A program made the position numbers and the translations under genes. A model generated the notes under the pieces. The model was not told the origin of the DNA. It did no database searches and saw only the letters and a program-made list of their open reading frames with translations. Below, one piece after another: positions 1-64,000 of a stretch of DNA of 64,000 nucleotides. Within the stretch, counting starts at the first letter, position 1. Each line of letters opens with the position of its first letter. Source of the stretch: Chromatiales bacterium (lineage in GTDB: Bacteria; Pseudomonadota; Gammaproteobacteria; Chromatiales; Chromatiaceae); the NCBI GenBank assembly GCA_028280505.1, contig JANQLO010000005.1:1-64000 (forward strand), in the 5' to 3' direction.

Positions 1-166
1 AAACATTCGTACAACGATTTGCGCTCAATGGTGCGGATACCCTTTGTCCTATTCGGTTTTGTGAAAGATCCGGCGTCGCGTCTCGACCGACGATGTGCGG
101 GGAGGCGCAAGTGTCGTGAGAGGCAGGACGCCTGAAGTCATCCTTCGTGCAACATGCGGGCTAGCG
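1..166 (-). repeat. TIR element copy A, cut by the window edge
   Basis: Read on the minus strand, this stretch matches the element at 16783-17320. It starts with the inverted-repeat end (142-164, core TTGCACGAAGG), continues through the 'CTTCAGGC / CCTGCCTCTC / ACGACACTTGCGC' segment and 'TCTTTCACAAAACCGAATAG', and runs to the window edge, where about 57 bp would be missing. Compared with copy B it lacks a 152-bp internal segment and the nested MITE. It has no coding capacity and lies directly after the phoH stop codon. It is probably a non-autonomous transposon or intergenic repeat family. Confidence 0.8.
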
Positions 167-170
167 CTGA

Positions 171-1598
171 TTAAAGCGTCTCGGATGCGAAATCGGCGAG
201 CCGCGACCGTTCACCGCGCAACAGGGTGATATGACCGCCGTGCGGCCAGTCTTTGAACCGGTCGACGACATAGGTCAGGCCCGAAGTCGTTTCGGTTAGA
301 TAAGGCGTGTCGATCTGCGCCACGTTACCGAGGCAAACGATTTTTGTACCGGGTCCGGCACGTGTGATTAAAGTCTTCATCTGCTTCGGCGTCAGATTCT
401 GCGCCTCATCGAGAATGATGTATTTGTTGAGAAAGGTTCGTCCGCGCATGAAGTTCAGCGAATGGATGCGGATGCGAGAGCGTAGCAGATCATCAGTGGC
501 CGCTCGGCCCCATTGGCCGCCTTCGGTCTGAGTCAGTACCTCGAGGTTGTCCATCAGCGCGCCCATCCAAGGGGTCATCTTTTCCTCTTCGGTGCCGGGG
601 AGGAAACCGATATCTTCCCCTACCGGCACAGTGACCCGGGTCATGACGATTTCGCGAAAACGGTTTTGATCGAGGACTTGGGCCAGTCCGGCCGCGAGCG
701 CCAGCAAGGTCTTGCCGGTACCTGCGGTACCCAGCAGAGAAACGAAATCAATGTCGGGATCCATCAGCAGATTCAGGGCGAAGTTTTGCTCACGATTACG
801 TGCGCTGATACCCCAGACGGCATGTTTGGAGGACCGGTAGTCGTTGACCACTTCGATGATGGCGTGCTCGTCTTCCTTTTTGCGCACGATGGCTTCGAAC
901 GGCTGGTCGCCATCCATATACAAACACTGATTGACGTACCAGCCGTCAGTGTCCGGGCCGGTGACCTTGTAGTAGGTGTGGCCGTCTTCCTGCCAAGAAT
1001 CGACGTCTTTGCTGTGGGTGTTCCAAAAACCGGTCGGCAGTTCGAATTCACCCGTGTAGAGCAGATTGACGTCGTCAAGGACCTGGTCGTTGTGGTAATC
1101 CTCGGTGTGGATGCCGATGATCGACGCCTTGATCCTCAGATTGATGTCTTTCGATACCAGGGTTATGTGGCGCTGTGGTGCCATTTCGGCCAAGGCCAGG
1201 GTCGTGCCGAGGATGTTGTTGTCGGGAATATTGCCCGGCAGCGTCGGCGGCAGCTCTTTAGGTTGTAGCTGGGTCTGGAAAAACAGGTGGCCGCAATTGC
1301 TGCCGTTGTCGTTGCCATTACTGCCGTTACGCATTTTGGCCGAGCAGGGCAGCGGTAGGCCGGAATCGATGTCCTGCTTGGATGCACTACTCATCAACTC
1401 GTCAAGGAAACGGCTTACCTGACGAACATTGCGCGCGACCTCCGATGTGCCTTTCTTGGCCCTGTCGAGCTCTTCGAGCACGACCATGGGCAAAAAGATG
1501 TCGTGTTCGGCGAAACGGAAGATCGAGGAGGGGTCGTGCATCAGCACATTGGTGTCGAGGACGAAAAGCTTTTTATCTTGGCGCGATTTGATGCCCAT
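171..1598 (-). CDS. phoH: PhoH family protein with PIN domain (YlaK type)
   Basis: The 475-residue protein joins an N-terminal PIN-like ribonuclease domain (FVLDTNVLMHDP near residues 12-23, acidic residues D15 and later DIN) to a C-terminal PhoH ATPase domain with Walker A GTAGTGKT (290-297) and Walker B IILDEAQNLTP near residue 400. This PIN-PhoH architecture is known for RNA helicase/RNase activity in related families. The start at 1598 is chosen because MGIKSRQDKKLFVLD begins the domain and GGAG lies just upstream; a longer in-frame reading to 1811 would overlap bcp. An unusual Asn/Gly-rich stretch occupies residues 89-103. It lies 35 bp downstream of bcp on the same strand, so co-transcription is likely. 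Confidence 0.92.
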   Translation of the reverse strand: MGIKSRQDKKLFVLDTNVLMHDPSSIFRFAEHDIFLPMVVLEELDRAKKGTSEVARNVRQVSRFLDELMSSASKQDIDSGLPLPCSAKMRNGSNGNDNGSNCGHLFFQTQLQPKELPPTLPGNIPDNNILGTTLALAEMAPQRHITLVSKDINLRIKASIIGIHTEDYHNDQVLDDVNLLYTGEFELPTGFWNTHSKDVDSWQEDGHTYYKVTGPDTDGWYVNQCLYMDGDQPFEAIVRKKEDEHAIIEVVNDYRSSKHAVWGISARNREQNFALNLLMDPDIDFVSLLGTAGTGKTLLALAAGLAQVLDQNRFREIVMTRVTVPVGEDIGFLPGTEEEKMTPWMGALMDNLEVLTQTEGGQWGRAATDDLLRSRIRIHSLNFMRGRTFLNKYIILDEAQNLTPKQMKTLITRAGPGTKIVCLGNVAQIDTPYLTETTSGLTYVVDRFKDWPHGGHITLLRGERSRLADFASETL

Positions 1599-1633
1599 GG
1601 TGCTCCGGAGGGTAACAGACGGTGGTCGGCTGA

Positions 1634-2107
1634 TTACTTGTTCAGTGCTTTGACGGCTTCGAGAACTTCGTCGACATGATCTTTGACCTTGACGCCACGC
1701 CATGCCTGCCGCAGCACGCCGTCGGCATCGATCAAGAAGGTGCTGCGTTCGATGCCGCGTACCTGCTTGCCGTACATGTTCTTCATTTTCATGACGCCGA
1801 AGGCCGTGCACAATGCTTCGTCCTTGTCGGCAACCAAGTCGAATGGAAAACCTTGCTTCGCCTTGAAGTTCTCCTGGGCTTTGAGGCTGTCACGCGACGC
1901 GCCGAGGATGACGCAAGACTGCCGCCGGAACTTTGCGATCGCGGCAGTAAAGTCCAGGCCTTCCTGCGTGCAGCCGGGTGTGCTTGCTTTGGGATAGAAA
2001 TACAGCACCAGCGGTTTGCCGCGGTAATCTGCCAAATTGGCCTGGCGATCGCCGGTGAGATGCAAATCGACCTTGGGTGCCTTCTTGCCGATCGCGGGGG
2101 TACTCAT
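1634..2107 (-). CDS. bcp: Thioredoxin-dependent thiol peroxidase (Bcp/PrxQ)
   Basis: This 157-residue atypical peroxiredoxin reduces hydrogen peroxide and alkyl hydroperoxides in the cytoplasm. The peroxidatic motif TPGCT carries C46 after the typical VLYFYPKAST strand. The resolving cysteine found five residues later in E. coli Bcp is absent here (C46-TQEG-L), so this is a one-Cys version or uses another thiol; C64 and C100 are other cysteines. It follows gcvR by 14 bp on the same strand, as in E. coli (gcvR-bcp). The family call is secure. Confidence 0.95.
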   Translation of the reverse strand: MSTPAIGKKAPKVDLHLTGDRQANLADYRGKPLVLYFYPKASTPGCTQEGLDFTAAIAKFRRQSCVILGASRDSLKAQENFKAKQGFPFDLVADKDEALCTAFGVMKMKNMYGKQVRGIERSTFLIDADGVLRQAWRGVKVKDHVDEVLEAVKALNK

Positions 2108-2121
2108 GTCGGGGTCTCCTA

Positions 2122-2661
2122 TCAGCCCTTGATGGGTTCGAGCACGGCGTCGAGGTTCATGCTGTCACAGAAGTCCATGAATTCGTCGCGCAGTGCGGCG
2201 ATGTGTATATCGGCCGGAATGCCGATGCTCATGCGTACCGAGAACATGGGGGTGCCGGTGTGCGCGGCGGCGTAGCTGCTGGTGGTCATGTCCTCGATAT
2301 TGATTTTCTTATCCGAGAAGAAACTGGCGAGACTGTATACGATGCCCGGGTGATCGAGCGCAACGACATCCACGCCGTAGGGCAGTAAATTGCCTTCGGG
2401 GCTGCGCTCCTCCGTGCGTTTGGTAATGATGACAAGCCCCAGTCGCTCTTGTAGGTCGGGCACCTGGTCTTCCAGCTTGGCCAGCAGATTCCAAGGCCCT
2501 TCGACCATCAAAAGGATCGCGAATTCGCCGCCCAGTACGGTCATGCGGCTGTCGGTGATATTGCAATCGAGCTCGTAGATCGCTTTGGACAACTGATTGA
2601 CGATGCCGGGCTGGTCCTTGCCCAGAGCCGAGATGACGAGATGATTGTTTTTTGCTGGCAT
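2122..2661 (-). CDS. gcvR: Glycine cleavage system transcriptional repressor GcvR (tandem ACT)
   Basis: This is a 179-residue protein of two ACT domains: residues 6-75 (HLVISALGKDQPGIVNQL) and about 92-175 (VDVVALDHPGIVYSL). In E. coli GcvR binds glycine and modulates GcvA, repressing the gcv operon. Length, the DxPGIV motifs in both halves and the neighbourhood (bcp downstream, dapA nearby and divergent) all match GcvR. No gcvTHP genes are in this window. The family call is strong; that the target is gcv is inferred from E. coli. Confidence 0.88.
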   Translation of the reverse strand: MPAKNNHLVISALGKDQPGIVNQLSKAIYELDCNITDSRMTVLGGEFAILLMVEGPWNLLAKLEDQVPDLQERLGLVIITKRTEERSPEGNLLPYGVDVVALDHPGIVYSLASFFSDKKINIEDMTTSSYAAAHTGTPMFSVRMSIGIPADIHIAALRDEFMDFCDSMNLDAVLEPIKG

Positions 2662-2818
2662 GGGGGACGGCCGAAGGGTGCTGGATATGCTCAGAGTGTA
2701 CTGCGCGGATTGGCGCTTGTCTCGCCGGCTTGGTGTCGTGATGGTTTGATGACGTCAGCGCTGTCTGGTATGCGTCGAAAGCGAGTTCCGCCCGTAGGGC
2801 ACGATGATGTGTACCGCT

Positions 2819-3910
2819 TCAATCGTCGTCGATCGTCGCGGCACGTAGTGCTTCAGCGGCCAATTCGGGACTGACCGTGCTCACGAACAGACCGGAGCCC
2901 AGTTCGAAACCGGTAGGGATGCTGGTACGTGGACAGATTTCCAGATGCCAGTGGTAGCTCGCGTCGCAATGATCGTACTCGCTGCCGTGGGGCATCGAGT
3001 GCAGGAAGAAATTGTACTGAACGCCGCCGACGACCTTGTCCAGTCTTGCCATCGTTCGACGCAGCACGCGGGCGAAGTCGACCAGGTCCTCGCGTGTTGC
3101 CTTGAGGAAGTCCGCCTGGTGTTGCAGCGGCAGGATGTGGATTTCCCATTCGAAACGGCTGGCGAAGGGTTTGATCGCGACGAAACGTGTGCCGCGTTCG
3201 ACCACGTACTGGCCTACGCTGATCTTGCGCCGGATCTGGCCGGATTCGCGATCGTAAATGGTCGCTTCGAAGGTGAGCGCTTCGTCGATCAGCGAGCAGA
3301 AAACGCAATGGCCGAACTTGCTGTGATACTCGCGGCTGTGCCGCACCTCGTTTTGGACGTTTTCCGGCACCACCGGTGTCGCGATGATCTGACTGTGGGT
3401 GTGGGGGATGCTGGCACCTGCGGCCGCACCGAAGTTTTTGAAGATGAGTACATATTTGAGCCGGCTGTCCGAGGCGTACAATTCGGCCATGCGTTGCTGG
3501 TAAACCGAGAACAGGTTGGCTAGATGTTCGCGCCCCATCTCGTGCAGGGCGATCCCGTGATTGGGGTTGTCGATGACCACCTCATGGCGACCGTAGCCAT
3601 CAATGACCTGCTGTAGGCCGAATGCGATATTGGTTTGTGCACGGTCGTCGCCGAGCACGGGGTAAAGATTGGGTACGATCCGGATGTCCCAGTCCCGGCT
3701 ATCCGGGTAGCTTTTGATTTCGGGGGGGGTGCGTTCTTCGTTACCCCGGCAGAACGGGCACGTGTCGACCACGGCCCGGGTATCGCGCTCGACGCGCTCT
3801 TCCGCCTTTTTGGGCCGCATGCCGCGTGCGGTCGCAACCAGGACCGATTCGGTCGGAACGATGGGATTGATCCTGATTTCTCGGATGTTGTCGCCTTCAG
3901 CGTCGCTCAT
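2819..3910 (-). CDS. galT: Galactose-1-phosphate uridylyltransferase family protein
   Basis: The 363-residue protein belongs to the HIT-superfamily GalT group. It has an N-terminal zinc-type CPFC (51-54) followed by GNEERTPPEI, an FKNFGAAAGAS segment and the nucleotidyl-transfer motif IPHTHSQ, equivalent to the HPHxQ of GalT, then a C-terminal half with WHLEICPR. GalT exchanges UMP between UDP-glucose and galactose-1-phosphate. Some members of this family prefer other sugar phosphates, and no other Leloir gene is next to it, so the substrate is not certain. It sits between gcvR and dapA, which are adjacent in E. coli. Confidence 0.82.
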   Translation of the reverse strand: MSDAEGDNIREIRINPIVPTESVLVATARGMRPKKAEERVERDTRAVVDTCPFCRGNEERTPPEIKSYPDSRDWDIRIVPNLYPVLGDDRAQTNIAFGLQQVIDGYGRHEVVIDNPNHGIALHEMGREHLANLFSVYQQRMAELYASDSRLKYVLIFKNFGAAAGASIPHTHSQIIATPVVPENVQNEVRHSREYHSKFGHCVFCSLIDEALTFEATIYDRESGQIRRKISVGQYVVERGTRFVAIKPFASRFEWEIHILPLQHQADFLKATREDLVDFARVLRRTMARLDKVVGGVQYNFFLHSMPHGSEYDHCDASYHWHLEICPRTSIPTGFELGSGLFVSTVSPELAAEALRAATIDDD

Positions 3911-4082
3911 GGTCGGTTTCCCACTGTGCTTCTCAGCAAAGTTCTACTGGCAGCCGGGGTTTGGCTCAAGCTGACCGTTTTAATGGGGGCATCGAATCGC
4001 AGGGGCGTAAAATGATCGGTCCCTGGTGCCTGGCAACGCCGCAGGATAAAATGCGCGGCTTGAACCCTAGCGGAGCCAGTAG

Positions 4083-4958
4083 ATGATTCAGGGCAGTCTG
4101 GTCGCCATCGTGACCCCCATGCGTGCCGACGGTGGCGTCGACCGTGAGGCCTTCCGGCGCCTGATCGATTGGCATGTCGCGCAGGGAACCGATGCCATCA
4201 TTGCGGTTGGCACCACCGGCGAGTCCGCGACGCTGGATGAGCAAGAACATTGCGATGTCATCGCGTTGGCGGTCGAACACGCCTCAGGCCGTATCCCGGT
4301 GATCGCCGGTACCGGCGCCAATTCGACCAGCGAGGCGATTTCGCTGACTTCCTGTGCACGCGATGCCGGGGCCGATGCTTGTCTGCTGGTCACGCCCTAT
4401 TACAACAAACCGACGCAGGAAGGTCTGTACCAACACCACAAAGCGGTTGCCGAGGCTGTCCCGATACCCCAGATCCTGTACAACGTTCCGGGCCGCACAG
4501 CGGTCGATATGTTGCCCGAGACGGTGGCCAGGATTGCCGAGATCGACAACGTTATCGGGGTCAAGGAGGCCACGGGGCAGTTGGATCGTATCACGCGTCT
4601 ACGCAACCTGGCCGGGCCCGATTTCGCGATCTACAGCGGCGATGATGCGACCGCGCGCGAGGCCATTTTGCTGGGCGCGAACGGCGATATCTCGGTTACC
4701 GCGAACATTGCACCGGCGGCGATGCACGAAATGTGTGCTGCGGCACTGGCCGGCGATGCGGCCAAGGCCGAAGAGATCGATGGCCGGCTGGCCGGTTTGC
4801 ATCGCGATCTGTTCCTCGAGGCCAATCCGATCCCCGTCAAGTGGGCCTTGGCTGAAATGGGCCATGTCGACAAAGGCATTCGCCTGCCGTTGACCTGGTT
4901 TTCGGCAGAATTTCACAGTCAGCTGCGCAGCGCCATGCAGCAGGCCGGCATAATCTGA
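4083..4958 (+). CDS. dapA: 4-hydroxy-tetrahydrodipicolinate synthase
   Basis: This 291-residue TIM-barrel enzyme condenses pyruvate with aspartate semialdehyde, the first committed step of the lysine/diaminopimelate branch. Catalytic residues are all present at E. coli numbering: T44 and T45 in GTTGES, Y133 and R138 in YNVPGRT, and the Schiff-base lysine K161 in GVKEATG. It is followed after 56 bp by bamC, the same order as dapA-nlpB in E. coli, which supports co-transcription. Confidence 0.98.
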
Positions 4959-5014
4959 ACGTCAATCTACGGTCCGCTGAATCAAGTCGGCGGTCTGCGG
5001 GAATTTCTTTATTT

Positions 5015-6181
5015 ATGATGCAGAAGCCTTTTCGTTACTTTCTTTTGGCCCTGACCGTGCCCGGTCTCGTCGCTTGCGGTAGTTTTAACGTCGATGATGT
5101 CCTGCCGGACAAAAGGGTCGAGTACAAGCGTGAGCGCCAGGCGGAAGTGAACCTCGAGATACCACCCGATCTCACGTCCGATCGGATCAATGACCGTATG
5201 GCGGTCCCGGATAATTTGGGTGGCGTTTCCACCAGCTATTCCGAGTATGTCACCGATCGCCAGTTACGTGGTGCTGACGGTAGCCAAACGCGCGCGGTCG
5301 CCGGCAGTGTGCTGCCGGAGCTCAGTGACATCGAGGTAATGCGTGACGGTGATGTACGCTGGCTACGGGTTGGTGCGCCGGTCGAGGACGTATGGCAGCG
5401 TGTGATCGATTTTTGGCAGGAAAATGGCATTCTGATGGTGGAGCAGGACCCGACGGTCGGTATCATGCGCACTTCCTGGCTGGAAAACCGTGCCGACATT
5501 GGCCGCGATTTTATTACCGACTCCATCCGGCGTGTGTTAGACGGTCTTTATGAGGCAGGTACCCGCGATCAATATCGTATCCGCTTGGAACGTACCAGAC
5601 AGGACGGCACCGAGCTTTATCTCACCCATTTCGGTATGGAAGAACAGGTGATTCAGGGAACGGGGGGCACGATCGAGCGTACCGTCTGGGTGCCGCGCGA
5701 GCGCGATCCCGAGCTTGAGGTCGAGATGTTACGGCGTCTGATGAATTATCTCGGTGCCGCCGACGAGCGCGCGCGCGTTCAGCTTGCGGCGCGCGGACAG
5801 CGCGCGGAGGCCCGTTCGGAGCTGATCAACACGCGTGCCGGTACCGAGCTGCGAATCGAGGAACAGTTCAGCCGTGCCTGGCGCCTTGTCGGTCTGGCGC
5901 TTGACCGGGTCGGTTTCGCGGTCGAGGATCGCGACCGTTCGGCCGGTATCTACTATGTCCGCTACAACGACCCGTCGAAAGAGGATGCGGACAAGGGATG
6001 GCTGTCGAGTTTGGCCTTCTGGCGTAGCGATGACGATATCGACAAGGTCAACCGTTACCAGGTCAAGGTCCTGGGTGAGCCGGGTCTGACCGTGGTGAGT
6101 GTTGGTGACGAACAGGGGGAACCAGACAATTCTCCCACCGCGCTTCGCATTCTTACGTTGTTGAAAGAGCAGATCCGCTGA
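5015..6181 (+). CDS. bamC: Outer membrane protein assembly factor BamC (lipoprotein)
   Basis: This 388-residue lipoprotein has a signal peptide and lipobox LVA-C21. The N-terminal part contains the family's conserved PDKRVEYK and IPPDLTS segments that in E. coli BamC bind BamD, followed by two helix-grip domains (roughly 110-240 and 275-385). It acts at the periplasmic face of the outer membrane in the BAM complex. Length is slightly above E. coli BamC (344). The dapA neighbour is conserved across gammaproteobacteria. Two consecutive ATG codons make the exact start ambiguous by one residue. Confidence 0.93.
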   Translation: MMQKPFRYFLLALTVPGLVACGSFNVDDVLPDKRVEYKRERQAEVNLEIPPDLTSDRINDRMAVPDNLGGVSTSYSEYVTDRQLRGADGSQTRAVAGSVLPELSDIEVMRDGDVRWLRVGAPVEDVWQRVIDFWQENGILMVEQDPTVGIMRTSWLENRADIGRDFITDSIRRVLDGLYEAGTRDQYRIRLERTRQDGTELYLTHFGMEEQVIQGTGGTIERTVWVPRERDPELEVEMLRRLMNYLGAADERARVQLAARGQRAEARSELINTRAGTELRIEEQFSRAWRLVGLALDRVGFAVEDRDRSAGIYYVRYNDPSKEDADKGWLSSLAFWRSDDDIDKVNRYQVKVLGEPGLTVVSVGDEQGEPDNSPTALRILTLLKEQIR

Positions 6182-6187
6182 TCGTCG

Positions 6188-6961
6188 ATGGGGTTTCGTT
6201 TCGCCTCGCTGGGTAGCGGCAGCCGTGGCAATGCAACCCTGATCGAAGCCGGTAATACGCGAGTTGTCGTCGATTGCGGCTTCGCCGCACGTGAATTCGC
6301 GGTGCGTTGTACCGTGCTCGGTATCGATCCCGCCGGTCTTGACGCCATTCTGGTGACGCACGAGCATGGCGATCATATTCGTGGTGTGGGTGCGGTCGCG
6401 CGGCGATACGGGTTACCGGTCTGGATGTCGCGGGGCACCTGGCAGGCAACGAGTTTTGGCCGTATCGATCAGCTCCATCTCTTCGCGGGGCATGCGGGTA
6501 GCTTTCAGCTCGGTGATTTGGTGATCGAGCCCGTTCCGGTGCCACATGATGCGCGTGAGCCGATCCAGTTCGTATTCGGCCACGGTGGCCTGCGTTTCGG
6601 ACTCTTGACCGATTTGGGTAGCATTACCCCGCGTGTCGTCGCGGCCTACGACGGTGTCGATGCGTTGTTGTTGGAGTGCAATCACGACGCCGAGATGTTG
6701 GCTGCCGGGCCTTATCCTCCCAGTCTGCAGGCACGGGTGGGCGGGCTTTACGGCCATTTGGGTAATCATCAGGCGGCCGATCTTCTGGGTCGTATCGATC
6801 ACCAACGCCTATGTCATCTGGTGGCTGGCCATCTCAGCGAAAAGAACAATTCGCCCGAATTGGCGGGGACCGCGTTGATCGGCGTGTCGGACGCTTTGAG
6901 CGAGCGACTCAGCCTGCTGGTTCAGGACCGGGCTAGCGATTGGTTTGCGATAGACGCCTGA
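6188..6961 (+). CDS. Metallo-beta-lactamase-fold hydrolase (YycJ/VicX-like)
   Basis: This 257-residue protein opens with [16 protein letters not shown] and carries the metal-binding motif THEHGDH (57-63), followed by further His/Asp residues (PVPHDA, LLTDLG, ECNHD). These features are typical of the YycJ/VicX-like MBL subgroup, which includes exonuclease-like proteins. It starts 6 bp after bamC and ends 62 bp before purL, so it is probably part of the dapA-bamC transcript. The physiological substrate is not evident. Confidence 0.85.
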
Positions 6962-7023
6962 CGCCGTCTGCGTTGCTGCCATATAATTCAACGCTTCCCA
7001 TCAGCCTTTCTCTTGGGGTTTTC

Positions 7024-10000
7024 ATGCTGACACTGCGCGGTGCGCCCGCACTCTCCGATTTTCGGCTTACAAAACTGCAAAACCGCTGGCGGCCGTCGAT
7101 CGGTGAGGTCTCGGTTACAACCGCTTTTGTCCATTTCGCAGATATCGATGGCGAGTTGGACGAGACCGATGGCGATATCCTGAGGCGTTTGCTGGATTAC
7201 GGGCCGGCGCATGGGGATTTAAATCCCGCAGGCCGACTGTTCCTGGTTGGCCCTCGCCCCGGGACGATTTCACCCTGGTCCACCAAGGCGACCGACATTG
7301 CACACAACTGTGGTCTTGATCGGGTGCGGCGTATCGAGCGCGGCATTGCCTATTGGATTGGCGGTACCTTCGATACGGGTGCGACCGATGAGATCCGGGC
7401 ACAGATTCACGATCGCATGACCGAGGTCGTGCTGGACGAGTTTCAGCAGGCCGAGGTGCTGTTCCGTCAGGCCCGGCCGCTTCCGTTCACTCAAGTGGAC
7501 GTGCTAGAGGGTGGGCGACCGGCATTGCTCGCGGCGAATAGCGAACTGGGTTTGGCGCTGTCGGACGATGAGATCGATTACCTGGTCGAGAGTTTCACCG
7601 CCCTGGCACGCAATCCGAGCGATGTCGAACTCATGATGTTCGCGCAGGCCAATTCAGAGCATTGTCGACACAAGATATTCAATGCCGAGTGGACCATCGA
7701 TGGCGATGCTCAGGCGCACTCTTTGTTCGCGATGATCCGCAACACGACTGAGCAATCGCCCGGTGATGTGCTATCGGCTTACAAGGACAATGCCGCGGTG
7801 ATTCGCGGTGCGGCCGGCTACCGTTTTTATCCCAATCCGCAGAATGGGGTTTACGGTCGGCATGATGAGGACATCCATATCCTTATGAAGGTCGAGACCC
7901 ACAATCATCCGACCGCGATTTCGCCCGATCCGGGTGCGGCGACCGGATCAGGTGGCGAGATTCGCGATGAGGGCGCAACCGGGATCGGTGCCAAGCCAAA
8001 GGCCGGCTTGTGCGGTTTTTCCGTTTCGAATCTACGGATTCCTGATGCCCGACAACCTTGGGAAACGGATTTCGGCAAACCCGGGCGGATCGTCAGCGCG
8101 CTCGATATCATGCTTGAAGGACCCATCGGCGCGGCGGCATTCAACAACGAATTCGGTCGTCCGAACCTGCTGGGCTATTTCCGTACTTTTGAAGAAAGTG
8201 TGCCCGCAGCTGATGGTGATGAGTTGCGTGGCTATCACAAGCCGGTCATGTTGGCGGGCGGTTTGGGTAACATCCGTGCCGCGCACGTCGAGAAAAAACC
8301 GTTCCCGGCGAACACACCGCTGATTGTGCTCGGTGGTCCGGCGATGTTGATCGGATTAGGCGGCGGTGCGGCCTCGTCGATGGCCTCGGGTACCTCGGCC
8401 GAAGATTTGGATTTCGCGTCGGTGCAGCGTGCCAACCCCGAGATGCAACGTCGCTGTCAGGAGGTGATCGATCGTTGTTGGCAGCGGGGCGATGATAGTC
8501 CGATTCTGTTCATTCATGACGTCGGTGCGGGAGGGCTGTCGAACGCCTTGCCGGAGCTCGTACACGATGCGTCGCGTGGCGGACGGTTTGAATTGCGCGA
8601 CGTACCGAACGACGACCCCGGTATGTCGCCGATGGAGATCTGGTGTAACGAAGCACAGGAGCGCTACGTGCTGGCGGTCGCGCGTGAGCGACTGGCCGAG
8701 TTCGAGGCGATCTGCGCACGCGAGCGCTGCCCCTATGCGGTCGTGGGGAAGGCCCTGGACGAGCAGCGTCTGGAACTCGGCGATCGTCACTTCGATACAC
8801 GGCCGATCGATATGCCGATGTCGCTATTGTTCGGTAAACCGCCGCGCATGCAGCGTGATGTGGTGCGGGTGCAACCCGCATTGCAGGCGCTCGAGCTCGA
8901 TGGCGTCTCGGTAGAACAGGCGGTCGAACGCGTGCTGCGCCTACCCGGCGTCGCCAACAAGACTTTTCTGATCAGCATTGGCGATCGTAGCATCACCGGC
9001 ATGGTTGCCCGCGATCAAATGGTTGGGCCCTGGCAGGTGCCGGTGGCGGATTGCGCGGTTACCGTGGCGGATTACGACGGTTACTGCGGTGAGGCCATGA
9101 GCATGGGCGAACGCACGCCGCTCGCGTTATTGGATGCCGCGGCGTCCGGGCGCATGGCGGTTGGTGAGGCGTTGACCAATCTGGCGGCGGCATCGATCGA
9201 TGCATTGGGTGATATCAAACTGTCGGCGAACTGGATGGCGGCGGCCGGCCATGCGGGTGAGGACGCAAGACTCTACGAAACGGTCAGGGCAGTCGGTATG
9301 GAACTCTGTCCCGCGCTGGGTATTGCCATACCGGTCGGCAAGGATTCGATGTCGATGAAGACGGTGTGGGAACACGAGAGCGAGCGACGGGAGATGACTG
9401 CACCGCTATCGTTGATCGTATCCGCCTTTGCTCCAGTCGCCGATGTACGACTGACCTTGACCCCACAATTGCGTACCGACCAAGGCGATACGGATCTGGT
9501 GCTGATCGATCTCGGCCTGGGCAACAATCGGCTCGGCGGCAGCGCGCTGGCCCAAGTCTATAAACAGATTGGCGATCGTTCGCCGGATATCGAACAGCCG
9601 AAGCTGCTGAAGGCGTTTTTCGGTACGCTCCAGGAACTGAATCGCGATCGTCTGATCCTGGCTTATCACGATCGTTCCGATGGCGGATTGTTTACGACCT
9701 TATGTGAAATGGCCTTTGCCGGCCGTTGCGGATTGGACATCGATCTGGCCGGTCTGGCGAAAGACGATCTCGCCGTGTTGTTCAACGAGGAACTGGGTGC
9801 AGTCTTGCAAGTCAGGCACAGTGATAGTGACGATGTGCTCTGCAGTCTCGAGCGCGCCGGTCTCGGCGACTGTTGCCAATTGATCGGTACGGTTAGCGAG
9901 GATGGCGACATCGTCATTCGGCACGGTGCACGCGAGGTCTACCGTGGTCAACGGATCGCGTTGCAACAGGCTTGGTCGGAGACGACGTTGCGAATGCAAA

Positions 10001-10896
10001 TGCTGCGTGATGATCCCGCTTGTGCTCAAGAGGAGTTCGACCGTATCGCAGTCGACGATCCCGGTCTGTCGGTGCAGCTGACGTTTGATCACAATGACGA
10101 CATCGCCGCTCCCTTTTTGGAACAGCGGCGGCCGAGGATCGCGATCCTGCGTGAACAAGGTGTCAACGGTCAGGTAGAGATGGCAGCCTCGTTCAACAAG
10201 GCCGGATTCGAATGTGTCGATGTACACATGTCCGATATCCTCAGTGGCCGGCTTGCACTGGAGGACTTCCAGGGTTTGGTTGCCTGTGGCGGTTTCAGCT
10301 ATGGTGACGTGCTCGGCGCGGGCGAGGGTTGGGCGAAATCGATATTGTTCAATGCCCGGGCACGCGATCAGTTCGGTGCGTTCTTTGAACGCGACGATAC
10401 CTTCAGCCTCGGGGTCTGCAACGGCTGCCAGATGCTGTCCAATCTGAAGTCCCTGATCCCGGGTACCGAACACTGGCCGCATTTCGTACGTAACCGTTCC
10501 GAACAGTTCGAAGCCCGGTTACTCATGGTCGAGGTCGAGTCGAGCAACTCGATGCTGCTCGACGGCATGGCCGGTTCGCGTCTGCCGATCGTGGTTGCGC
10601 ATGGTGAGGGCCGGGCCGAGTTCGGTGATGCCGAACAATTGGCCGCGGCGGATGCGCAGGTGGCGATACGCTATATCGAGAACGACGGCGGTCGAGCCAG
10701 CCGTTATCCGGCGAATCCCAACGGTTCACCGGAAGGCATCGCCGGTTTGGCCAGTCGCGACGGGCGCGTGACCATTATGATGCCCCATCCGGAACGGGTG
10801 GTGCGCGCGGTCCAGCATTCCTGGCATCCCGACGACTGGATCGAAGATGCGCCCTGGCGGCGTTTGTTCCGTAATGCGCGGCAGTGGTTGGCATGA
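7024..10896 (+). CDS. purL: Phosphoribosylformylglycinamidine synthase (large single-chain)
   Basis: This 1290-residue enzyme of de novo purine synthesis converts FGAR to FGAM using ATP and glutamine. It contains an N-terminal domain starting [14 protein letters not shown] (compare the E. coli start), tandem AIRS-like synthetase domains ([35 protein letters not shown] segments) and a C-terminal class I glutaminase with nucleophile in GVCNGCQML and HGEGRAEF. Length matches E. coli PurL (1295). The start at 7024 is set by homology; upstream in-frame codons overlap the preceding gene. Its stop overlaps slyX. Confidence 0.98.
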
Positions 10897-11096
10897 CCGA
10901 CTCCCGGATCGACGATATCGAGGCACGCCTGATGCATCAGGAATTGGTGATCGAGGTGTTGAATCAGACGGTTGCGCGTCAGGATCGTTCGATTGATGCC
11001 TTGCGCGAAGAGGTATCGCAGTTACGTCAGGTGCTGCGAGAGCTGCGGCCTTCGCCACTGGGCGAGGACGGCGGACATGAGCCGCCGCATTACTGA
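10893..11096 (+). CDS. slyX: SlyX family protein
   Basis: This 67-residue protein is almost entirely a predicted coiled coil ([19 protein letters not shown]...[15 protein letters not shown]) and ends with the PPHY tail typical of SlyX. The start ATG overlaps the purL stop (ATGA), indicating translational coupling. The function of SlyX is not established. In many gammaproteobacteria it lies near slyD, but here it follows purL. Confidence 0.85.
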
Positions 11097-11188
11097 ATTT
11101 CCCGTCAGCGATAATCGGTCGTCGGTAACTTCCAGATAATAAGGCGATATCGACTCGACCGCTTACCACGTAATGCACGATGCCGCGA

Positions 11189-11207
11189 AAAGGATTGAGT
11201 ATCCTTT
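11189..11207. promoter_or_regulatory. Small hairpin/palindrome in the slyX-msrP gap
   Basis: AAAGGAT and ATCCTTT form a perfect 7-bp inverted repeat with a 5-nt spacer. No T-tract follows, so it does not look like an intrinsic terminator. It could be an operator for the downstream genes or part of a leader. The rest of 11097-11301 shows no clear gene. Confidence 0.3.
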
Positions 11208-11301
11208 GAACAAAATACCGTACTGTCGGGGCGTTCGGGGGTGGCTTCATGGGCTACGTTTTATCATGTCGTGATGCGATCGTCGGGTCATCGGTCGGAT
11301 A

Positions 11302-11499
11302 ATGAAAAAACCATGTTCTCTCTGTCGTACCTTACGTACCGTCGCCTTATCGGTTTTGCTCGGTGCGGCTGCGGGATTGGCGGTATTGCACTACGGCGGT
11401 TCACGCGAACTCTCGATGACGGCAACCTTTTTCGGCGCTTTGGGGCCGCTGCTTTGGTGGGCGCGTCGACGTCGTGTCAGTCCGCGCGGACCCCAGTGA
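11302..11499 (+). CDS. Small putative membrane protein
   Basis: A 65-residue reading frame starting MKKPCSLCRTLRT with two hydrophobic segments (about 13-30 and 40-52) and a basic tail RRRRVSPRG, consistent with a small inner-membrane protein with positive-inside ends. It ends 57 bp before msrP on the same strand. I do not recognise a family. It could be a chance frame, since no strong ribosome binding site is visible. Confidence 0.4.
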   Translation: MKKPCSLCRTLRTVALSVLLGAAAGLAVLHYGGSRELSMTATFFGALGPLLWWARRRRVSPRGPQ

Positions 11500-11556
11500 A
11501 ATCTTCGGCCCATCACAACGGTCTTAAATCGGGAGTTGTGCCGAAGGATTAGAGAC

Positions 11557-12519
11557 ATGCTGATCAAGCGTCCGAGCGATATCAAACCGTCCGAGATTAC
11601 CGACCCGGAGACATATGCCAAACGCAGAGAATTTCTCAAGGCCGCGGCCGCATTGGGCGTGGGTGGTTTGATCGGCGGGCCTGTGTCGGCCTTGGTGACA
11701 CCGAGTGGTCAAGGAGTGCCGATGCGGGGCTTGGTCGATACCACCCATGGCGATGGTCTCGCTTTGACGTCTTATGACGACATTACGTCATACAACAACT
11801 TCTATGAGTTCGGCACCGGTAAGGAAGATCCCGCCCGTTATGCACATCAGTTGAAGACACGACCTTGGTCCGTCGTGGTCGATGGTGAGTGCGAGGCGCC
11901 CGGCACGATCGATATCGAGGAGATTCTCAAGCGCTTTCCGCAGGAGGAACGCATTTATCGACTGCGTTGCGTCGAGGCCTGGGCCATGGTGGTGCCTTGG
12001 GTCGGGTTCCCTTTGTCCAGCCTATTGAGCCGTTTCAAGCCGACCTCGAAAGCCAAGTATGTCGCGTTCGAAACACTGGTCGATCCGCAACAAATGCCGG
12101 GCCAAAAACGTGCGGTGCTGGATTGGCCTTATCGCGAAGGGTTGCGCATGGACGAGGCGATGCATCCGCTGACCATTCTCGGTACCGGTTTGTACGGGGA
12201 GTTGATGCCGAATCAAAACGGCGCGCCATTGCGTTTGGTGGTGCCGTGGAAGTACGGCTTCAAGAGCATCAAGTCGATTGTGCGGATCAGTTTTACCTTC
12301 AATCAACCCACCACGACCTGGTGGGAGTCGGCGCCGCATGAATACGGTTTTTATGCGAACGTGAATCCGGAGGTCGATCATCCGCGCTGGAGCCAGGCGC
12401 GCCATCGTATGATCGGCGAGGGCCTATTCTCGCGTAAGCACCCCACGTTGATGTTCAACGGGTATGCCGATCAGGTCGCCGACCTCTATCGCGGGATGGA
12501 TCTGACCAAGTTTTACTGA
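11557..12519 (+). CDS. msrP: Periplasmic methionine sulfoxide reductase, molybdopterin subunit
   Basis: This 320-residue protein has a twin-arginine signal ([13 protein letters not shown]23-R24), so it is exported folded with its Mo-molybdopterin cofactor. YRLRCVEAW supplies the molybdenum-ligand cysteine C138, as in YedY/MsrP. With MsrQ it repairs oxidised methionines in periplasmic proteins using quinol electrons. The start at 11557 follows an AAGGA box. The stop overlaps the msrQ start by one base (TGATG), showing a tight operon. Confidence 0.95.
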
Positions 12520-13154
12520 TGTTTGTGTTTTCCGCCGATGCCTGGATGCGATTTGTCGCCAAACCGCTGATTTTTCTGGTTTGCTTGGTACCCTTCGGGT
12601 TGCTGTTCTACGGCGCCTTGATCGGTGATCTGGGGCCTAATCCGGTTGAACGGGTGACCGATATCACCGGCCAATGGGGGCTTCGGTTTTTGCTGTTGAC
12701 GCTGGCAATATCGCCCATGCGTCGCCTGACCGGCTGGATCTGGTTGCTGCGGTTCCGGCGCATGCTCGGCCTGTTCGTCTTCTTCTACATCAGCTTGCAT
12801 TTTTTGACCTGGCTGTGGCTGGATCAGGAATTGATCTGGGGTAATGTCATTGCCGATATTGCGAAGCGGCCGTTTGTGACCTTCGGATTTGCCGCCTGGC
12901 TGTTGCTGTTGCCGCTGACGGTGACATCGACGCGCGGTATGATGCGTCGCCTGGGACGCAACTGGCAGCGATTGCATCGGGCGATCTATGCGATTGCGAT
13001 ACTCGGCGTGTTGCATTACATCTGGTTGGTGAAAGCGGACTTGTTGCAGCCTTTGATTTACGCGAGCGTGCTGGCGTCGTTGTTACTCGTGCGCTGGAAA
13101 CCGCAATGGCTGCGACGTTCGACGCAGGCAAACAGCCTTGCGAACGCACGCTGA
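12519..13154 (+). CDS. msrQ: Heme-binding membrane subunit MsrQ
   Basis: This 211-residue inner-membrane protein of the ferric-reductase-like (YedZ) family has about six hydrophobic helices and histidines in FYISLHFLTWLW, WQRLHRAIYAI and GVLHYIW that fit heme coordination. It passes electrons from the quinone pool to MsrP. It is encoded directly after and overlapping msrP by one base, the usual arrangement. Confidence 0.95.
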   Translation: MFVFSADAWMRFVAKPLIFLVCLVPFGLLFYGALIGDLGPNPVERVTDITGQWGLRFLLLTLAISPMRRLTGWIWLLRFRRMLGLFVFFYISLHFLTWLWLDQELIWGNVIADIAKRPFVTFGFAAWLLLLPLTVTSTRGMMRRLGRNWQRLHRAIYAIAILGVLHYIWLVKADLLQPLIYASVLASLLLVRWKPQWLRRSTQANSLANAR

Positions 13155-13163
13155 ATCACGGGT

Positions 13164-13637
13164 TCATAGTTCTTTTGCCATGAACAGACTGCACTCGCCC
13201 GGCACGAAACCGGCTCGGCGATAGGCCTGTAGCGCGCGCGGGTTGTCTTCGCGAACTTCCAGTGTCACCCGACAGCAATCCAGTGTGGTTGCCAACTCGG
13301 CGATCGCGTCCAGTAGTTTCGCCGCCACACGCCGGCCGCGCCATTCCGGCAGCACGGCGAGATCGTGGATGTTCAATAACGGACGGGCTTGAAAGGTCGA
13401 ATAGCCGAGAAAACAGGTTGCAACGCCGATCGCCAGGTCTTCGTGCTCGGCCAGCAGGCAGTGTGTGGCGGGATTCTTGGCCAGGTCCGACGCCAAACGA
13501 TAGCGTTTTGCGGGAGGCAGCGGTCGGCCGATGCCCATGGGATCGCGTGCGTAGGCGTCGAGCAGATCCAGGTAGCGGTCGACGTCATCGGCTTGGGAGA
13601 AGTCGACGGGGCGTATATCGATGTCGATCTCATGCAT
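13164..13637 (-). CDS. GNAT family N-acetyltransferase
   Basis: This 157-residue protein shows the GNAT core: INIHDLAVLPEWRGRRVAAKLLDAI (motif A acetyl-CoA loop, R/Q-x-x-G-x-A-like) and VTLEVREDNPRALQAYRRAGF (motif B). The acceptor is unknown. It overlaps the upstream ATPase gene by 8 bp on the same strand, so the two are likely co-expressed, and it is convergent with msrQ with only 9 bp between stops. Confidence 0.88.
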   Translation of the reverse strand: MHEIDIDIRPVDFSQADDVDRYLDLLDAYARDPMGIGRPLPPAKRYRLASDLAKNPATHCLLAEHEDLAIGVATCFLGYSTFQARPLLNIHDLAVLPEWRGRRVAAKLLDAIAELATTLDCCRVTLEVREDNPRALQAYRRAGFVPGECSLFMAKEL

Positions 13638-14487
13638 GGCGGCCGACCCGATCGATGGCGAATTGACGGGCGACCCGGCCGCTGCGGGAGCCGCGTTGGC
13701 GTGCCCACTGCAAGGCCGCCAGTCGTGTCTCCTCGTCCGTGCAGCTGCCGGCTTCGAGTTTTTGCAGCCAGTGTTCGACGATCGTCAGGTATTGATCCTG
13801 ATTGAAGGCATAGAACGACAGCCAAAGTCCGAAGCGTTCCGATAACGAGATTTTTTCCTCAATCGCTTCGCCGGCATGAATTTCGCCGTCGATGACGTGT
13901 ACATCCTGATTGTCCGCCTTTGACTCGGGCAGCAGGTGACGACGGTTGGAACTGGCGTAGATCAGCACATTGTCGGCGGGCGCGGCGATCGAACCCTCCA
14001 GTACGGCCTTGAGCGATTTGTACCCGGCATCGTCGGCGCCGAACGAAAGGTCATCGCAGAAGAGCAGAAAACGTTCTTGCCGATCGCCGAGTGCCTCGAC
14101 GATCTCGGGCAGATCGACCAGATGCTCTTTTTCGACCTCGATCAGACGCAGCCCGCGATTGACATAGGCATTGAATGCCGCTTTGATCAGGGTCGATTTG
14201 CCGGTACCGCGTGCCCCCCAGAGCAGCGCATTATTGGCCGGTTTGCCGCGCACGAACTGTTCCGTGTTACGCACGACCTCGGCCTTTTGTTGGTCCATGC
14301 ACAGCAAGTCGTCGAGCGCTACCCGATGCGGGTTCTTGACCGGCGCCAGACGCATGCCGTGGCGATCGTTGCGCCAGCGGTAGGCATCGTGGGTCCAGTC
14401 GGTCGGGGTCGGACGGCCTTGCAGCAGGTTTTCCCAGCGCTCCAGTAGTCGATTGGCGCGTTGAAAAAAGTCGTCGGAGGGGTTCAT
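13630..14487 (-). CDS. DUF815 family AAA-type ATPase
   Basis: This 285-residue P-loop ATPase has Walker A GARGTGKST (91-99) and Walker B LLFCDDLSF near residue 140, then YASSNRRHLLPE, the sensor-like segment of the DUF815 family. The family's cellular role is unknown. The start at 14487 gives the family's usual N-terminus (MNPSDDFFQRANRLLERWE); a start at 14535 is possible but its leader is basic and unlike the family. Confidence 0.85.
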   Translation of the reverse strand: MNPSDDFFQRANRLLERWENLLQGRPTPTDWTHDAYRWRNDRHGMRLAPVKNPHRVALDDLLCMDQQKAEVVRNTEQFVRGKPANNALLWGARGTGKSTLIKAAFNAYVNRGLRLIEVEKEHLVDLPEIVEALGDRQERFLLFCDDLSFGADDAGYKSLKAVLEGSIAAPADNVLIYASSNRRHLLPESKADNQDVHVIDGEIHAGEAIEEKISLSERFGLWLSFYAFNQDQYLTIVEHWLQKLEAGSCTDEETRLAALQWARQRGSRSGRVARQFAIDRVGRHA

Positions 14488-14546
14488 GCGGCGCCGCTCT
14501 CTCGGTGAAAAACTTTTCGGTCCTGGACAAGCCAATCTGTTCTAAC

Positions 14547-14574
14547 TTGATATTTCATAAAATACTAATATACT
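14547..14574 (+). promoter_or_regulatory. Sigma70-type promoter for the sulfur globule gene
   Basis: TTGATA (14547-14552) and TATACT (14569-14574) are separated by 16 bp in a locally AT-rich stretch, giving matches of 5/6 to each consensus hexamer. It sits about 65 bp upstream of the 14638 start codon, the right place for the monocistronic gene there. Confidence 0.6.
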
Positions 14575-14637
14575 GTTCATATCGATGTTCGGCACGCCTA
14601 ACGGGCGCCGGATCACAAAGCTTTCGGGGATTTAAAC

Positions 14638-14964
14638 ATGAAAAAGACCATCGCAATGCTCGCGATCGGTGTCTTGCTCAGCTCCGCGCAGGTCTCGGCC
14701 TTTTGGGGCTGGAATGACAACAGGGGCTACGGTAACGCCTACAACAACGGCTGGTTCGACGGTGTCGGCAACGCGGATGGCGAGGCCGACTTCACCTTCG
14801 ATTTCAACTTCACCGCCAGCATGCGGGGTGAGGGTCGTGGTAACGGCTATGGGCATGGATACGGCAATGGTTACGGTCAGGGCTACAACGCCTATGTCCC
14901 TTACTATGGCGCGCCTTACGGCTTTCCGCCCGTGCCGCCGCCGGTCACGAACGAAGCCGAGTAA
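14638..14964 (+). CDS. Sulfur globule protein candidate (Sgp family)
   Basis: A 108-residue exported protein. Residues 1-21 form a Sec signal ending VSA, and the mature part is rich in Gly, Asn, Tyr, Phe and Trp: it begins FWGWNDNRGYG, has an aromatic/acidic FDFNF patch, then a GNGYGHGYGNGYGQGY repeat-like tract and an AYVPYYGAPYGFPP tail. This composition and order resemble the structural Sgp proteins that coat periplasmic sulfur globules in purple sulfur bacteria. It has its own strong promoter and stands alone between divergent genes. The family match is by reading only, and another Gly/Tyr-rich secreted protein is possible. Confidence 0.72.
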   Translation: MKKTIAMLAIGVLLSSAQVSAFWGWNDNRGYGNAYNNGWFDGVGNADGEADFTFDFNFTASMRGEGRGNGYGHGYGNGYGQGYNAYVPYYGAPYGFPPVPPPVTNEAE

Positions 14965-15027
14965 GACCAGATTCAGATCACTTCGCGCCGGGCTCCGAGA
15001 CCTTGGTGGTGTCTGAGTAACCGTGTG

Positions 15028-16695
15028 TTAGGCGTCGATCCGCTTGTATTTGATCCGATGCGGATTGACCGCCTCGTCGCCGAGCCGACGCTTCTTGTCT
15101 TCTTCATAATCGGCAAAGTTACCTTCGTACCAGACCACGGACGACTCGCCTTCGAAGGCGAGGATGTGGGTCGCGATGCGGTCGAGGAACCAGCGGTCGT
15201 GCGAGATCACTACAGCGCACCCGGGGAAGGCCAGCAGGGCCTCTTCCAATGCGCGCAGGGTTTCCACGTCCAGATCGTTGGTCGGTTCGTCGAGCAACAA
15301 CACATTGCCACCCGATTTCAGCAGTTTGGCCAAATGGACGCGATTGCGTTCGCCGCCGGACAGGTCGCCGACCTTTTTCTGTTGGTCCGAGCCGCGGAAA
15401 TTGAAGCGTGAGCAATAGGCACGCGACGGCATCTCGAAGCGGCCGACGGTGATGATTTCCTGACCGTCGGAAATTTCTTCCCAGACCGTCTTGTCGCCGT
15501 CGAGCGCATCACGGCTCTGGTCGACATAGGCCAGTTGCACGGTCGGGCCGATGCGCAGTTCGCCGCCATCGGGCTGTTCCTGGCCGGTCAACAAACGAAA
15601 CAGCGTGGTCTTACCCGCACCATTCGGCCCGATGATGCCGACGATGCCACCCTTGGGCAGATTGAAATTGAGATTGTCATAAAGCAGGCGGTCGTCGTAG
15701 CCTTTGGTGAGATCGCTCGCCTCGATCACCAGGTCACCCAGACGTTCACCGGGTGGGATATAAATCTCGTTGGTTTCGTTACGTTTCTGGAACTCCTGAT
15801 TCTGCAGTTCGTCGAAACGGGCGAGGCGGGCCTTGCTTTTCGCTTGGCGGCCCTTGGGGTTTTGACGCACCCATTCGAGCTCTTCTTTCATGGCCTTGAT
15901 CCGGCCCTGTTCCTGTTTTTCTTCCTGCGCCAGGCGGGCTTCCTTTTGTTCCAGCCAGGACGAGTAATTACCTTCCCATGGAATGCCGTGACCGCGGTCC
16001 AGTTCGAGTATCCAGCCGGCGACATTGTCGAGGAAGTAACGGTCGTGGGTGACCGCGACCACGGTACCCGGATAGTCGTGCAGAAAACGCTCCAACCAGG
16101 CGACGGACTCGGCATCCAGATGGTTGGTCGGTTCGTCGAGCAAAAGCATATCGGGTTTGGACAGCAGCAGTTTGCACAATGCGACCCGACGGCGCTCCCC
16201 GCCGGACAGCTTGGTGACATCGGCATCCCAGGGCGGTAGCCGCAAGGCATCGGCGGCCACGTCGAGCTGGCGCTCCAGGTTGTGGCCGTCGGCGGCTTGC
16301 AGAACGTTCTCCAGTTCGGCCTGGCGTTTGGCCAAGGCGTCGAAATCGGCGTCCGGCTCGGCGTAGGCCGCATAGACCTTATCGAGTTCGGCCTGTGCCT
16401 CGGTGATGTGACCAAGTGCCTCTTCGACATTGCCGCGCACGTCTTTGTCGGGGTCGAGCTGGGGTTCCTGTGGCAGATAGCCGACGTTAATGCCCGGCTG
16501 TGGTCTTGCCTCGCCGTCGATTTCCGTATCCACGCCGGCCATGATTCTCAGCAGCGAGGATTTACCGGCGCCATTGAGGCCGAGCACACCGATTTTGGCG
16601 CCGGGGAAAAACGACAGGGAGATATCGCGCAGGATCTGCCGTTTTGGCGGCACGATCTTGCTGACACGGTTCATAGTGTAAATGTATTGAGCCAT
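15028..16695 (-). CDS. ettA: Energy-dependent translational throttle protein EttA (ABC-F)
   Basis: A 555-residue soluble ABC-F ATPase with two nucleotide-binding domains: Walker [10 protein letters not shown] and GPNGAGKTT, two LSGGE signatures, and the arm/linker between them ([20 protein letters not shown]). EttA gates the ribosome at the E site according to ATP/ADP. Start at 16695 ([18 protein letters not shown]) gives exactly the E. coli EttA length; the reading frame stays open further upstream into the repeat element but that part is not coding. Confidence 0.96.
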
Positions 16696-16817
16696 CGTAG
16701 CGGTCCGAAGCGGATTACCTGGGTTGGGAAGGCCGCGATTGTACACAGACTGTAGCGGTTTAAAAAAAGCGTTTGCGGCCGTTAGCCCGTCTATTGCACG
16801 AAGGATGGCTTCAGGCA

Positions 16818-16969
16818 TTCTGCCTTTCGCCCTTCGGGCCAGCCTGTCGGCTGTTCGAAACCGCTCCCGGCGGTTTCGTCGGATTTGTGGGAGAGCCGGC
16901 TGGGCAGGTCGGGCGATCGCCCGAAGAACCATAGCCGTTGCTATGGCTCGAGGGGGTGTCGCTCCCGGC
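16818..16969. repeat. Palindrome-rich segment present only in copy B
   Basis: Relative to copy A, 152 bp are added between the 'TTCAGGC' and 'GTCCTGCC' segments. It contains a perfect 16-bp palindrome at 16909-16924 (TCGGGCGATCGCCCGA), a CCATAGC/GCTATGG hairpin at 16929-16946, GCCCTTCGGGC at 16830-16840 and an AACCGC/GCGGTT hairpin near 16860-16876. The flanks resemble each other (ATTCTGCCTTTCGC versus GTCCTGCCTCTCGC), which suggests duplication or insertion by recombination. Confidence 0.6.
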
Positions 16970-17081
16970 GTCCTGCCTCTCGCGACACTTGCGCGTCCCT
17001 GCGCCTCGTCGGCCGAGACGCGACGCCGGCTCTTTCACAAAACCGAATAGGACAAAGCGTATCTGCGCCATCGAGAGTAAA

Positions 17082-17241
17082 GGGCACCTCTAACCATTCA
17101 TGAGCACGCATCTTGGGCGCTCAAATACGTGCTCTCGGCGTGACAAATCTTCGCAATAGCCTGCTATTACGTGCGATTCGTGCCTTGATGGCCTGCATTT
17201 GGGCATCCAATCCGATGTACTCAGAATTGTTAGAGGTGCCC
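17082..17241. mobile_element. 160-bp MITE with 4-bp TAAA target duplication
   Basis: Ends are GGGCACCTCTAAC-n-ATTC and its reverse complement, matching 17 of the first 18 positions, flanked by direct repeats TAAA (17078-17081 and 17242-17245). It has no coding capacity. The related element at 1-166 aligns across the insertion point without it, so it moved into copy B. The GGGCACCTCTAA end and 4-bp duplication resemble IS5-family termini, an inference. Confidence 0.72.
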
Positions 17242-17368
17242 TAAAGCGATGTACGCTTGTCTGATTAACCCGGGTTTTTTCGATCATTCCGGCTCCGCCT
17301 TCGTGCAATAGGCGGGTTAGTCGCAGTGCACGGAGGGATCCGGCAAACCTTGGGGGAGGAATGCATCG

Positions 17369-18073
17369 ATGGAAGGTGTTCGTTTGAAACCAATCGCCAG
17401 GCCATTGAATCGCGTACCGGTACTGGTCGGTTTGATCGGGTGCAGCCTGATCGGCTTGTCGATGGCATTGGGCCCGGATACCGGTCGCATAGCCAATGTC
17501 GATAGCACAGCGACGCCGGCAGCGAACACGCTGCTGTTGTTCGGCGGCATTTTCCTGGCCGTTTTTGCCGGTGTCTGGTTATGGCGGTCACGCATCCCGG
17601 CCAATGATCCCGACGCTCTCGATGCTGTGACCGGACTTTATAAGCGGGATTATGCCGATCGCATGGTGCAGGAACGTCTTGCGGACGATCGGGTCCACGC
17701 TTCATTACGTGTCGCCCTGGTCGTCATGCAGTTGGATCATTCGGATAGGATCGAAGCACGCTATGGCCGTGCGGCCGTCAACGAACTGCTACGTCTTCTG
17801 GGTGCGCAGATCCGGGGTCAGATACGCAGCGGTGATCTGGCGGTTCGCTATACGTCTCGCCGACTCGGCGTCTATTTGTATTGCCGGGAGATCGAACAGG
17901 CACAGGCCTTCGGTCGTCGTATTGCGATGCTGTTGGCGGCCCAGCAGCTCGATTGGCAGGGTGACGTCATCAAGGTCACCGTCGCGATGGGGATTGCTCT
18001 GCATAGGCCCGATGAGACGCTTGCACACCTCGGGGTATGTGCCGAGGCAAAACTTGCGGAGGCGAGCGAATAG
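17369..18073 (+). CDS. Membrane protein with degenerate GGDEF domain
   Basis: A 234-residue protein with two N-terminal membrane helices (about 17-34 and 54-73) enclosing a short periplasmic loop, then a diguanylate-cyclase-like fold: DAVTGLYKRDYAD (compare D-xLTGLxNR), VVMQLDHSDRIEARYGR and a VTVAMGIAL strand. At the active-site turn the GGDEF sequence is replaced by TSRRL (162-166), so cyclase activity is very unlikely. It may bind nucleotide or partner proteins. AGGAG lies upstream of the ATG. Downstream it converges with folD. Confidence 0.8.
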   Translation: MEGVRLKPIARPLNRVPVLVGLIGCSLIGLSMALGPDTGRIANVDSTATPAANTLLLFGGIFLAVFAGVWLWRSRIPANDPDALDAVTGLYKRDYADRMVQERLADDRVHASLRVALVVMQLDHSDRIEARYGRAAVNELLRLLGAQIRGQIRSGDLAVRYTSRRLGVYLYCREIEQAQAFGRRIAMLLAAQQLDWQGDVIKVTVAMGIALHRPDETLAHLGVCAEAKLAEASE

Positions 18074-18082
18074 GATTTTGTA

Positions 18083-18946
18083 TTAGTTTTCCGTGCCACT
18101 GGCCAGGTCGGCCGCCAACAGCGTATTTTCCAGCAGGGTCGCGACGGTCATCGGACCGACACCACCTGGCACCGGCGTGATCCAAGCAGCGACTTCGGCC
18201 GCCCCGGCGGTATCCACATCGCCGCACAACTTGCCGTTTTCGAGGCGGTTCATGCCGACGTCGATCACTATCGCACCGGGTTTGATCCAATCGCCTTGAA
18301 TCAGGCGCGGAACGCCGACCGCAGCAACCAGGATGTCGGCTTTTCGTGCCTTATCCGCGAGATCTTTGGTTTTGCTGTGGCAGACCGTGACGGTGCAGCG
18401 CGCCATCAGCAGCTCCAGAAACATCGGCCGGCCGACAATGTTCGACTGGCCGATGATGACGGCATCCTTGCCGGTCAGATCGATACCGGTGCGCGCGAGC
18501 ATCGTCATGACACCTTTAGGCGTGCAGGGCCTCAGCAAGGGTTGGCGCAGTACGAGTCGGCCGATGTTGTAAGGGTGGAAACCGTCGACGTCTTTAATCG
18601 GCGAGATGCGTTCGGTGACCGTGTCTTCGTCGATCTGTTTCGGCAACGGCAATTGCACCAAGATGCCGTCGACGTCTTCACGGGCGTTGAGTTGGTCGAT
18701 CAGTGCCAGTAGCTCCGTCTGGCCGGTAGAGGCCGGCAGTTGCATGAGCTCCGATTGGAAGCCGACCTGTTGACAGGCATTCTGTTTGTTACGCACATAG
18801 ACCTGCGATGCCGGGTTGTCGCCGACCAAAACGACAATCAGACCGGGCGGACGCTGCTCGGCCGCTACCCGGTCGGCGACCCGGGCCTTGATTTGTTCAC
18901 GGAGATCGGCGGCAATCGCTTTGCCGTCAAGGATTTGAGCGCTCAT
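18083..18946 (-). CDS. folD: Bifunctional methylene-THF dehydrogenase/cyclohydrolase FolD
   Basis: A 287-residue enzyme interconverting 5,10-methylene-THF and 10-formyl-THF with NADP. Visible motifs are [10 protein letters not shown] (catalytic lysine K56 region), [24 protein letters not shown] and the Rossmann [10 protein letters not shown] followed by the family's C-terminal [18 protein letters not shown]. It supplies one-carbon units also used by glyA nearby. The start at 18946 ([12 protein letters not shown]) matches the family better than one 24 bp upstream. Confidence 0.97.
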
Positions 18947-19011
18947 GGACAACCCACCGGCTATGGTCATTACTGGCGAAAGGCGGGATGATATCAGAGC
19001 AGGCGGCCTGT

Positions 19012-19040
19012 TTGACGGTTAACAGGCCCAGGCGTATCAT
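19012..19040 (+). promoter_or_regulatory. Promoter of the tRNA cluster
   Basis: TTGACG (19012-19017), a 17-bp spacer and TATCAT (19035-19040), followed by a GC-rich discriminator (TTTGGCCCC), the arrangement of a stringently controlled stable-RNA promoter. tRNA-Pro starts 33 bp after the -10 box. Confidence 0.7.
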
Positions 19041-19072
19041 TTGGCCCCTTCGCGAAAAGCGATCGGTCTAAC

Positions 19073-19149
19073 CGGGGTATAGCGCAGTCTGGTAGCGCGC
19101 CTGCTTTGGGAGCAGGATGTCGGGAGTTCGAATCTCTCTACCCCGACCA
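19073..19149 (+). tRNA. tRNA-Pro (UGG)
   Basis: 77 nt cloverleaf: acceptor CGGGGTA pairing with TACCCCG, D arm AGCGCAG...GCGC, anticodon stem CTGCT/AGCAG with TGG in the loop, T arm GGGAGTTCGAATCTCTC and encoded CCA. First of three tRNAs in the cluster. Confidence 0.95.
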
Positions 19150-19172
19150 AATTCGGGAAAGGTCGGAATTCC

Positions 19173-19249
19173 GCCCCGATAGCTCAGCTGGATAGAGCAG
19201 TAGCCTTCTAAGCTATTGGTCGGGGGTTCGAGTCCTCCTCGGGGCGCCA
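19173..19249 (+). tRNA. tRNA-Arg (UCU)
   Basis: 77 nt cloverleaf: acceptor GCCCCGA/TCGGGGC, D arm GCTC...GAGC, anticodon stem GTAGC/GCTAT (one G-T pair) with loop CTTCTAA giving anticodon TCT, T arm GGGGGTTCGAGTCCTCC-like, CCA encoded. Lies 23 bp after tRNA-Pro. Confidence 0.94.
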
Positions 19250-19327
19250 ATCACCGCCGCGAGGCGTGTACCGCGACGACGGGTGGATCGGGCATGTCGT
19301 TGCGAGCGTAGAGTACCGGTAACTATG

Positions 19328-19403
19328 GTGGGCGTAGCTCAGTTGGTAGAGCCCTGGTTTGTGGCACCAGTGGTCGTGGGTTCGAGCCCCATCGTCCACC
19401 CCA
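19328..19403 (+). tRNA. tRNA-His (GUG)
   Basis: 76 nt cloverleaf plus the tRNA-His-specific extra G at position -1 (19327) facing discriminator C. Acceptor GTGGGCG/CGTCCAC, anticodon stem CTGGT/ACCAG with GTG in the loop, T arm GTGGGTTCGAGCCCCAT, CCA encoded. Confidence 0.95.
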
Positions 19404-19417
19404 TAATACGGATAAAG

Positions 19418-19445
19418 AGCGGTAGCGGTAACGCACCGCTTTTTT
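19418..19445 (+). terminator. Intrinsic terminator after tRNA-His
   Basis: AGCGGT and ACCGCT form the stem (11-nt loop), followed by seven T residues. It lies 14 bp after the tRNA-His CCA, closing the tRNA operon before glyA. Confidence 0.75.
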
Positions 19446-19539
19446 CGTTTTTGCGTCGCCGATGGGGCTGCTTGACCGCGGACATGATGTGCCGCAGACT
19501 CCGAAGATTGTCCGGGGTGTCTTGGCTGCCCCCGGTTGG

Positions 19540-19570
19540 CGGCCCCTCCCCGGGGCCGTTTGCGTTTTTG
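19540..19570 (+). promoter_or_regulatory. Strong hairpin with T-rich tail in the glyA leader
   Basis: CGGCCCC and GGGGCCG form a 7-bp GC stem with a 5-nt loop (19540-19558), followed by TTTGCGTTTTTG. A second possible stem, CCGGGG/CCCCGG, lies at 19512-19535. The hairpin ends 36 bp before the glyA start codon, so it could be a second tRNA terminator or a leader attenuator. Confidence 0.45.
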
Positions 19571-19594
19571 ATTTGACAGTTATCGAGGTGGCCC

Positions 19595-20893
19595 ATGTTC
19601 AGCAAAGACATGCAAATCGAAGGTTATGACGACGAGCTGTTCGCGGCCATCAAAGCCGAGGAGCGACGCCAGGAAGAACACATCGAACTGATCGCATCGG
19701 AGAATTACACCAGCCCGAGGGTTATGGAGGCGCAGGGCTCGGTGCTGACCAATAAGTATGCCGAAGGCTATCCGGCCAAGCGCTACTACGGCGGTTGCGA
19801 ATATGTCGATCGCGCGGAGCAGTTGGCCATCGATCGTGCCAAGGCGTTGTTTGGCGCCGACTATGCGAATGTCCAGCCGCATTCGGGTTCGCAGGCCAAT
19901 TCCGCCGTTTACATGGCCTTGTGTCAGCCCGGCGATACCGTGCTTGGCATGAGTTTGGCGCACGGCGGTCATTTGACCCATGGTGCCAAGCCGAATTTTT
20001 CCGGCAAAATCTATAGCGCGGTGCAGTATGGGCTCGATCCCGCAACCGGCGAGATCGACTATGACGAGGTCGATCGTCTGGCGCGGGAACACAAGCCGAA
20101 AATGATCGTCGCCGGTTTCTCGGCCTATTCGCGCATTGTCGATTGGCAGCGTTTTCGCGATATCGCCGACGAGGTAGGCGCTTATCTGCTCGTTGATATG
20201 GCGCATATCGCGGGCCTGGTTGCCGCCGGTATCTATCCGAGCCCGGTGCAGATCGCCGACGTCACCACGACGACGACCCACAAGACGCTGCGTGGCCCGC
20301 GTGCCGGCCTGATCCTGGCCAAGGCCAACGAGGAGATCGAGAAGAAGCTCAACTCCGCAGTGTTCCCCGGTGGCCAGGGCGGCCCGCTGATGCACGCGAT
20401 CGCCGCCAAGGCAGTGGCGTTCAAAGAGGCCATGGAACCGGCGTTCGTCGAATACCAGAAGCAGGTGGTAAGCAATGCCCGGGCCATGGCCCAGGTTTTC
20501 ATGGACCGCGGTTACGACGTGGTTTCCAAGGGCACCGACGATCATCTGTTCCTGGTGAGTTTCATCGAGGCCGGACTGACCGGTAAGGATGTCGATGCCT
20601 GGCTGGGTGCGGCGAATATCACGGTCAATAAGAACGCGGTCCCGAACGATCCTCAATCGCCGTTCGTGACCTCGGGTATCCGGGTGGGTACGCCGGCGGT
20701 GACTACCCGCGGTTTCGGCGAAACCGAATGTCGCGATCTCGCGGGCTGGATGTGCGATCTGATCGACGCACGCGGTGATGCCGCGACGATCGAATCAGTC
20801 AAAGCCAAGGTGCTGGAGATCTGCGCCCGTCACCCCGTTTATCAAACGGGTGATTCGGGTGGGGCGCCCGACGCGAGGATGTGGGGTTCGTGA
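19595..20893 (+). CDS. glyA: Serine hydroxymethyltransferase
   Basis: A 432-residue PLP enzyme converting serine and THF to glycine and methylene-THF. The N-terminus has [21 protein letters not shown] and [15 protein letters not shown]; the PLP lysine is K230 in [14 protein letters not shown]. Length is typical, with about 15 extra residues at the C-terminus. Upstream are a strong leader hairpin and a tRNA terminator; downstream nrdR follows, the common gammaproteobacterial order glyA-nrdR-ribD. Confidence 0.98.
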
Positions 20894-20940
20894 TTCGACC
20901 CGGTTCAATCTTGCGGTTTTCCCGCGGCCGGATCTGAGCC

Positions 20941-21444
20941 ATGCGTTGCCCGTTCTGCGGCGCTCAGGAGACCAAGGTGGTTGATTCGCGCCTGCACGGT
21001 GACGGTGACCAAGTGCGCCGCCGGCGCGAATGCACGGTTTGCAAAGAACGATTCACGACCTATGAAAGCGCGGAGCTCAATTTGCCCCGGGTGGTCAAAA
21101 GCGATGGTCGCCGGGTCAATTTCGATGGACGCAAGCTTCGTGCGGGCGTCGAACGGGCACTGGAAAAGCGGCCGGTGTCCACCGAGGCCACCGATGCGGC
21201 GATCAACCACATCACCCGGCGTTTGATGGCCGGTGGCGAGGGCGAAGTCTCGTCACGCAAAATCGGTGAATTGGTCATGGACGAGTTGAAGAAGCTCGAC
21301 CAGGTCGCTTACGTGCGATTTGCATCGGTGTATCGTCAATTCGAAGACGTCAATGCTTTCCGTGAAGAGATCGAAAAGCTGGAGAAGCAGCCGACACCGG
21401 AGGCGCGTCGCCAGCAACTCGATTTCCTCGATGAGGATAAATGA
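20941..21444 (+). CDS. nrdR: Transcriptional repressor NrdR
   Basis: A 167-residue zinc-ribbon/ATP-cone repressor of ribonucleotide reductase genes. Zinc ligands C3, C6, C31 and C34 (MRCPFC...ECTVC) are intact and the ATP-cone begins [19 protein letters not shown]. It senses dATP/ATP. The stop overlaps the ribD start (ATGA), linking it to the riboflavin genes as in many bacteria. It is slightly longer than the usual 150-160 residues. Confidence 0.97.
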
Positions 21445-22580
21445 GCACTGCGTTCAGCGCCGATGATCATCGTTACATGGCGCATGCACTGCGCCTTGCC
21501 AAGCGCGGTCTTTACACCACTGATCCAAATCCCCGTGTCGGCTGCGTGCTGGTAAAAAATGACGAGATTGTCGGTGAAGGCTGGCACCGCCGTGCCGGTG
21601 AACCCCATGCCGAACGTCTTGCATTGACTGCCGCCGGTGATGGAGCAGCCGGTGCGACCGCTTACGTCACACTCGAACCCTGCGCGCATCATGGCCGCAC
21701 ACCGCCCTGTGCCGAGGCGTTAATCAAGGCCGGGGTTTCCCGGGTCGTCGCGGCGGTTGTCGACCCCAACCCCCTGGTTGCCGGTAAGGGTGTGGCGATG
21801 CTGCGGGAGGCGGGGATAGAGGCCGAGGCCGGCTTGTTGGCCGATGCCGCCGAGGCGCTCAACAGCGGTTTTTTCAAACGTATGCGCGAAGGTGTTCCGT
21901 TGGTCCGTTGCAAGCTTGCGATGAGCCTGGACGGGCGTACGGCGATGGCAAACGGAGAGAGCCAGTGGATTACCGGCGAGGATGCGCGGCGCGATGTACA
22001 GCGCCTGCGGGCGCGCAGCAGCGCCATTCTGACCGGCGTGGGTACCGTGATGGCCGACGATCCGTCGATGAACGTGCGTTTGGCGTTTGATGAATTGGAG
22101 GGTGTCGAACGCCCGCAGCATGTGCGTCAACCGTTACGGGTGGTGATGGACACCCGCCTGCGCATATCACCGCGTGCGAAAATGCTGGAGTTGCCCGGTG
22201 AGACATTGATCATTTGTGGCGAAGGTGCGCCCGCCGAGACCGAGGCCGAGTTACGTGCGGCCGGTGCCGATGTCGAACGTCTGCCGCAATTGGGCGGGCG
22301 AATCGATCTGGCGGCCACCTTGCGGGCATTGGCGGCGCGTGAGGTCAACGAGGTGTTGATCGAGAGCGGCGCGACCTTGGCCGGGCAGGCACTGCAGGCG
22401 GGTTTGGTCGATGAGCTGTTGGTCTATATCGCGCCGCATCTCATGGGTCACGAGGCGCGTGAGTTGGTGAGCCTGCCGGGTCTGTCTCAGATGTTGGATC
22501 GCTTGCATTTGCAGTATCGCGATGTACGGATGGTCGGTGGCGATTTACGCCTGACGCTTGTGCCCGAACCGCTTGTTTGA
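21441..22580 (+). CDS. ribD: Bifunctional deaminase/reductase RibD
   Basis: A 379-residue protein catalysing the second and third steps of riboflavin synthesis. The N-terminal deaminase has zinc ligands H56 (PHAE, with catalytic E58), C81 ([13 protein letters not shown]) and C90. The C-terminal reductase (about 150-379) starts [27 protein letters not shown] and binds NADPH. It overlaps nrdR by 4 bp and precedes ribE by 9 bp. Confidence 0.97.
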
Positions 22581-22589
22581 GGAGTTGTC

Positions 22590-23252
22590 ATGTTCACGGG
22601 GATTATCGCGGCGATAGGCGAGGTTGCCGAGCTGCAGCAGCGGGGTGGCGATGTCCGCCTGCGGATACGAAGCGGCAAGCTCGATTTGGGTGATGTCCGA
22701 TTGGGTGACAGCATCGCGGTCAATGGCGTCTGCCTCACCGCGGTGGCGTTGCCGGGTGATGGTTTCGTTGCCGATGTGTCACGCGAGACCCTGTCGTTGA
22801 CCAGCCTCGGGCAGCTTGGTTCGGGCAGCAAGGTGAATCTAGAAAAGGCCTTGACGCTGGCGAGCCGGCTTGGCGGGCATTTGGTCAGCGGTCATGTCGA
22901 TGGCCTGGGTACCGTCATCGAGCGTCACGACGATGCGCGGTCGGTGCGCTTTACCATCGAGGCGCCGGACGACCTGGCACGCTATATCGCCCACAAGGGT
23001 TCGATCGCCGTCGACGGTATCAGTCTCACGGTAAACGCCGTGCGCGGCAAGCAATTCGAGTTGAATATCGTGCCGCATACATTGCAGGAGACCATCATGG
23101 ACGGTTATGCAGCCGGGCGTGAGGTCAACCTCGAAGTGGATCTTGTTGCCCGTTATCTCGAACGTCTGCTGCTGGGCGAGCACGCTGCAGAGCCGTCTTC
23201 GGACGGAATCGATTTGGCGACTTTGGTACGCACGGGCTTCGTTAGGGAGTGA
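22590..23252 (+). CDS. ribE: Riboflavin synthase alpha subunit
   Basis: A 220-residue protein of two lumazine-binding barrels: residues 1-~95 (MFTGIIAAIGEVAEL, VNGVCLTAV) and ~97-200 (GGHLVSGHVDGLGTVI, DGISLTVN). It dismutates two 6,7-dimethyl-8-ribityllumazine molecules to riboflavin. It follows ribD directly. The rib genes then break off: two genes of opposite strand separate it from ribBX and ribH. Confidence 0.97.
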   Translation: MFTGIIAAIGEVAELQQRGGDVRLRIRSGKLDLGDVRLGDSIAVNGVCLTAVALPGDGFVADVSRETLSLTSLGQLGSGSKVNLEKALTLASRLGGHLVSGHVDGLGTVIERHDDARSVRFTIEAPDDLARYIAHKGSIAVDGISLTVNAVRGKQFELNIVPHTLQETIMDGYAAGREVNLEVDLVARYLERLLLGEHAAEPSSDGIDLATLVRTGFVRE

Positions 23253-23279
23253 GCTGTAACCGACTGCTTTGGCGGTTGA

Positions 23280-24191
23280 TCAGTTGTCATTGAGATAGCG
23301 TGCCAGTGCGCGCCTCGCCCAGTATTCTCCGGCGTCGATGACTTCGTGTGCGCGATAGAACTCATGCGCGGCACAGGTATTGATCGGTATCTCGATCAAC
23401 AGATCGGGCGGATAAGCGGCCAGTTTGCAACGCGCGATGCTGGCCTGCATGGCATCGAGCGAGAGCAAGGCCGATTCACTGAACGACAGGCTGGGTGTTT
23501 CTGCGTCATCTTCATCGGCCAGGCCGAGGCGTTCCTGGAGTTGATCGATGAAGGCCTCGATTTTCTGTTGATAACGGTGGCGGGGTTTCTTTTCGGGCGT
23601 TTGGCGTCGACTGGCATTGCCGATACGCTTTTCGACACCGGATAGACTGACTGCGATGACCGCGTCCGTATGGTCGCGCAGGGTCGGCGCGATCGGTACC
23701 GGGTTGAGTATGCCCCCGTCCAGCAGCAGCCTGCCGTCGATGTTGTGTGGCGTGAACACCATGGGCACGGCGATCGAGGCGCGGATTGCATCAAAAAGAT
23801 TGCCTTGGTCAAACCAGACCTCGCGCCGCGTCAGGACGTCGGTGGCGACGATGGTCAGGGGAATCGGCAGATCCTCGATGCGATGCTCGCCGACGAACTC
23901 CTTGAGCGTACGCATCAGCATTTCGCCTTTGAGCATACCGGCACCGCCCCAGGCGATGTCGAAAAAACGCAGCACGTTGAACTCGCTGAGCTCCTCGACC
24001 CATTCGGTATAGTCGTCGAGACGCCCGGCGGCATAGAAACCGCCGATCAGCGCGCCCATCGAGCTGCCGGCGATGGCGCCGATTTGCCAGCCCTGTTCCT
24101 CCAGCACCTTGATGACGCCGATATGTGCCAGGCCGCGTGCACCGCCGCTACCGAGCACGAGCGAGACGGTCTTGCTATCGTTTTCAGTCAT
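23280..24191 (-). CDS. Patatin-like phospholipase (RssA family)
   Basis: A 303-residue serine hydrolase. The oxyanion glycine motif GSGGARG (14-20), the nucleophile elbow G-S-S-M-G with S44, and the catalytic aspartate D158 in LLDGG are all present, as in the RssA/patatin group. The lipid substrate is unknown. It overlaps the upstream aldolase-family gene by 8 bp on the minus strand, and the two sit inside the otherwise plus-strand riboflavin cluster. Confidence 0.9.
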   Translation of the reverse strand: MTENDSKTVSLVLGSGGARGLAHIGVIKVLEEQGWQIGAIAGSSMGALIGGFYAAGRLDDYTEWVEELSEFNVLRFFDIAWGGAGMLKGEMLMRTLKEFVGEHRIEDLPIPLTIVATDVLTRREVWFDQGNLFDAIRASIAVPMVFTPHNIDGRLLLDGGILNPVPIAPTLRDHTDAVIAVSLSGVEKRIGNASRRQTPEKKPRHRYQQKIEAFIDQLQERLGLADEDDAETPSLSFSESALLSLDAMQASIARCKLAAYPPDLLIEIPINTCAAHEFYRAHEVIDAGEYWARRALARYLNDN

Positions 24192-24840
24192 CGGATTGCT
24201 GATGCTGTTCTGTCGTGCTGTTTTCGATCGTTTCCGCCCTCGCCATTGCGTTCAGCAGAACATCGCCGGCGGCATTCATGTCGGGCCCGTAGGCAACGAT
24301 GCCGTCTTCGTGGCCCCCCATGGCGAATATCCCGACGTTCGTGTCGCGTTGTGTGAGCAAGTGGCCGACTGCGTTCGCCATCGCCGGTGTCCCATAGCCA
24401 AACTCCGGTGGGGTGATTGGAAACTCGAGGGTTTTTGCGTGTCGCCACAATGGTGATGAGTGCACATGGATGACCGCTTTCGCGGTCGGCAGCGCACGGT
24501 AGATCTGGCCATGGGTCATCGCCTCGGACGACGGACGTGCGGGTCCGCTCGCCGTCAGCTGATTTTGTCCGATATCGAAATCGCTCACCCAGGCGAGATC
24601 GGCCGGGGTGAGTCGTGCGAGGCCACCGGTTTGTGTGCCGGAGATAATGAAGCCGTGCTTGCACCGGATACTGATGTTGCCGTAGGCATAGCCGTCATAG
24701 CGAGCCGGATCCCGGCCGATCAGCCGATGTCGGCGACATATCGAGAACCAGTTCAAAAGCCCTGCTACAGGCGTATCGGTCGGCAGTTTGCCGGGCCGGT
24801 AGGTCAACTGATATTGGATGACGCCTTCCGTCTGTATCAT
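24184..24840 (-). CDS. Class II aldolase/adducin family protein
   Basis: A 218-residue protein with AYGNISIRCKHGFIISGTQTGGL and the zinc-type HVHSSPLWRH, typical of the class II aldolase/adducin family (fuculose-phosphate aldolase-like, also used in methionine salvage-type dehydratases). The start at 24840 has GGAGA eight bases upstream; the ATG at 24855 is an alternative. The substrate cannot be read from sequence. Likely co-expressed with the downstream phospholipase gene by the 8-bp overlap. Confidence 0.82.
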   Translation of the reverse strand: MIQTEGVIQYQLTYRPGKLPTDTPVAGLLNWFSICRRHRLIGRDPARYDGYAYGNISIRCKHGFIISGTQTGGLARLTPADLAWVSDFDIGQNQLTASGPARPSSEAMTHGQIYRALPTAKAVIHVHSSPLWRHAKTLEFPITPPEFGYGTPAMANAVGHLLTQRDTNVGIFAMGGHEDGIVAYGPDMNAAGDVLLNAMARAETIENSTTEQHQQSDD

Positions 24841-24906
24841 TCGAACGTTCTCCATCGAAGCTCAGGCCTGATAAACTATGTCGTTTGCCGAATCGGTCGC
24901 TGTCAT

Positions 24907-26022
24907 ATGGCGTTCAATACCACAGAAGAAATTATCGAAGATCTCAAACTCGGGCGCATGGTCGTCATATTGGACGATGAAGACCGCGAAAACGAGGGCG
25001 ATCTGGTTATCGTCTCGGAAAAAACCACGCCCGAGGCAATCAATTTCATGGCCAAGTACGGCCGCGGACTGATTTGTCTGACCTTGAGCAAGGAGCGTTG
25101 CCGTCAATTGCGATTGCCCTTGATGGTCAACAAAGACAACCAGTTGGAAGCGACCAACTTCACCGTGTCGATCGAAGCCGCCGAAGGCGTCACCACGGGT
25201 ATCTCGGCGGCCGACCGCGCCACCACCGTGCTGGCCGCGGTCAAGCCCGATGCACAACCCCAGGATTTGGTACAACCGGGCCACATCTTTCCGCTGATGG
25301 CACAACCCGGCGGCGTGCTGGTACGCGCCGGCCATACCGAGGCCGGCTGTGATCTGGCGCGTCTGGCGGGGTTCACCGCGAGTTCGGTGATTGTCGAGAT
25401 TCTCAACGAGGACGGCACCATGGCGCGGCGTCCGGACCTGGAGCGTTTCGCCGCGGAGCACGATCTGAAAATCGGTACCATCGCTGATCTGATTCAGTAC
25501 CGGATCAAGAACGAGAAGACCGTGGAGCGGGTGACGTCGTGTAGCTTGCCCACCCAGCGCGGCGATTTTCAGTTGTATGCCTACCAGGACGTGATCGGCA
25601 ACGAAATGCATTTGGCGTTGGTCAAGGGCGAGATCAGTCCGGACCGCCCGACACTTGTGCGGGTGCATGTGCAAAATACCCTGTGTGACGTGTTCGAGAG
25701 TACGCGCGATTGTGGCTGGCCCATACGCCGGGTCATGGAGCAAGTCTCCGAGCACGGCGAAGGCGTGATCGTGGTGTTGCGCAATTACGATACCGCAAGA
25801 GACATCGTGCATCGCATCCAGGATTACAAATGGCACGGCGTCGACGATCAGATTCCGGAGCGCGATAAAGGTCAGGATGATGATCTACGCACCATTGGCG
25901 TTGGCGCACAGATTCTGCACGACCTGAGCGTGCGCAAGATGCGTGTGATGAGCGCGCCGAAACATTTGCATGCGCTCGCCGGTTTCGATCTCGAAGTGGT
26001 TGAGTTCGTCAGCACCGAATAG
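24907..26022 (+). CDS. ribBX: DHBP synthase fused to degenerate GTP cyclohydrolase II domain (RibBX)
   Basis: A 371-residue protein. Residues 1-200 are a complete 3,4-dihydroxy-2-butanone-4-phosphate synthase with the acidic loop [10 protein letters not shown] (23-32) and [10 protein letters not shown] (141-150), making the four-carbon precursor of riboflavin. Residues 205-371 resemble GTP cyclohydrolase II but its zinc site is broken: in the RVHSECLTGD region it reads [10 protein letters not shown], and the RCDCG motif is RDCG. It therefore probably lacks RibA activity, as reported for the ribBX variant of proteobacteria; a separate ribA would be needed elsewhere. Confidence 0.9.
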
Positions 26023-26053
26023 GCGCCGGCCGATCGTTGAAGAGGAGTATTGC

Positions 26054-26521
26054 ATGAGCATCAAGACTATCGAAGGTGGCCTGACCGTCACCAATGCCCG
26101 TTTCTGCGTCGTGGTGTCGCGTTGGAACAGCTTCATTGTCGACAGCCTGGAGGCGGGGGCGATCGATACCCTCAAGCGGCACGGAGCCAATGATGAAGAC
26201 ATCACGGTCGTTCGCCTGCCGGGCGCCTTCGAAATGCCCTTGGTGTTGGAAAAGATTGCCGCTAAGGGTCAGTATGACGCCATCGTCGCGCTTGGCGCGG
26301 TGATCCGTGGTGGAACGCCGCATTTCGAGTATGTCGCCGGTGAATGTGTCAAGGGCATGGCCCAGGTGACGCTCAAGCACGGTGTGCCCATTGCCTTTGG
26401 CGTGTTGACGGTCGACACTATCGAGCAGGCGATCGAACGCGCCGGAACCAAAGCCGGTAACAAAGGCGGTGAGGCAGCAGCGAGCGCGATCGAGATGGTC
26501 AATCTGATGCGTGAGTTGTGA
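26054..26521 (+). CDS. ribH: 6,7-dimethyl-8-ribityllumazine synthase
   Basis: A 155-residue enzyme joining the RibBX and RibD products. [24 protein letters not shown] and the catalytic loop [14 protein letters not shown] (H90) are the family motifs. The start at 26054 has GAGGAG upstream. It leads into nusB with the usual ribH-nusB order. Confidence 0.97.
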
Positions 26522-26528
26522 GGCTGCT

Positions 26529-26957
26529 GTGAGTCGGCAACGCAGCCGTTCGCGCAGCCTGGCGATCCAGGCACTTTACCAGTGGCAGATGGCCGGTCAG
26601 GACGTCGGTGTCATCATTCAGCATTTTATGCTGGAGCAAGATGTCAAGAAATTCGATAGCGATTATTTCGGTGAACTGGTGCGTGGCGTGCCGACACGGC
26701 TCGACGAGCTGGATAAGGCTTTGGCGGACTGCATCGACCGCGATCTCGATGCCGTCGATCCCGTCGAGCGGGCGATTCTCAGACTCGGTGCCTACGAATT
26801 GATCGAACACCCCGAGATTCCTTATCGGGTGGTGATTAACGAAGCGGTTGAGTTGGCCAAAACCTTCGGCGCCGAAAAGGGCCATCGTTATGTCAACGGC
26901 GTGCTCGACAAGGCAGCACGCGCCCTGCGCCCGCTCGAGGCAGCCGCGCGGCGCTGA
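26529..26957 (+). CDS. nusB: Transcription antitermination factor NusB
   Basis: A 142-residue all-helical RNA-binding factor for rRNA antitermination. The Arg-rich N-terminus SRQRSRSRSLAIQALYQWQ is followed by YELIEHPEIPYRVVINEAVELAKTFG and HRYVNGVLDKAAR, as in E. coli NusB. GTG at 26529 follows a GTGAGG box and matches the family length; an in-frame ATG at 26511 overlaps ribH. Confidence 0.95.
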   Translation: MSRQRSRSRSLAIQALYQWQMAGQDVGVIIQHFMLEQDVKKFDSDYFGELVRGVPTRLDELDKALADCIDRDLDAVDPVERAILRLGAYELIEHPEIPYRVVINEAVELAKTFGAEKGHRYVNGVLDKAARALRPLEAAARR

Positions 26958-26966
26958 CCGCCGATC

Positions 26967-27920
26967 GTGTCTATTTCCGAATTCGATTTGATAGATCGAT
27001 ACGTTGCCGGGGCGACCGCGGGTCGCGATGACGTGGCGTTGGGCATAGGTGACGACTGCGCGCTGTTGCGACCCCCGCCCGGCCAGATTCTGGCGGTAAG
27101 CGTGGACACCCTGGTCGCCGGTCGGCATTTCTTTCCCAATGTCGACCCGGAGTCCCTCGGTCACAAGAGTCTGGCGGTCAATCTCAGCGACCTTGCGGCT
27201 ATGGGGGCAACGCCGGCCTGGGCAACCCTCGCACTAACTATGCCGACTGCCGACGAGCATTGGCTGGAGGCTTTCATGGCGGGCTTCTCGGCGCTTGCTG
27301 CCGAGCATCGGGTGCAGCTGGTTGGGGGGGATACCACACGCGGCCCCCTAAGCGTCAGTGTGCAGGTCCATGGTTTCGTCGCTGCCGAAGCAGCTTTGCG
27401 CCGGTCGGGTGGGCAGATCGGCGATTGGCTTTTCGTCAGCGGCACCCTGGGCGATGCGGCGCTGGCTTTACGACAGGTCCACGACGGTGAAGTGGGTCGA
27501 GTGCAGAAACAAAGGCTCGAACGGCCGATTCCTCGCGTTGCGCTAGGGATATTGCTGAGACGCTTTGCGAGCGCGGCGATCGATGTTTCCGATGGGTTGG
27601 TTTCAGACCTGGGACATCTGTGTCATGCAAGCGGGGTAGGTGCATGTCTGGCGTTGAGCAATCTGCCGTTATCCAATGCAGTCGCTACGGCTTGCGCCAA
27701 TGGTGATTGGGAGCTGCCGTTGGCGGGTGGCGACGACTACGAACTCCTGTTCAGCGTGCCGCCGGATAGAGTGGGTGCCATGCGGGCCGCTTGTGCGGAG
27801 GCCGGTCACCGAGTATCCGCAGTCGGCCGATTTATCGATGATAGCGGTATCCGGTTGATCTATCCGGACGGCAATGAGAGCAAGGAGGTGCCCGGTGGCT
27901 TCGACCACTTCCGGGACTGA
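26967..27920 (+). CDS. thiL: Thiamine-monophosphate kinase
   Basis: A 317-residue enzyme phosphorylating TMP to TPP. The AIRS-like fold is shown by EFDLIDRYVAG, ALGIGDDCALL, SVDTLVAGRHF, HKSLAVNLSDLAAMGA and GGDTTRG, with AIDVSDGLVSDLGHL in the C-terminal half. GTG start at 26967. nusB-thiL-pgpA is a standard gammaproteobacterial order; pgpA begins inside its 3' end. Confidence 0.96.
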   Translation: MSISEFDLIDRYVAGATAGRDDVALGIGDDCALLRPPPGQILAVSVDTLVAGRHFFPNVDPESLGHKSLAVNLSDLAAMGATPAWATLALTMPTADEHWLEAFMAGFSALAAEHRVQLVGGDTTRGPLSVSVQVHGFVAAEAALRRSGGQIGDWLFVSGTLGDAALALRQVHDGEVGRVQKQRLERPIPRVALGILLRRFASAAIDVSDGLVSDLGHLCHASGVGACLALSNLPLSNAVATACANGDWELPLAGGDDYELLFSVPPDRVGAMRAACAEAGHRVSAVGRFIDDSGIRLIYPDGNESKEVPGGFDHFRD

Positions 27921-28389
27921 TCCTTTGCCCAAGCCCTCAATGGGCAATCCGGTCCATTTGTTGGCTTTTGGCTTCGGTGCCGGATGCTCGCCCAAAGCAC
28001 CGGGCACCATGGGTACCTTGCTGGCAGTCGGTATCTATCTGCCGCTGTCTCAACTGCCGCTTTGGGCCTATGGTTTTGCGCTGTTGCTGGTGGTTGTGGC
28101 CGGTGTCGGTCTGTGCGGTAAGGCGGCACGTGATTTGGGCGTACATGATCATCCGGGCATCGTTTGGGATGAGATTGCCGGTTTTCTTCTGACCATGTTC
28201 GCCGCACCGTCAGGTTGGTTGTGGATTGTGATCGGCTTCGTCCTTTTCCGGCTTTTCGATATCTGGAAACCCTGGCCGATTCGCTGGCTCGACCGCCGTG
28301 TCGGCGGTGGGCTCGGCATCATGGCGGATGATGTGGTTGCCGGTTTATTTGCCGCCGTTTGTCTGCAGATTCTGGTCGTATTGCTATAG
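27895..28389 (+). CDS. pgpA: Phosphatidylglycerophosphatase A
   Basis: A 164-residue membrane enzyme that dephosphorylates phosphatidylglycerophosphate. Motifs SPKAPGTMGTLLAV, VWDEIAGFLLTM and FRLFDIWKPWPIRWLDRRVGGGLGIMADDVVAG are diagnostic, with four hydrophobic segments. GTG at 27895 is chosen because a full AAGGAGG box stands 6-7 bases before it, inside thiL, giving a 26-bp overlap and translational coupling; an ATG at 27874 is the alternative. Confidence 0.95.
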   Translation: MASTTSGTDPLPKPSMGNPVHLLAFGFGAGCSPKAPGTMGTLLAVGIYLPLSQLPLWAYGFALLLVVVAGVGLCGKAARDLGVHDHPGIVWDEIAGFLLTMFAAPSGWLWIVIGFVLFRLFDIWKPWPIRWLDRRVGGGLGIMADDVVAGLFAAVCLQILVVLL

Positions 28390-28425
28390 TCGCAGGGAGT
28401 ATTCTTTGTCTGCACGGCCGTATTC

Positions 28426-29064
28426 ATGAAGCTGTTGATGGTTCTCTTGTTGCTTTTTTGGTCTGCCAACGTTTTGGCCGGACCTTCGGTCAAGGTTTTA
28501 GCGCTTTTTCCGGATAAGGCCATGCTCGAGATAGATGGCCAGCGTAAGGTGTTGGCGGCGGGTGCAACGGGCCCCGGTGGTGTGCGCCTGATCAGCGCGG
28601 ATTCTCGTGTCGCGGTGGTCGAGATAGACGGCCGGCGAGAAGAGTTGCAGTTGGGCTCGTCGGTTAGCGCGAGCTATCAACGGGTCGAGCGGCGGGAGAT
28701 ACGTATCCTGAAAGATCCGCGCGGCGGTTATTTCGTCGATGGTCTGATCAATGGCCAGCCGGTCCGGTTTTTGGTCGATACCGGTGCAACCAGTGTGGCA
28801 ATGAGTGAACGCCATGCCGCGAGTCTGGGGATTCCACATCGTGTGGAAGGCCGAAGAGTTGATGTAGGTACCGCGTCCGGCGTGGCGGGGGCCCATGCGG
28901 TCGTACTGAAATCGATGTCCATCGCCGGGCTCCGCGTGAACAATGTGGGTGCCGTGGTGATTGATGGCGACAGCCCCAGTGAGGTTCTGCTGGGAATGAA
29001 CGTCCTGACACGCTTTGAGATGGACCAGCGGGAGAACCTGCTGATCTTACGCACCAAGTTTTGA
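28426..29064 (+). CDS. Retropepsin-like aspartic protease (clan AA, TIGR02281-like)
   Basis: A 212-residue exported protein: signal peptide 1-18, an N-terminal beta-rich region with repeated VVEIDG-like strands, then a single retropepsin lobe with RFLVDTGATSVAMS (D118, DTGA) and a later VLLGMNVLTRFEM strand-helix. Single-lobe clan AA proteases work as dimers. The substrate is unknown, probably periplasmic. It sits after pgpA, on the opposite strand from folE2 (19 bp between stops). Confidence 0.85.
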   Translation: MKLLMVLLLLFWSANVLAGPSVKVLALFPDKAMLEIDGQRKVLAAGATGPGGVRLISADSRVAVVEIDGRREELQLGSSVSASYQRVERREIRILKDPRGGYFVDGLINGQPVRFLVDTGATSVAMSERHAASLGIPHRVEGRRVDVGTASGVAGAHAVVLKSMSIAGLRVNNVGAVVIDGDSPSEVLLGMNVLTRFEMDQRENLLILRTKF

Positions 29065-29083
29065 GATTTTCAGCGGCAGCCGC

Positions 29084-29926
29084 TTAGCGAGCCGCGTCCT
29101 CTTCTGCCTCTTTGTCTCGTTCGATCAGCGCGTAAGCCGAGTGATTATGGATCGATTCGAAGTTTTCGGCCTCGACCGTATAGGCGCAAATGCGATCGTC
29201 AGCATTCAGCCGGGCGGCTACATCGCGCACGGCGTCCTCAACGAATTTAGGGTTGTCATAGGCCTTCTCGGTAACGTATTTCTCGTCCGGCCGTTTGAGC
29301 AGGCCGTACAATTCACATGACGCCTCTTCTTCAACGAGCTCGATAAGCTCTTCGATCCAGACGAAACTGCAGGTGCGTACCGTCAGGGTGACGTGAGAAC
29401 GCTGATTATGCGCTCCCCGATCGGAAATCGACTTTGAACAAGGACAAAGGCTGGTCGTTGGGACCACCACTTTGATGAACATTTCGGGTTTGCCGCTCTT
29501 GACCTCGCCGATCAAGGTCACTTCGTAATCCAACAGGCTCTCGACGCCCGATATGGGTGCGCGTTTACTGATGAAATAGGGGAAGCTCATCTCGATGTGG
29601 CCACGCTCGGATTCGAGCCGTTCGACCATTTCACTGAGCATATCCTTGAACGAATCGACCGATATTTCACGTTCGTGGCCATTGAGGATCTCCACGAAAC
29701 GCGACATGTGCGTGCCTTTGAAATTGTGAGGCAGATACACGTACATGCTGAATGTGGCGACCGTATGTTGTTCGCCCTCGCTACGGTCTTGGACGCGCAC
29801 GGGATGGCGAATATCCTTGATTCCCACCTTGTTGATGGCGATGCGACGCGTGTCGGCGCTGCCCTGTACGTCTTCGATCTCAGTGCCGCCGGTCGGTTTA
29901 GGGCTTGCTACGGTTACGTGCTGCAT
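29084..29926 (-). CDS. folE2: GTP cyclohydrolase I type 2 (FolE2)
   Basis: A 280-residue enzyme forming dihydroneopterin triphosphate for folate. [12 protein letters not shown] carries the metal/active-site cysteine, with SHVTLTVRT and the C-terminal HNHSAYA. The type 2 enzyme can work without zinc, unlike FolE. The start at 29926 ([22 protein letters not shown]) gives the usual length; the frame is open 36 codons further up. No clear Zur box was seen upstream. Confidence 0.94.
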
Positions 29927-30120
29927 AAAAGGGACTTTGCCCAACCTCTGCCTATAGTCGAGTGAATTACTCGGAATTATATCGGTTCCCCAGATACCGG
30001 CAAACACCGGAAAAACTGTGGCGGAGCCGCCCATTATCGCGCTAAGTATCGGCCAGCGCTATCAATTTGTCCTGCCGAGGCAGAAACAAGGTTTATTTTC
30101 GGGACAATGGAAGGCCTGCG

Positions 30121-31023
30121 TTAGTGCTTGCGTCTCACAATGTAGTTGGCGAGTTGGCGCATGGGCTCTGCCGCTTCGCCGAGCGGTTCGAGGCTGTCTA
30201 AGGCCTCAGCGGTAAGGCGGCGCGCCATGTCTCGCGCCGCATCGAGGCCGATCAGTGCCGGGTAGGTCGCCTTGTGGGTGGCCGCGTCCTTACCTTTGGT
30301 TTTGCCGAGTTCGGCCGTGCTTCCTTCTACGTCCAGGACGTCGTCGTGAACCTGGAATGCCAGCCCGATGCATTTGGCATAGCGTTCCAATCGAGGCAGC
30401 CGTTCGTCGTCTGCCGCACCGGCCGCAAGTGCTGCGAGGCGCACACTGGCGAGGATCAGTGCGCCGGTTTTATGAATATGTAGATTTTCCAAGCGGGCGA
30501 GGTCGATATCCTGACCGGTTGCCTCCATGTCAAGGGCCTGACCGCCTGCCATACCGCGTGAGCCGCTCGCCTGTGCCAACACGTCGACCATACGCAGCCG
30601 GTCGGCAGCGGCTATGCAGAGGTCGTCGGCTTCGCACAAAAGGCGGAAAGCCAGAGTCTGCAGTGCATCGCCGGCAAGAATCGCCGTGGCCTCGTCGAAG
30701 GCGACATGACAGGTTGGACGGCCACGGCGTAGCTGGTCGTCGTCCATTGCCGGCAAGTCGTCGTGGACCAGCGAATAGGCGTGGATGAGTTCGACGGCGC
30801 AGGCGGCGGCATCCAAACACGCCGGCTCGACCCCGAGCGCCCGACCCGTGGCATAGACCAATACCGGGCGTACCCGTTTGCCTTCGCCGAGTGCGGCATA
30901 ACGCATTGCGGCATGCAGGCGTCTCGGTTGGGTGGTTTCAACCGGCAACCAGTGGTCCAGCGCCTGCTCGACACGTACCCGACAATCGCCGAGGAAGACT
31001 TGGAACGCCGGATCAAGCGTCAT
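30121..31023 (-). CDS. ispA: Farnesyl diphosphate synthase
   Basis: A 300-residue isoprenyl synthase with the first aspartate motif [20 protein letters not shown] and second [10 protein letters not shown], plus KTGAL and GLAFQVHDD. It makes FPP from IPP and DMAPP for ubiquinone and undecaprenyl lipids. It overlaps xseB (its start lies inside the xseB 3' end), the usual xseB-ispA pair; the dxs gene that often follows is missing here. Confidence 0.95.
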
Positions 31024-31252
31024 CGTCGAAGGGCTCGGCGGGGGCGTCGGCGGTTTTGGCAGTTAGGATTTCGACCTTTTGTTCGGCGGCCTGCAACGCC
31101 TGCTGGCATTGTTTGGTGAGGGCGATACCGCGTTCGAATGCGCCGAGCGACTGTTCCAGGCTCATTTCACCGCCTTCCATCTGCTCGACCAGCGCTTCGA
31201 GCTCGCTAAGGGCGTCTTCGAACGATATGGGGTCGGTCTTTTTCTTACTCAT
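31013..31252 (-). CDS. xseB: Exodeoxyribonuclease VII small subunit
   Basis: A 79-residue subunit: [54 protein letters not shown] is the family signature, an antiparallel helical hairpin. It pairs with XseA in exonuclease VII. It is the first gene of the xseB-ispA unit. Confidence 0.95.
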
Positions 31253-31356
31253 AAAGGGCTTCCAGTTCGGTGGGCTAAGCTACCGTACCCGTGTGATGTC
31301 GTAAACCACCGCGGTGATGATGTGGACTGACGCAGTCCGCGGTAAACTAGCGTGCC

Positions 31357-31959
31357 ATGTACAGATCGCGCGATTTTTCATTGTTTCGACATAGCCTGCG
31401 CTGCTTGGTGCTTTGTGGCCTGTTGTCCGTTCCGGCCATGGCACGCGATGCCGATCCTTATTACGAGCATCGTGACGAAGTGGATCGAGGGGAGTTCCAG
31501 TACGACGACAGCGAGGATATTCCCTGGATCGAGAATGAGACCGAGGTACTGGCGGTACCGGAGGAAGACGACCTGGTCGAACTCGACATTGACTCGATAC
31601 CGTCGGGGCTGCACTTGTCGGTCGATATGTCGCGAATCACAGTGGGCGAGAAGGACCGGGTGGTGCGTTTATGGTTGTGGGTACGCAGCGATCAGGGCGC
31701 CGAGAATGGCAGCTTCGAAGGTTATCGTTGCGAAACCCGCGAATACAAAGTTTACGCTTATGCCAACCCTAAGCGTTCGCCTCCTGTCAGCAAGGCCAAG
31801 CGGCCGCGTTGGTTGTCGGCGCAATCGGGCCTGAGACGTAACTATAGGGCCGAGTTGTTGCAGGACTACTTCTGCGGTATCCGCGGTACGCGCAAACCGG
31901 ATGAAATCGTTCAGGCGATGACCGGTACCTTCGAGCGCGAAACCTTCATGTCTCACTGA
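31357..31959 (+). CDS. CNP1-like family exported protein
   Basis: A 200-residue protein with a signal peptide (about 1-30) and a conserved core: IPSGLHLSVDMSRITVGEKDRVVRLWLWVRSDQGAENGSFEGYRCETREYKVYAYANP. This matches the CNP1-like family, found in beta- and gammaproteobacteria. Three cysteines lie in the mature part (C124, C173 among them), suggesting a disulfide. Function is not established. It precedes parE by 26 bp, so the two may be co-transcribed. Confidence 0.78.
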   Translation: MYRSRDFSLFRHSLRCLVLCGLLSVPAMARDADPYYEHRDEVDRGEFQYDDSEDIPWIENETEVLAVPEEDDLVELDIDSIPSGLHLSVDMSRITVGEKDRVVRLWLWVRSDQGAENGSFEGYRCETREYKVYAYANPKRSPPVSKAKRPRWLSAQSGLRRNYRAELLQDYFCGIRGTRKPDEIVQAMTGTFERETFMSH

Positions 31960-31985
31960 CAGCAGTCACGGGTTCACGATCAGTT

Positions 31986-33872
31986 ATGAGTGCCTACGAT
32001 GCCTCTGCGATAGAGGTTCTGAGCGGTTTGGAGCCGGTACGCAAGCGCCCCGGCATGTACACCGACACCAGTCGTCCGAATCATCTCGCCCAGGAGGTCG
32101 TCGATAACAGCGTCGACGAAGCGATCGCCGGATTCGCAACCCGTATCGACGTCCGCTTGTTCAAAGACGGGTCGGTGGAAGTGACTGACGACGGTCGCGG
32201 CATGCCGGTCGATATTCACCCCGGGCAGGGTATCCCCGGTGTCGAGGTAATTCTGACCAAGTTACATGCCGGCGGTAAGTTTTCGAACAAAAGCTATCAG
32301 TTCTCCGGTGGTTTGCACGGCGTGGGTGTTTCGGTCGTCAATGCACTGTCCAAGCATCTCGAGGTTTGGGTCAAGCGCGGCGGCTTGGAGTACAACATGG
32401 CCTTCGCGAATGGTGAAAAGGTCTCCGAGCTGGAAAAAGTCGGCAAGGTCGGAAGGACCAATACGGGCACTCGGGTACACTTCTGGCCGGACCCCGACTT
32501 CTTCGATTCACCAAAGTTCAGCGTTCGTCAGCTACGGCATTTGCTGCGAGCCAAGGCAGTGCTGTGCCCCGGGTTGACCATCCGTTTTTTCCGTGAGGGG
32601 GAGGATGATCACGACGAGTGGTGTTATCACGATGGCTTGCGCGATTATCTCGTGGATGCATTGGAGGGCGCCGCGTGCCTGCCCGAAGAACCTTTCGTTG
32701 GCAGTACCAGCGGCAACGACGAAGCCGCCGATTGGGCATTGGTGTGGTTGCCCGAAGGGGGTGAGGCGGTCACCGAGAGCTATGTCAATCTGATTCCAAC
32801 CGCGCAAGGCGGCACCCACGTCAACGGTTTACGCACCGGACTGACGGAGGCGGTGCGTGAATTTTGTGAGTTCCGAAATCTATTGCCTCGCGGCGTGAAA
32901 CTGGCACCGGACGATGTCTGGAATCAGGTCAGCTATGTGCTTTCGGTCAAACTGCACGATCCGCAGTTTTCGGGCCAGACGAAAGAAAGGCTTTCGTCGC
33001 GTGAATGTGCGCCTTTTGTCACGGGGGTGGTTAAGGACGCCTTTGGGTTATGGCTGAATCAGCATACGGACGCGGGCGAGCGCATCGCCGAGTTGGCGAT
33101 CAATGCCGCACAGGCGCGCCAGCGTGCGGGGCGCAAGGTCGTGCGCAAGAAGGTCACGCAGGGGCCGGCGCTGCCAGGAAAGTTGGCGGACTGTTTATCC
33201 GATGATCCAACGCGCACAGAACTTTTTCTGGTCGAAGGCGATTCGGCCGGCGGTTCGGCCAAACAGGCACGCGACCGCAATTTTCAGGCGGTGATGCCTT
33301 TGCGAGGCAAGATCCTCAATACCTGGGAGGTGGACTCGACCGAAGTGCTGGTTTCACAAGAGGTGCACGACATCTCGATTGCAATCGGCGTCGAGCCGGG
33401 GAGTGACGATCTGGCGAAATTACGCTTCGGCAAAATCTGTATCTTGGCCGACGCCGACTCCGATGGCGCGCACATTGCCACTTTGTTGTGTGCGCTGTTT
33501 GTGCGTCATTTTCGCGCCCTGGTATTGGGTGGGCATGTTTATGTCGCCATGCCGCCGTTGTTTCGGATCGATGTTGGCAAACAGGTGTTCTACGCGCTGG
33601 ATGAGCATGAACGCCAGGGGGTATTGGACCGCGTCGCCGCAGAAAAACTCAAGGGCAAGGTCAATATTCAGCGGTTCAAAGGGCTGGGCGAAATGAACCC
33701 CGCCCAACTTCGTGAGACCACGATTCATCCGGATACGCGGCGTTTGGTGCAATTGGTGATCGAGCATGGCGATGACACCAATCGGGTCATGGACATGCTG
33801 CTGGCAAAGAAACGGTCGGCTGACCGTAAATCCTGGCTACAAGAACGCGGCGATCTTGCCGATATTCCTTGA
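31986..33872 (+). CDS. parE: DNA topoisomerase IV subunit B
   Basis: A 628-residue GHKL-ATPase/Toprim subunit: GLEPVRKRPGMYTDTSRPNHLAQEVVDNSVDEAIAG (ATP site), DDGRGMPVD, LHGVGVSVVNALS, then the Toprim LVEGDSAGGSAKQARDRNFQAVMPLRGKILN and DADSDGAHI, with a QRFKGLGEM motif. It decatenates chromosomes together with ParC at 45417-47672, which is encoded about 11.5 kb downstream. Confidence 0.97.
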   Translation: MSAYDASAIEVLSGLEPVRKRPGMYTDTSRPNHLAQEVVDNSVDEAIAGFATRIDVRLFKDGSVEVTDDGRGMPVDIHPGQGIPGVEVILTKLHAGGKFSNKSYQFSGGLHGVGVSVVNALSKHLEVWVKRGGLEYNMAFANGEKVSELEKVGKVGRTNTGTRVHFWPDPDFFDSPKFSVRQLRHLLRAKAVLCPGLTIRFFREGEDDHDEWCYHDGLRDYLVDALEGAACLPEEPFVGSTSGNDEAADWALVWLPEGGEAVTESYVNLIPTAQGGTHVNGLRTGLTEAVREFCEFRNLLPRGVKLAPDDVWNQVSYVLSVKLHDPQFSGQTKERLSSRECAPFVTGVVKDAFGLWLNQHTDAGERIAELAINAAQARQRAGRKVVRKKVTQGPALPGKLADCLSDDPTRTELFLVEGDSAGGSAKQARDRNFQAVMPLRGKILNTWEVDSTEVLVSQEVHDISIAIGVEPGSDDLAKLRFGKICILADADSDGAHIATLLCALFVRHFRALVLGGHVYVAMPPLFRIDVGKQVFYALDEHERQGVLDRVAAEKLKGKVNIQRFKGLGEMNPAQLRETTIHPDTRRLVQLVIEHGDDTNRVMDMLLAKKRSADRKSWLQERGDLADIP

Positions 33873-33964
33873 TCGGCCGCAAGAAAAAACTGTCCCGAAC
33901 TACACTTTTTCAATCAGTGTTCGCTAATATTGCGACGCCTATCGGCTTCATCTCGGGTTCTGGC

Positions 33965-35020
33965 ATGATGTTTTACTGGATACGAATTGTTACTTTGATA
34001 ACAGTCGCTTGGTTGGGCGTTGCATTCAACATTGCCGCGGCACCGGACGGACAGGCGTTGTATGTCGAGCATTGCAGCGCCTGCCATCGCATGCAAGGCC
34101 AGGGTGGTATCGGCCTACCGCTGGTGAATACGAAACTCGCGGACGTATCCGACGATTATCTACGCAAGACCATTCGCATCGGCCGACCGGGGCGGGTGAT
34201 GCCTGGATTTCAACGTCTCAGCGACGCGCAGGTGGATGCGGTCGTGAAGTTTCTTAGGGAACGTTCCGGTACCGTCGAGAGTGTGTTCGGTGACGAACCG
34301 ATCGCCGGCGATCCGGTCAAGGGCGAGGTGCTTTATCAAGAGCACTGCATCAGATGCCATGGCGCGGACGGTAGTGGCGAAGGCAAGGGTACCGGGGTAA
34401 CGCTGTCGAGGGAACGTAGCTTTCTGGTGATGCCGGCGTCGATCTCCAATAAAGGCTTCCTGGCTTCGGCGCCCGATCAGATGATCCGCCGCGTGATCGA
34501 GGTGGGGCGAAAATCCTCTGGCATGCCGGCTTCGAAAGGCAAGCTCAGCGACGCCGAAATTGACGATCTCGTGTCCTATGTACGTTCATTCGAGGGATAT
34601 GCGCACGAAGATCGTTCACTCGAGGAAGACGAGAAACCGACCCACGTATATGAATCGCCCTACGATTTCGACACGACGGTCGACAATGTCAAAGCAGCGT
34701 TGACCGGGGCGAATTTCCGTATCTTTCCCGATCGTCTTTTGGAACAGGGTCTGATAGACGAATTCAGCGTGAACACCCGACAGATCGGTGTGCGTTTTTG
34801 CAATTTCAACGTTCTGTACGGCATGTTGAAAATAGAACCCAGGCTCGGTGTGGTGTTGCCCTGTCGGATCACTATCCTGGAACGTGAAGATGGTCAGGTG
34901 CTTTTGGTGGTACCTAATCTGCGTGTGGTGTCACGCTGGTTCAACAACGATGAATTGGTCGGTCTCTGGGATCGGATAGAGCAGACCTTTATCGATATCA
35001 TCGATGAGGTGACGCTATGA
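33965..35020 (+). CDS. Diheme cytochrome c fused to a DUF302 domain
   Basis: A 351-residue exported protein: signal peptide 1-26 (from MFYWIRIVTLITVAWLGVA), cytochrome c domain 1 with CSACH (37-41) and an axial-candidate Met in GRVMPGF (M79), domain 2 with CIRCH (128-132) and SSGMPAS (M187), then a DUF302 domain (231-351, FDTTVDNVKAALTGANFRIF, LPCRITIL). The hemes suggest electron transfer in the periplasm; DUF302 has no assigned activity. The start at 33965 is picked because it begins a signal peptide; the frame continues upstream to 33869. A second DUF302 gene follows with a 4-bp overlap. Confidence 0.88.
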   Translation: MMFYWIRIVTLITVAWLGVAFNIAAAPDGQALYVEHCSACHRMQGQGGIGLPLVNTKLADVSDDYLRKTIRIGRPGRVMPGFQRLSDAQVDAVVKFLRERSGTVESVFGDEPIAGDPVKGEVLYQEHCIRCHGADGSGEGKGTGVTLSRERSFLVMPASISNKGFLASAPDQMIRRVIEVGRKSSGMPASKGKLSDAEIDDLVSYVRSFEGYAHEDRSLEEDEKPTHVYESPYDFDTTVDNVKAALTGANFRIFPDRLLEQGLIDEFSVNTRQIGVRFCNFNVLYGMLKIEPRLGVVLPCRITILEREDGQVLLVVPNLRVVSRWFNNDELVGLWDRIEQTFIDIIDEVTL

Positions 35021-35499
35021 GCTGTCGATCCCTGCGACTGATGTCGCTCGCATGCGTGTTGCTGCTGAGTCCGTTGTCAATTGCGGACAATATGATCATG
35101 GGGCGCATTCCGCTGCGTGCCGAAATCGTTTTGGAATATGTGCAGAGCAGCATTGAAGAGCATGGCTACACCATTGCGCATCTTCAACTGTGTGACGGCG
35201 GTATGACCGATTTCGGCTATAAGTCCGATCTCTATCGCGTGGTCTTCTTCGGCAAGATCGACGAGGTGCGATGGATCAGCAGGGACTATCCGGAACTGGT
35301 TTCCTATCTGCCTTTAAAAATCGCCGTCATTGCCGAAAAAGATGAGACCCTGCTCACGGTTTTGAACCCGGAGGCCTTGGTGCCGTTCTTTGCCGACGAG
35401 GCGATCCAGATTCAACTCGGTCGCTGGCAGAGCGACCTGGAGAGCATCTTCAGTGACGTCCGCCGTCAGACGGCAAGCCACGGAACACCTCGGTCCTGA
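35017..35499 (+). CDS. Exported DUF302 family protein
   Basis: A 160-residue protein with a signal peptide (1-23, cleaving near SIADN) and a single DUF302 domain (about 33-150; LRAEIVLEYVQSSIEEHGYTIAHLQLCDGG, YLPLKIAVIAEKDETLLTVLNPEAL). It overlaps the cytochrome gene by 4 bp (ATGA) and shares its DUF302 fold, so the pair probably acts together in the periplasm. No catalytic motif is recognised. Confidence 0.8.
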   Translation: MSCRSLRLMSLACVLLLSPLSIADNMIMGRIPLRAEIVLEYVQSSIEEHGYTIAHLQLCDGGMTDFGYKSDLYRVVFFGKIDEVRWISRDYPELVSYLPLKIAVIAEKDETLLTVLNPEALVPFFADEAIQIQLGRWQSDLESIFSDVRRQTASHGTPRS

Positions 35500-35855
35500 G
35501 GTTTTGGGCGTTAACGTTGCTAACACCGTGCTCTCGGGCTCGCTTATCTGCCGAAGGTCGATGATGGAATACAAACGGCTACGTTTCGTCAACCCCGTGC
35601 CATGTTTTGTAATGATGCGATGAGCGAATGTCCGGGCAAATATCTCGATGTACTGCGTGTCCTTTCTATCGGGCCGCCTGTTGCTGTTCTATACGAATCA
35701 CCTAAACTTAATCGGTTGATATCAAAATCATTTGTCCTTGGAGAGCCAGTTCAGTGTCGAGTCAACAATCGAATGTCGGAAAAATCGTCGTTGGCTGGAC
35801 TGCACTCGGTGGGCGGTAGCTTAGACTTGGTTCGGGTAACAAGCTGATTAATCCC
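35500..35855. other. Intergenic region, no gene recognised
   Basis: This 356-bp stretch is AT-richer than its surroundings around 35680-35760 and holds the 10-bp palindrome TTGATATCAA near 35715. A possible 81-codon frame at 35602-35847 lacks a start context and family features. It most likely carries the promoter of the PBP/porin/GGDEF-EAL operon. Confidence 0.5.
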
Positions 35856-36284
35856 GTGCGTCCGTCGTTTTTGCCCCGTCGACGTTGGTGGCTGTTGTTC
35901 TTGTTGTGTGTTTCCATAGCCCGAGCCGATCAGGCGCTCGTCGCACACCCGGAGGTTGTAAAGCGTGAGCTATCGCTCAACACCGCCCGGTTGATGTTCA
36001 GCATGCAAATGCCGCAATGGCCGAATGGTGCACCGGTACGTGTCTTCGTGTTGCCGGACGACCATCAGCGTCACCGGGATTTCGCCAAAAATCTTTTGAA
36101 CCTTTACCCCCGGCAGTTGCGGCGGGTTTGGGATCGGCAGCTTTACTCCGGAACGGGGCAGCCGCCGGAAACTGTCAGCAGTGAAGCTGAAATGCGTCAG
36201 AAAGTAGCCGCTACGCCGGGTGCCGTAGGTTATCTATCGAGAGAGGAAATCGATGATTCGGTTCAAGTCCTCAGTATTCGTTGA
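35856..36284 (+). CDS. Small exported PBP-like (PstS-related) protein
   Basis: A 142-residue protein with a short basic N-terminus and signal peptide (RRWWLLFLLCVSIARA) followed by one lobe of a substrate-binding-protein fold: ELSLNTARLMFSMQMPQWPNGAPVRVFVLPDDHQRHRDFAKN and a closing VAATPGAVGYLSREEI, typical of small phosphate-ABC-like binding proteins. It starts with GTG. The downstream porin gene begins inside it (32-bp overlap). Confidence 0.72.
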   Translation: MRPSFLPRRRWWLLFLLCVSIARADQALVAHPEVVKRELSLNTARLMFSMQMPQWPNGAPVRVFVLPDDHQRHRDFAKNLLNLYPRQLRRVWDRQLYSGTGQPPETVSSEAEMRQKVAATPGAVGYLSREEIDDSVQVLSIR

Positions 36285-37479
36285 ACGCGTCATGCGGCGG
36301 ATACGCGTGATCGCCGCCGCACTGTTGTGCGCCTTGCCACTGGAAGGTGTGGCAGCCGGGTTCGGCAATGATCTGCAGATTCACGGATTTGTCACCCAAG
36401 GTTACGTGAACACCAGCGACAACAACTTTTTCGGCGATAGCGAAGATGGCAGTTTCGATTTCACCGAGATTGGCGTAAACGCATCGTACAAAGTGACGCC
36501 GTCGATATTGGTTTCGGGTCAGGTGTTGTCGCGCCGTGCCGGCGAGATGGATGACGGCGCACCTTCGATTGATTTTGCCTTGGTCGATTGGAATGTCTTT
36601 AGTGACGAGCATTTGGCCTGGGGGTTCAAGATCGGACGTGTCAAGAATCCGTTGGGTCTTTATAACGATACGCGTGACGTTGCCTTTACCCGACCGAGTA
36701 TCTTTCTGCCGGAACAGATTTACTTCGATCGTGTGCGTGATTTGTTGCATTCTTCGGACAGCGTGCATGTCTATGCACGGCGTTACTCCGACTTTGGAAC
36801 CTGGGATTTCGACTTCGGCGTTGGTGTCGGGACGGTAGACAAGAACGTCGAAATTGCGTTTCTCAGCAGGGATTTTGGCGGTGAGTTGGATACGGATGGG
36901 TTGGCCTATGTCGGGCGTATCGGGTTTGAGACCGCGGATGGTGTTTGGCGTTTTGCACTGAGTGGCGCACATGTCGGTCTCGCATTCGACGGGGTTGCGA
37001 CGGACCCCTTAGGTGACGGCGATATCGAGGTTGGATTTTTGGCTGCTTCGGCACAATATAATGCCGAACGCTGGAGTTTGACGGCGGAATACATTGAGGA
37101 GCCGGTCGAGTTTTCTGATTTTGGTACTCCGTTGGATGTAAACGATGCGACGGCGCAGGGATACTATCTTCAAGGAAGTTATCTATTGCGCAATGATCTG
37201 GAACTGTTGGTGCGATATGCAGAAGGTTTTGCGGAAAAGGACGATCGTAGTGGGGCTGAACGTTCCGCGCTGACCGGTGGGCGCGCACCGCGTCATAGTT
37301 TTTTCGGCAAGGACTGGATGCTTGGGGTGCGCTGGGATGTCACACCAAGCTTCATGTTACGTGCCGAGTATCAATGGAATACTGGTACGAGGAATTTGTC
37401 TTTGCGTGAAAATCCAAATCCCATGGCTGCGGAGAAGGACTGGGAAATGTTCTCTTTGCTGGGCTCTTATCGCTTCTGA
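36253..37479 (+). CDS. Outer membrane porin-like beta-barrel protein
   Basis: A 408-residue protein with an unusually long signal peptide n-region followed by RRIRVIAAALLCALPLEGVAA, then many alternating amphipathic strands (LQIHGFVTQGYVNTSDNN, FGVGVGTVDKN, LRAEYQWNTGTRNL) and a terminal aromatic F (LLGSYRF), the OMP sorting end. The start at 36253 is preceded by GAGAGGAAATCG, a full Shine-Dalgarno, so the overlap with the preceding gene is real. Substrate unknown. Confidence 0.85.
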   Translation: MIRFKSSVFVERVMRRIRVIAAALLCALPLEGVAAGFGNDLQIHGFVTQGYVNTSDNNFFGDSEDGSFDFTEIGVNASYKVTPSILVSGQVLSRRAGEMDDGAPSIDFALVDWNVFSDEHLAWGFKIGRVKNPLGLYNDTRDVAFTRPSIFLPEQIYFDRVRDLLHSSDSVHVYARRYSDFGTWDFDFGVGVGTVDKNVEIAFLSRDFGGELDTDGLAYVGRIGFETADGVWRFALSGAHVGLAFDGVATDPLGDGDIEVGFLAASAQYNAERWSLTAEYIEEPVEFSDFGTPLDVNDATAQGYYLQGSYLLRNDLELLVRYAEGFAEKDDRSGAERSALTGGRAPRHSFFGKDWMLGVRWDVTPSFMLRAEYQWNTGTRNLSLRENPNPMAAEKDWEMFSLLGSYRF

Positions 37480-37491
37480 TGGTGGCTTTGG

Positions 37492-39939
37492 ATGCAGCTG
37501 GGGCAGCGTGGCAATACCTCCGGTTCGTCGAAGTTCTTCAGCCTCAAGTGGAAGATAGGTCTGATCGTCAGCCTGATTCTGATCGTTATCAACTCGTCCA
37601 TTACGATTGCGGTCTACCGTCAATCCAATCTGCAGTTCAATGAACAAAAATTGGCGTTGTTGCAGCAGCAACAGCGCATGATGTCCGGCTTGTTACAGCG
37701 AGATTATGAACAGCTGACCGGCTTCGCCAATTTCATCCCCTTGTTGAGTGGTGGTATGGATGATGACGACGATGCAGCAACCGGATTGCGTGCAATACTT
37801 GAACGCCACAGCGCGTTGCTCGGTCTGGAGTGGGGTATCGAGGCGATATCCTATTTCAATGCCGCGGGACAGCGTGAGTACAGTTGGGCGGGTGAAGCCC
37901 AACGTGCAAGCCATTTACGCTTAGCTCGCCAAGCCGCCCAGACCGACGGGCCGACCGGCTGGCTCGAATGTGTCCAAAATTGTGTGCTGACTTTGGCTTT
38001 ACCTCAATTGGAAGGTAGCCTGCGCGGTGGAATTTTGGTGCTTAGTCGATCGGTTGCCGATGGTGTATTGGAGTTTCATCGGCTATCCGGCTCCGAGGCT
38101 GCGGTATTGGTTGTCCACCAGTCACATATCCGATCAAAGCCTGGAAAAGCCGACCGCCGTCTTGATGTCTGGGGCGTCGACGTGCCGGCGCTCAGTCATC
38201 CGGATCTTACCTTCGATGTACTGAAAGTGTTGCAGCGTCAATACCGCTTGCAGGAATTGACGCGCGAACCGGTCTTCGTCGAAAGCAAAGGTCAATGGTA
38301 TGCCTGCCTGTTGCGCTATGATGAGGCGGCCGGTGAAGGCACGGCGTTTATGGTCATCAGCCCGGTTAGTGAAGACCTGGCACAGCTCGCATCCGCCAAT
38401 CGTATGATTCTTACCGCCGGCATCGCGGGGCTGTTGGTGACCGGCTCGGTGCTCTTGGTGTTCTTGTGGACGCCGATGAACCGCATCCATCAGATTGTAG
38501 CGGCCCTGCCTGCATTAGCCCGTAGCGATTTCGCCATGTTGCGCAGAATGTTGCCGCAGCGGCGCGGTGGCGTGCTCAAAGATGAAATCGATGTTGTGGT
38601 CGATTCAGTGCAACAGTTGTCGGATGATCTCGAGAGCGCGTTGGAAGCGCGTGGCGAGGCCGAGAAGAATCTTGTTTGGTTGGCCGATCATGACCCCCTG
38701 ACAAATCTGTTCAACCGTCGACGTTTTCAGGAAGTGTTCGATCGCATTCTGGCACTTGCGGTGCGTTATAAACGCACGGGTGCATTGTTGTTTCTGGATC
38801 TCGATCAATTTAAGTACGTCAATGATCTCAGCGGTCATCAAGCTGGTGATTCGTTGCTGTTGCTGGTATCGGCCACGCTACGTGATGCGATTCGCCATAC
38901 TGATATTTTGGCGCGTCTCGGTGGAGATGAGTTCGCATTGGTTCTTCCCGAAGCCGATGCCGGCGATGCGATCTACATATCGAATAAACTGCAACATGAT
39001 CTCAAGCAGGTCGAGTTTTCGTCCAATGGGCGTGTGCACAAGATAAGCTGCAGTATCGGTATAACGCTGTTTCCCGATCATGGCAATGAGTTGAACGATT
39101 TGTTGGCCAATGCCGACATGGCGATGTATCAGGCAAAGGAGGCCGGTGGTGCTCGCTGGCATATGTATTCGCCGGACGAGTTGGCGAAGGAACTTTTGGC
39201 CTCACAGGCAAAATGGCGTGAACGTATCACTCAAGCCTTGATGGAAGACGCCTTTGTGTTGCACTACCAGCCGATTTACGATCTCAGTGCCGGCTGTGTT
39301 ACACGCTACGAGACCTTGGTTCGCATGCGTGATGTTTCCGGAACGCTGATCTTCCCCGACAAGTTTATTCCGGTTGCCGAGGAGTCCGGGCAGATCCGTG
39401 ATATCGACCGTTGGGTCATTCGCAAGGCAATCGAATGTGTGCAGGACAATCCGACCTTGTCGCTGGCGGTCAATTTGTCCGGCCGGGTGTTGGATGATCC
39501 GTCATTACTGGCGTGGTTCCATGTTCAGTTGCAAGAGAGTGCGATCGATCCGTCGCGATTGATTGTCGAGATCACCGAAACCGCGGCAGTGGCCAATGTG
39601 CAGGATGCCATTACTTTCATGCGTGAAATCAAGGCACTCGGCTGCCGCTTTGCGCTGGATGACTTCGGTAGTGGTTTTTCGTCTTTTGCTTATCTGAAAC
39701 AGTTGCCGGTGGACATCGTCAAGATTGACGGTGCGTTCATCCAGAATCTTGCTACCAGCGACCAGGATCAGTTGTTTGTCAAGGCCCTGACCGATGTTGC
39801 CAAGGGGCTCGGCAAGATCACGGTTGCGGAGTTTGTCGAGGACGCCGAGACTTTGCGTTTGCTCCAAAATTTCGGGGTGGATTTTGCGCAGGGCTATTAC
39901 ATAGGGCGTCCGTCGCCAAAGATGCGCGATACTGTCTGA
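37492..39939 (+). CDS. Membrane GGDEF-EAL protein with periplasmic sensor
   Basis: An 815-residue protein: N-terminal helix (about 18-42), a large periplasmic domain with cysteines in ECVQNC, a second helix (about 305-330), HAMP-like linker, then GGDEF with intact RLGGDEFAL and an EAL domain with YETLVRM (ETL in place of EAL), NLSGRVL, ITETA, DDFGSGFSSFAYLKQLPVDIVKIDG and QGYYIGRP. Both c-di-GMP synthesis and hydrolysis residues look largely kept, so activity direction is open. It follows the porin by 12 bp. Confidence 0.9.
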   Translation: MQLGQRGNTSGSSKFFSLKWKIGLIVSLILIVINSSITIAVYRQSNLQFNEQKLALLQQQQRMMSGLLQRDYEQLTGFANFIPLLSGGMDDDDDAATGLRAILERHSALLGLEWGIEAISYFNAAGQREYSWAGEAQRASHLRLARQAAQTDGPTGWLECVQNCVLTLALPQLEGSLRGGILVLSRSVADGVLEFHRLSGSEAAVLVVHQSHIRSKPGKADRRLDVWGVDVPALSHPDLTFDVLKVLQRQYRLQELTREPVFVESKGQWYACLLRYDEAAGEGTAFMVISPVSEDLAQLASANRMILTAGIAGLLVTGSVLLVFLWTPMNRIHQIVAALPALARSDFAMLRRMLPQRRGGVLKDEIDVVVDSVQQLSDDLESALEARGEAEKNLVWLADHDPLTNLFNRRRFQEVFDRILALAVRYKRTGALLFLDLDQFKYVNDLSGHQAGDSLLLLVSATLRDAIRHTDILARLGGDEFALVLPEADAGDAIYISNKLQHDLKQVEFSSNGRVHKISCSIGITLFPDHGNELNDLLANADMAMYQAKEAGGARWHMYSPDELAKELLASQAKWRERITQALMEDAFVLHYQPIYDLSAGCVTRYETLVRMRDVSGTLIFPDKFIPVAEESGQIRDIDRWVIRKAIECVQDNPTLSLAVNLSGRVLDDPSLLAWFHVQLQESAIDPSRLIVEITETAAVANVQDAITFMREIKALGCRFALDDFGSGFSSFAYLKQLPVDIVKIDGAFIQNLATSDQDQLFVKALTDVAKGLGKITVAEFVEDAETLRLLQNFGVDFAQGYYIGRPSPKMRDTV

Positions 39940-40064
39940 GGGCAGGTTTTTGAGTTGCCCACCGAAGTCGGTTTTGCGAACTACCGCTACTGACCGGTGG
40001 AATGTCTACGACGTTTTCGCGTCATTCTTCATTACTCGTTGCATAAGTGCGCTAGTGTTACGAC

Positions 40065-40757
40065 ATGTTTCCTATACAAAACGTATGGACAATTCGCCTA
40101 CTCGTCTGTTTGTCGCTGACAAGCCTTTCCGCATGGGTATTCGCGAATGCTGCCGAAGACGAGTGGCCGGACTGGGTTAAGGCCGAGGAAAGCCTGCATC
40201 AGCGTATCGCCAAGGTGAATGAAGGTCATTTGACGTTTCTGGCGAACCAGCCCACCTCGCCGGTACATCACCATCACAACCGTATTGTTATTTCCGAACA
40301 CTCGCTGGTCGATGGTTGGGTGGCTTTGGAGCAGTGCCACGATAATCTCGATCAGGTTGCCGCGTTGCAGATCATTTTCAATCCTCAACGTTCACGTTTG
40401 TTGGAGGTCATCAGCTTCGACAATATCCAGTCGGCTGTCGCCGAAGATCACTCCGTTCAGTTGCGTGGCGTGCAGGCGCACTCACGGGTGTGTTTGCGGC
40501 TGGAAACCAAGGCCCTGCGGCTGGTCGCGAACGATGTATTCGAGTTGAAGAACGGGCCCTTCATGCGACGCTTTTTGGACGGTTACTATCCGATGCGGGT
40601 AAGTCTTGCCATCGAGTATCCCGAAAACCTGAGTTTGGCGGATTTCTCGCCCGGCATGCAGCCCGGTTTTTCGGTTTCGCAGACACCTGGCCGCGTCGCG
40701 GCGGAAGCGTTATTTGAAGGTATGCTACGGACGAGCTTCCGGTTTATGACGGATTGA
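40065..40757 (+). CDS. Exported protein of unknown function
   Basis: A 230-residue protein with a signal peptide (about 1-29), a HHHH run near residue 70 (SPVHHHHNRIVIS) that could bind metal, two cysteines in the mature part (C92, C144), and a mixed beta-rich body ending FRFMTD. No family recognised. Its stop overlaps or abuts the HDOD gene that follows, so they are probably one transcription unit. Confidence 0.65.
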   Translation: MFPIQNVWTIRLLVCLSLTSLSAWVFANAAEDEWPDWVKAEESLHQRIAKVNEGHLTFLANQPTSPVHHHHNRIVISEHSLVDGWVALEQCHDNLDQVAALQIIFNPQRSRLLEVISFDNIQSAVAEDHSVQLRGVQAHSRVCLRLETKALRLVANDVFELKNGPFMRRFLDGYYPMRVSLAIEYPENLSLADFSPGMQPGFSVSQTPGRVAAEALFEGMLRTSFRFMTD

Positions 40758-40777
40758 TTGACGCTAAACTGCGAGCA

Positions 40778-42079
40778 ATGACGACAAGCACTTTGTCGTC
40801 TCAATTCAAGGCGACTTTTGCCGATAATTTCAGCATGCCAGACTATCGTGATCCTGATGTACTTCGAAAAGTCCGCATGCTTTCGGAACTGCCTCCCTGG
40901 CAGCTCGAAGTGGTCGCCGAGGCGGTCGATGTCATCGAGCTAAAAAAGGGTAAGCGCTTGCTCGAACGTGGCTCCGACGACGGGCATACGTATTTTCTCA
41001 CTGAAGGGGATGTCAATCTGATTGCCGCCGGCGAAGATGCCAGTACCGTCGTTTCCGGCAGCGATACCGTAAAGGCGCCGTTGGCGAATTTGCGGCCACG
41101 TATTTTCGACGTCGAGACCATGACGCGGGTGCAGGTGATTCGGGTGCCGGACGTCGTGCTCAGTGCGGCGGGCTGTAGTCGCTTGGGTGGCCCCGCTATC
41201 ACTGTCGAAAGCCCCTTGGAGGAGGCGCGACATCAGGCGGAGTCGCGTCTGAGTTTTCATCTCTATCGCGATCTGAAAAATGATGTCGCAGTATTGCCGA
41301 GCTTGCCGGATCTGGCGCTGCGCATACGCCGTGCCATCGATGACGAAACCAGTGATGCGCGCACTATCGCGCGATTGGTCGAATCGGATCCTGCGATGGC
41401 TGCAAAGCTGTTGAAGGCCGCGAACAGTGCGCTCTACGGCGGCCTTGGCGGCGTCGAGACGACCTCTTCAGCGGTGGTCAGGCTCGGTATGCAGACGACG
41501 CGTCAATTAGTGATGACTTTCGCGTTGAAGGAGGTATTCGTAAGTGAGGATGCCGCCATTCGACGGCGTATGCAGGAATTATGGAAGCACAGTGCCCATA
41601 TCGCGGCTTTGTGTTTCGTTCTGGCCCGTGAGATTAAAGGTTTGCAGGCCGAGGAGGCATTGCTGATCGGTCTCGTGCACGATGTCGGCGTAATTCCGAT
41701 TTTCAATTATGCCGACAAATATCCTGAGCTGACCGAAGATCCGTCGACGCTTGATGCGACCATTCAACGTATGCGCGGCGAACTCGGCGCGATGATCTTG
41801 CGTCAATGGCATTTTCCCCCCGAGGTGGTTGCGGCCGCGCGCGATGCGGAGAATTGGACCCGCCGCCACAATAGTGCGGCTGATTTCAGCGACTTGGTGA
41901 TTGTGGCGCAGGTGCACGAGTTCATTCGCAAACACACCCTGGAAGGGCTACCACCGTTAGACGACGTATCGGCGATCCGCCGTGTGTTCGGTGATACTGC
42001 AACGCCAGAGAAGAGTTTGAAAGTACTGCACGATGCCAAGGCCCAGATAGACGAGATGCGCAGCGTGCTGCGCAGTTGA
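40778..42079 (+). CDS. HDOD domain protein with cNMP-binding-like N-terminus
   Basis: A 433-residue cytoplasmic protein. Residues 30-135 resemble a cyclic-nucleotide-binding roll (LSELPPWQLEVVAEAVDVIELKKGKRLLERGSDDGHTYFLTEGDV) but lack a clear phosphate-binding cassette. Residues 175-390 form an HDOD domain (LPSLPDLALRIRRAIDDE, DPAMAAKLLKAANSA, LIGLVHDVGVIPIF). HDOD proteins act in signalling without known catalysis. ATG at 40778 is used; a TTG at 40754 overlapping the previous stop is possible. Paralogue of the convergent gene next door. Confidence 0.85.
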   Translation: MTTSTLSSQFKATFADNFSMPDYRDPDVLRKVRMLSELPPWQLEVVAEAVDVIELKKGKRLLERGSDDGHTYFLTEGDVNLIAAGEDASTVVSGSDTVKAPLANLRPRIFDVETMTRVQVIRVPDVVLSAAGCSRLGGPAITVESPLEEARHQAESRLSFHLYRDLKNDVAVLPSLPDLALRIRRAIDDETSDARTIARLVESDPAMAAKLLKAANSALYGGLGGVETTSSAVVRLGMQTTRQLVMTFALKEVFVSEDAAIRRRMQELWKHSAHIAALCFVLAREIKGLQAEEALLIGLVHDVGVIPIFNYADKYPELTEDPSTLDATIQRMRGELGAMILRQWHFPPEVVAAARDAENWTRRHNSAADFSDLVIVAQVHEFIRKHTLEGLPPLDDVSAIRRVFGDTATPEKSLKVLHDAKAQIDEMRSVLRS

Positions 42080-42098
42080 GCATTCGCTGAGGGTTGAA

Positions 42099-43343
42099 TC
42101 AGTCGCCGCCGATCAACGCGCGAACCTCACGTATATCGGCTTCGGCTTCATCAAGTAAACGCAGCGAATGTCCGGGTGTCAGTTCGCCTCGCGCCAATTT
42201 TCCGTACGCAGGGATTGCGTCGATGAAGGGTCGCTCGTCTTGCCCCGGCGTTCCGACCAGGGCGTGCAGGCGGGCGAGTAACACCACATCGATGCTTTCC
42301 GGAATGGCCGAACCGGTGCGGTACCAATCGAAGGCGTGGCGTACGACATCGCCGAAAGCTTCCTCCAGGCGCCATTGTTTGAGTGTCAGGGCACCCGCAT
42401 CCATTCGCAGGCTATCGATGGCATAGTCGAGCACGACCTTACGCCGTGCCAGTATCGGATAGCGGTTGATACCGCCGATCACCGCCACCGCACCGATGTC
42501 GTGAATCAGGCCGGCGAGTAGGGCCTGTTCGGGATCAATACCGGGCGTTTCGCGACCGAGCACATAGGCGAGTGCGGCGACGTGGACAGCGTGCTGCCAA
42601 AGCTCCTCCATACGCGTCTTCAACGATTCGGAGCTGATTTTGAAAATGCTTTTGAGCAGACAGCTATAGACCAGGCTGCGAATTTTGTGGCGTCCGAGCC
42701 GGGTTGTCGCGTGCTGAATACTGGTGATTTTTTGTATACCACCGAAAGCCGCGCTGTTGACCACGCTGACCACGCGAGCCGACAGTGCCGGATCGAGCTG
42801 GATCATGCGTGCGATGTCGGCGTTTCCGTTGTTCGGGTCGTCGATGGCTTTGCCGATCTTCAGGGCGAGATCCGGCAGGCTGGGCAGTTCGCAATGCTGT
42901 GTTTGGAAATACTTGGTTAGCTGGGTCAGGGCTTCGCTTTCGTCTTTGGTGAGATTTGGCCGGCTTGGCTTGATCTCTTGGTGTTTGGTTTCCTTATCGG
43001 CCGGTCCAGCAACGGCGAGCAAGGTGCAGGGCTCTGCAGCGAACAGGCTTACGACGGCCGAATGCGATGGCAGAGGGTATCGTGCGTGCGCCGTGTCGGC
43101 GTGCAAGTGCAGCAAATAGCCCGTGGCGGTCTGGATCTGAATACTGCCGCGTTTCAGGAATAGGCACTGATCGTCGGGTAGGGCGCTGTCGACCACACCG
43201 GGTCGGATATCGATCCAACGGGCGGACATGGCCAGCGTGGCGAGGTCTGCACGTTTGGCATGGGCAAAAGTCGCCAGCGGTGCGAGATCGGCGATCTCCA
43301 CCTGTCGTGGCGAACGTTTACGGCCTAGCCATTTCGCGAACAC
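42099..43343 (-). CDS. HDOD domain protein (paralogue)
   Basis: A 414-residue protein: N-terminal regulatory region with residual cNMP-like features (APLATFAHAKRADLATLAMSARWIDI, CLFLKRGSIQIQTATGYLL) and a C-terminal HDOD (LPSLPDLALKIGKAIDDPNNGNADIARMIQLDPALSARVVSVVNSAAFGG, LLAGLIHDIGAVAVIGGINRYP). GTG at 43343 is chosen because AAGGAAGGGC stands just before it; an earlier GTG at 43415 is possible. Convergent with the preceding HDOD gene, 19 bp apart, and clearly its duplicate. Confidence 0.85.
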   Translation of the reverse strand: MFAKWLGRKRSPRQVEIADLAPLATFAHAKRADLATLAMSARWIDIRPGVVDSALPDDQCLFLKRGSIQIQTATGYLLHLHADTAHARYPLPSHSAVVSLFAAEPCTLLAVAGPADKETKHQEIKPSRPNLTKDESEALTQLTKYFQTQHCELPSLPDLALKIGKAIDDPNNGNADIARMIQLDPALSARVVSVVNSAAFGGIQKITSIQHATTRLGRHKIRSLVYSCLLKSIFKISSESLKTRMEELWQHAVHVAALAYVLGRETPGIDPEQALLAGLIHDIGAVAVIGGINRYPILARRKVVLDYAIDSLRMDAGALTLKQWRLEEAFGDVVRHAFDWYRTGSAIPESIDVVLLARLHALVGTPGQDERPFIDAIPAYGKLARGELTPGHSLRLLDEAEADIREVRALIGGD

Positions 43344-43500
43344 ATTGCCCTTCCTTACCGTTTCGTCCAGGCCGGTGACGCGGATCGGTAGCGGGCGTCT
43401 ACAGGCGGATACCACCTACAATGCGTTCCTTGCGCCCGTTAAGATCGCGCCGGGCAGACTGGTTTTGCCCTCGGCTATCGGCCGCGATAGGATTTTCTTT

Positions 43501-44142
43501 ATGAATATTCAAATCATTCCGGTTACCGCTTATGCCCAAAATTGCTCACTGCTGTGTTGTGAGACCAGTGGTAGCGCTGCCCTCGTCGATCCCGGTGGCG
43601 ATGTCGAAGAGATCCTGGCCGTCGTCGACAAGACTGGGGTCACTTTGGAAAAGATTCTGGTGACCCACGGACATTTCGACCATGTCGGTGCGGTCGGGCG
43701 GATGGCGCGCGAGTTGGCGTTGCCGATCGAAGGGCCGCACGAAGACGATCGTTTTTTGCTGGAAACGGTCCCGCAATGGTGCAGCCAGTTCGGTTTTCCG
43801 CCGGGTGAGGCCTTCGAGCCCGCGCGTTGGCTGAAGCAGGGCGACCGAGTCCGTTTTGGCGAGCAAATGCTCGACGTTCACCATTGTCCGGGGCATACGC
43901 CGGGACATATCGTGTTTTTCCATGGTGTCGAGCGTATCGCGGTAGTCGGTGACGTCATTTTTCAAGGGTCGATCGGGCGCACCGATTTTCCCCGTGGCGA
44001 CCATGCCACTTTGCTCCAGTCGATCCGTGAACGGATTTGGCCGTTGGGTGACGACGTAACGCTGTTGCCGGGCCATGGCCCCACGACGACGGTCGGTGAG
44101 GAACGGGCGCACAACCCGTTTTTACAGGGCGCTTACGGTTGA
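43501..44142 (+). CDS. Metallo-beta-lactamase-fold hydrolase (YcbL/glyoxalase II-like)
   Basis: A 213-residue protein with the binuclear metal motif THGHFDH (H56, H58, D60, H61), further ligands in CPGHTPGH and the GDVIFQGSIGRTDFP and LLPGHGPTTTVGEE motifs that mark the YcbL group of glyoxalase II-like hydrolases. It probably hydrolyses a thioester such as S-lactoylglutathione, an inference. Its start lies 158 bp from the divergent HDOD start. Confidence 0.87.
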   Translation: MNIQIIPVTAYAQNCSLLCCETSGSAALVDPGGDVEEILAVVDKTGVTLEKILVTHGHFDHVGAVGRMARELALPIEGPHEDDRFLLETVPQWCSQFGFPPGEAFEPARWLKQGDRVRFGEQMLDVHHCPGHTPGHIVFFHGVERIAVVGDVIFQGSIGRTDFPRGDHATLLQSIRERIWPLGDDVTLLPGHGPTTTVGEERAHNPFLQGAYG

Positions 44143-44150
44143 GGTACCGC

Positions 44151-45005
44151 TTATGCCCGGCTTACCTTGCCAAGGCCGTCGATGACATCTTCGAAGCGTG
44201 TGCTGAGTTTGAGTTGTAGCAGCGAGTCGGCGCGTGTCACCCCCGGTGTGATCGCTGCGATGGGTATGCCACGTTCGTCGGCCAGGCGGCAGAAGCGAAA
44301 GCCCGAGTAGACCATTAGTGACGAGCCGATCACCAGCAATGCGCCGGTGTCATACAGGGCATCGACAGCCTGTTCGACGCGTGATTTCGGAATGGTCTCT
44401 CCGAAGAACACCACGTCGGGCTTCAAGATGCCTCCGCAGGCCGGGCAATCAGGTACCGCGAAGCGACTGAAATCGCTGTGTTCCAGATAGGCATCGCCAT
44501 CGGGTGCGACGTCCGCGCTGAGTTTGGAGAAGGCTGGATTACGTTCGAGCAGTTCGGCCTGCAGTGGATCGCGCTCGAAGCGGGAGGCGCAGTCCAAGCA
44601 GATTATCCGGTCGAGCCGGCCGTGCAGATCGATTACCGCTTGGCTGCCGGCGGCTTGGTGCAGCCGGTCGACGTTCTGTGTGACCAATTGGGAAACCATG
44701 CCATTCGCCTCCCACTGTGCAAGGGCGATATGACACGCGTTGGGCTGTGCCTCGCGAAACCAGCGCCAGCCGACCAGGCTGCGGGCCCAATAACGTTGCC
44801 GAACGTGCAAGCGGTCGACGAAGTCGCGGTATTGAACCGGCGGGGGGCGTTTCCAATCGCCGTTTTCGTCACGGTATTCCGGGATCCCCGAACCCGTGCT
44901 GATACCGGCGCCGGTCAGCACGAACAAACGCGGATAGGTACTGAGAAAGGCCTCTAATTGTTCGATCGGCGTGGCAGCTCGCATCACGGTGTTAAGGGTT
45001 GACAT
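44151..45005 (-). CDS. NAD-dependent protein deacylase (sirtuin)
   Basis: A 284-residue Sir2 protein: GAGISTGSGIPEYRD (32-46), TQNVDRLHQAAGS, catalytic H128 in DLHGR, zinc ligands C136, C139, C187 and C190 (CLDC/CPAC), and GSSLMVYSG. The GIPEYRD form and length suggest the class II (SIRT4-like) branch rather than short CobB. It removes acyl groups from lysines using NAD. It converges with the MBL gene upstream in sequence. Confidence 0.9.
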   Translation of the reverse strand: MSTLNTVMRAATPIEQLEAFLSTYPRLFVLTGAGISTGSGIPEYRDENGDWKRPPPVQYRDFVDRLHVRQRYWARSLVGWRWFREAQPNACHIALAQWEANGMVSQLVTQNVDRLHQAAGSQAVIDLHGRLDRIICLDCASRFERDPLQAELLERNPAFSKLSADVAPDGDAYLEHSDFSRFAVPDCPACGGILKPDVVFFGETIPKSRVEQAVDALYDTGALLVIGSSLMVYSGFRFCRLADERGIPIAAITPGVTRADSLLQLKLSTRFEDVIDGLGKVSRA

Positions 45006-45088
45006 TTTATGAGCACATCATAGGTCTTTGAGACATTGAGCGGTTGACGGGCGTTCAAGACGTTGTCTCTCGTATAAATTGCATACCT

Positions 45089-45352
45089 AGTGGGCCAAGC
45101 GGTAAGTTCTGTCATGCTCAGAGCCACTGTGCGGGTGCGAATCAAGGCGCGTATTGCGGGCAATGGTCGCTCCCTTGGCAAAATACGCAACACCGAGTCG
45201 CGCTCGCACAGCGGCTCCCGAAGGGCCGCGCCACAAACATCGTGGGCTGCGTTGCAGTCCTTGAAAAGGGCCTGCCATTCCCTGCGGACTGCGTCTTGCC
45301 CACAATGTTTGTGGCGTGGCTGAGCATGACAGAACTTACCGCTTGGCCCACT
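45089..45352. mobile_element. 264-bp element with 33-bp perfect inverted repeats
   Basis: Left arm 45089-45121 (begins agtgggccaagcggtaagtt) and right arm 45320-45352 are exact reverse complements over 33 bp. Inside, 45229-45247 and 45298-45316 form a second 19-bp inverted repeat with one mismatch, so the whole element could fold into nested stems. No transposase or convincing gene is present and no clear target duplication was found. It lies just upstream of parC. MITE-like, no relation seen to the elements at 17 kb. Confidence 0.8.
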
Positions 45353-45416
45353 GGCGCCGTCATGTCGCGCCGACCGGTGTAAAATCCCGGCTGCATTTCC
45401 AGCGTTCAGAGACTCG

Positions 45417-47672
45417 ATGGATCAAGAACCACCACATTACAATGCCGACGGCGTGGAACAGCTCCCGCTACGTCAATTCACCGAAAAGGCTTATCTCGAC
45501 TACTCGATGTACGTGATCCTGGACCGAGCCCTGCCGTACATCGGCGACGGACTCAAGCCGGTCCAGCGACGCATCGTCTACGCAATGTCCGAACTCGGTC
45601 TTTCGGCCGCGTCCAAACACAAGAAATCGGCGCGTACCGTGGGTGATGTCCTGGGCAAATTCCACCCACACGGCGATACCGCCTGCTACGAGGCCATGGT
45701 GTTGATGGCGCAGGCGTTCTCCTATCGCTATCCGCTGATCGACGGTCAGGGAAACTGGGGTTCTCCGGACGATCCCAAGTCCTTCGCCGCGATGCGCTAC
45801 ACCGAAGCGCGGCTGACGCCCTATGCGCAGGTGCTGCTGTCAGAACTCGGGCAGGGTACCGTCGATTGGGTGCCGAATTTCGACGGCAGCTTGAAGGAAC
45901 CGGCGATGTTGCCGGCCCGCCTGCCGAATGTGCTGTTGAACGGGGCAACCGGTATCGCGGTCGGTATGGCAACCGATATACCGCCGCATAATCTGCGTGA
46001 GGTTGCCGCCGCTTGTATCCGCTTGATCGAGCAGCCGAAGGCGAGTCTCGACGAATTGTGTGAACATATCCAGGGGCCGGATTTTCCGACCGAGGCCGAA
46101 ATCATCACGCCACGCGAGGAACTGCGTCGGATTTACGCCAACGGCGGCGGTTCGGTACGTATGCGCGCCTGTTGGCATAAGGACCAAGGTGCGATTGTGA
46201 TTACCGCGCTGCCGTTCCAGGTATCCGGTGCACGCATACAGGAGCAGATTGCGGCGCAGATGCAGGCAAAGAAGCTACCGTGGATCGAGGATTTGCGTGA
46301 CGAATCCGATCATGAGAACCCGACGCGCTTGGTGATCGTACCGCGGTCCAACCGAGTCGATATCGATCGGATCATGCTCCATTTGTTTGCCACGACCGAT
46401 CTGGAGCGCAGCTACCGGGTCAATCTGAACCTGATCGGTCTGGACGGCCGGCCGCGGGTGATGGATCTGCGTGAGATTTTGTCCGAGTGGTTGGACTATC
46501 GGTTCGAGACCGTGCGTCGCCGTCTGCAGTTCCGTCTCGACAAGGTGCTCGAACGTCTGCATTTGCTCGAAGGCCTGATGGTCGCCTTTCTCAATCTCGA
46601 TGAGGTTATCAAGATCATTCGTACCGAGGACGAGCCCAAACCCGTTTTGATGCGGCGTTTCGATCTGAGCGAGCGCCAGGCCGATTACATTCTCGATACC
46701 AAGTTGCGGCACCTGGCTCGGTTGGAAGAGATGAAGATTCGTGCCGAGCAGCAGGAACTCGCTGAAGAACGTGATCAGCTGCAAAAAACGCTCGGTTCCA
46801 AGCAGCGCATGAAGACCCTGATCCGCAAGGAACTCGTGGCCGATGCCGAGAAGTTCGGTGATGAGCGTCGCTCGCCGATCGTCATGCGTGATGCCGCCGA
46901 GGCCATGGACGAGGCCGAACTCACGCCGAGCGAACCGGTAACCGTGGTGCTGTCGGAAAAGGGTTGGGTACGTGCCGCCAAGGGGCACGAAATCAACGCC
47001 GCTGAACTCAGCTACAAGGCCGGTGACGGTTTCCGCCAGGCGGTGCGCGTGCGCAGCAATCAACAGGTGGTGTTTCTCGATTCCGCCGGTCGCAGCTACT
47101 CCCTCGCGGCGCATACGCTGCCGTCTGCTCGCGGTCAGGGTGAGCCGCTGACCGGACGTTTCAATCCGCCTGCCGGCCATGGCTTTGCCGCAGTGCTCGG
47201 CGGCGATCCGGAACAATGGTGGTTGTTGGCTTCCGATGCCGGCTATGGCTTTCGCGTCCGGGCCAAAGATCTGCTGGCGAACAAAAAGGCCGGCAAGGCG
47301 ATGCTGAGTCTGCCGTCCGGTGCGCGGGTACTCCGGCCGAGTCCGATCATCGATGCCGATACGGACCGCCTGGTCGCGGTAACCAGCAGTGGGCGTATGC
47401 TGGTTATTCCGGCCAGCGATCTACCGGAACTGACGCGCGGCAAGGGTAATAAGATCATCGGTATTCCGGCAAAAGCGGTCGCTGAACGCAGCGAATATGT
47501 GGTCGATGTCCTTGCGGTTCCCGACGGTGGCAAGGTGAAGCTGAATTCCGGCAAGCGCCATCTGAACCTGCGTGCCGCGGATCTCAATGCGTATGAAGGC
47601 GAGCGAGGTCGACGCGGCAATAAATTGCCGCGGGGCTTCCAGAAGGTCGATGGCATAGAGTTGGACGACTGA
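45417..47672 (+). CDS. parC: DNA topoisomerase IV subunit A
   Basis: A 751-residue subunit; the DNA-cleaving tyrosine is Y128 ([14 protein letters not shown]), and the quinolone-binding helix reads [11 protein letters not shown] (threonine T88 where E. coli has S80). The C-terminal beta-pinwheel has [21 protein letters not shown] strands. It acts with ParE (31986-33872) to unlink chromosomes. The gene starts 64 bp after the inverted-repeat element; a TGTAAAAT -10-like box at about 45378-45385 may be its promoter. Confidence 0.97.
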
Positions 47673-47686
47673 AAGGTGAATCGATA

Positions 47687-48160
47687 ATGACAGTATTGGC
47701 GAGAATAATTGGGACAGTGGCGGTCGTCGTTCCGCTGGTGGGATGTTCCGGCTCTACCGAAGATGTCAGGGTTACGCTGTGTAAGAATCTGACGACATCG
47801 TTACAAGGTTCGAATTCGATCGAATGGGGCGAGACCGCGTTTACCTTCCGTCGTCCCGAGTATGCGACGACCACGTTGCATTACGAGGTCATCACGGCCG
47901 GCAAAGCGAGCCAAAAGACCTCCGCGTGCCATTTTGCCTATGAGGCGCTCGACGACACCGCCGTCAATCTGGCAAACCCGATCGATGCCTACGAGACCTT
48001 GCCGTTCGCGATGAGCCACGACGGCCGGGTGCTTTCCGACGCCGAACTGTTACAAACGGTCAATGCGGAGCAAAAACGCTTGGGCCGTGACGCTATCGGC
48101 CGGCTCGAACGGAATGCGCAGGATCTGGCTGCGAAAATACGTGCCGGCGTGAGCGGCTGA
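47687..48160 (+). CDS. Putative lipoprotein
   Basis: A 157-residue protein with lipobox LVG-C20 (MTVLARIIGTVAVVVPLVGC), thus a membrane-anchored periplasmic protein. The body has two cysteines (C32, C81), a central VNLANPIDAYETLPFAMSHDGRVL and a charged C-terminal helix. I recognise no family. It follows parC by 14 bp on the same strand. Confidence 0.7.
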   Translation: MTVLARIIGTVAVVVPLVGCSGSTEDVRVTLCKNLTTSLQGSNSIEWGETAFTFRRPEYATTTLHYEVITAGKASQKTSACHFAYEALDDTAVNLANPIDAYETLPFAMSHDGRVLSDAELLQTVNAEQKRLGRDAIGRLERNAQDLAAKIRAGVSG

Positions 48161-48166
48161 TCGTCG

Positions 48167-49183
48167 CTATTGCCAACGAAAGGCCCGCGCCGATGCAGCC
48201 AGCAAAACGCCACCGATCGCAAACAGCACGATGATCTCGAAGGCGACGTCGGCCAGACCGGCGCCATCCAGCATTACTCGGCGTGCGGCATCGACCATAT
48301 GCGTCAGCGGCAGGAACTCGGCGATTCGCTGTGCCCAAACATTCGTGCCTTCGAGCGAGAACCAAACGCCGGACATGATCATCATCGGCCAGGACATTAG
48401 GTTGAGTACGCCATCGGCCAATTCCTCGCTGCGCACGCGTGCGGATACCGTCAGGCCCAGGCTGATCAAGGACACCGATCCGGCCAGCAAGACCAGACCC
48501 AGGGCCAGATAGGACCCTCGCATCGGAAAGTCGAGCAGCAGGTCAGTGCCGACAAACACCAGGCAGGTGACGCTGATCACGACCAGTAGGCGCGAAAGAA
48601 TTTGTGCGACCAGAAATTCTCCTGCGGTAATGGGTGTCGCGTGCAGGCGCCGTAGCACGCCGTTCTTGCGATAACGCACGATGACCCAGCCGACGCCCCA
48701 AAGACTGCTGAACATGACGTTAATCGCAAGGACACCCGGCAACACCCAGTCGACGTAGCGTACTGCGCGACCACTGACGACCTCGCGGGTCAGGGTGTCC
48801 GGCAGGGCGTTGAAGCTTTGCCACAACAGGCGTTCGACGATATGGCCGTCCGGTGAATCGTCGTTCACCCAGTAGCGCGGCGTATCGCGCAGGTCCAGCA
48901 AGAGATCTATACGGTGATAGCGGACCTTGTCGATCGCTGCGGCTTCGTCTTCCTGGGTGATGAACTGGATATGGCGGCTATCGAGAAACGCGGTTTGTCG
49001 TGCCTGTTCGGGGTCACCCAGTACACCAACCTTGAAAAGGTTCTGGTCCGGATTGCTGAAGATGAAGGCAAAGCCCAGCACCATGACGACCGGCATGAAG
49101 ATATTCCAGCCCAGCCCGGCCTTGTCGCGGTAGAACTCGCGATTACGGGCGACGAAGACCGCCGAGATACGTTTGAAATTCAT
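48167..49183 (-). CDS. ABC-2 type transporter permease
   Basis: A 338-residue inner-membrane protein: one helix near residues 24-40, a large periplasmic region, then five helices between about 165 and 335 (GVLAINVMFSSLWGVGWVIVRYRKNGVLRRLHATPI is the conserved coupling region). Forms an exporter with the adjacent ATPase, whose stop overlaps its start by 4 bp. The substrate is unknown. Confidence 0.87.
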   Translation of the reverse strand: MNFKRISAVFVARNREFYRDKAGLGWNIFMPVVMVLGFAFIFSNPDQNLFKVGVLGDPEQARQTAFLDSRHIQFITQEDEAAAIDKVRYHRIDLLLDLRDTPRYWVNDDSPDGHIVERLLWQSFNALPDTLTREVVSGRAVRYVDWVLPGVLAINVMFSSLWGVGWVIVRYRKNGVLRRLHATPITAGEFLVAQILSRLLVVISVTCLVFVGTDLLLDFPMRGSYLALGLVLLAGSVSLISLGLTVSARVRSEELADGVLNLMSWPMMIMSGVWFSLEGTNVWAQRIAEFLPLTHMVDAARRVMLDGAGLADVAFEIIVLFAIGGVLLAASARAFRWQ

Positions 49184-50064
49184 GCCTCGCGCAATCCGTG
49201 TCCGGTGAGTTTCAGAAACAGGTCGTCCAGCGTGGGGGTGCTGACATGCAGTTCGTCCAGTGCGACCCCGAGTTTGTTCAACATCGCCAAGGTTTGATCG
49301 ATGTCGTCGGTCGCGGCGATGGCGTAGTCGCCCTGGTTTTCGAAGCCTACCGGCATTTCGATACCATTCGGTAGCGCGTCACAAGGGACTCGCACCAAGG
49401 CACGCGGAAAATGTTCGGCAAGCAGTTGTGTCGGTTCGCCCTGGGCAATGATTCGTCCGCGGTCGATCACCGCGATTTCGTCGCACAGCACGCTGGCCTC
49501 TTCCATGTAATGCGTGGTCAGCAGAATGGTCTTGCCCTCACGTTTGATGCCGTCGATCAATTGCCAGAAGTTGCGCCGGGACTGTGGGTCCAGGCCCGTG
49601 GTCGGTTCGTCCAGAAACACCAGTTCCGGATCGTTGACCAGCGCGATCGCCAACAACAGGCGCTGGCGTTGGCCGCCGGAGAGCTTGCGGGTGTCGCGAT
49701 CGAGCAGTTCACCGAGATTGCAGAGCGCGATCAGTTCGTCCAAGGGACGCTGGCGTGTATACAGGCTGGCAAACAGGTGCAGGGCTTCCCGCACGGTCTG
49801 AAAATCCTGCAGCGCGGTGCTTTGGAACTGGATGCCGATGACCTGGCGATAGGTTTCGTTGCGCGGTGTGCCGCGATAGCGGATTTCGCCGCCGTTGGCA
49901 TCGGTGATGCCCTCGAGGATCTCCAGGGTCGTGGTCTTGCCGGCACCGTTGGGCCCGAGCAGGCCGAAACAACTGCCCTCGTCCACGGCAAAACTCACGC
50001 CATCGACGGCGCGTACCCCGGGGAAGGTTTTGATGAGGTTGTCGACCCGAATGATCGCGGACAT
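49180..50064 (-). CDS. ABC transporter ATP-binding protein
   Basis: A 294-residue ATPase of the ABC-2/DRA family: Walker [10 protein letters not shown] (37-45), LSGGQRQRLLLAIAL signature, Walker B LVFLDEPTTGLD and a C-terminal accessory region. It energises the permease at 48167-49183. The start at 50064 (MSAIIRVDNLIKTF) gives the normal length; an open frame runs much further upstream to 50355 but has no domain. Confidence 0.9.
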   Translation of the reverse strand: MSAIIRVDNLIKTFPGVRAVDGVSFAVDEGSCFGLLGPNGAGKTTTLEILEGITDANGGEIRYRGTPRNETYRQVIGIQFQSTALQDFQTVREALHLFASLYTRQRPLDELIALCNLGELLDRDTRKLSGGQRQRLLLAIALVNDPELVFLDEPTTGLDPQSRRNFWQLIDGIKREGKTILLTTHYMEEASVLCDEIAVIDRGRIIAQGEPTQLLAEHFPRALVRVPCDALPNGIEMPVGFENQGDYAIAATDDIDQTLAMLNKLGVALDELHVSTPTLDDLFLKLTGHGLREA

Positions 50065-50168
50065 GTCGTTACCACGGCTGACAGAGGGCCGACATGTTAC
50101 AGCGGTTGCGGGTCTTTGGTGCGACGGATTGAGCGTTTTGGGATCGGTGTGGTGGCGATTGACGGAGG

Positions 50169-50200
50169 TTAAAAGGCCAGCGTCCCCAGGGCGCCGGCCT
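50169..50200 (-). terminator. Intrinsic terminator for the 78-residue gene
   Basis: On the minus strand AGGCCGGCG and CGCTGGCCT form a 9-bp stem with one mismatch, followed by TTTTAA. It lies 21 bp after the stop of the 50222-50458 gene. Confidence 0.5.
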
Positions 50201-50221
50201 GTCCGGATTTTCGGTTTGTGA

Positions 50222-50458
50222 TCAGCCGTGTGTACCGGTTCGCCGGATTTCGTCCCTGCGATAATCCGGGTCCATCCAACAGCGCGGTAGCGCTTCGCCG
50301 GAGCAGAATACCAAACCGGTTTTGGTGAAAGTCGTCGGGTCGGGCATTTCTTCACCGAAGTTGTAACGTCCGGTGATGCCGGTTTGGAAGGGATCGAAAA
50401 GCGCCGCCGTATCGAGCACTTCGACCAGTTCGCCGTTGCTGCGATCTTTGAGAAACAT
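50222..50458 (-). CDS. Conserved small protein, function unknown
   Basis: A 78-residue soluble protein: MFLKDRSNGELVEVLDTAALFDPF...GRYNFGEEMPDPTTFTKTGLVFCSGEALPRCWMDPDYR. This pattern belongs to a widespread small family that databases sometimes label acetyltransferase without good reason. A full GGAGGTG box sits six bases before the ATG, so expression is likely high. It stands alone between the ABC exporter and the sortase system, with its own terminator. Confidence 0.75.
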   Translation of the reverse strand: MFLKDRSNGELVEVLDTAALFDPFQTGITGRYNFGEEMPDPTTFTKTGLVFCSGEALPRCWMDPDYRRDEIRRTGTHG

Positions 50459-50722
50459 GGGTCACCTCCATACGGGAGTCGAGAGACGTCTCAATGGGAC
50501 TTCTAGGTAACTCCGGGCGTCAGATTGAGCGGCGAAATGGGTCAGGTCGAGGTGCAAAGCGTACGTAACAGTGTGCTATTGCGAAGGTTTGCAACGAAGG
50601 GTCGACACATTTGACGCTCAAGCCGTTCGGTCACGAGTTGTCAGAAGTAGCCTTAAGTATGGATCAGGCCTTTGTGCCCGCAACGTATAACGCACAAGTC
50701 ACGCGGGATTGGCGATATCTTC

Positions 50723-52774
50723 TCATTTGCCCCCGGGTAGCCTGAGTTTCACGACGACACCGGGTGGACTGTCCCGGTTTTCCGCGACGGCGCCACCGCC
50801 GTGGAATTCGGCAATCAGCCGCACCAGATAGAGGCCGAGCCCGAGATGGGGTTCGTCCTGGCGTCCGCGGCGGCCGGAGACCATCGATTGAAAGACATCG
50901 GTGTCCGGCGGTAAAGGCGGTCCCTGGTTGCCAACCGACAGCGTAACGCGGTTGTCGCGTGCGATGCATGCCAGTTCGATGGTGCTGCCGGGGATATGGA
51001 AATCGACAGCGTTATTGACCAATTTATCCAGGGCTTGGCTGATGAGATCGGGTACGCCATCGAGCATCAGGGGTTCATCGATGCCCTTTACCGTGAAATC
51101 GATCGATGGATACAGGGTCTGAAAGCCGGCGGTTTGCATGCGCAGCAGGGCGGCGAGATCGAAGCGCTCGTGTTCCGCCTGGCGCATCGCCTGTTCCAAC
51201 CCGGTCGCCTCGCGCAGGCGCATGAGTATGAGTTCCAGGCGTTCGGCGCCGTCGCGTGCGCGTCGAATGTATCCGGCGCGTTCGGTGTCGACAGCCTGAT
51301 CGGCGTTGTCCAGCGAGCTGCGGACCACGGCCAGCGGGGTACGGAGTTCATGCGCCAGGCGTGATGCCATCGCCTCCAGATAGTGGTTGTAGTCGTGCAG
51401 CCGATCGAGCACGCTGGCGAAGCTGCGCCCGAGATCGCCGATTTCGTCTTTCGATTGGTCGGCGTCCAGCCGCCCGACAATGCGGCCGTCATGGCTGACC
51501 GCGGATTCCACTTTGTCGCGCAGGCGGGTGATGCGCGACGCAAGCAGACTGGCGAAAGCCAACAGCCCGAGGCTGGTGACGGCGAACAAGAGTAGCGTCA
51601 CGCCGAACAGCCGCTGCAATGCCAGGTTCTGAATCGACAGAATAGCGTTTGTGGTCTGCTCGACCAGCACCGCACCTTGAATACCCTCGCCGCTGCGGAT
51701 GGGTACCGCGGCACTCACGACGACCGCGTTACCCTGTGGCGGTTGGCGCCGCAAGTTGCCGGAGCGGCCGGCGAGCGCCTCGACCACAGGGGCCATGAAC
51801 AAATGAGTGCGACGTCCGGACAGCTCAGCCAGGGTGTCGGCGTCGCGGGGTAACACGGCGAGAATCAACTCTTGGATGAACCATGGCATTCTCGCCTCGT
51901 CGGCGTGCAATGGTGCATCGCTGTCCAGGCGGCCGGACTGCGCAAGTACCAGTCCTTGATGGTCGGTCACCCAAATACGTGTCGCCGGCGGCGTCAAACC
52001 GACCAGGGCGTTCTGCAGCGGCTCGGATCGCCTGACCACCAAGCCCAGCGCCTCGGCCGGATACATCCTGCCGTTGGCCAGCATCTGTCGGCTGCGACTA
52101 TCGAATATCCGTAGCGAAAGGCGTTCCCGGACCAGTTCGCGCGGTAATCGCAGCTCCAGGGTATAGCCTGACTGGTCCGGCTGCCATTCGCCGCGTATCG
52201 CCGGCTCATATTCCGCGGTCTCAATCGGACTGCCGTCCGACGGCAGTCGTTGTGCCACCACCCAGCCCGGAGCCTCGGGGCGAATGCGGTAGCGTTGGAG
52301 TTCACCGTCCAGGTCGGTCAGTGCGATCTCGACCGCATCGCCATCGGTGCCGAGGTCGTTGGTTGGGTCTTGCACGCCCAAGAACAGATAGGCGTAACGC
52401 TTATCCTCGCCCAGGAAGATACGGGCTTCGAGCGTTTCGTCGATGGATTGCAGTACAGTGAAGTTACGCTCGTAGGTGAGCCATTCGTCACGGTATCCGT
52501 CGAGCTGTGGTGCCTTTTTCAGTGGATGCGCAAATAGGTTACGGAAGGTCAACACCGAACCGGGACGGGCGACACCATGAAATTCATCCGCATAGCCATG
52601 CATGATGTTGGCGACCGAACTCGCGGTAGTACGCAGCGACTGATCCTGGGCCTCGCGCAGAAAAGACTCGGTCTCTTGGATAAAACGATAGCCGGCCCAC
52701 GGGATACCCAATAGGGTCAGTGAGACCAACAGCAGTTTGAACCTGACACGATGCCAGAAGCGGGGCCGGGACAT
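50723..52774 (-). CDS. pdsS: Sortase-system sensor histidine kinase (PdsS-type)
   Basis: A 683-residue membrane kinase: transmembrane helix (about 12-30), a very large periplasmic sensor (about 35-395, with LDGYRDEWLTYE and ELRLPRELVRERLSLRIFDSRSRQM carbohydrate-binding-like pieces), second helix (about 397-420), HAMP, H-box LAHELRTPLAVVRS near residue 475, and ATPase N/G boxes (KLVNNAVDF, GLGLYLVRLIAEFHGG). Length, layout and neighbours fit the proteobacterial dedicated sortase system kinase family (TIGR03785). It likely senses a surface or wall-related signal and works with the response regulator beside it. Confidence 0.88.
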   Translation of the reverse strand: MSRPRFWHRVRFKLLLVSLTLLGIPWAGYRFIQETESFLREAQDQSLRTTASSVANIMHGYADEFHGVARPGSVLTFRNLFAHPLKKAPQLDGYRDEWLTYERNFTVLQSIDETLEARIFLGEDKRYAYLFLGVQDPTNDLGTDGDAVEIALTDLDGELQRYRIRPEAPGWVVAQRLPSDGSPIETAEYEPAIRGEWQPDQSGYTLELRLPRELVRERLSLRIFDSRSRQMLANGRMYPAEALGLVVRRSEPLQNALVGLTPPATRIWVTDHQGLVLAQSGRLDSDAPLHADEARMPWFIQELILAVLPRDADTLAELSGRRTHLFMAPVVEALAGRSGNLRRQPPQGNAVVVSAAVPIRSGEGIQGAVLVEQTTNAILSIQNLALQRLFGVTLLLFAVTSLGLLAFASLLASRITRLRDKVESAVSHDGRIVGRLDADQSKDEIGDLGRSFASVLDRLHDYNHYLEAMASRLAHELRTPLAVVRSSLDNADQAVDTERAGYIRRARDGAERLELILMRLREATGLEQAMRQAEHERFDLAALLRMQTAGFQTLYPSIDFTVKGIDEPLMLDGVPDLISQALDKLVNNAVDFHIPGSTIELACIARDNRVTLSVGNQGPPLPPDTDVFQSMVSGRRGRQDEPHLGLGLYLVRLIAEFHGGGAVAENRDSPPGVVVKLRLPGGK

Positions 52775-52842
52775 GGGGCGTCAATCCCGATCGGAAAAGG
52801 TCATGCTTTTGGCCTCATGCGGTATGCATCGTCATCGCCTGT

Positions 52843-53538
52843 TTATCGTTGAGGCACCCAACGGTAACCCGCGCCATAGACCGCCTCGATCGCATCGAAT
52901 GCCGGATCGGCTTTGAGGAATTTTTTACGGATACGCTTGATATGCGATGTGATGGTGGCCAGGTCGACATAGGTGTCGGCCGCCGCCATCAGTTGCTCGC
53001 GTGTTTTGACATGGCCGGGGTGTTTGGCCAGCGCATGCAGGATCCAGAGTTCGGTGACGGTCAGGTCGATGTCTTGATCTTGCCAGGTCACACGCATCTG
53101 CTCGGGTTTCAGGACCAGTGGGCCGTCACGCACGATTTGTTCGCCCGGCGGGGGTGCGAGCGATGCGTCGACGCGGCGAAAAAGTGCGCTGACGCGGGCA
53201 CTGAGCTGCGGCAGACTGACATCCTTGGTGACATAGTCGTCTGCACCGACCCGTAATCCCGCAACGGTATCGAAATCGCTGTCCCGCGCGGTCAGAAATA
53301 CGATCGGCAGCGTCGCCGAGAGACTGCGCAGCTGACGGCACAGTTCGAATCCCCCGTCGATTTCTTCGCCCAGACCAATATCCAGGATCACCAGATCCGG
53401 TAGCTGGCGGCTCAGCGCGGCACTGGCCTGGGCTCGCTCGCCATAGATCTCCACGCGATAGCCCTGGCGTCGAAACAGGTCGGCATAGTTTTCGCGAATG
53501 GCGGGTTCGTCTTCGACGATGGCAATGGTTCGGGCCAT
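52843..53538 (-). CDS. pdsR: Sortase-system response regulator (PdsR-type)
   Basis: A 231-residue OmpR-type regulator: receiver with E9-D10, phosphoacceptor D53 (LVILDIG), T83 and K105 (YVTKDVS), then a winged helix ending AVYGAGYRWVP. It belongs with the dedicated sortase regulator family (TIGR03787) by position and layout. It is transcribed with the kinase (68-bp gap) and divergently from the target and sortase genes, so it probably controls that promoter. Confidence 0.88.
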   Translation of the reverse strand: MARTIAIVEDEPAIRENYADLFRRQGYRVEIYGERAQASAALSRQLPDLVILDIGLGEEIDGGFELCRQLRSLSATLPIVFLTARDSDFDTVAGLRVGADDYVTKDVSLPQLSARVSALFRRVDASLAPPPGEQIVRDGPLVLKPEQMRVTWQDQDIDLTVTELWILHALAKHPGHVKTREQLMAAADTYVDLATITSHIKRIRKKFLKADPAFDAIEAVYGAGYRWVPQR

Positions 53539-53893
53539 GGTTTTACACGTCATCAACAGCTTGACTCGCAGTTTAACCGCAATTTCGGCTTTGCCCGCGT
53601 ATCGCCACAATCTGCCATTGCATTGCCCGTGCGCCGCGAGCGGCCCGCCATGGGGGCCTGCTTGAATCAAACTCATCACCGGCGCAGGTCTGGAGACCGT
53701 CTTTCGCCACGGAGGGCGCGCTGGGACAAATTCACGTAGCAGGGGAACCGTATGTCGCACTCACCGCAACGGCCATCGAACGGCAATTCATCCAACTGGT
53801 TCTACCTGGGGGCGAGCGGCATTCTACAGCCGCTGAGCGAAGAGTTTCTCTATCGCGCCGCGCAAAACCGCGGAAGACACACCTGCCGTTGGT
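53539..53893. other. Divergent intergenic region of the sortase locus
   Basis: This 355-bp stretch separates pdsR (minus) from the target gene (plus) and should hold both promoters. A 60-codon frame at 53752-53934 begins with a good AGGGGAACCGT site but overlaps the target start; it has a CRWCEQHEHKRRDADA tail and no known family. I treat it as a possible leader, not a firm gene. Confidence 0.45.
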
Positions 53894-55990
53894 GTGAGCA
53901 ACACGAGCACAAGCGGCGCGATGCCGATGCCTGAAGGGAATCGATGGCCCGGTTCGGCACCCCGCGCGTCGTTCGCCGAGATCTTATGCGGCCTTATGGC
54001 TCTGGTGGCCGTGCTGTTTTCATCCGGCCATGCGGGTGCCGAAGAAGGCGGACTGAAGCTATACAACGGTGCCGGTCAGTCCTTGGGGTATGCACCGCAG
54101 TTGCATACCGATGTTGCGATCAAGGTCAGTGGCATGCTCGCCCGGGTTCGGGTGCAGCAACGCTTTCAAAACCCCAGCGACGCCTGGGTCGAGGGCGTTT
54201 ATGTGTTTCCGCTGCCGGAGGATGCCGCGGTCGACCGCCTGCGCATGCTTTATGCCGAGCGTCTGATCGAAGGCGAAATCCAGGAACGCCAACAGGCGGA
54301 AAAAAGCTACGCTGCCGCCAAGGCCAGGGGACAGGGCGCCAGCTTAATGGAGCAGCAGCGGGCGAATGTGTTCACTACGTCGGTCGCCAATATTCCCCCG
54401 GGCGATAGTGTGCAGGTCGAGATCGAGTACCAGCAGAAATTGCATTGGCGTGATGGCGAAATGGCTTTGCGGTTTCCGATGGTCGTCGGGCCGCGCTACA
54501 TTCCGGGTGAACCTTTGGTGACCGAGGGCGGGGGGTTCAGCGCACAGGGTTGGGCGGCGGATACCGACCAGGTACCGGATGCCTCGCAGATTACCCCGCC
54601 GGTCGCGCTGTCGCCCCCGGATCACCTGAATCCAATACGTATCCGAGTCGAGCTTAACAGTGGGATCGAGCTGATGGGCATCGATAGTCCGTTTCATCCG
54701 ATTGACGTCGAACAGATCGGGCCCGGGCGTTATGCGGTCGTGTCGAAGGACGGTAGCGTACCTGCTGAACGCGATTTCGAATTACGCTGGCGACCGGTAT
54801 TGAGCCAACAACCCAGCGCGGCCTTGTTTACCGAAACCCGGAGAGATCGCCATTACGCCTTATTGATGTTGATGCCGCCACAGCCTGAGCGTGCTCCGGA
54901 TCCGGTCGCACGTGAGTTGGTATTGGTGGTGGATACTTCGGGTTCCATGCACGGCGATTCCATTGAGCAGGCTCGGGCGGCATTGCTACAGGCATTACAG
55001 CGTCTGCGACCGATCGATCGGTTCAACATTATTCAATTCAATAGCGGATTCGATGCGCTGTTCCCGCAAGCTCGACCGGCCGATATTGCGCATCTTCGCC
55101 AGGCACGGCGCTATGTCAATGGGCTGCAGGCTGACGGCGGTACCGAAATGTTGCCGGCCTTACGTTATGCGCTGGAAGATCCGCGGCCGAGCGGTTTGTT
55201 GCGACAGATCGTGTTTTTGACCGATGGCGCGGTCGGCAATGAACAGGCTTTGTTCGAGGCGATCGTGCGGCACCTGGGTGACGGTCGTTTGTTCACGGTC
55301 GGTATCGGTTCGGCGCCGAATGCGCTGTTCATGAACGGCGCGGCACGCTTCGGTCGCGGTACTTTCACTTATATCGGTGCGACCGACGAGGTCGAGGCCA
55401 AGGTGAGCGCTTTATTCGATCAGCTCGGTTCGCCTTTGTTGACCGGTTTGCGTCTGCATTGGCAGTCCGATAACGGCCCCTTTTCGCTCAGCCAGACCCC
55501 GGAGCGACTGCCGGATCTGTATGCCGGCGAGCCTTTGGTGGTTGCGATTGCCGCGGACACCGCGCCGCAGCGTGTCGAAATCGAAGGCATGCTCGGTGAT
55601 CGCCCATGGCGGCACCAGGCCTCGCTTGCCGGCGGTGTGCCGGGTGTCGGTGTGCACGCACTATGGGCACGTCATCGCATCGAGGATTGGATGGCGAGCG
55701 GGGTGACGGGGGAATCCGCCGACAAAGTTCGCGAGGCGGTGCTCGAGCTTGCTCTGGAACATCATTTGGTCAGTCGTTTCACCAGTCTCGTCGCTATCGA
55801 CAAAACTCCCGCCCGACCGCAAGACAGCCTCTTGTACAAAGGTGTTGTGCCAACCCGCTTGCCGGCAGGTTGGTCGGCGGCCAAGGTTTTCGGTCAGTTA
55901 CCGCGCACAGCGACGCCGGCACCGCTGTTGGCATTGATCGGATTGGTGTCGTTATTGATTGCGGCCTGGGCGCGTTGGACGCGCGTATGA
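53894..55990 (+). CDS. Marine proteobacterial sortase target protein (VIT and vWA domains)
   Basis: A 698-residue exported protein: hydrophobic signal region (about 28-47), a VIT domain (about 55-200; LKLYNGAGQSLGY, VYVFPLPEDAAVDRLRM), a vWA domain with MIDAS D347-T-S-G-S (about 345-510), and a C-terminal sorting signal LPRTATP (669-675) followed by a hydrophobic helix and WARWTRV. This matches the target family of the dedicated sortase (TIGR03788). It is anchored by the sortase whose gene overlaps its stop. GTG start, uncertain; ATGs at 53921 and 53927 are alternatives. Confidence 0.88.
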   Translation: MSNTSTSGAMPMPEGNRWPGSAPRASFAEILCGLMALVAVLFSSGHAGAEEGGLKLYNGAGQSLGYAPQLHTDVAIKVSGMLARVRVQQRFQNPSDAWVEGVYVFPLPEDAAVDRLRMLYAERLIEGEIQERQQAEKSYAAAKARGQGASLMEQQRANVFTTSVANIPPGDSVQVEIEYQQKLHWRDGEMALRFPMVVGPRYIPGEPLVTEGGGFSAQGWAADTDQVPDASQITPPVALSPPDHLNPIRIRVELNSGIELMGIDSPFHPIDVEQIGPGRYAVVSKDGSVPAERDFELRWRPVLSQQPSAALFTETRRDRHYALLMLMPPQPERAPDPVARELVLVVDTSGSMHGDSIEQARAALLQALQRLRPIDRFNIIQFNSGFDALFPQARPADIAHLRQARRYVNGLQADGGTEMLPALRYALEDPRPSGLLRQIVFLTDGAVGNEQALFEAIVRHLGDGRLFTVGIGSAPNALFMNGAARFGRGTFTYIGATDEVEAKVSALFDQLGSPLLTGLRLHWQSDNGPFSLSQTPERLPDLYAGEPLVVAIAADTAPQRVEIEGMLGDRPWRHQASLAGGVPGVGVHALWARHRIEDWMASGVTGESADKVREAVLELALEHHLVSRFTSLVAIDKTPARPQDSLLYKGVVPTRLPAGWSAAKVFGQLPRTATPAPLLALIGLVSLLIAAWARWTRV

Positions 55991-56562
55991 TGCGTCGTCG
56001 ATTGGTCTTGCCGGCGCTGTTGGTCGGCGTGTTGTGTTTTGGCTATGCGGGTTACATCCCGGCCAAGGCCTGGTTGGCCCAACGCCTGCTCGATCATGCC
56101 TGGGAGCGCCGCCTGGCCGGTTCGGTGCAGGTGCGTCCCTGGCCCTGGGCGGATACCCGGCCGGCGGCGCGTTTGGTACAGCCGCGGTTGAATATCGACC
56201 AGATCGTGCTCGATGGTGCGAGTGGCCGTGTTTTGGCTTTCGGGCCGGGGCATGTGGTTGGCAGTGCTCGCCCGGGAGAGCGGGGCAACATCGTCCTGAG
56301 CGGCCATCGTGATACCCATTTTCGTTGGCTCGACCGGCTTGTGTTGGGTGATGAACTGGTTCTAAAGACGGTCGATGGAGGTCAGCGGCGCTATCGCGTC
56401 GGCCGTCTCGCCGTGCATCATGAATCCGAGGTGGCGTTGCTGGACGCGCATGCCGGAGACCAGCTTCGACTGTTGACCTGTTATCCGTTCGATGCAATCG
56501 ATCCGGGCACGACGGAGCGTTTCGTGGTTACTGCGTTTCCCGCACCGCGTCGATCGGCCTAA
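55987..56562 (+). CDS. Class GN sortase
   Basis: A 191-residue membrane-anchored sortase: N-terminal helix (about 5-24), catalytic H107 (LSGHRDTH), C165 (LLTCYPF) and R178 (TERF) in the standard order. It cleaves the LPRTATP-like signal of the neighbouring target and attaches it to an unknown acceptor. The start ATG overlaps the target stop by 4 bp. Its 3' end overlaps the convergent sensor GGDEF gene by 35 bp. Confidence 0.92.
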   Translation: MMRRRLVLPALLVGVLCFGYAGYIPAKAWLAQRLLDHAWERRLAGSVQVRPWPWADTRPAARLVQPRLNIDQIVLDGASGRVLAFGPGHVVGSARPGERGNIVLSGHRDTHFRWLDRLVLGDELVLKTVDGGQRRYRVGRLAVHHESEVALLDAHAGDQLRLLTCYPFDAIDPGTTERFVVTAFPAPRRSA

Positions 56563-58060
56563 CGTTGTCGGATCTGGCGATGGCAAAGCGGCTTTGTCTC
56601 AACATGCGGCGCTGCTTTGCCGAAGAGAGAGCGCTTTCGGCAGCACGGAATACGTCGCTATGGCTTGGATAGCATTCGGCATCGATGAGGGCCGCACCTA
56701 TGCTGAGATGGCAGTGCATTGCCGTATCCCGCAATTTTTTGCCGGTCTGCTCGTCATGTTCTTGCACCAGCTTGGTCAGCCATTCGTCCAGATCCTGTGA
56801 TGACATTTGGCTAAGGATGAGCGCGAATTCGTCGCCGCCAAGCCGGGCGACAAGATCGGTCGAACGCACCTGCGAGCGTAGGAAATGTGCCGTTTGTTCC
56901 AACATTTCGTCGCCGCCGGTGTGGCCGAATTCATCGTTGATGTGTTTGAAGTCGTTCAGATCGGCGATGATCAGTATCGCCGGTTGTTCGCGCCGTGATT
57001 GCTCATGATGGTGGGCGAGCATCAAATCGAAGTAGCGTCGGTTGAATACGCCGGTCAGCGGATCGGACAGCGATTGTTGGTGCAGCTCTTGGTGTTGGCG
57101 CCGCATCTTAAGCGCCAGTTGTTGCAAGTCCCTCAGCAAGGGTCGTGTTTCCGCCAACTTCGTTGGGATACCGGACGGATTGTAGTTTCCGGCGAGCATC
57201 GCTTGGAGATCGCCGTGGATGCGTCGTACGTCTTTACGGAAATGCAGCAGGGTATGGCTTACCAGGAGTACGATGAGTACACCGGCGATGGAGATTACGG
57301 TAATGTCGATCATGACGCGATCGGCGATCGGCGAATGCGAAATCGGCAGCGGTCGCGTCAGCACCAGTTTCCAAGAGGTATCCGGTACGTCGGCGAGGTA
57401 GTTTTGCGATTCAGTGTCCGTGTCTGCGTTGCCCACGATCAGTTTGGCGCGACCATCGCGCCCCAGCAACGAAAAGCGGTCGCCGTTACGGGCCATGTTG
57501 CGCAGCAGATCCTGCAATACATCGAGACGGAAGCTTACGAACAGCGTGCCGGCCCGCTCTCCGCTGGGCGATGTGACCTTGGCCAAAAGGTCGAAGTGTT
57601 CGAGTCCACTGACATCGGTGTGCAGCAAGGGGTATTCGATTGCACCGCCGTCGAGGAAGGTGTGCATGTCCATCTGGCACGCAGCACCGACACGTAATGC
57701 CAGGGGATTGCCGAAGACGACCCCGTCAGGCCCTGCGAGTGCGGTGCCGAGACTACCGGGCAGTACACGTCCGACCGCACGCGACCAATCGGCGATCTCC
57801 GGCTCTTCGCCAAACTCGATTAAATTGATGGCCTCTGGATTTGTCGCAATGAGTTGGAGTATCCCTTGATAGAATCGTATCTGATTGCGGATGGCGATCG
57901 CGGCATTGCGCACAGTATGGCGGGCATCGCTTGCGTGCCGATTTTCGAACGCTCGATAGTCGTCGTCGATCAGGTACAGTCCTGTCGCGGTCGTGATCAC
58001 GGCAACGCTGATCAGTAGTGCGACCAGGATCGCAATGGTTTTGCCGATTGATAGATGCAT
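56528..58060 (-). CDS. Cache-type sensor diguanylate cyclase
   Basis: A 510-residue membrane protein: helix 7-29, a periplasmic double-Cache-like sensor (about 35-245), helix about 248-270, coiled linker, and a GGDEF domain with intact LSDPLTGVFNRRYFDLML, ADLNDFKHINDEFGHTGGDEML and RLGGDEFAL, so it should make c-di-GMP. Faces the sortase gene and overlaps it antisense by 35 bp. Its signal is unknown. Confidence 0.9.
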   Translation of the reverse strand: MHLSIGKTIAILVALLISVAVITTATGLYLIDDDYRAFENRHASDARHTVRNAAIAIRNQIRFYQGILQLIATNPEAINLIEFGEEPEIADWSRAVGRVLPGSLGTALAGPDGVVFGNPLALRVGAACQMDMHTFLDGGAIEYPLLHTDVSGLEHFDLLAKVTSPSGERAGTLFVSFRLDVLQDLLRNMARNGDRFSLLGRDGRAKLIVGNADTDTESQNYLADVPDTSWKLVLTRPLPISHSPIADRVMIDITVISIAGVLIVLLVSHTLLHFRKDVRRIHGDLQAMLAGNYNPSGIPTKLAETRPLLRDLQQLALKMRRQHQELHQQSLSDPLTGVFNRRYFDLMLAHHHEQSRREQPAILIIADLNDFKHINDEFGHTGGDEMLEQTAHFLRSQVRSTDLVARLGGDEFALILSQMSSQDLDEWLTKLVQEHDEQTGKKLRDTAMHCHLSIGAALIDAECYPSHSDVFRAAESALSSAKQRRMLRQSRFAIARSDNVRPIDAVRETQ

Positions 58061-58331
58061 GCGCCGGTGTCCGGTCTAGTTTTCGGTCTCGGTATTTCGG
58101 TGATACCGGGGATCTCACTGAGCTATCAGCGGCTTGGGGATGAGGAACCTTTAGCGGCCGGGTAAATCAGCACATCGGCAAATGTTTAACATCGTCTTTT
58201 GCGGCGATTGATTGGCATTTTTTGCGAGACAGCTCCTGCGGCGGGCATGCCGGTATGCGAAGCTGTGGCTTTCCCGGGTGGTCGCCGGCAGGGTGTCGAG
58301 ACACGAACGGTATGGTGTATTGGGGTAGGGG

Positions 58332-60674
58332 ATGGTTGCCAAAAAAAGGCGTCCGACCAAACGCGGCAAGCCGCGTAGAAAAACAAGCGGTCGAGCGAAA
58401 AGCCGCACGGGTTCGCGTGGCTGGTTGAAAGGTCTGGTCGCATTGCTGGTGTTGGCCGTGCTGGTTGTCGGTGGCTACTCGGTCTATCTGGGCAAGACGG
58501 TTCGGGTGAAGTTCGACGGCAAACGTTGGGCCGTGCCGGCGCAGATCTATGCGCGGCCGCTGGAACTCTATGTGGGGGCCGGCGTGTCGGCCGACCAACT
58601 CGAGACCGAGCTGGAGTTTCTGGGCTATCGCCACGTCGGTAAGGTCTTCGGACCGGCGCAGTGGTCGCGTAAGGGGCGCCGCTTCATTATTCACACTCGC
58701 AATTTCGCCTTCTGGGATGGTGAGGAGACGGCGCGCAAACTGTCGGTTGAAACCGGTGGTTCCGGGGTTGTCGGGTTGAGAGACAAGGCGGGTCGGTCGC
58801 TTGATTTGGTGCGGCTGGAGCCGGCGCTGGTCGGCAGTATCTATCCTGCGCACAATGAAGATCGCGTATTGGTTGCGCGCAGCGATCTACCGGATCATTT
58901 GATCAACGGGTTGCTTGCGGTCGAGGACCGGCGTTTTTACGAACATTCGGGAGTCGACCTGCGTGGTATTGCGCGAGCGCTATGGGCCAATCTGCGTGCG
59001 GGCAAGGCGGTGCAGGGTGGTAGCACCCTGACCCAGCAGTTGGTCAAGAATTTCGTCTTAACGCCGGAACGTTCGCTTCGGCGAAAGGTGAACGAGGCGC
59101 TGATGGCGTTGATCGTGGACGCTCGGTACGACAAGGACGAGATCCTCGAGGCCTATGCCAATGAGATTTTTCTCGGGCAGGACGGCGATCGCGCGATTCA
59201 CGGTTTTGGGCTTGGCGCGCATTTCTATTTTAACCGGCCGCTGAAGGAGCTACGTCTGCACGAGACGGCGTTGCTCGTTGGATTGGTCAAAGGGGCCTCC
59301 TACTATAATCCGCGACGTCATCCCAAACGTGCGTTAAAGAGACGTAATTTGGTGATCGATCAGATGCAGGCCCAGGGTTTCGTCGGTGCGGCCGAGGCGG
59401 GTAAGGCGCGTCAGGCAAAACTCGGCGTGACGACACGCGGTGTGGTGCATGCGCACCGGGTGCCGGCCTTCGTCGATCTCGTGCGGCGTCAGTTGCGGCG
59501 TGACTACCGCGAGGAAGACCTCACCTCAGAAGGACTGCGGATCTTCTCGACGCTCGATCCCTGGGTGCAGCGCCAGGCGAGCGATACCGCCAAACGTCGC
59601 TTGGCGAGTATCGAGCGTTCGCGCAAGCTGGCGTCCGGCAGTTTACAAACGGCACTGGTGGTCGCATCGGCGCAGAACGGTGAGATTCAAGCGCTGGTCG
59701 GTGGTCGCAACGCGGGTTTCGCCGGCTTCAATCGTGCGCTGGATGCGGTGCGTCCGATTGGTTCCCTGGTCAAGCCCGCGGTCTATTTGACCGCGTTGTC
59801 GCGGCCCGAACGCTATAACCTCGGCACCTGGATCGAAGATCGCGAGGTCGATCTGACTTTGGAAGGCGGGCAACGCTGGCAGCCGCGTAATTACGATCGC
59901 CAGGTATATGGTGAGGTGGTCTTACACGAGGCCTTGGCGCGTTCGCTTAATCTGGCGACGGTCAATCTCGGTTTGGAGCTCGGTTTGCCACGGGTGATCG
60001 GGACGTTGCGCAGTCTCGGTGTGCAACGCACTGTCCCCGCTTATCCTTCGGTGCTGCTAGGGGCCGTATCGCTATCGCCGCTTGAGGTCACCCAGGTTTA
60101 TCAAAGCCTCGCGTCCGGCGGTTTTCGTTCGCCCTTGCGGGCCATCCGCAATGTGCTCGATGCGCAACAGCAGCCGTTACAGCGATATCCACTCACGGTC
60201 GAGCAGGCGGCGGACCCGGCGGCGGTTTTCTTGCTTAATCGTAATCTGGTCGAAGTCGCTGAAAGTGGCACGGCGGCTGCGTTGGGTCGGCAACTGCCGG
60301 CCGGTCTGCAGGTCGCCGGTAAGACCGGCACCACCAACGATTTACGCGACAGCTGGTTTGCGGGTTTTTCGGCCGACCGCGTGGCGGTGGTCTGGATCGG
60401 TCGTGACGACAATGCCTCGACCGGCCTGACCGGTGCCCGTGGTGCGCTGCCGGTGTGGGGGGATTTGATGAGTCGAATCGACAATGCCTCCTTGCAGCTG
60501 GTACCGCCACCGGGGGTCGAGTATCACTGGGTCGATCCGGAGGGTCGGTTGGCGGCGGAGGGTTGTGCCGGCGCGGTGGCTTTCCCCTATATCAGCGGAT
60601 CGGAGCCGACCGAACGCTCGGATTGTGCGGAAACGCGTGGATTGGGGGGTTTCTTGCGAGGCCTGTTCGATTAA
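58332..60674 (+). CDS. mrcB: Penicillin-binding protein 1B
   Basis: A 780-residue bifunctional peptidoglycan synthase: basic cytoplasmic tail, helix (about 32-54), UB2H-like region, glycosyltransferase with catalytic E197-type motif LLAVEDRRFYEHSG, and transpeptidase with nucleophile S478 (GSLVKP), SLN and KTG (K664, VAGKTGTTND). RFYEHSGVDLRG and GGSTLTQQL are the family's GT hallmarks. It builds the cell wall with the outer membrane activator LpoB. Confidence 0.96.
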   Translation: MVAKKRRPTKRGKPRRKTSGRAKSRTGSRGWLKGLVALLVLAVLVVGGYSVYLGKTVRVKFDGKRWAVPAQIYARPLELYVGAGVSADQLETELEFLGYRHVGKVFGPAQWSRKGRRFIIHTRNFAFWDGEETARKLSVETGGSGVVGLRDKAGRSLDLVRLEPALVGSIYPAHNEDRVLVARSDLPDHLINGLLAVEDRRFYEHSGVDLRGIARALWANLRAGKAVQGGSTLTQQLVKNFVLTPERSLRRKVNEALMALIVDARYDKDEILEAYANEIFLGQDGDRAIHGFGLGAHFYFNRPLKELRLHETALLVGLVKGASYYNPRRHPKRALKRRNLVIDQMQAQGFVGAAEAGKARQAKLGVTTRGVVHAHRVPAFVDLVRRQLRRDYREEDLTSEGLRIFSTLDPWVQRQASDTAKRRLASIERSRKLASGSLQTALVVASAQNGEIQALVGGRNAGFAGFNRALDAVRPIGSLVKPAVYLTALSRPERYNLGTWIEDREVDLTLEGGQRWQPRNYDRQVYGEVVLHEALARSLNLATVNLGLELGLPRVIGTLRSLGVQRTVPAYPSVLLGAVSLSPLEVTQVYQSLASGGFRSPLRAIRNVLDAQQQPLQRYPLTVEQAADPAAVFLLNRNLVEVAESGTAAALGRQLPAGLQVAGKTGTTNDLRDSWFAGFSADRVAVVWIGRDDNASTGLTGARGALPVWGDLMSRIDNASLQLVPPPGVEYHWVDPEGRLAAEGCAGAVAFPYISGSEPTERSDCAETRGLGGFLRGLFD

Positions 60675-60707
60675 TCTATCGACTCTTTAGGAAATGAAAC
60701 AAAATGC

Positions 60708-61259
60708 GTGCCGCCCGTGAATCAAGCCGCTTTCACACGCTGTAAAACCTGGCCGGTCTTGTTTGCCAGTTTGTTGGCGCTTTTGCTCAGTGCCTGCGGC
60801 GGTTTACCGCGTAGCGAGCGACCGGCCGAGGTCGAAGAGCGTGGTGCCGCCTCGTCAGGTTCGGTACGCGGCGAAGCGCCTCAGGTCGCCGCCTACACAC
60901 CGCCGGCTCAGCCGACGTATGCGCGACCGGCACCGAAACGTGCCGTCGGCGTGCTCATGCGGCGCGCACAGGATCAACATCGCGGCGGCGACCTCGATGG
61001 GGCAACTGTCAGCCTGGAGCGCGCCCTGCGTATTTCGCCGGATGATGCCGTGCTGTGGCATCGTCTTGCCGAGGTGAGAATGAGCCAGCGCAGCTACACG
61101 CTCGTCACTCAACTCGCAGCCAAGTCCAATGCGCTGGCCGACCGTGACGACCGTAATCTGCGCGGCGCGAATTGGGCGCTTATCGCACAGGCTCGGCGCG
61201 CGTTGGGCGATGCGTCGGGTGCACGTCTTGCCGAGCAACGTGCTACCGAATTGCGTTGA
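60708..61259 (+). CDS. TPR-containing lipoprotein
   Basis: A 183-residue protein with lipobox LLSA-C30 and a linker rich in Pro, Ala and Gly, then a TPR-like helical pair (DLDGATVSLERALRISPDDAVLWHRLAEVRM) repeated toward the C-terminus (LRGANWALIAQARRALGDASGARLAEQRA). Directly downstream of mrcB on the same strand, it could be a periplasmic activator or scaffold for PBP1B, an inference from position only. GTG start. Confidence 0.75.
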   Translation: MPPVNQAAFTRCKTWPVLFASLLALLLSACGGLPRSERPAEVEERGAASSGSVRGEAPQVAAYTPPAQPTYARPAPKRAVGVLMRRAQDQHRGGDLDGATVSLERALRISPDDAVLWHRLAEVRMSQRSYTLVTQLAAKSNALADRDDRNLRGANWALIAQARRALGDASGARLAEQRATELR

Positions 61260-61302
61260 AAACCCGCGCGGCCGGCCGCGCACATCCCGATCAGGAGGTT
61301 TC

Positions 61303-61590
61303 GTGGCTGACATACAACTTTCCCCGCAACTTTTTGAAGACATCCAAGATGCCGTTCAAAAGCAGCATCCGGATGCCGACCAAGTCGTCGTTATGCAGTA
61401 TCTGGGCGCCGTCATGGGCTATCTGCTCGGCAGCCAGAAAAACATGCTGCCGGAAAATCGCGATGCCTTGATGGATGAGTTGTGCGCCTTTACGCGCCAT
61501 GTATACGACGATGTTTCGCAAAGCCAGCAGCAGATGCAACAGCCGCCGGCCGGGGAGGCGTTCGGCATTTGGGAGCCGTCGAAAAACTGA
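61303..61590 (+). CDS. Small conserved protein, function unknown
   Basis: A 95-residue soluble protein: VADIQLSPQLFEDIQDAVQKQHPDADQVVVMQYLGAVMGYLLGSQKNMLPENRDALMDELCAFTRHVYDDV, a helical body with one hydrophobic stretch, and a Gln/Pro-rich tail. GTG at 61303 has AGGAGGT seven bases upstream, a full Shine-Dalgarno, which decides the start; the frame is open further up. No family recognised. Confidence 0.75.
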   Translation: MADIQLSPQLFEDIQDAVQKQHPDADQVVVMQYLGAVMGYLLGSQKNMLPENRDALMDELCAFTRHVYDDVSQSQQQMQQPPAGEAFGIWEPSKN

Positions 61591-61662
61591 GTACCCCCTT
61601 GCCCTGAAGTAAATGCCTGATTCGGTATAGAATCTCCGCAGGACACGGAGAGAATTCATCGC

Positions 61663-62160
61663 GTGAGCACGCCCTATGCCGCCGAAAAACTGATTGCGCA
61701 AGCGCGCCAGCTTGCCGCCGAGTATCGACGCACCATGGGCAAACCGTTGCCCGGTATCAGCAATGAGATCGCCGAGCATGATGCGGTTCGTTTGCTCGGA
61801 CTCGAATCCAAGGCCAGTCCGGACGCCGGTTGGGATGCCGTCGACCCCGAAACCGGCCATCGCATCCAGATCAAGAGCCGCACCATTTTCGATGAGAGCA
61901 AGGGTGGCCAACGTATCGGTCAACTCAAGATGAATCAGGATTGGGACGCGGTGGTTCTGGTGCTGATGGACGAAGACTACGAGCCTTATGAAATTTACCG
62001 CGCCATGCGCGAAGACTTGGAATCCTTCGTCGATGCCTCGAGCAGCAGCCGGTCCAAACGCGGTGCCATGTCGGTGGCGCGTTTCAAGATCATCGGTGAA
62101 CTCGTTTGGGACAGCGTCAACGGGCACCGGCAAGAGGTTTGGGACAATCAGGCCGACTGA
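61663..62160 (+). CDS. Possible PD-(D/E)XK-like protein
   Basis: A 165-residue protein with a helical start (EKLIAQARQLAAEYRRTMG), then E35/E38, D58 in AGWDAVDPETGHR and IQIKSR (Q69, K71), arranged like the acid-acid-QxK core of PD-(D/E)XK nuclease folds. No restriction partner is seen. It lies 17 bp before a DinG-family helicase on the same strand, which might be meaningful. GTG start. The nuclease reading is tentative. Confidence 0.6.
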   Translation: MSTPYAAEKLIAQARQLAAEYRRTMGKPLPGISNEIAEHDAVRLLGLESKASPDAGWDAVDPETGHRIQIKSRTIFDESKGGQRIGQLKMNQDWDAVVLVLMDEDYEPYEIYRAMREDLESFVDASSSSRSKRGAMSVARFKIIGELVWDSVNGHRQEVWDNQAD

Positions 62161-62177
62161 GCCGATGCCTATCAGAG

Positions 62178-64000
62178 ATGTCCATGGAGGTTGAAGACGT
62201 CCTCGGGCCGGATGGCTTGTTGGCCCGCGCGATCGAGGGGTTCAGCCAGCGTCCACAACAATTGGCGATGGCGCAGGCCGTCGGCGAAACCCTAAGCGAG
62301 GGCAATGTGCTGGTCGCCGAAGCCGGTACCGGTACCGGCAAGACCTTCGCGTATCTCGTGCCGGCCTTGCTGTCCGGTCAGAAAGTGATCATTTCCACCG
62401 GTACGCGTAATCTGCAGGACCAATTGTACCTGCGCGATCTGCCGAGGTTGCGGGACGCCATGGCCAGTTCGGCTCAGGTCGCGTTACTCAAAGGGCGCGC
62501 CAATTACCTTTGTATACATCGCATGGAAAATGCGCTGCTCGATACCCGCGGGCATGGCCGGGAGCGTCTGCGCTGGTTGCTGAGGGTGCGTGATTGGGCC
62601 GGCCTGACCAAGCGTGGCGACATCGCCGAGCTGAGCGATGTGCCCGAGGATGCCAACATCTGGCCGTTGGTGACCTCCAGCAGCGACAATTGCCTGGGCC
62701 AGGATTGTCCGGCATGGAGCAAATGTCATCTGGTCGAGGCCCGGCGCCGCGCGCAAGAGGCCGACATCGTGGTGGTCAATCATCATCTGCTCTGCGCCGA
62801 CTTTGCGCTCAAGGAGGAAGGTTTCGGTGAATTGTTGCCGGGCGCCGATGCATTCGTTATCGATGAGGCCCATCAATTGCCGGAGATTGCCAGCAATTTC
62901 TTCGGCAGCAGTGTCAGCACGCGTCAATTGGTCGAACTCAGCCGTGACACGCTGACGGAATATCATCGAGAAGCGGGCGATTTTCCCGAGTTGCCGGAAC
63001 AACTCGACCGGGTCGCCAAAGCGGCCCGCGATCTACGTTTGTCCTTCGGCCAGGCAATGCGTCGAGGTGCCTGGGCCGAAATCGAGCAGAAAGACGAGAT
63101 CCGGGAAGCGCTTGTCGAATGTCGTGCACAACTCGGCCGATTGGCCGACGACCTGGAGGCGATCGAAGGCCGCGGCAAGGGATTGGATGCCTGTCATGCG
63201 CGTTGTGTCGCATTGTCCGCCACATTGGGTCGAATGGTCGAGCCCGAGTCCGGCAGCGAGGATATCCGCTGGTTCGAAACACATCCGCAGAGTCTGCGTC
63301 TGAACAGCACGCCGCTGGACATCGCCGACGTTTTTCAGTTCCAGATGCAGCGTCACCCGGCGGCCTGGGTGTTTACCTCGGCAACCCTGGCGGTCGGCGA
63401 GAGTTTCGACCATTTTCGACGTCAACTCGGCTTGGATGCAGCGGCGACAAAAAAATGGGAGAGCCCGTTCGACTATGCGGCACAGGCGTTATGGTTTGTG
63501 CCGCATGGCATGCCGCCACCAAACGATCCCGCTTACACCCGGGCGGTCGTCGATCTGGTGAGGCCTATTCTCGGGGCCAGCGCGGGGCGTGCGTTTTTGT
63601 TGTTTACCAGCCACCGTGCCTTACGTGAGGCCGCCGATCTGCTGGAAGGCGACATCGATTTACCCGTGTTGGTGCAGGGCAGTGCGCCGAAGGCCGAGCT
63701 GCTGACACGCTTTGTCGATGCCGGCAATGCCGTGTTGCTCGGGACGGCCAGCTTTTGGGAGGGCGTCGATGTGCGTGGCGATGCCTTGTCGCTGGTTTTG
63801 ATCGATAAGCTGCCTTTCGCGTCACCGGGTGATCCGGTTCTGCAGGCCCGTCTGGATGCCATCAAACGGCATGGCGGCAACCCCTTTATGCAGCACCAGG
63901 TGCCACAGGCCGCCATCGCGTTGAAACAAGGGGCGGGACGTTTGATCCGTGATGCCAGCGACCGTGGGGTATTGGTGATTTGCGATCCGCGTCTGCTCAA
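62178..64000 (+). CDS. DinG-family iron-sulfur helicase, 3' end beyond window
   Basis: At least 607 residues of an XPD/DinG-type superfamily 2 helicase. Walker A is AGTGTGKT (49-56), the [4Fe-4S] cysteines are C112, C172, C177 and C183, and the DEAH box is DEAH (228-231) followed by QLPEIASNFF. Later segments (VALSATLGRM, HPAAWVFTSATLAVGESF, LLGTASFWEGVDVRGDALSLVLIDKLPFA) fit helicase domain 2. E. coli has DinG and YoaA of this type; which one is not decided. The reading frame runs off the right edge. Confidence 0.9.
   Translation, partial: MSMEVEDVLGPDGLLARAIEGFSQRPQQLAMAQAVGETLSEGNVLVAEAGTGTGKTFAYLVPALLSGQKVIISTGTRNLQDQLYLRDLPRLRDAMASSAQVALLKGRANYLCIHRMENALLDTRGHGRERLRWLLRVRDWAGLTKRGDIAELSDVPEDANIWPLVTSSSDNCLGQDCPAWSKCHLVEARRRAQEADIVVVNHHLLCADFALKEEGFGELLPGADAFVIDEAHQLPEIASNFFGSSVSTRQLVELSRDTLTEYHREAGDFPELPEQLDRVAKAARDLRLSFGQAMRRGAWAEIEQKDEIREALVECRAQLGRLADDLEAIEGRGKGLDACHARCVALSATLGRMVEPESGSEDIRWFETHPQSLRLNSTPLDIADVFQFQMQRHPAAWVFTSATLAVGESFDHFRRQLGLDAAATKKWESPFDYAAQALWFVPHGMPPPNDPAYTRAVVDLVRPILGASAGRAFLLFTSHRALREAADLLEGDIDLPVLVQGSAPKAELLTRFVDAGNAVLLGTASFWEGVDVRGDALSLVLIDKLPFASPGDPVLQARLDAIKRHGGNPFMQHQVPQAAIALKQGAGRLIRDASDRGVLVICDPRLL

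Follow-up and report, generated by a model that had tools for sequence, protein, structure and literature searches.

The window, the whole 64,000-nucleotide stretch of Chromatiales DNA analysed here, carries a sortase-system locus of four intact open reading frames: a kinase and a response regulator on the minus strand, and a target protein and a sortase on the plus strand (Table 1). An earlier note on this DNA had described the four genes as a single locus divided between the strands in this way, and the coordinates and family matches agree with that description. The same note had the sortase overlapping the target stop by 4 bp, and the sortase ATG and the target TGA do overlap by 4 bases. 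The host genome comprises 4,653,815 bases in 85 contigs and is 99.98% complete.

Table 1. Features of the sortase-system locus, with positions counted in the window (aa, amino acids)
Feature	Position	Strand	Remarks
PdsS-like sensor histidine kinase	50723..52774 (52774-50723)	-	683 aa; HisKA and HATPase_c matches
Second kinase sensor piece, Cache/PAS-like	51650..52027	-	about residues 250-375; from relatives and the secondary structure of the model
CBM9-like sensor domain of kinase, predicted periplasmic	52055..52543	-	residues 78-240; family profile
PdsR response regulator (receiver and winged helix)	52843..53538	-	likely start ATG 53538
Sortase target protein, VIT and vWA	53894(GTG)-55990	+	698 aa, longest reading, start uncertain
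VIT domain of target	54104..54430	+	residues 71-179; PF08487, E 1.1e-35
vWA domain of target	54914..55366	+	residues 341-491; PF13768, E 4.1e-23
Sorting motif LPRTAT of target	55898..55915	+	residues 669-674; predicted cut T672/A673
Hydrophobic C-terminal helix of sorting signal	55919..55984	+	residues 676-697; model and hydropathy
Class GN sortase	55987-56562	+	191 aa; N-terminal hydrophobic segment; H107, C165, R178

Two of the starts call for comment. The longest open reading frame of the regulator extends from 53760 to 52843 on the minus strand, and the match to the family model TIGR03787 begins only at its residue 77, so that ATG 53538 is probably the true start. For the target, the database record (P0120) has 664 residues, against 698 by the longest reading. 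The neighbours of the locus were surveyed in 28 representative loci and the window, many of the loci ending early. The gene for penicillin-binding protein 1b lies two genes downstream (58332-60674). We weighed this protein as a possible partner and rejected it: its cluster had only four members (L009, L010, L011 and the window), and it is therefore read as a shared chromosomal position. The gene is also found downstream in two genomes of the same genus, G032 and G123 (L093 and L138), and at two loci of another genus (L097 and L100). In the window a diguanylate cyclase gene lies between the kinase and penicillin-binding protein 1b.

Sortases are best known from Gram-positive bacteria. The enzyme of this locus matches the class GN model TIGR03784 of NCBIfam with 201.3 bits, above the cut-off of 158.25 (E 8.9e-60), and a profile search of the host genome returns a single TIGR03784 match, and thus a single class GN sortase. 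Residues H107, C165 and R178, which we take from the sortase pattern to be the catalytic His, Cys and Arg, are invariant in 81 of 81 aligned sortases. A His-Cys-Arg pattern is also given in PMC4498605. The next-best class by profile is class D, with 82.6 bits for the LPxTATN-specific SrtD model and 82.0 bits for the class D model NF033746; each score lies under its cut-off (165 for NF033746), which makes this a resemblance only. The best match in the PDB by sequence is 2ln7, a class D sortase of Bacillus anthracis (PMC4498605), and in the case of the B. anthracis class D enzyme the cut in LPNTA falls between T and A, with m-diaminopimelate as the acceptor (PMC3297441). A paper of 2023 still calls the role of sortase in Gram-negative bacteria unknown (PMC10581121), and no reported test of a Gram-negative class GN sortase was found among the matches listed in a search of the titles and abstract openings of open-licence papers.

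The target protein reaches 761.3 bits against TIGR03788 (cut-off 551.65; E 7.6e-229), and its vWA residues D347, S349, S351, T417 and D444 are invariant in all 66 aligned rows. It ends in LPRTATP, a hydrophobic helix and the residues RWTRV. Matches to PF08487, PF13768, TIGR03788 and TIGR03784 bear out the earlier assignment of a VIT/vWA target with an LPRTATP end and a class GN sortase. In the structural model the LPRTAT residues (669-674) have a pLDDT under 50 and are followed by a helix (676-697), which would look like a flexible cut site next to the membrane. General anchor models respond weakly to this tail: with the LPXTG model the match is weak and just clears the cut-off (16.8 of 15.9 bits, E 0.008); with the LPxTATN model it stays below (14.4 of 32 bits).

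The number of substrates was addressed by pattern and by profile. There are 30 matches to [L/F]PxTAT in the host genome, and when these are read in frame a helix and a stop lie behind the motif in only one, that of the target, with a mean hydropathy of 2.57 over 16 residues and the stop 30 codons from the start of the motif; the best hydropathy among the remaining 29 is 1.30. The reversed control pattern gives 62 matches, so the motif by itself is not enriched. A profile of the tail finds the target at E 5.2e-16 and its next match at 0.18 (1.2e-14 and 0.24 with a cleaned alignment). Neither the [L/F]PxTAT pattern nor the tail profile, which are sensitive to LPxTA-like motifs and would let very different ones escape, finds a second LPxTA-type substrate in the genome. 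Within the window, only the target among 577 six-frame open stretches of at least 60 codons combines the form [LMFYIV]Px[TSGN][AG] close to its end with hydrophobic residues behind it. The earlier statement that the window holds no other LPxTA-type protein is thus upheld, and the suggestion that the sortase serves a single substrate has come through the genome scan. Within the reach of these searches, the genome offers a single class GN sortase with a single detectable substrate, which would make this a dedicated single-substrate system.

The sorting signal is a regular feature of relatives. Among the best 120 of 7991 target homologues, the window's included, all 120 have a recognisable tail motif, which takes the form [LM]Px[TS][AG][TS] in 119 and is AKTATP in one; this wider motif was chosen after the exceptions had been seen. 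Of 114 sortase loci from named genomes the 80 best were compared; a target-like open reading frame lies upstream of the sortase in 79, several of them cut by contig ends. The tail motif is present in 71 of these 79 targets, degenerate in two (L018 and L028), and reduced to NATP in six Arenimonas-type loci, one of which sits on a contig labelled Rhizobium (L027). In these six the target adjoins the sortase, yet the LPxT part of the tail is lost, and in all four that were examined a small conserved open reading frame lies between the two genes. At the eightieth locus (L088), an internal deletion has removed most of the VIT/vWA part of the target and left LPQTATR and the helix in place.

A second VIT/vWA protein is encoded elsewhere in the host genome (770 aa, contig C81; TIGR03788 216 bits, below cut-off). 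Its neighbouring gene matches the rhombosortase model TIGR03902 (102.6 of 84 bits) and is the only one in the genome over that cut-off, so that two enzyme/tail solutions for VIT/vWA proteins, sortase and rhombosortase, coexist in one genome. Rhombosortase is an enzyme of the rhomboid protease family, and the VIT/vWA family is known with LPXTG, GlyGly-CTERM and PEP-CTERM tails, the gene beside the LPXTG form encoding a dedicated Gram-negative sortase, TIGR03784 (PMC3237569). The GlyGly-CTERM model has no match in the host genome at E up to 1; applied to the tail of the 770-residue protein it gives 9.5 of 15.5 bits, and MYXO-CTERM gives 16.5 of 20. With such a score below the cut-off, this tail is GlyGly-like by eye only.

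The regulator matches TIGR03787 with 362.5 bits, above the cut-off of 335.7 (E 7.7e-109). The kinase matches TIGR03785 over its full length (residues 11-680; 572.2 bits, E 1.5e-171) and falls under the cut-off of 612.2, and it is therefore called PdsS-like rather than filed as an equivalog. The family models named in the earlier note as a check thus gave a mixed return: TIGR03788 and TIGR03787 were over cut-off, but TIGR03785 was not. That cut-off is missed by 30 of the 47 kinases in system-bearing genomes of the order and passed by 17, so the score of the window's kinase is usual for its clade.

The kinase model has an overall pLDDT of 83.4, and its residues 78-240 are beta-rich and mostly over 90. 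In a Foldseek search with the whole model, the 50 of 1362 matches that were listed are histidine kinases and related sensor kinases, and the sensor was for that reason examined with a domain profile instead. A profile built from 16 sensor domains, the window's included, matches the beta-xylanase domain 7nwn in the PDB (E 7.8e-6). CBM9_1 (PF06452) is found at E up to 1 in five of the 16 sensor domains (best 5.2e-07) and in 10 of 66 full kinases (best 8.1e-06), and dCache_1, again at E up to 1, in 15 of the 66 kinase relatives; the window's copy has no dCache_1 match, and its own sensor taken alone has no match to a CBM model. A carbohydrate-binding-like sensor piece is supported, by sequence comparison, as a probable trait of the family; the earlier ascription of such pieces to this kinase holds in that wider sense, through 7nwn and CBM9_1, but not for the window's copy by itself.

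The earlier note had also called the system complete. This is true of the four-gene core, but PdsO (TIGR03789), which carries a Pal/OmpA-type domain, was not found: the host genome has seven OmpA-type matches to the model and none over cut-off, the best having 68.5 of 152.2 bits at model positions 116-240. In 35 of the 48 genomes with the system, a PdsO-like gene lies directly upstream of the target. These neighbours align over nearly the full length of the model, mostly from position 22-60 to 242 (from 105 in the broken copy of G144), and most score below the cut-off, which is passed in one of 147 genomes, G086, where there is no sortase. No PdsO-like gene was found beside the target in 13 of the 48, namely all six genomes of the window's genus that have the sortase, three from genus g11, and G070, G083, G085 and G087, a count that takes in two genomes whose contig ends upstream of the target (G083 and G085) and two whose upstream contig extent is unchecked (G133 and G078). 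The best PdsO match in each of the 13 is weak or limited to the OmpA part.

The sample of the order comprises 147 genomes drawn from a larger group. A sortase match is present in 47 of them, 46 over cut-off, and a target over cut-off in 46, with pieces at contig ends in two more (G085 and G119). The union of the two is 48 genomes; in three of these one of the pair is missing or partial, all cut by contig ends, and the sole target lacking a sortase match, in G048, lies at a contig edge, with 262 bases between its end and the start of the contig. As judged from the genome sequences, sortase and target are present or absent together in the order, and both are over cut-off in six of the seven sampled genomes of the window's genus. 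A PdsS-type kinase, scoring at least 293 bits where the next kinase reaches 148, is found in 51 genomes: 47 of the 48 with the system (all but G083), and G005, G086, G106 and G123. No sortase was found in G005, G086 or G106, so the kinase may have other duties; G086 and G106 have the kinase and a PdsO-like gene and no target over cut-off.

Several genomes document decay. In the same-genus genome G123 (L138), the regulator, target, sortase and diguanylate cyclase are gone, and the order is parC, an ABC pair, the kinase broken into two open reading frames, and penicillin-binding protein 1b directly after. That the kinase has decayed where its partners were lost fits functional coupling, and the genome amounts to a natural knock-out. 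Stops interrupt the sortase, target and PdsO-like gene of G144; in G132 the kinase, target and sortase are hit by stops or frame breaks; and G135 has one stop in the target match.

The pair also occurs in rhizobia. Sinorhizobium and Ensifer loci carry sortase and target with LPQTAT tails (e.g., L026, L049 and L053); a PdsS-type kinase beside the pair was not found in most rhizobial loci examined, and matches to the regulator lie 5 kb or more away with 28-33% identity. SMc01580 of S. meliloti is paired at 80% with an Ensifer "marine proteobacterial sortase target protein", and is listed as up-regulated at days 5-7 in symbiosis data (PMC6637203). In an earlier study recounted in PMC3687685, ChvI bound three of 19 tested upstream regions, that of SMc01580 among them. 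A fusion to SMc01580 goes up at pH 6 and on overexpression of JspA (PMC10659215), one cluster of the acid response includes the gene, described there as coding for a hypothetical protein that has a signal peptide (PMC2651895), and it also stands in a list together with exo genes (PMC5498481). Sortase is not mentioned beside SMc01580 in the portions available of PMC10659215, PMC3687685, PMC2651895 and PMC5498481. Through SMc01580 the target family gains a published regulation, by ChvI and acid, and the earlier remark that the biology of these families is not known is nearly true, save for this rhizobial homologue.

The reading that we favour, at a probability of about 0.5, combines a class D-like cut of LPRT/AT and joining of the target to peptidoglycan diaminopimelate with control that responds to sugars or the state of the envelope, the product serving as an envelope scaffold. 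Sortase and target would both be inner-membrane proteins whose working parts face the periplasm. The sortase likely cuts the target between Thr and Ala of LPRTAT, and the new C-terminus is predicted, by analogy, to end up on peptidoglycan precursors, linked to the side-chain amine of their diaminopimelate. Diaminopimelate is the usual stem residue of Gram-negative peptidoglycan. Taken with the T-A cut and m-diaminopimelate acceptor of the 2ln7 enzyme, this makes the same cut and acceptor the most likely ones here. Through its CBM9-like domain the kinase would sense a carbohydrate or a signal from the envelope; the regulator would turn on target and sortase together. Once anchored, the target may serve the envelope as an adhesive scaffold that is heavy-chain-like and depends on metal. 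PdsO, being of Pal/OmpA type, may help in most relatives to place the target, and here that help would be missing or replaced. Against this explanation stand the sortase score far under the class D cut-off, the missing Pal-like partner and the assignment of a putative acceptor by analogy, and also the loss of LPxT in Arenimonas-type loci, the kinases without a sortase, the window's sensor without a CBM match, and the rhizobial pairs without a kinase and regulator of this type beside them.

A sortase acting mainly as a protease would cut the target off its membrane helix and let water resolve the thioester, releasing the product into the periplasm or to an exporter. To get to the outer surface, a Gram-negative protein would have to come free of the wall, and, since the second VIT/vWA protein adjoins an enzyme of a protease family (PMC3237569), cutting alone may serve this protein family. 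Yet the sortase fold has its full His-Cys-Arg set, the nearest solved relatives are transpeptidases, and most relatives keep a Pal/OmpA-type neighbour, so that we consider simple release rather unlikely. Transfer to some other acceptor (a glycan, a part of a lipid or lipopolysaccharide, or a protein amine), comparable to the way heavy chains are passed to hyaluronan, seems to us unlikely as well. The predicted fold of the target matches inter-alpha-inhibitor heavy chain 1 (6fpy) over nearly its full length, and the C-terminus of that heavy chain is ester-linked to glycans in animals (PMC7170535); the CBM9-like sensor of the kinase and the regulation of the rhizobial homologue with exopolysaccharide genes (PMC10659215, PMC5498481) point the same way. 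A common fold does not, however, show a common chemistry, animal heavy chains have no sortase signal, and the sortase is closest to enzymes that use amine nucleophiles.

A bolder proposal, which we hold to be doubtful, is a bacterial counterpart of heavy-chain transfer, in which the sortase would pass the C-terminus of the target, heavy-chain-like and with a metal site, to an envelope glycan to give a covalently attached, self-associating matrix protein under a sugar-sensing kinase, with SMc01580, the ChvI target in the regulon for acid stress and exopolysaccharide, as its rhizobial form. That the locus is an unexpressed or decaying remnant, as decay in G144, G132, G135 and G123 and the internal deletion at L088 might suggest, is very improbable, given the four intact reading frames of the window, their invariant catalytic and metal-site residues, and the sortase and target over cut-off in six of the seven genomes sampled from the genus.

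The locus is a clean case in which to study the role of a Gram-negative sortase, with one enzyme, one detectable substrate and one predicted scissile bond. Function is made testable by the natural knock-out G123 and by SMc01580, which in a laboratory strain comes with reporter fusions, is induced at pH 6 and is directly regulated by ChvI. The heavy-chain fold and the CBM9-like sensor would speak for a part in a matrix or in adhesion more than for plain display on the wall. The core of the earlier reading is right; it is corrected as to PdsO and the kinase cut-off, and the published regulation of the target family is added to it.

Among known systems, class D sortases resemble the window's system in their LPxTA(T) signal and as its best PDB match by sequence. 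Known class D sortases are Gram-positive. Their host function lies in sporulating cells (PMC3297441, PMC4498605). Inter-alpha-inhibitor heavy chain 1 shares the predicted fold and has no sortase signal, whereas the window's target is by prediction anchored in a bacterial membrane. Rhombosortase/GlyGly-CTERM pairs share the VIT/vWA family, a C-terminal signal and an enzyme in the adjacent gene, but their enzyme and tail are unrelated to the sortase and tail of the window. The proteobacterial dedicated sortase system (TIGR03784, TIGR03788, TIGR03785 and TIGR03787, with PdsO as TIGR03789) has the same adjacent sortase and target and the same divergent regulator and kinase; by comparison, the window has three of the four core genes over cut-off, a kinase below it, and no PdsO over cut-off. 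The locus is a well-formed case of a type of system already known from genomes.

The genome that carries the locus encodes, on another contig (C81), a further VIT/vWA protein of 770 aa besides the sortase target. Its tail is GlyGly-CTERM-like by eye, with tail models scoring below cut-off, and a rhombosortase gene lies immediately 3' of its own gene. As read from sequence, this protein and the rhombosortase are a predicted second dedicated processing pair for the VIT/vWA family in one genome.

Features in the window, elsewhere in its genome and in a relative
Feature	Location	Strand	Remark
Second VIT/vWA protein and rhombosortase	L089 735-3664 = contig C81 about 2234-5163		own genome
Target with internal deletion, Rhizobium isolate	L088 9199-9807	+	
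Penicillin-binding protein 1b gene	window 58332-60674	+	two genes downstream of sortase
Diguanylate cyclase gene	window 56528-58060	-	GGDEF 120.5 bits, cut-off 37.4

In the window, the sortase gene is convergent with that of the diguanylate cyclase, which was not seen at the locus of a same-genus genome with a broken kinase (G123), where the regulator, target and sortase are likewise absent. Genomes of the same genus have the penicillin-binding protein 1b gene at this position too, as do two loci from a different genus.

Targets of some relatives deviate. At four Arenimonas-type loci (L021, L022, L031 and L032) the sorting signal lacks its LPxT part, leaving NATP alone, and a conserved ORF of ~60 aa sits between target and sortase. 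The Rhizobium target has lost most of its VIT/vWA part internally, retains LPQTATR and the helix, and adjoins an open sortase frame. Finally, two genomes of the order, G086 (locus L102) and G106, have both a gene for a PdsO-like (OmpA-like) protein and a PdsS-type kinase, and searches of both returned no sortase match and no target above cut-off; PdsO and the kinase may be able to work without a sortase.
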